A DNA stretch of 14,783 bases, taken from positions 1 through 14,783 of the forward strand of contig NYZA01000071.1 in assembly GCA_002686955.1 (NCBI GenBank), written 5' to 3'. The translations under genes were made by a program, and so were the position numbers. The notes under the pieces are model-generated. The model worked only from the letters and a program-made list of their open reading frames with translations. It was not told the DNA's origin and searched no databases. The stretch comes from Gemmatimonadota bacterium. Its GTDB lineage: Bacteria > GCA-2686955. Below are positions 1 to 14,783 of this stretch, in pieces. Numbering within the stretch: position 1 is the first letter of the stretch; each line of letters opens with the position of its first letter.

Positions 1-46
1 AGTCCTTCCACTACAACAACCTTGGCGGCACCGCCCTTACAGTTGT

Positions 47-67
47 CGCCCCTCGGGGCGGTTTTTT
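47..67 (+). terminator. Rho-independent terminator for a plus-strand unit left of the window
   Basis: A six-pair GC stem (CGCCCC at 47-52, GGGGCG at 55-60; the innermost pair probably opens to give a four-base loop) is followed by six T residues at 62-67. This is the classic intrinsic terminator layout on the plus strand. On the minus strand the flanking A run gives no U-tract, so it would not terminate the leftward OLD-family gene efficiently. It implies a plus-strand transcript entering from the left. A second CCGCCC at 31-36 could pair with GGGCGG at 56-61 as an alternative fold. No gene that it serves can be identified here. Confidence 0.7.
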
Positions 68-91
68 CTCTTGACTACCGGTGGGCTCATA

Positions 92-102
92 AGTGTTAGA
101 CA
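92..102. other. Palindromic GTTAGAC / GTCTAAC box (possible attC R box)
   Basis: The sequence GTGTTAGACAC is a near-perfect palindrome. It contains the integron R' consensus GTTRRRY on the plus strand and the R'' consensus RYYYAAC (GTCTAAC) on the minus strand. It lies just past the stop of the OLD-family gene, where the attC of that cassette would be expected to begin. It also shares the nine bases GTTAGACAC with the R' box and adjoining bases of the intron-split attC. I could not find a convincing partner stem inside the 91 bases to its left. It may therefore be the first box of an attC that continues beyond the window, a remnant, or chance. Confidence 0.3.
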
Positions 103-136
103 CCCGAGGCCAACGCAATTCCCGGCTGGAGTCCCT

Positions 137-1996
137 TTAGGGCAGTTCCGCAAGCTTGTCTTGTAGGTAGTCATGTATCTTCCTGAATACCAATTGAGTT
201 CGCTTTGGCACCTCCTGACGCAAGTTCTCCGGAAGCTTGCTTTCCTCCCTTATCATCCTACAAAGTTCCTTCTTTCGAAGTGTCCGCTCCGATGGTAGAC
301 CGTGCTCCGACTTCAAACTCGCGATGTATCCACCATCAATGAGGTCCTCGACCTCCATGCCATCAAACTCGCTTCCGATCTGCCCGTAGGTAAGAACAAA
401 CCGTGGATCCAGCCCCCATTCCTCAATGTATCGCTCTCTGGCCTTCCTCCCTTCCTTGTCATCGTCCAGTGGCACAAGGAAGCTCCTGCCCCATCCAAGA
501 TAAAGCCCGATCAAACGATCCAGTCCATTGGCGCCAGTGCCGGGGATTAGCGATGTTCCCGGCTTCGGAAGGAAGTAGTTAAGAAGAAACAGGTCTGTCT
601 TTCCCTCTAGCAATATCGCCTTCGGAATGTACTCCAATGGGGAGGGAATGACTTCGAGGGCATCCAAGATGGGCTGGAAATATGTCGTCTGAAATGGGTG
701 CTCTGCGGAAAAGGTACGGTATTTGAGCAAGCGTATGCTAGTGCTCTTCGCTGAGTAGTCATCTCCAAGCGCATCGCTGTCGTAGTCGAGTGCCAAGTTT
801 CGGACGACATGAGCGTTTTCGAGCCAACACGGGTTGATCATGTGTGGGCTATGTGTGGAGTAGACAATTCGCGCGCCGAGTTTTGATACGTCGTCGAAGC
901 TCCGGAGAAGCGATTGTTGAGCCTTCGGGTGGAGATTCGAGGCTGGCTCGTCGAGAAGAAACACCACGCTCTCCTGTTGCCTTCGATACATGCGAAATTG
1001 TGTAAAGAGCAGAAAACCGAAAAACCACCGAAAACCTAGCGATCGATCAGAAATGAGGTAGGAGGCGTCCCCATCAGTCATCACGATCGAGAGTTCGACA
1101 CATTCGGTTTCTGATCCGGCTGGGCCGGGCGCTATGGACAGGTCGAATCGTATGTCCCGCCGACGACCCTGATCTCCCATGATTTGGTCCCACTGGCCGA
1201 AGATCAACTGGGAGGCCTTGACGCCCATGTTAAGGAGTACTTGATCGAGTGCGCGCTTGCTACTCCCCATCAATCCGCCGGAACGAAGGGCGCGCCGAGT
1301 GATGTGCTCGGTGAGATCAAGTTGCATGTCTAAGGAATCGAGAACGTCCTGAACCACTTCACGATAGTAGCGGTTTATGGCCTTCTCTTCACCCGGGGGG
1401 TTCAGTACGATCTTCTCGGGTATCTCGAAGAGGAACGTTGGGAAGTACTTGACGACAGGCAATCGGGTGGCTGCATGATTCACGATGTCGTTCCACGCCT
1501 TGCGGTCCGTTTCATAGAGTTCCCGCCATTTGCGTTGCCGGGGCTTCTTCCCAAGCAGCTGCACGCCCCATTCAATTATGGTTCCCTTGTAGATGCTAGA
1601 CTCGAATGTCATCTGCTTGGTAAGAGTGAACTCCGTGCAAAGGCCGTCTCGGTCCAGGATATAGCCATGCTTGTCGTTGGCATATTGGGCAATTGCATCC
1701 ACGTCGCCATCATCGGGTACAACAAGAGCTGTGACCTCTACCGTGTCATTGAAGTTCGCCCTTCGGGCAAGGGGAATGATGTCGTTGATGTCTGCCGCTC
1801 GGAGTTTCTCCTCGTACAGCTGGCCCTGGTGTTCCGCTGGCTCTCCGAGATGGGAGAGCGCCTCGAGAATCGTGGTCTTGCCTGATTCGTTGAGTCCCAC
1901 AAGTGTAATGACCGCTCGGCGTTCTCCGACATCGACGAGTAGTCCCTCTTCGCCTATGCCTTTGAAGTTCTTGATCCAGAACTTCCGATAGTCCAT
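137..1996 (-). CDS. OLD-family ATP-dependent nuclease (AAA ATPase with TOPRIM domain)
   Basis: A 619-residue protein with an N-terminal ABC-type ATPase and a C-terminal TOPRIM nuclease domain, the layout of OLD (overcoming lysogenization defect) endonucleases such as P2 Old and GajA. Visible motifs are Walker A GLNESGKT (34-41), a signature-like SDRSLGFRW (316-324), Walker B VVFLLDEP (344-351), the H-loop STHSP (380-384), and TOPRIM acidic motifs LLEGKTD (462-468, E464) and LDDDKEG (510-516). The family cleaves DNA and is mostly linked to phage defence. No UvrD/GajB-like partner is adjacent, which points to a stand-alone (class 1-like) enzyme, though the left flank is not seen. The ATG at 1996 has a GAGG at 2006-2009. 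The gene is clearly less GC-rich (about 52% on a sampled line) than the right half of the window (about 68%), fitting recent transfer. It starts 66 bases downstream of the restored attC junction, so it is probably an integron cassette gene. Confidence 0.88.
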   Translation of the reverse strand: MDYRKFWIKNFKGIGEEGLLVDVGERRAVITLVGLNESGKTTILEALSHLGEPAEHQGQLYEEKLRAADINDIIPLARRANFNDTVEVTALVVPDDGDVDAIAQYANDKHGYILDRDGLCTEFTLTKQMTFESSIYKGTIIEWGVQLLGKKPRQRKWRELYETDRKAWNDIVNHAATRLPVVKYFPTFLFEIPEKIVLNPPGEEKAINRYYREVVQDVLDSLDMQLDLTEHITRRALRSGGLMGSSKRALDQVLLNMGVKASQLIFGQWDQIMGDQGRRRDIRFDLSIAPGPAGSETECVELSIVMTDGDASYLISDRSLGFRWFFGFLLFTQFRMYRRQQESVVFLLDEPASNLHPKAQQSLLRSFDDVSKLGARIVYSTHSPHMINPCWLENAHVVRNLALDYDSDALGDDYSAKSTSIRLLKYRTFSAEHPFQTTYFQPILDALEVIPSPLEYIPKAILLEGKTDLFLLNYFLPKPGTSLIPGTGANGLDRLIGLYLGWGRSFLVPLDDDKEGRKARERYIEEWGLDPRFVLTYGQIGSEFDGMEVEDLIDGGYIASLKSEHGLPSERTLRKKELCRMIREESKLPENLRQEVPKRTQLVFRKIHDYLQDKLAELP

Positions 1997-2062
1997 GGTG
2001 TGCTGCCTCGTATTTGGCGGGAGTTGTCGCCGGGTGGTTGAGGGCTCCGATCAGAGTGTCTA

Positions 2063-2134
2063 ATCGGGATAGGGAGGGACCTCACGGCCCCCCCCTCCCA
2101 CACCACCGCACATACGGATCACGTATACGGCGGT
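2063..2134 (-). ncRNA. Group II intron ribozyme domains V and VI
   Basis: Read on the minus strand, 2134-2102 folds into a 33-base domain V hairpin. It has a lower stem ACCGCCG with CGGTGGT, then U.G and A-U pairs, a two-base bulge (TG), a four-pair upper stem TACG/CGTA and a five-base loop. The triad position reads CGC, as in some bacterial classes. Domain VI follows (about 2099-2066), with GGGAGGG pairing to CCCTCCC and an inner GGCC/GGTC stem capped by GTGA. An A at 2070, eight bases from the 3' end counting inclusively, is the likely branch point. Pairing was done by eye. The overall pattern is characteristic of a complete 3' ribozyme end, so the RNA core looks intact even though the protein may not be. 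Confidence 0.78.
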
Positions 2135-2155
2135 TCGGCGGATTGGGTGGTCGGT

Positions 2156-3481
2156 TCATCTCTCGATCAGACAGGGTAAGCCGAGCGCTCTGAAATGTCG
2201 CGCGGGTAGCGCGAACGATAGTGCCGGGCTGTGGCTCAGGCGCCACGGTCCGTGGGCTGACTTGGCTGTGTTCCAGGCCAGCTTGCGGGACACGCCCCGG
2301 GCGCGAAGTTCCCGGTATCCCCTGCGACCCCACTGCTTCCAGTGGTAGCAGCGTAGCCGCCTGCGAATCCACTTGTCCAGATCGCGCAGTGGCGAGCTCA
2401 CTTCGGCAAAGCCGTAGTAACCCCTCCAGCCCAGGATGTAGATCCGGAGCTCGTGCACGATCCGAGCGACAGTGCGTCCGCGAGTGCGACGGGTGAGAAC
2501 TCGCACCTTGGCCTTGAAGGCCAAGATCGCCTTCTTGCTCACCTTCCGCCGGGGGTTCCGGCCTCGGGTGAATGTGAAGCCCAGGAAATTCCGATTCCAT
2601 GGCCGGTCCACTGTGCTCTTGGTCTCGTTGACCTTGAGCTTCAGTCGACCTTCCAGGAAACGGGTGACGCTGGCCATCACGCGTTCGCCGGCCTGCTGAC
2701 TGCGTACATAGATGTTCGCATCGTCGGCGCATCGGATGAATCGGTGGCCTCGCTTCTCCAGTTCTTTGTCGAAGTTATCAAGCAACAAATTTGCGAGCAG
2801 CGGTGAGAGTGGCGCGCCTTGCGGCGTACCCTCCACCGTAGGCTCCAGGGCTCCTCTCAGGCTCAGCACTCCGGCCGTCAAGAACCGGTGGATCAGCCGC
2901 AGCACCCGTCGGTCCCTAACACGCTTGCGCACACGGCTTAGATCGAAAAACTTCTCCAAATCAAGATCGACCACCCACGTATATCCGCTCCGTATGTGCG
3001 TCTGCGCCTGTGACACCGCTTGGTGCGCGCTGCGCCCCGGCCGAAAACCGTAGCTGTGTTCCGAAAAGGTCGGATCCCACTCTGCCTGCAATACTTGAAG
3101 CAGCGCCTGTCCAATGAACCGGTCGAGCACAACCGGCACTCCCAGATTTCGGGTCCCACCCCCGCCCTTCGGGATCTCTACCCGTCGGACCGCTTGGGGC
3201 TTGTAGGTCCCTGCCAGCAGGGAGGCGCGGATGCTTGGCCACTCCTTTCGTAGATAGTCCGCCAGGTCTTCGACGGTCATCCCGTCGATCCCCGGCGCAC
3301 CTCCGTTGCGTCTGACCTGGCCGAGTGCGCGCCGCAGATTTGCCGCCTCCAGCACGCGCTCCATCAGGTCCGATCCTTCCACCGGAGCGTCCTCTCCGCT
3401 CGTCCCAGTCATGGCTTCATCCCCCCAGTCGCCCAGGGGCAGCTCGAGCTGCTCAGCGAATGCAATGCCATGTCTCGACAA
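2156..3481 (-). CDS. ltrA: Group II intron reverse transcriptase/maturase, likely RT-defective
   Basis: A 441-residue intron-encoded protein that would promote splicing (maturase) and target-primed reverse transcription of its intron. N-terminal RT blocks include GAPGIDGMTVEDL (about 61-73), RRVEIPKGGGGTRNLGVPVVLDR (99-121), YGFRPGRSAHQAV (144-156), VDLDLEKFFD (171-180), EGTPQGAPLSPLLANL (217-232) and CADDANIYVRS (251-261). The maturase/X domain covers about 300-425 and the protein ends without an En endonuclease domain, as in group IIC. Two oddities stand out. After EKFFD the usual RVNHxxLM is absent and the chain goes straight to LSRV, an in-frame loss of about seven residues near 2941. The usual YADD reads CADD. 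The catalytic Asp residues remain, so splicing may persist while mobility is impaired. The start is TTG at 3481 with GGGAGG eight bases upstream. An ATG also occurs nearby at about 3472 but is out of frame. Confidence 0.92.
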   Translation of the reverse strand: MSRHGIAFAEQLELPLGDWGDEAMTGTSGEDAPVEGSDLMERVLEAANLRRALGQVRRNGGAPGIDGMTVEDLADYLRKEWPSIRASLLAGTYKPQAVRRVEIPKGGGGTRNLGVPVVLDRFIGQALLQVLQAEWDPTFSEHSYGFRPGRSAHQAVSQAQTHIRSGYTWVVDLDLEKFFDLSRVRKRVRDRRVLRLIHRFLTAGVLSLRGALEPTVEGTPQGAPLSPLLANLLLDNFDKELEKRGHRFIRCADDANIYVRSQQAGERVMASVTRFLEGRLKLKVNETKSTVDRPWNRNFLGFTFTRGRNPRRKVSKKAILAFKAKVRVLTRRTRGRTVARIVHELRIYILGWRGYYGFAEVSSPLRDLDKWIRRRLRCYHWKQWGRRGYRELRARGVSRKLAWNTAKSAHGPWRLSHSPALSFALPARHFRALGLPCLIER

Positions 3482-3969
3482 AACGGTGACCTCCCCTCTC
3501 CTTCAATCCCCTCTCGGGGAACCGTTCGGGCCTTCATCCCTTTGCGTTGCGGCTCGGCCTATCTGTTGCCCCGCCTTTCGGACTTGGGGTGCCTCAATAG
3601 CCTCGCCTGCGCCGGGTCTACTATGCCCTCTGCTGACTTCTCCCGGTCGGTCGGGGACGGTTGCCCGCCCCCCACCCGAGGGACAACCGGGAGATCTCCC
3701 AGGGTAAGACACAGAACGTTCCGCGCGTAGACGCCGGATTTATAAAGCACACCCAATCGCGGATGGAGGACTTCGCGGTCACGTGCCCGCTCGTCCCAAG
3801 TGTGTCACACCTCATATCCGGTTCCTGTTCGTCGCCCCGCGCTTTTGGATTGGGCTTCCTCCAGACCCCACCTCGCGATGACGCCCTTGCCCTTTTCCTA
3901 GCCTTCGGCTCCGCTAATACCTGGCACGGGGACTTGCACCCCGCGCGCTCTGTGTCATGCCTGGCACAC

Positions 3970-4032
3970 ACGCCGCGAATCAGCTGCAAGGACGGCGTAG
4001 CCGGCCTTGTCCGCTGCATTCGCATGTTCGAC
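3970..4032 (-). other. Integron attC site, 5' part, interrupted by the intron (3' part at 2058-2062)
   Basis: Read on the minus strand, an attC layout is visible. R'' is GTCGAAC (4032-4026), one mismatch from RYYYAAC. After a two-base spacer comes a stem GCGAAT/ATTCGC (4023-4018 with 3980-3975). An unpaired G at 4017 takes the place of the extrahelical base of L''. CAGC/GCTG follows (4016-4013 with 3984-3981), then a GGA/CA internal loop like the unpaired central spacer, then CAAGG/CCTTG and CGGC/GCCG with a TAC loop. The site ends GGCGT at 3970 and is cut there by the intron. Past the intron it resumes TAGAC (2062-2058), giving GTTAGAC, a perfect R' (GTTRRRY). Total length without the intron is 68 bases, normal for attC. 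Its orientation is that expected for a site closing the cassette of the beta-helix gene upstream. The alternative is a plain terminator hairpin, which group IIC introns also target. The restored R' box and the extra L'' base argue for attC. Confidence 0.75.
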
Positions 4033-4104
4033 CCCGTTCGCCTAGTGCCACGCGACGGTCGTGTCGGCAGCTCGATCATCGAAGGAGTAGAACGCATCCC
4101 CTGT

Positions 4105-6735
4105 TCATTCGATCTGGAGCCACCCACGGTTGCTTGGTCCGCCGTATGCCCCCATGTCCGACCTCGCCCCGTTGCGGTACCCGGCCGGCCACTTCGGGTG
4201 CCAGTCGCTGATGCCGTCCTCAATCGCTGGGTCGCCGGTGTCGATGCAGGGGGATCTCGCGGCGAGCAGATACTCCCACCCTCCGTATGAGCGGAACAGT
4301 GGATTTGCGTCGATGTTGCCCTCGCCGGGGTAGCCGCCCTGGATGGTGGAAAATGCGACGCTACCCTCGCCTTCTCCTATGGCGATCTCGTCCGGAGCGT
4401 TCCCCCACAGCACGCAGTTTCGCACCTCAGCATCCGTGCCGTTGTCCAGGTACAGAGCGCCGCCTCGCCCGTCCGGGGCCTCGGACCGGTTGTCGCTGAA
4501 CGTGCAGTTGACGATCGACACGTCGCCTCTCTCGCAGTAGACGCCTCCCCCATGCACCTCGAGGTACACGTCCACAATCTCGAGCCGGTTGCCATCGATT
4601 ACGCAGTTCTCGAGCGCTGCCGGCTCCGCCGCTCTGACGAGGGCAACCCCTCCACCATAGATCCGATCCAGATCTCCGATCACGCGGTTGTCGTGGATCC
4701 GCGTGTTCTCGATGTGGGGAGCGGCCCCATAGCAGTAGATCCCTCCCCCGTGGTAATCGTAGTCCCAGGATAGGCCGTGGACCGTGTTCCATGCTATCTC
4801 GCAGCCCGTAATCCTGGGGCGTGAGGTCGCGTCTCCGCGGCAGGCGATGCCGGCACCCGAAGCCTCCGACCAACTCTGGGTGTAGTTACCGACGATCGCG
4901 CACTCGTCGATCTGGGGCGACGACATTGAGCAGTGCACTCCCCCATCTCTCCATCCCCAGCCCGAGTTCCCGCGGATCACGCACCGCCGAACCACAGGCG
5001 CCGAGTAGCTGCACGACACTCCCCGTTGCGCCCCAGTGATGGTGAAGCCGGTCAACAGCGGAACTCGATCGGAAGGCGCGAAAGAGAATACGCTGGTTCG
5101 TCCCGAGCCATGAACGACGGTGGAGGCGACTACTTCGTGGTTGCCGGGATCCAGGCTGCACACGGTGATCCCCATCCGGATCGTCAGGTCGTGCTCCAGG
5201 TACGTCCCCGGCTCCACCAGAACCGTGTCACCTTCGCACGCCGCGTCTATTGCCCCGGCGATATCCACGTATTCGCCCGGAACAGTGACCGTTCGTGGCT
5301 CGTGGCGAAGAGGCTCCTCGCACCCGACGGGTTGGCTTCCCATGTCGGACCCGTCCTTCCCCGCCCCGACACACGGGGAGACCTCGCTGAGGGCTAGGTC
5401 GTGGGGACGGCAGTCCACCTGGCAGAGCGCGGGATCGAGGTCGATATTGCCCTCGCCGGGCCATCCACCTTGGACGTCGCTCCAGTTCACGGCGACCGTG
5501 CTGCTCTCGTGCTCGATTGCGATGGGCGCGCTGTAGTTCCCCCAGAGGATCGAGCCCTCCACGATCGGGTGGCACTCGTTGTATACCGAGAGCGCGCCAC
5601 CGGGCCGGTCCGGACGATTGCCTACGATCGTACAGTGAGTCACGCGAGGGCTTGCTCGGTAGTCGCAGTAGACGGCGATCCCGTTCCCCACGATGGTGCA
5701 GCCCCGGAGCGTGGGAGAGCTGCGGAAGCACTCGATGCCGTGTCCGGCGTTCTCGACAATGCCGCAGTCAACGAGAGCGGGACGCGCATCTCTCTCGGTG
5801 TAGACGCCAGCACCCTTGGAGGCCCAGTTTCTCTCGATCGTGCATCGGACCAGGACCGGGCTGGCCGAGGAGGCGGCGTGGACGCCGCCACCCTTCCCGT
5901 TCATCGAGCCGGTCGTGTTCCGAGCAATCGTGCAATCCACTAGGCGGGGAGAAGCGATCCCCCGACAGTAGACCCCGGCCCCTAGCGAGCGGAAGTCACC
6001 GCTCACAGCGTTGTGTGAGATGACGCAGCGGCGCAGAACCGGGTTGGCGTTTCGCCCACAGGCCAGGCCTCCCCCCCGCCCTCCAGTGCTGTAGCCTGAG
6101 GCTCCCGCTGCCTCATTGCCCCGAACAAGGCAGTCCACGACATTGGGCGACGCAGCGACGCAGCTCAGACCAGCGCCCCTGGCGGACGACCCGTCCACTC
6201 CGTTCGAATCGATCCTGCAGTGCTCGATCCTCGGAGTAGCACCAGCCTCACAATGGACGCCTCCTCCCTGGGCATCCGGGGACGAGACCGCGTTGCCTAC
6301 GATTGCGCAGCGAGCGATGCGCGGGCTCACCGACCCGGAGCAGAAGACTCCGCCACCCGCCAGGGAGCCGTCTCCAGCAACTCCGGACCGCGGGCTTCCA
6401 GATCCGCCCCTGAGCGTGAACCCGATCAGCGAGACCGTGCGATTCTCCCCATTCGCGAAGCTCACGACGCTACCGGCGGCGTTCGCATCCACCACGGTGC
6501 CCGCCACCACCACCGAGTCTTCGGGCACGGTCCCGGTCACGGTGATCGCCTTCCCGAGGAAGTCCAGGGTCTCGACGTAGGTGCCCGGCTGGACCAGAAC
6601 TACATCCCCGTCCGCGGAAGCAGCGATGGCGTCCTGGATCCTCGAGTACTCGTCCGGCACATTGATAGTACGGGCGCGGACGGTGGCTAGCGTACAGCCG
6701 AGCATTGCGGCGAGAACCAGAAGGCTGCGGATCAT
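4105..6735 (-). CDS. Secreted right-handed parallel beta-helix repeat protein
   Basis: An 876-residue exported protein. A signal peptide is clear (MIRSLLVLAAMLGCTLATVRA, about 1-21). The mature chain opens TINVPDEYSRIQDAI...GDVVLVQPGTY, the usual entry of DUF1565/NosD-like beta-helix proteins. It then runs through many short coils of the type PRIxxCxIxxN and GGGVxC, as in pectin-lyase-fold proteins. The module appears twice. A second entry (TVTVPGEYVDIAGAIDAACEGDTVLVEPGTY) begins near residue 480, and each half ends with a QGGxPGEGNID motif. The chain ends SDMGAYGGP...WLQIE with no recognisable sorting tail. Function is unknown; members of this fold bind or cleave polysaccharides, but no catalytic site can be assigned. 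The ATG at 6735 has AAGGG (within GAAGGG, 6741-6746) five bases upstream. The stop is 72 bases before the attC R'' box, so this may be an unusually large cassette gene. Cysteine is frequent in the coils, which suits an extracytoplasmic protein. Confidence 0.85.
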   Translation of the reverse strand: MIRSLLVLAAMLGCTLATVRARTINVPDEYSRIQDAIAASADGDVVLVQPGTYVETLDFLGKAITVTGTVPEDSVVVAGTVVDANAAGSVVSFANGENRTVSLIGFTLRGGSGSPRSGVAGDGSLAGGGVFCSGSVSPRIARCAIVGNAVSSPDAQGGGVHCEAGATPRIEHCRIDSNGVDGSSARGAGLSCVAASPNVVDCLVRGNEAAGASGYSTGGRGGGLACGRNANPVLRRCVISHNAVSGDFRSLGAGVYCRGIASPRLVDCTIARNTTGSMNGKGGGVHAASSASPVLVRCTIERNWASKGAGVYTERDARPALVDCGIVENAGHGIECFRSSPTLRGCTIVGNGIAVYCDYRASPRVTHCTIVGNRPDRPGGALSVYNECHPIVEGSILWGNYSAPIAIEHESSTVAVNWSDVQGGWPGEGNIDLDPALCQVDCRPHDLALSEVSPCVGAGKDGSDMGSQPVGCEEPLRHEPRTVTVPGEYVDIAGAIDAACEGDTVLVEPGTYLEHDLTIRMGITVCSLDPGNHEVVASTVVHGSGRTSVFSFAPSDRVPLLTGFTITGAQRGVSCSYSAPVVRRCVIRGNSGWGWRDGGVHCSMSSPQIDECAIVGNYTQSWSEASGAGIACRGDATSRPRITGCEIAWNTVHGLSWDYDYHGGGIYCYGAAPHIENTRIHDNRVIGDLDRIYGGGVALVRAAEPAALENCVIDGNRLEIVDVYLEVHGGGVYCERGDVSIVNCTFSDNRSEAPDGRGGALYLDNGTDAEVRNCVLWGNAPDEIAIGEGEGSVAFSTIQGGYPGEGNIDANPLFRSYGGWEYLLAARSPCIDTGDPAIEDGISDWHPKWPAGYRNGARSDMGAYGGPSNRGWLQIE

Positions 6736-6865
6736 ATCTGCCCTTCGTGGCGGCTGATTACACCGTCTGTCGATCGAAGCCTAACCCATTGTTGATCCTT
6801 GCACACGAGGTGCTTGACATGCGCCCTCCATGCGGCCTCACTGCGATACATAGTCTTGGTCGAAC

Positions 6866-6921
6866 GCGCGCTGTCGCTGCACGGCCGTGCAGCATATCGC
6901 AACATGCGGGGGACAGCCGAG
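6866..6921. repeat. 56-bp direct repeat with 18-bp palindrome, copy 1
   Basis: This copy begins GCGCGCTGT and ends ACAGCCGAG. It contains the perfect palindrome GCTGCACGGCCGTGCAGC (6876-6893 by count). It matches the copy at 7250-7305 at 53 of 56 positions; the differences are c/g, a/g and c/t. The flanks diverge immediately on both sides. It could be an extragenic palindromic repeat, a protein-binding site or the end of a degraded mobile element. The sequence alone does not decide among these. Confidence 0.8.
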
Positions 6922-7249
6922 GCGATGGGCTGCGTAGCGACCGCGGGGATGCCTCTGGCCGCGACCATCCGCCGCCGCATCGGCCGCGGGGCGCATCGCG
7001 CAAAGGGAACGCCGTGGCGCACGGGTACCGCCGGTGAACCCGTTGGCGCGGGTGGATCCGGCCCCCGAGGAAGGACGGGTCTCGGCGCGATCGGGGGGAG
7101 GCGATCCGCGTGCCGCGGTGGCTGTGGAGACCGATAACAGAGCTGCCTTGGAGCGCCTCCGCAAGTGCATCTCGCACCCCGCTCCCGGCCCCGGCCCATC
7201 GCATCGAGAGCCTGCCGTCACCGATCCGCGCCGCAGCAGGTTCGATGGC

Positions 7250-7305
7250 GCGCGCTGTGGCTGCACGGCCGTGCAGCGTATCGCAATATGCGGGGGACAG
7301 CCGAG
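7250..7305. repeat. 56-bp direct repeat with 18-bp palindrome, copy 2
   Basis: Second copy of the repeat at 6866-6921, in the same orientation and exactly 384 bp away. The 18-bp palindrome is unchanged at 7260-7277, and all three differences between copies fall outside it. That pattern hints at selection on the palindrome, though three differences are too few to prove it. The sequence between the copies shows no gene I can support. Confidence 0.8.
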
Positions 7306-7492
7306 TCGTCGGGAGCGGATTCGGCGACCGGGAGACCCACATGGGCGAGGAAACCAGCCCGAGCGAGGCCCGTCTATCGGTCCGGTGCCACGGCGTGGAA
7401 CGAAAAGCGCAGCTCATATCTTCTACCCGCTACGCGTCTCGGTGAATGATGTGGGTTCGAGTTGTCGAGCCAGATCGTTCTCGGTGCTCCAC

Positions 7493-7555
7493 CCGACCGA
7501 CCTGAATCGTCCCGAAGCCGGCCCAGTCCACCTGCGCTTGCTCTCCGGGCATGCC
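7493..7555 (-). pseudogene. IS21-type transposase (IstA) remnant
   Basis: A minus-strand frame contains GMPGEQAQVDWAGFGTIQVGR. This resembles the start of the IstA integrase core in IS21-family transposases, where PGE-AQVD(W/F)G carries the first catalytic Asp. Only about 20 residues look homologous. The frame before and after is not IstA-like, and no IstB ATPase is adjacent. It is read as a degraded fragment of an old insertion. Identification rests on one short motif. Confidence 0.45.
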
Positions 7556-7811
7556 CAGCCGCGGAAGGCGGTTGCCCGCCCGCCAGTGCGCGGTCCTCCA
7601 GAGGATCTGACGCTTATATCGAAACGTCAGCGCGCGCCCGCCACACTTGCCGGAGATGACCATCCCCTGATACACGGATCCAGGCATCAGCTTCGGCACA
7701 CGCGTTCAAAAGCAACCCTACCTTGCCCGGCCGTGGATGGCAGCCGCTGGAGCTTGCGTCGCTTCGGCGGGCGGGAGAAAGATGTCGCGTATCGCCTCCC
7801 AAAGAAACGAT

Positions 7812-9122
7812 TCAGTCGAGGTGCGGGAAGAGCCACTCCAAACGACCCGGATCGATCCGGAGCATTCGGACGATCGCCGCCCGCTCGCCGGGGGCCGATT
7901 CGTGGGGACAGAGGAACTCCCAGACGATCTCTCCGGCGGGGGTGATTTCGATCGCGCGGCCAGCGTCGGACTCGGCGAGAAGGGTGTTCCCGTTGGCGAG
8001 ACGCTGTGCCGATCCTTTGCTCTCGGTGTAGAAATCGGTGGGGGGATCGGAGCGGAACTGCCAGACGATCTCGTCGGTGCGCGGATCGAGCTCGATGGCG
8101 CGGGAGTGGTCGCGGCCGAGCCCGTTGTCGAAGAGGAGGATGTTGCCGGTGTCGAGGAGTTGCGCGTCGTGGGGGCCGCTGATCGTGCCGGCTCCCCAGG
8201 ACCAGAGAACCTCGTTCTTCTCCCAATCGAAGATCGCGACGCGGCTTTGGTGGCGGAAGCAGAGCAGGAGGTGGTTCGGGGCGTAAAGGGGATGGGTGCC
8301 GAAGAGGTGCTCGCGCCGCATCCACTCGACCGAGTTGGCGTGGAAGAGGTCGATCCAGGGGGGGCCGCCGAGCTTGCTGGGATGCACCGGGAGCAGGCGG
8401 AAACGGGAGGGACGGTCGAGCAAGGTTGTGAGGAGGCCCCGCTGCTCCGAGAGGGTGCCGTCGCGAGGGTCGAGCAGAGCGATCTGATCGTCGCGCACGG
8501 GGAAGATCGGATGGATCGCGCGGAGAGTGCGCCGCTCGAAGGTGAGCGCGGTCAGCGATCCCCGCGGCCCGAGCTCCACGTCGTGATGGGCGGTGATCTT
8601 CCGCTTCCAGAGGAGGTTGCCGCGCCGGTCGAGGCGCAGGAGATAGCGGGATTCGTCGGCGATCCGCACGAACTCCTGCTCATCGGGCCACTGGTGGGGG
8701 TCGACGCCCACGACGACGAGATCGCCTTGCGGCAGGAGCTCGGCGTGCTCCCATCGAAAGCTCGGAGAGTGGGACCAGCTGTGGAGGAGATTGCCCGCCG
8801 GATCGATGAGGTCGGCTCTGCTCAGGTCTTGGGTCGTATAGAGGCGGGGGCCGCCGGCGCAGCGGACGGGGTCGTGCAGAGGAACGGGGCCGGCACGATC
8901 ATCCGCGGCGGATTTGGTCGTGCCGCCCAGGTAGGGCAGCGCCTGGAGAGCGGCCGCTCGCGCCGGGTCGATGGTCTCCGCCGCTAGGGAGGGCTCGGCT
9001 GATCGCTCGTCCGAGGGATCGGCGCAGGCTGCCAGAGCGACGGCGGCGGAGACGAAGAGGAAGGGCCGGAGTGGAAAAGGCCGGGGGATTGGGGGGCGGA
9101 GCACGGTTCTTCGATCGGACAT
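7812..9122 (-). CDS. Lipoprotein arylsulfotransferase-like (ASST) protein
   Basis: A 436-residue protein of the arylsulfotransferase/ASST beta-propeller type (Arylsulfotran_2-like). Repeated blades carry the family phrases GGPRLYTTQDL...ADLIDPAGNLLHSW, WEHAELLPQGDLVV, RLDRRGNLLWKRKITAHHDVEL, DLFHANSVEW, GPHDAQLLDTGNILLFDNG, EIVWQFRS and GSAQRLANGNTLLAESDAGRAIEITPAGEIVWEF. Known ASSTs move sulfate between phenolic compounds in the periplasm, but many environmental homologues are uncharacterised, so the reaction is not assured. The ATG at 9122 was chosen over the longer frame to 9257 because it begins a lipoprotein signal: basic N-terminus, hydrophobic FLFVSAAVAL, lipobox LAAC with Cys33. The protein is therefore probably lipid-anchored. 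It diverges from the secreted-protein gene at 9243, with 120 bases between the start codons. No clear terminator follows the stop. Confidence 0.82.
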   Translation of the reverse strand: MSDRRTVLRPPIPRPFPLRPFLFVSAAVALAACADPSDERSAEPSLAAETIDPARAAALQALPYLGGTTKSAADDRAGPVPLHDPVRCAGGPRLYTTQDLSRADLIDPAGNLLHSWSHSPSFRWEHAELLPQGDLVVVGVDPHQWPDEQEFVRIADESRYLLRLDRRGNLLWKRKITAHHDVELGPRGSLTALTFERRTLRAIHPIFPVRDDQIALLDPRDGTLSEQRGLLTTLLDRPSRFRLLPVHPSKLGGPPWIDLFHANSVEWMRREHLFGTHPLYAPNHLLLCFRHQSRVAIFDWEKNEVLWSWGAGTISGPHDAQLLDTGNILLFDNGLGRDHSRAIELDPRTDEIVWQFRSDPPTDFYTESKGSAQRLANGNTLLAESDAGRAIEITPAGEIVWEFLCPHESAPGERAAIVRMLRIDPGRLEWLFPHLD

Positions 9123-9242
9123 GAGGCGCGGAGGGTATCGAAATGGGCGGTCGTGGCGAAGAGCGCGTCGCACACAAGGGTTCTCGGCTACAATTGGGTG
9201 GGTGGCTCGGCACTGGTTTCGCCAGACGATAGAGGACGCGCC

Positions 9243-9599
9243 ATGAACTTCTTCCATCCCGATCGTCGGACTTTCGAGTCGGCGGCGCTTCGATCGATCT
9301 CCGCCGCGAGTTTTCTGCTCTTGACCACGAGCTGGACGGCGCGCGGCGCCTCGCTCGGCGAAACTGTCGGCGCGGCGTTGGCCGTGGCCGACTATCTGGA
9401 AGCGGCCCTGATCGACCCTCCCGAAAGCGGAGCCGATCGATGGGGCGTTTTCGACGGATTCGAGATCGGAGCGGACGGGTACTTGGGCGGGTACGAGCTG
9501 CCCGGCAGCTATGCCGCGGCGGGCCGAGCTCTGCTCGAGGCCTACCGGCTGGGGGGCGACACGGACTTCTTAGACGAGGCCGAGGCGGTGGCGACCTAA
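9243..9599 (+). CDS. Secreted alpha-toroid-like protein, N-terminal part (frameshifted)
   Basis: The 118-residue N-terminal piece of a gene that continues in another frame to 10755. It begins with a signal peptide (basic start, then ISAASFLLLTTSWTARG, cut near residue 36). Helical, Gly/Tyr-rich sequence follows, including YLGGYELPGSYAAAGRALLEAYRLGGDTDFLDEA, similar in style to helical-repeat toroid proteins. The stop TAA at 9597-9599 appears to arise from one extra T. Dropping the T at 9597 gives GCG ACC AAT CTC GTC GAT, and the downstream frame continues smoothly as ATNLVDNQSRAV. The start ATG at 9243 is preceded by GAGGA about 8 bases upstream. This is either a true pseudogene or a sequence error. 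Confidence 0.65.
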   Translation: MNFFHPDRRTFESAALRSISAASFLLLTTSWTARGASLGETVGAALAVADYLEAALIDPPESGADRWGVFDGFEIGADGYLGGYELPGSYAAAGRALLEAYRLGGDTDFLDEAEAVAT

Positions 9600-9600
9600 T

Positions 9601-10755
9601 CTCGTCGATAATCAGAGTCGGGCCGTCACCTATCTGACCGACAACGGCTTCGCTCCGGGGGGGGTTTTGGTGGTCGAAGAGGGCAATCCGACCTTCTATA
9701 CGGCGCACCAGGCGCGGGCGGCTCTCTTTCTCGTCGAGATGTACGGAGAAACCCTGGATCCCACCTATCTTCAGGCGGCGAGCGATATCGCGGCTTTCGC
9801 TTCGGCCGAGATGCTCTCCGACGAGGTTGGGACGCCGAACGAAGGCGGATACCGATACACGCAGGATATTTCGCGGCTGCTCTGGCCCTGGATGTTCACG
9901 GTGGGCTATTCCGAGGCCGAGATGGCGTTGGCGGTGTCGCGCGTGGAACCGCACGGTTTGCGGGTGGACGACTGGCCGGAGCTTCTGACCGTCGCCGACC
10001 ACCTCGAGACGGTGCAGCAGGATCCGGACGGCGGGGTGTATTGGACCAATCGCGATGTCGATCGCACGCCGCTCGGCACCGATGCCCGAGCCTCGATCGC
10101 GTCGGCCCCGTTGCGCGAGGCCGGACTGCGGAGCGCGGGGATCGCGGCCACCGATTGGCTCGAGGCGCAGCAGGCGGTGGACGGAGGCTTCTTCAGTCCG
10201 CATCCAGTGCTCGCGTCGAGCGATCTGACGCGGGAGAACGCCTACGCGATTCGGGCCCTGATCGATGCGGGCTACGACCCCGATGCGGGCGTGCTGGATC
10301 TGGCGACCGACTGGCTGGTTGGCGCCCAGCTGGCCGACGGCTCCTTCCCCAGCGAGCTGGGTGAGCTTGACGGGAATGAGGACGCAACCACGGCGGCGGG
10401 TCTGGCGCTGATGGCGGCGCTCGGATCCACTTGCACGGTGACACCGGCGGTCGTCGAGGGGTACGAGGTGCCGGCGGGGGGCATCGCGGAGCTCACGGCA
10501 ACTCTCTGGAACCATGGGCCGCTGCCGATGAGCGTCGATGTCTGGTACGACGTGCTGGTTCCCGGGGGCAGCACGGTCGTATTGGGACCGCTCGCCGTGC
10601 CGATCGGGCCGCGCCAGAGTCTCGTTTCTTCCGGGAGCGTGCCGATCCCCTTGGCGGCGCCGCTGGGCGAGTACTTCCTGCGCTCCTACTGCGGGACTTT
10701 CTCTCCGCTGGAGGTCGTCGATCGGGACACGTTCCGATTCACGGTTGTGCCCTAA
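9601..10755 (+). CDS. Secreted alpha-toroid-like protein, body and C-terminal Ig-like domain (frameshifted)
   Basis: Continuation of the gene starting at 9243. If the one-base indel at 9597 is removed, the whole protein is about 503 residues. The body has spaced helical repeats, for example ARAALFLVEMYGETLDPTYLQAASDIAAF, ADHLETVQQDPDGGVYWTN, AGIAATDWLEAQQAVDGGFFSP, ENAYAIRALIDAGYDPDAGVLDLATDWLVGAQLADGSFPSE. The QxxDGxF/Y pattern after paired helices is that of the alpha/alpha-toroid (prenyltransferase/squalene-cyclase-like) fold. From about residue 240 of this part an Ig-like beta domain follows (VVEGYEVPAGGIAELTATLWNHGPLPMSVDVWYDVLVPGG). No catalytic motif could be named. If translated alone it could start at TTG 9667, but it would then lack an export signal. 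The stop TAA (10753-10755) touches the large inverted repeat. Confidence 0.65.
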   Translation, partial: LVDNQSRAVTYLTDNGFAPGGVLVVEEGNPTFYTAHQARAALFLVEMYGETLDPTYLQAASDIAAFASAEMLSDEVGTPNEGGYRYTQDISRLLWPWMFTVGYSEAEMALAVSRVEPHGLRVDDWPELLTVADHLETVQQDPDGGVYWTNRDVDRTPLGTDARASIASAPLREAGLRSAGIAATDWLEAQQAVDGGFFSPHPVLASSDLTRENAYAIRALIDAGYDPDAGVLDLATDWLVGAQLADGSFPSELGELDGNEDATTAAGLALMAALGSTCTVTPAVVEGYEVPAGGIAELTATLWNHGPLPMSVDVWYDVLVPGGSTVVLGPLAVPIGPRQSLVSSGSVPIPLAAPLGEYFLRSYCGTFSPLEVVDRDTFRFTVVP

Positions 10756-10843
10756 GGGTCCGCGCAAGAATAGCTTGTCATTTGGCATCCCATCTGCACC
10801 AAATCTGGGCGCCAAGATGACAAGTTGTTCTTGCGCGGACCCT
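10755..10843. terminator. Long inverted repeat between convergent genes (bidirectional terminator or small insertion)
   Basis: The left arm (10755-10786) and right arm (10811-10843) are near-perfect reverse complements: 16 identical bases beginning AGGGTCCGCGCAAGAA, a three-base stretch with two mismatches, then CTTGTCAT, one extra base in the right arm, and TTGGC. They enclose a 24-base loop. The repeat lies exactly between the plus-strand gene ending at 10755 and the minus-strand gene ending at 10842, and overlaps both stop codons. There is no U-tract of note, so it is not a textbook intrinsic terminator in either direction. It would form a strong hairpin in both transcripts. A small palindromic insertion that supplied both gene ends is the other reading. 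Confidence 0.7.
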
Positions 10844-11519
10844 AAAGCTCCACCACCCAGGCATCGGCAAGCCGGCTCACGATCGGTCCGGTCAGATCGA
10901 CGTGAGAGGTGATGCGATCGATGAGCGGGCCGTCCGAAGTCGCGAGCGGGCGGCCCAGTTCGATCGCGCGCCGGTCGGCGGAGTCGGCGAGCTCGGCCCG
11001 CCAGCCGGCCTCCCGGACGAGAGCGGCGATCCGCCCGCTGTTCGATACGGGGCGGTCGAAGAGCCAGAGGGCCTCGCTCGCCGCCGCGAGCTCGCCCGAG
11101 AGAAGCTCGATTGCGCGAATGGTTTCGTCGACGCGTCGGTAGGTGCCGTGCACGCTGGCCAGATCGCGGAGGAGGCGGTCGGTGCCGCGCAGCACGAGCC
11201 CACCGGATAGCGCGGCCTCGACGGTGACGAGAACGTTGAAGCCATCGACGACGACCCGCCGCCCTTCGCAGGCGACGCGCTTCGCGCACCTCGAACGGGC
11301 CTGTTCCGGCGCGCACACCGCCCGCATCAAGGCGGCGCGCTGCCGCTGGTGGAGCTGAAAACGGTTCCCGACGAGGGTCAGCGCCGCCCCGGGAGCGTAG
11401 TTCCTCCCGAGCAGCCAAGCGTAGTCCTCCGCCGCCCAGCGCAAATCGTCCAGTCGATCCGATCCGAAGAGACGCCGGTCTCGGGGGTGGGGCCCTCGGT
11501 GGCGGCGTCGATCGGACAC
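10842..11519 (-). CDS. DUF434 domain-containing protein
   Basis: A 225-residue soluble protein. The N-terminal half (about 22-80) matches the DUF434 pattern: LDDLRWAAEDYAWLLGRNYAPGAALTLVGNRFQLHQRQRAALMRAV. The second half has the conserved VVVDGFNVLVTVEAALSGGLVLRG (about 88-111), then helical RLLRDLASVHGTYRRVDETIRAIELL and later LWLFDRPVSNSGRIAALV and LATSDGPLIDRI. The family is widespread and uncharacterised. The spaced acidic residues (VVDGFN, LFDRP, ATSDGPLID) resemble a NYN/PIN-like nuclease layout, which is my inference. The start codon is GTG at 11519, with a weak GAGAG upstream. It begins nine bases after the stop of the S8 protease gene, so the two are probably co-transcribed. It converges with the secreted-protein gene and shares the inverted repeat at its 3' end. 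Confidence 0.85.
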   Translation of the reverse strand: MSDRRRHRGPHPRDRRLFGSDRLDDLRWAAEDYAWLLGRNYAPGAALTLVGNRFQLHQRQRAALMRAVCAPEQARSRCAKRVACEGRRVVVDGFNVLVTVEAALSGGLVLRGTDRLLRDLASVHGTYRRVDETIRAIELLSGELAAASEALWLFDRPVSNSGRIAALVREAGWRAELADSADRRAIELGRPLATSDGPLIDRITSHVDLTGPIVSRLADAWVVEL

Positions 11520-11528
11520 GTAGCTCTC

Positions 11529-13574
11529 TCAGTCGACCGGAACGACGTTGTCGATCTTTCCGGAGATCGCCAGCGCCCAACCCTGTGCGTCACCCATCTG
11601 CACCTCACGCGCCCATACGCGAACGCCCCAGGTGCCGGGCTCGGGCGAAAGGACGTGAACCTGCTCGATGTTGTTCTTGGCGTCACGCAGCGGTCCCGGT
11701 ACCGACTCTCCTCCGGCGAAACGATTGCCGGAATAGATCGTGCCGCTGGGTGAGCGGACGAAGAGATCGAGATCGTTGACCGGCGTGTACGACGCATTGA
11801 CCGATGCGGGGTAGTCGCTGAACGCCATGGTGATCCGCAGAGGTTCACCGGTCTGAAGATCGAACTGATGGTCCTGAAAGGCGCCCGCCGTCAGGCCATC
11901 GGCATGGAAGCGATCGGCGACCCAAAGATCGCGGCCGTCGCCGGCGAGATAGAGCGATTCCTCCAGCTCGATCCGACCCCAGCCCTCTTGATCGCTCGGA
12001 TAGCCCGAGACGCCGGTGATGTCTTGCGCACCGTTCACGAGCACCGCGCGAACCAAGGCTCCGGTGGGTTCGAAGGCGTCGGGTTGATAGGGCGACCCGC
12101 TGGGCCAGTAGCCATTCACGAAGTACTGCTGTACCAGCGCGACCGCCCCGGCGACGGCGGGGCTGGCCATCGATGTTCCCCCCATCGAGCGAGTGCCGCA
12201 ATCGCTGTTGCTCTTCGCGCTCTGAATGGAGCAGCCCGGTGCGGCCAGATCGGGCTTCAAGCGGCCGTCTTTCGTCGGACCCTTCCCCCCGGTGCACCAG
12301 CGGTGTTGGTTCGGCGCGGAATCGGTGCCGCCTACCGCCAACACATTTTTCGCGTTCTCCGGGGTCTTGAGGTTGTTCAGATTACTCTCGGCAAAGCAAA
12401 CAACGGTGTTTTCGAGTGAGTACGACACATTGTCGATCTGTTGGCAATGAGATGTGTATTGCGTCGTCCAGTCGTTCCCCCATGAATTTGTGTGAACGCG
12501 TGCTCCATCTTGCCACGCATAGAAGAGATACTCGTCCAGATTGGAGTTGTTTACCAGACCCATGTACCCGTGACTCAGACGGGCGCCGAATGCCTGACCT
12601 GTCTGATCTCCCCAACCGCCACCGTACGCACGCGCATCACCGGCCGCGGTGGCGGCGGTGTGGGTACCGTGGGAATCGGATCCGTACGATCCGCGATAGG
12701 CGACGATCTTTCTGTGGTCTGGACCCGGTTCCACAACATCTTCGAAGGAGCAATGGCTTCGATCTATTCTGCCGTCGATATGTCCGATGATTCTGCCGGA
12801 TCCATAGAGCCCGGCCTGCCAGATCGCGAAGTTGTCCTCTTCGTTGGTCTGAATCACCCAACGGGTTTCGGAATTGCGTTGCTCGATTTTGTGTGCGGCG
12901 GCGATCCACTGAACGCCATCGATCGCAGCGACCGCCGAGAGGGCATCGAGAGAAGCGCGCAGCTCGATCCCCTCACCCGTCGGCACCCGCTCCCTGAGCA
13001 ATGCGGGGGGAGTGTGACGGGATTCGGTTCTGATGCCGAGCTCTTCGAGCCTGGCCAGCACGGCATCGGTGTCGGCACCCGCGAAAAGGCGGATCGAGAG
13101 GGGCACATCGGCGCGGTCGTAGCCCTGCGCGGCCGCCCAGGCGTCGATCCCCTCGTCGATCTTGAAGCTGGGAGAAAAACCCCCGACCCATCGCGTGCCC
13201 TCCAACCCCACCAAGGTGCGCGCGACCCGCCCGGTCCCTCTGAGCACCAGGGCGTGCATCGGTAGGTAGTCGAGGACCTCGGCCCCGGCCGCCCTGACCC
13301 GCGCGCGGGTCTCGGGTTGGATCGAAGCATCGAACTGAACGATGAACACACCGGGGACCGCCTCCGCCGGCAGCGATCGATCGAGTTCGGCGAGTGCGAT
13401 TCGGTCTCCCGAGAGCACTTCGGAGCGGATCGGATCGAAAACAGTCGCGTTCAGAAGGAGCAGGCCGTCGTCCGGTCGGGCTACGGTCGCCAAATCGTAC
13501 GAGGAAGCGGCGGCGACGGACGCGAGGAGCGCGGCCGAGAGGAGGGTTGTCGAGCCGGAAGGGGCGAAGTGCAT
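11529..13574 (-). CDS. Secreted subtilisin-like serine protease (S8 family)
   Basis: A 681-residue exported protease. The signal peptide MHFAPSGSTTLLSAALLASVAAASS starts at ATG 13574. This start is preferred over the frame start at 13622 because AGGAGG lies five bases upstream. An N-terminal region of about 240 residues includes an inhibitor/prodomain-like part (GVFIVQFDASIQPETRARVRAAGAEVLDYLPMHALVLRG). The catalytic domain shows Asp267 (GHIDGRID), His302 (DSHGTHTAAT), the oxyanion Asn398 (CFAESN) and Ser468 (GGTSMASPAVAGA). A C-terminal beta-sandwich (about 560-675: LRITMAFSDYP...VNDLDLFVRSPSG...GTWGVRVWA) is like the domain after KP-43-type subtilases. It probably degrades extracellular protein. 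The triad is complete, so it should be active. It leads a likely two-gene operon with the DUF434 gene and is divergent from the DUF6599 gene. Confidence 0.93.
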   Translation of the reverse strand: MHFAPSGSTTLLSAALLASVAAASSYDLATVARPDDGLLLLNATVFDPIRSEVLSGDRIALAELDRSLPAEAVPGVFIVQFDASIQPETRARVRAAGAEVLDYLPMHALVLRGTGRVARTLVGLEGTRWVGGFSPSFKIDEGIDAWAAAQGYDRADVPLSIRLFAGADTDAVLARLEELGIRTESRHTPPALLRERVPTGEGIELRASLDALSAVAAIDGVQWIAAAHKIEQRNSETRWVIQTNEEDNFAIWQAGLYGSGRIIGHIDGRIDRSHCSFEDVVEPGPDHRKIVAYRGSYGSDSHGTHTAATAAGDARAYGGGWGDQTGQAFGARLSHGYMGLVNNSNLDEYLFYAWQDGARVHTNSWGNDWTTQYTSHCQQIDNVSYSLENTVVCFAESNLNNLKTPENAKNVLAVGGTDSAPNQHRWCTGGKGPTKDGRLKPDLAAPGCSIQSAKSNSDCGTRSMGGTSMASPAVAGAVALVQQYFVNGYWPSGSPYQPDAFEPTGALVRAVLVNGAQDITGVSGYPSDQEGWGRIELEESLYLAGDGRDLWVADRFHADGLTAGAFQDHQFDLQTGEPLRITMAFSDYPASVNASYTPVNDLDLFVRSPSGTIYSGNRFAGGESVPGPLRDAKNNIEQVHVLSPEPGTWGVRVWAREVQMGDAQGWALAISGKIDNVVPVD

Positions 13575-13579
13575 CGGTG

Positions 13580-13585
13580 CCTCCT
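13580..13585 (-). promoter_or_regulatory. Shine-Dalgarno site of the S8 protease gene
   Basis: AGGAGG on the minus strand, five bases before the ATG at 13574. It is a full anti-SD match and decides the start: the in-frame ATG at 13622 has no comparable site and would place a Pro/Ala-rich extension before the signal peptide. The divergent promoters for this gene and the DUF6599 gene must lie within about 13575-13678. No clear -35/-10 pair could be picked out there by eye. Confidence 0.75.
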
Positions 13586-13678
13586 GGGGCGCGGCGTGGG
13601 GGGGGACAGGAGATCCCCTCAAAGCTATCCTCGATCCTGCATCGCCGTTGGAGTATTCCGCCGACCGACAATGGGCGC

Positions 13679-14783
13679 ATGAGAAGATCCCCAGACCCAG
13701 TATTCAATCCGCTTTCGAGGAGGATTCTCAGGAAGAGGATCTCGAACAGGGAAGTCGTAGTCGGTGTGGTTCTGCTGGGTCTGCTCGCGGCGATCAGTGC
13801 CTGGATCAGCGCGCAAGGGGGGCGTTTCGATCCGGCCGATCGTGATCTCGCTCCAGAGCTCCTTCTTGCCCCCGCCCCGAGAATCGAGCTCTACCAGCGC
13901 CCGCCCATCCACTGGGCCGAGCGTGGCGGCGGCGGAGCGGCCGAGGGCGACCTCGGCGTCTTCCCGGCGTCGATCCTGGACGGCGGATGGCGGCCGGAAG
14001 GTGGGGTCGATAACTTCAACCCCTCGCGCCTCTACGAGAAGATCAACGGTGCGGCCGAGCAGTTCATCCGTTTCGGCTTTCGCGGACTGCGCTTTCTCAG
14101 CCTCGCAAAGGATGGGCGCTTCATCACGGTGGAGCTCTACGATCAGACCGACGCGGCGGGTGCGATCGGCATCTTCGTCGCCCAACGTGCACCCGAGCGG
14201 GCGATCGAGGAGAGGGATGGCGCGCGCCTGTTGCGCACCCCGCTCGGATTCGTCGGGATCCTGGGACGGCACTACTTCAAGATCACCGGAAGCGAGGTCG
14301 CGGAATCGATCACACGGAAGACGGAGCAGATCGTCGGCGTGCTGATCGAGTCGGTGGAGGCGGGAGCCGGTGATCCCGTGGAGCTGAAGCTGCTGATCGA
14401 CGGTTTCGGGGCGAAGATCGGCGAGATCGGATACGAACCAGACAATGTCTTCCGCTACGAATTCCTGAGTCGATTCTGGTTCGCAACGCGGCCGAAGGAG
14501 ATGCGGGTGTTCCTGCATCGGGCCGATTCGGACGAATCCGCGCGGCGGCTCTTCGGTCGCATCGCGGCGGAGCACCGCTTCGAATACGAAGTGGTGCCCA
14601 AGACGCGAGACCGGGAGACCGATGCGATGGAATATACGGTTACCCTGCTCTTCTCCCCCCTGACGCTACCGGGGAGCAACCGCCCTATAGGAAGCAGCAA
14701 CGCCTTGGAGCTGGCGGTGCAGCTCCCCCAGCACTTCTGGCTTCCCCTGGACCCTGAGGAGCCCCTGGCCGAGGCTGTGCCCA
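13679..14783 (+). CDS. DUF6599-like membrane-anchored protein, runs off right edge
   Basis: An open frame from ATG 13679 to the window end (368 codons seen, 3' end missing). A basic N-terminus (RRILRKRISNR) is followed by one hydrophobic segment, VVVGVVLLGLLAAISAWIS (about 26-44), which reads as a signal anchor or uncleaved signal placing the rest outside the cytoplasm. Residues 114-135 (NPSRLYEKINGAAEQFIRFGF) match the hallmark of DUF6599 proteins, L-Y-x-K-I-x-G-A-A-E-x(2)-[LI]. Further family-like stretches are FITVELYDQTDAAGAIGIFVAQR and YFKITGS. Function is unknown. The ribosome site is weak and the frame is open upstream, so the exact start is uncertain. It diverges from the S8 protease, with 104 bases between the start codons. 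Codon use and GC content match the neighbouring right-half genes. Confidence 0.8.
   Translation, partial: MRRSPDPVFNPLSRRILRKRISNREVVVGVVLLGLLAAISAWISAQGGRFDPADRDLAPELLLAPAPRIELYQRPPIHWAERGGGGAAEGDLGVFPASILDGGWRPEGGVDNFNPSRLYEKINGAAEQFIRFGFRGLRFLSLAKDGRFITVELYDQTDAAGAIGIFVAQRAPERAIEERDGARLLRTPLGFVGILGRHYFKITGSEVAESITRKTEQIVGVLIESVEAGAGDPVELKLLIDGFGAKIGEIGYEPDNVFRYEFLSRFWFATRPKEMRVFLHRADSDESARRLFGRIAAEHRFEYEVVPKTRDRETDAMEYTVTLLFSPLTLPGSNRPIGSSNALELAVQLPQHFWLPLDPEEPLAEAVP

Follow-up and report, generated by a model that had tools for sequence, protein, structure and literature searches.

The intron that interrupts an integron attC site in the DNA studied here very probably belongs to a second lineage of attC-targeting group IIC introns, one that inserts in the top strand at R', runs in cassette direction and combines an EBS1 of ACGT with an IBS1 of RCGT. 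The stretch analyzed (“the window”, 14,783 nt) is the entire contig C71 of a Gemmatimonadota genome assembly. The known attC-inserting class is represented by the S.ma.I2-type introns of Serratia marcescens, reportedly described by Quiroga 2008 and by Leon and Roy 2009. Established group IIC-attC introns are found at R'' in the bottom strand of attC and run against the cassettes, with TTGT/T as the insertion sequence (PMC7923331). Both types are group IIC introns that lack an endonuclease, have a hairpin upstream and insert in an R box of attC between GT and T. They differ in that S.ma.I2-type introns lie antisense at R'' of the bottom strand with IBS1 TTGT and EBS1 ACAA, whereas introns of the window lineage share the direction of the cassettes and sit at R' of the top strand, with IBS1 RCGT and EBS1 ACGT, and in that their reverse transcriptases (RTs), 45–46% identical, fall in separate clades.

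Two Rfam group II models follow each other in order along the minus strand of the intron (group-II-D1D4-3 at 3882–3709 with 126.5 bits and an E value of 2.9e-26, and D1D4-1 at 3675–3599 with 40.3 bits), and domains V and VI fold at its 3' end (Table 1). The encoded protein is a group II RT/maturase (TIGR04416, 371.8 bits against a cut-off of 300) with RVT_1 and GIIM as its only domains. The missing endonuclease and the attC hairpin upstream of a short EBS1-IBS1 pairing (ACGT/GCGT) place the intron in group IIC. An earlier note on this DNA had located the split exactly within R', between GGCGT and TAGAC, with intron ends GTGTG...AT; the boundaries GGCGT/GTGTGCC...CCCGAT/TAGAC indeed agree with the ends of at least 15 related introns in other genomes.

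Joining the flanks after removal of the intron yields a 68-base site, GTCGAACATGCGAATGCAGCGGACAAGGCCGGCTACGCCGTCCTTGCAGCTGATTCGCGGCGTTAGAC, with the layout GTCGAAC-AT-GCGAAT-G-CAGC...GCTG-ATTCGC-GGC-GTTAGAC, in which the intron had separated GT from TAGAC of R'. All elements of an integron attC (R'', L'', L', R' and the extrahelical base) are recognizable, and the hallmarks already pointed out in the note are seen in the joined site: L'' has an extrahelical base, here a G on the minus strand, and R'' and R' agree at six of seven positions. The note had also proposed comparing the intron-deleted site with shuffled sequence in an attC model. When scored with a covariance-type model for which 17 intact attC sites at other loci were used and the window site was left out, it reached 29.9 bits, compared to 3.3 bits for the best other site in the contig and 1.3 bits for the best of 20,000 shuffles. 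The structure of this model was drawn by hand from the known attC layout, as RNAalifold gave none on the trimmed alignment, and part of the training set consists of neighbors of the very introns under study, from the clade of the window intron as well as from the canonical lineage. A rule-based attC finder, run on 1.5 Mb of dinucleotide-shuffled sequence, gave no site of this quality.

Table 1 Features of the window (all on the minus strand)
Feature	Position	Strand	Basis
Group IIC intron, 1907 nt	2063–3969 (5' end 3969, 3' end 2063)	−	Rfam D1D4-3 and D1D4-1; boundaries aligned with relatives
Intron-encoded RT/maturase, 441 aa	2156–3481	−	RVT_1 and GIIM, TIGR04416, clade alignment
Intron domains V and VI	2065–2134	−	Fold z −3.7; alignment with relatives
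EBS1 loop, ACGT	3781–3784	−	Pairs with IBS1 across relatives; same place as EBS1 184–187 of the E.r. IIC intron
IBS1 GCGT, end of 5' exon	3970–3973	−	Three Watson-Crick pairs and one G-T pair with EBS1
5' part of split attC, top strand	3970–4032	−	29.9 bits as top strand, 3.1 reversed
R'' GTCGAAC; L'' GCGAAT; extrahelical G	4032–4026; 4023–4018; 4017	−	
L' ATTCGC; GT of R'	3980–3975; 3971–3970	−	
3' part of split attC, TAGAC of R'	2058–2062	−	attC score; sequence read directly
Upstream gene, right-handed beta-helix protein, 876 aa	4105–6735	−	PF13229, 8e-40
Downstream cassette gene, AAA_15 ATPase, 619 aa, OLD/AriA/GajA-like	137–1996	−	PF13175, 9e-21
R''-like box GTCTAAC, possible start of next attC, cut by contig end	95–101	−	Sequence read directly

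Searching GTDB genomes with the RT as query yielded 80 related introns, and those closest to the window intron come from Marinobacter, Acidithiobacillus, Nitrospira, Dechloromonas, Herbaspirillum, Desulfobacteraceae, Stahlbacteria and others. In the RT tree (FastTree, local support values), the window intron falls in a clade of 25 members (support 0.997–0.998) nested among terminator-inserting group IIC introns, while the canonical S.ma.I2 lineage forms a separate group (support 1.0). The loop of domain I identified as EBS1 agrees in position with EBS1 at 184–187 in the solved E.r. IIC intron (PMC10190682). Over 31 distinct EBS1-IBS1 pairs, 106 of 124 positions are Watson-Crick pairs, against a mean of 41 and a maximum of 64 in shuffles. 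The loop reads ACGT in all 18 clade introns in which it is readable, and the 5' exons of the introns closest to that of the window end in NCGT. The window intron shares every feature of the clade: EBS1 ACGT, an NCGT exon end, an RT within the clade and the top strand of attC. Canonical controls from class 1 integrons all carry EBS1 ACAA (4/4, with three TTGT exons and one CTGT).

These two loops pair with different strands of attC. The top strand at R' reads GCGTT, ACGTT or TCGTT in the 17 reference sites, which is why ACGT can form at least three Watson-Crick pairs with the top strand in 17/17 of them, compared to 1/17 for the bottom strand; for ACAA, the counts are 1/17 for the top and 14/17 for the bottom strand. 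We propose that the intron RNA recognizes the attC hairpin and, on the top strand, the bases immediately preceding R', where EBS1 ACGT would pair with IBS1 RCGT and reverse splicing would take place between GT and T of R'. The opposite strand and end would then follow from a separate lineage whose recognition loop pairs with that end, and the cassette sense of the intron from the top strand being the coding strand of the array.

The loci of the relatives agree with this target rule. With the intron removed, 12 of 16 other clade loci scored 13–52 bits as top-strand attC, and four canonical controls in class 1 integrons scored 46–54 bits as bottom-strand attC. Neighboring attC sites detected with the covariance model lie on the strand of the intron near clade members (26/26; 13/13 outside the training set) and on the opposite strand near canonical introns (10/10; 6/6 outside the training set). 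The nearest upstream gene has the sense of the intron at 14 clade loci, and at 12 a downstream gene in the same sense starts at most 70 nt away. A full IntI is encoded in 11 of 19 clade genomes compared to none of 14 control genomes. Two members (L045 and L046) are identical over 1835/1835 nt in two different attC sites of one Herbaspirillum genome, so that, judged by sequence identity, the lineage has moved recently. Among the intron-deleted loci scored, no attC was found at the junctions of L048, L061 and L064, and L057 has an attC-like site that stays below recognition by the attC score; the specificity of the clade is therefore not absolute.

Those three members without attC, together with the nesting of the clade among terminator types and the general habit of group IIC introns to follow hairpins, are what speaks for a terminator-seeking intron for which the terminator-like hairpin of an attC was a chance target. 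The E.r. intron and its like are nearest in the RT tree, share the EBS1 position and also recognize hairpins, but they insert after terminators and their EBS1 pairs with varied or T-rich IBS1 sequences (PMC10190682). Since most members of the clade are inserted precisely at R' of attC, 11/19 of their genomes encode IntI and EBS1 is fixed as ACGT instead of being varied or A-rich, we reject terminator insertion for the clade as sampled here and regard it as very unlikely for the window intron.

Direction, on which the earlier note made no remark, separates the window intron from the canonical class. The intron, the attC top strand and both flanking genes all point one way, along the minus strand. 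We place the intron in the attC top strand, at R' and in cassette sense because reading the minus strand as top gives the site 29.9 bits and the opposite reading 3.1 bits, because the minus strand has the extra base in its L'', and because both genes are encoded there. Nearly symmetric arms would also allow an ordinary S.ma.I2-type intron at R'' of the bottom strand of an attC that is reversed relative to both flanking genes; R'' would then be a perfect GTCTAAC, and the rule-based finder accepts both directions. This reading is highly improbable and was rejected: besides the low score, it puts the extra base in the other arm and both genes against the cassette direction, the exon end is GCGT with EBS1 ACGT rather than TTGT with ACAA, the RT lies outside the canonical lineage (supports of 0.998 and 1.0 for the separate clades), and the canonical introns of the same genome look different. 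The assignment of the intron to the established group IIC-attC class made in the earlier note thus stands as to group IIC and insertion in attC (29.9 bits), but not as to the S.ma.I2-type lineage, from which strand, attC end, IBS1 and RT all set it apart. At the window site itself, the bottom strand offers ATGT as IBS1, with three Watson-Crick pairs and one G-T pair to EBS1, about equal to the top strand, and therefore pairing alone leaves the choice of strand unexplained at this site; the strand rule appears to hold for the clade without being proven at the window's own attC.

Members of the clade are also found in annotated class 1 integrons of five plasmids (from Proteus, Aeromonas, E. coli, Enterobacter and Shewanella), where they lie in cassette sense, carry EBS1 ACGT and split R' of the attC of aacA4, aadA1 or aadA2, sites that score 51–56 bits as top strand. 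An example is attC-aadA1 of pR148. For canonical introns, the interrupted box is R'' of the bottom strand; one of them (L138) occupies an aadA1-type site. In the IMP-4 class 1 integron of pPp47 (L153, 2503–5851), a copy of qacG2 lies on each side of aacA4 and its clade intron.

Two published exceptions have the same orientation. The intron of Shewanella algae KC-Na-R1 has the orientation of the cassettes and was called class C-attC, with a different invasion process suggested (PMC9229058). Its RT on the plasmid NZ_CP033574 is 62% identical to that of the Marinobacter member, a similarity that assigns it to the clade; like the window intron, it combines cassette orientation with a clade RT, but what the paper attributed to another invasion process of C-attC introns is explained here by another lineage. 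A group IIC intron of E. cloacae from 2012, described in PMC7923331 as a single unusual case in cassette sense on the attC top strand, resembles the window intron in these three respects and is probably a member as well; added here to that single case are the clade, its EBS1 and its spread. A separate lineage with its own loop thus accounts for same-orientation insertions and turns the exceptions, the E. cloacae one probably and the S. algae one by RT similarity, into members of one widespread lineage that follows a target rule of its own. We consider it probable that group IIC introns took to attC twice, and that a change of EBS1 to ACGT gave the second lineage the other strand and end, the cassette sense and introns that could be spliced from transcripts.

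In contrast to the antisense S.ma.I2-type introns at R'', an intron of this lineage could in principle splice out of the cassette transcript; if so, the sense ACGT introns would lead a quieter life in integrons than the antisense canonical ones. At the split site, recombination would be lost, and a lock on excision of the cassettes is plausible. The target rule opens a direct test of whether a loop of four bases determines the strand in which a cassette recombination site is invaded. With both lineages in resistance integrons and both at aadA-type attC sites, nature provides a sense and antisense pair with which effects on cassette expression and excision could be addressed.

The window copy itself is probably immobile without help. 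In the clade alignment, its RT has CADD in place of the YADD of an active RT and a 7-residue deletion after DLEKFFD, the first catalytic motif, both seen in no relative; the enzyme is therefore probably inactive. On C270 (L013, 1501–1536), a fragment of 36 bases that matches the 5' end of this intron without a difference follows GACGT, directly behind an apparent gene stop codon, possibly an abortive or decayed insertion.

The host assembly is 84.5% complete and represents a lineage with one family relative among the genomes searched. Canonical bottom-strand introns are present on C169 and C225 (at the contig end), both with TTGT/GTACGCC, and the 3' end of another lies on C265 behind a gene that by eye we take to be of GIY-YIG type, so that both lineages meet in one genome. 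On C169 (L014), the cassette gene adjoining the canonical intron is presumably SIR2-like, and the intron is cut by what we take to be an IS21-type istA/istB pair. Further attC sites of the host lie on C169 and C225, and C268 holds a weak candidate (26.8 bits, E value 0.13); the exact pattern TCTAAC...GTTAGAC was not found in the host genome. No intact intI exceeded the cut-off in the assembly, and C58 (L004, 1150–2180) carries a frameshifted, truncated tyrosine recombinase that resembles IntI (82.6 bits over the first 117 positions) and is followed by unrelated sequence. That the contig holds one complete site and the assembly no intact intI would fit a chance hairpin that is no attC, but this is the least credible reading and was rejected, given that no shuffle reaches the score (best 1.3 against 29.9 bits), homologous introns sit in the textbook attC-aadA1 and other attC sites exist in the genome.

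The ATPase encoded next to the split site matches AriA (1.5e-21) and Old (3e-15) in PADLOC and weakly OLD/GajA structures in the PDB, making its gene a candidate phage-defense gene. The R''-like GTCTAAC box lies after this gene, and its site would run past the contig end. The region upstream of the beta-helix gene contains a pair of direct repeats, each about 60 bp long (6870–6935 and 7253–7316), with related copies on C163 and C176, and the region 7430–7720 holds what, by eye, we take to be a remnant of an IS21-type transposase. For a palindromic element at 10755–10846 (GGGTCCGCGCAAGAA ... TTCTTGCGCGGACCC), BLAST gave 96 matches in the genome, with related copies numbering in the dozens; many of these copies appear split into two halves with about 130 nt between them, reminiscent of a short mobile element with inverted repeats.
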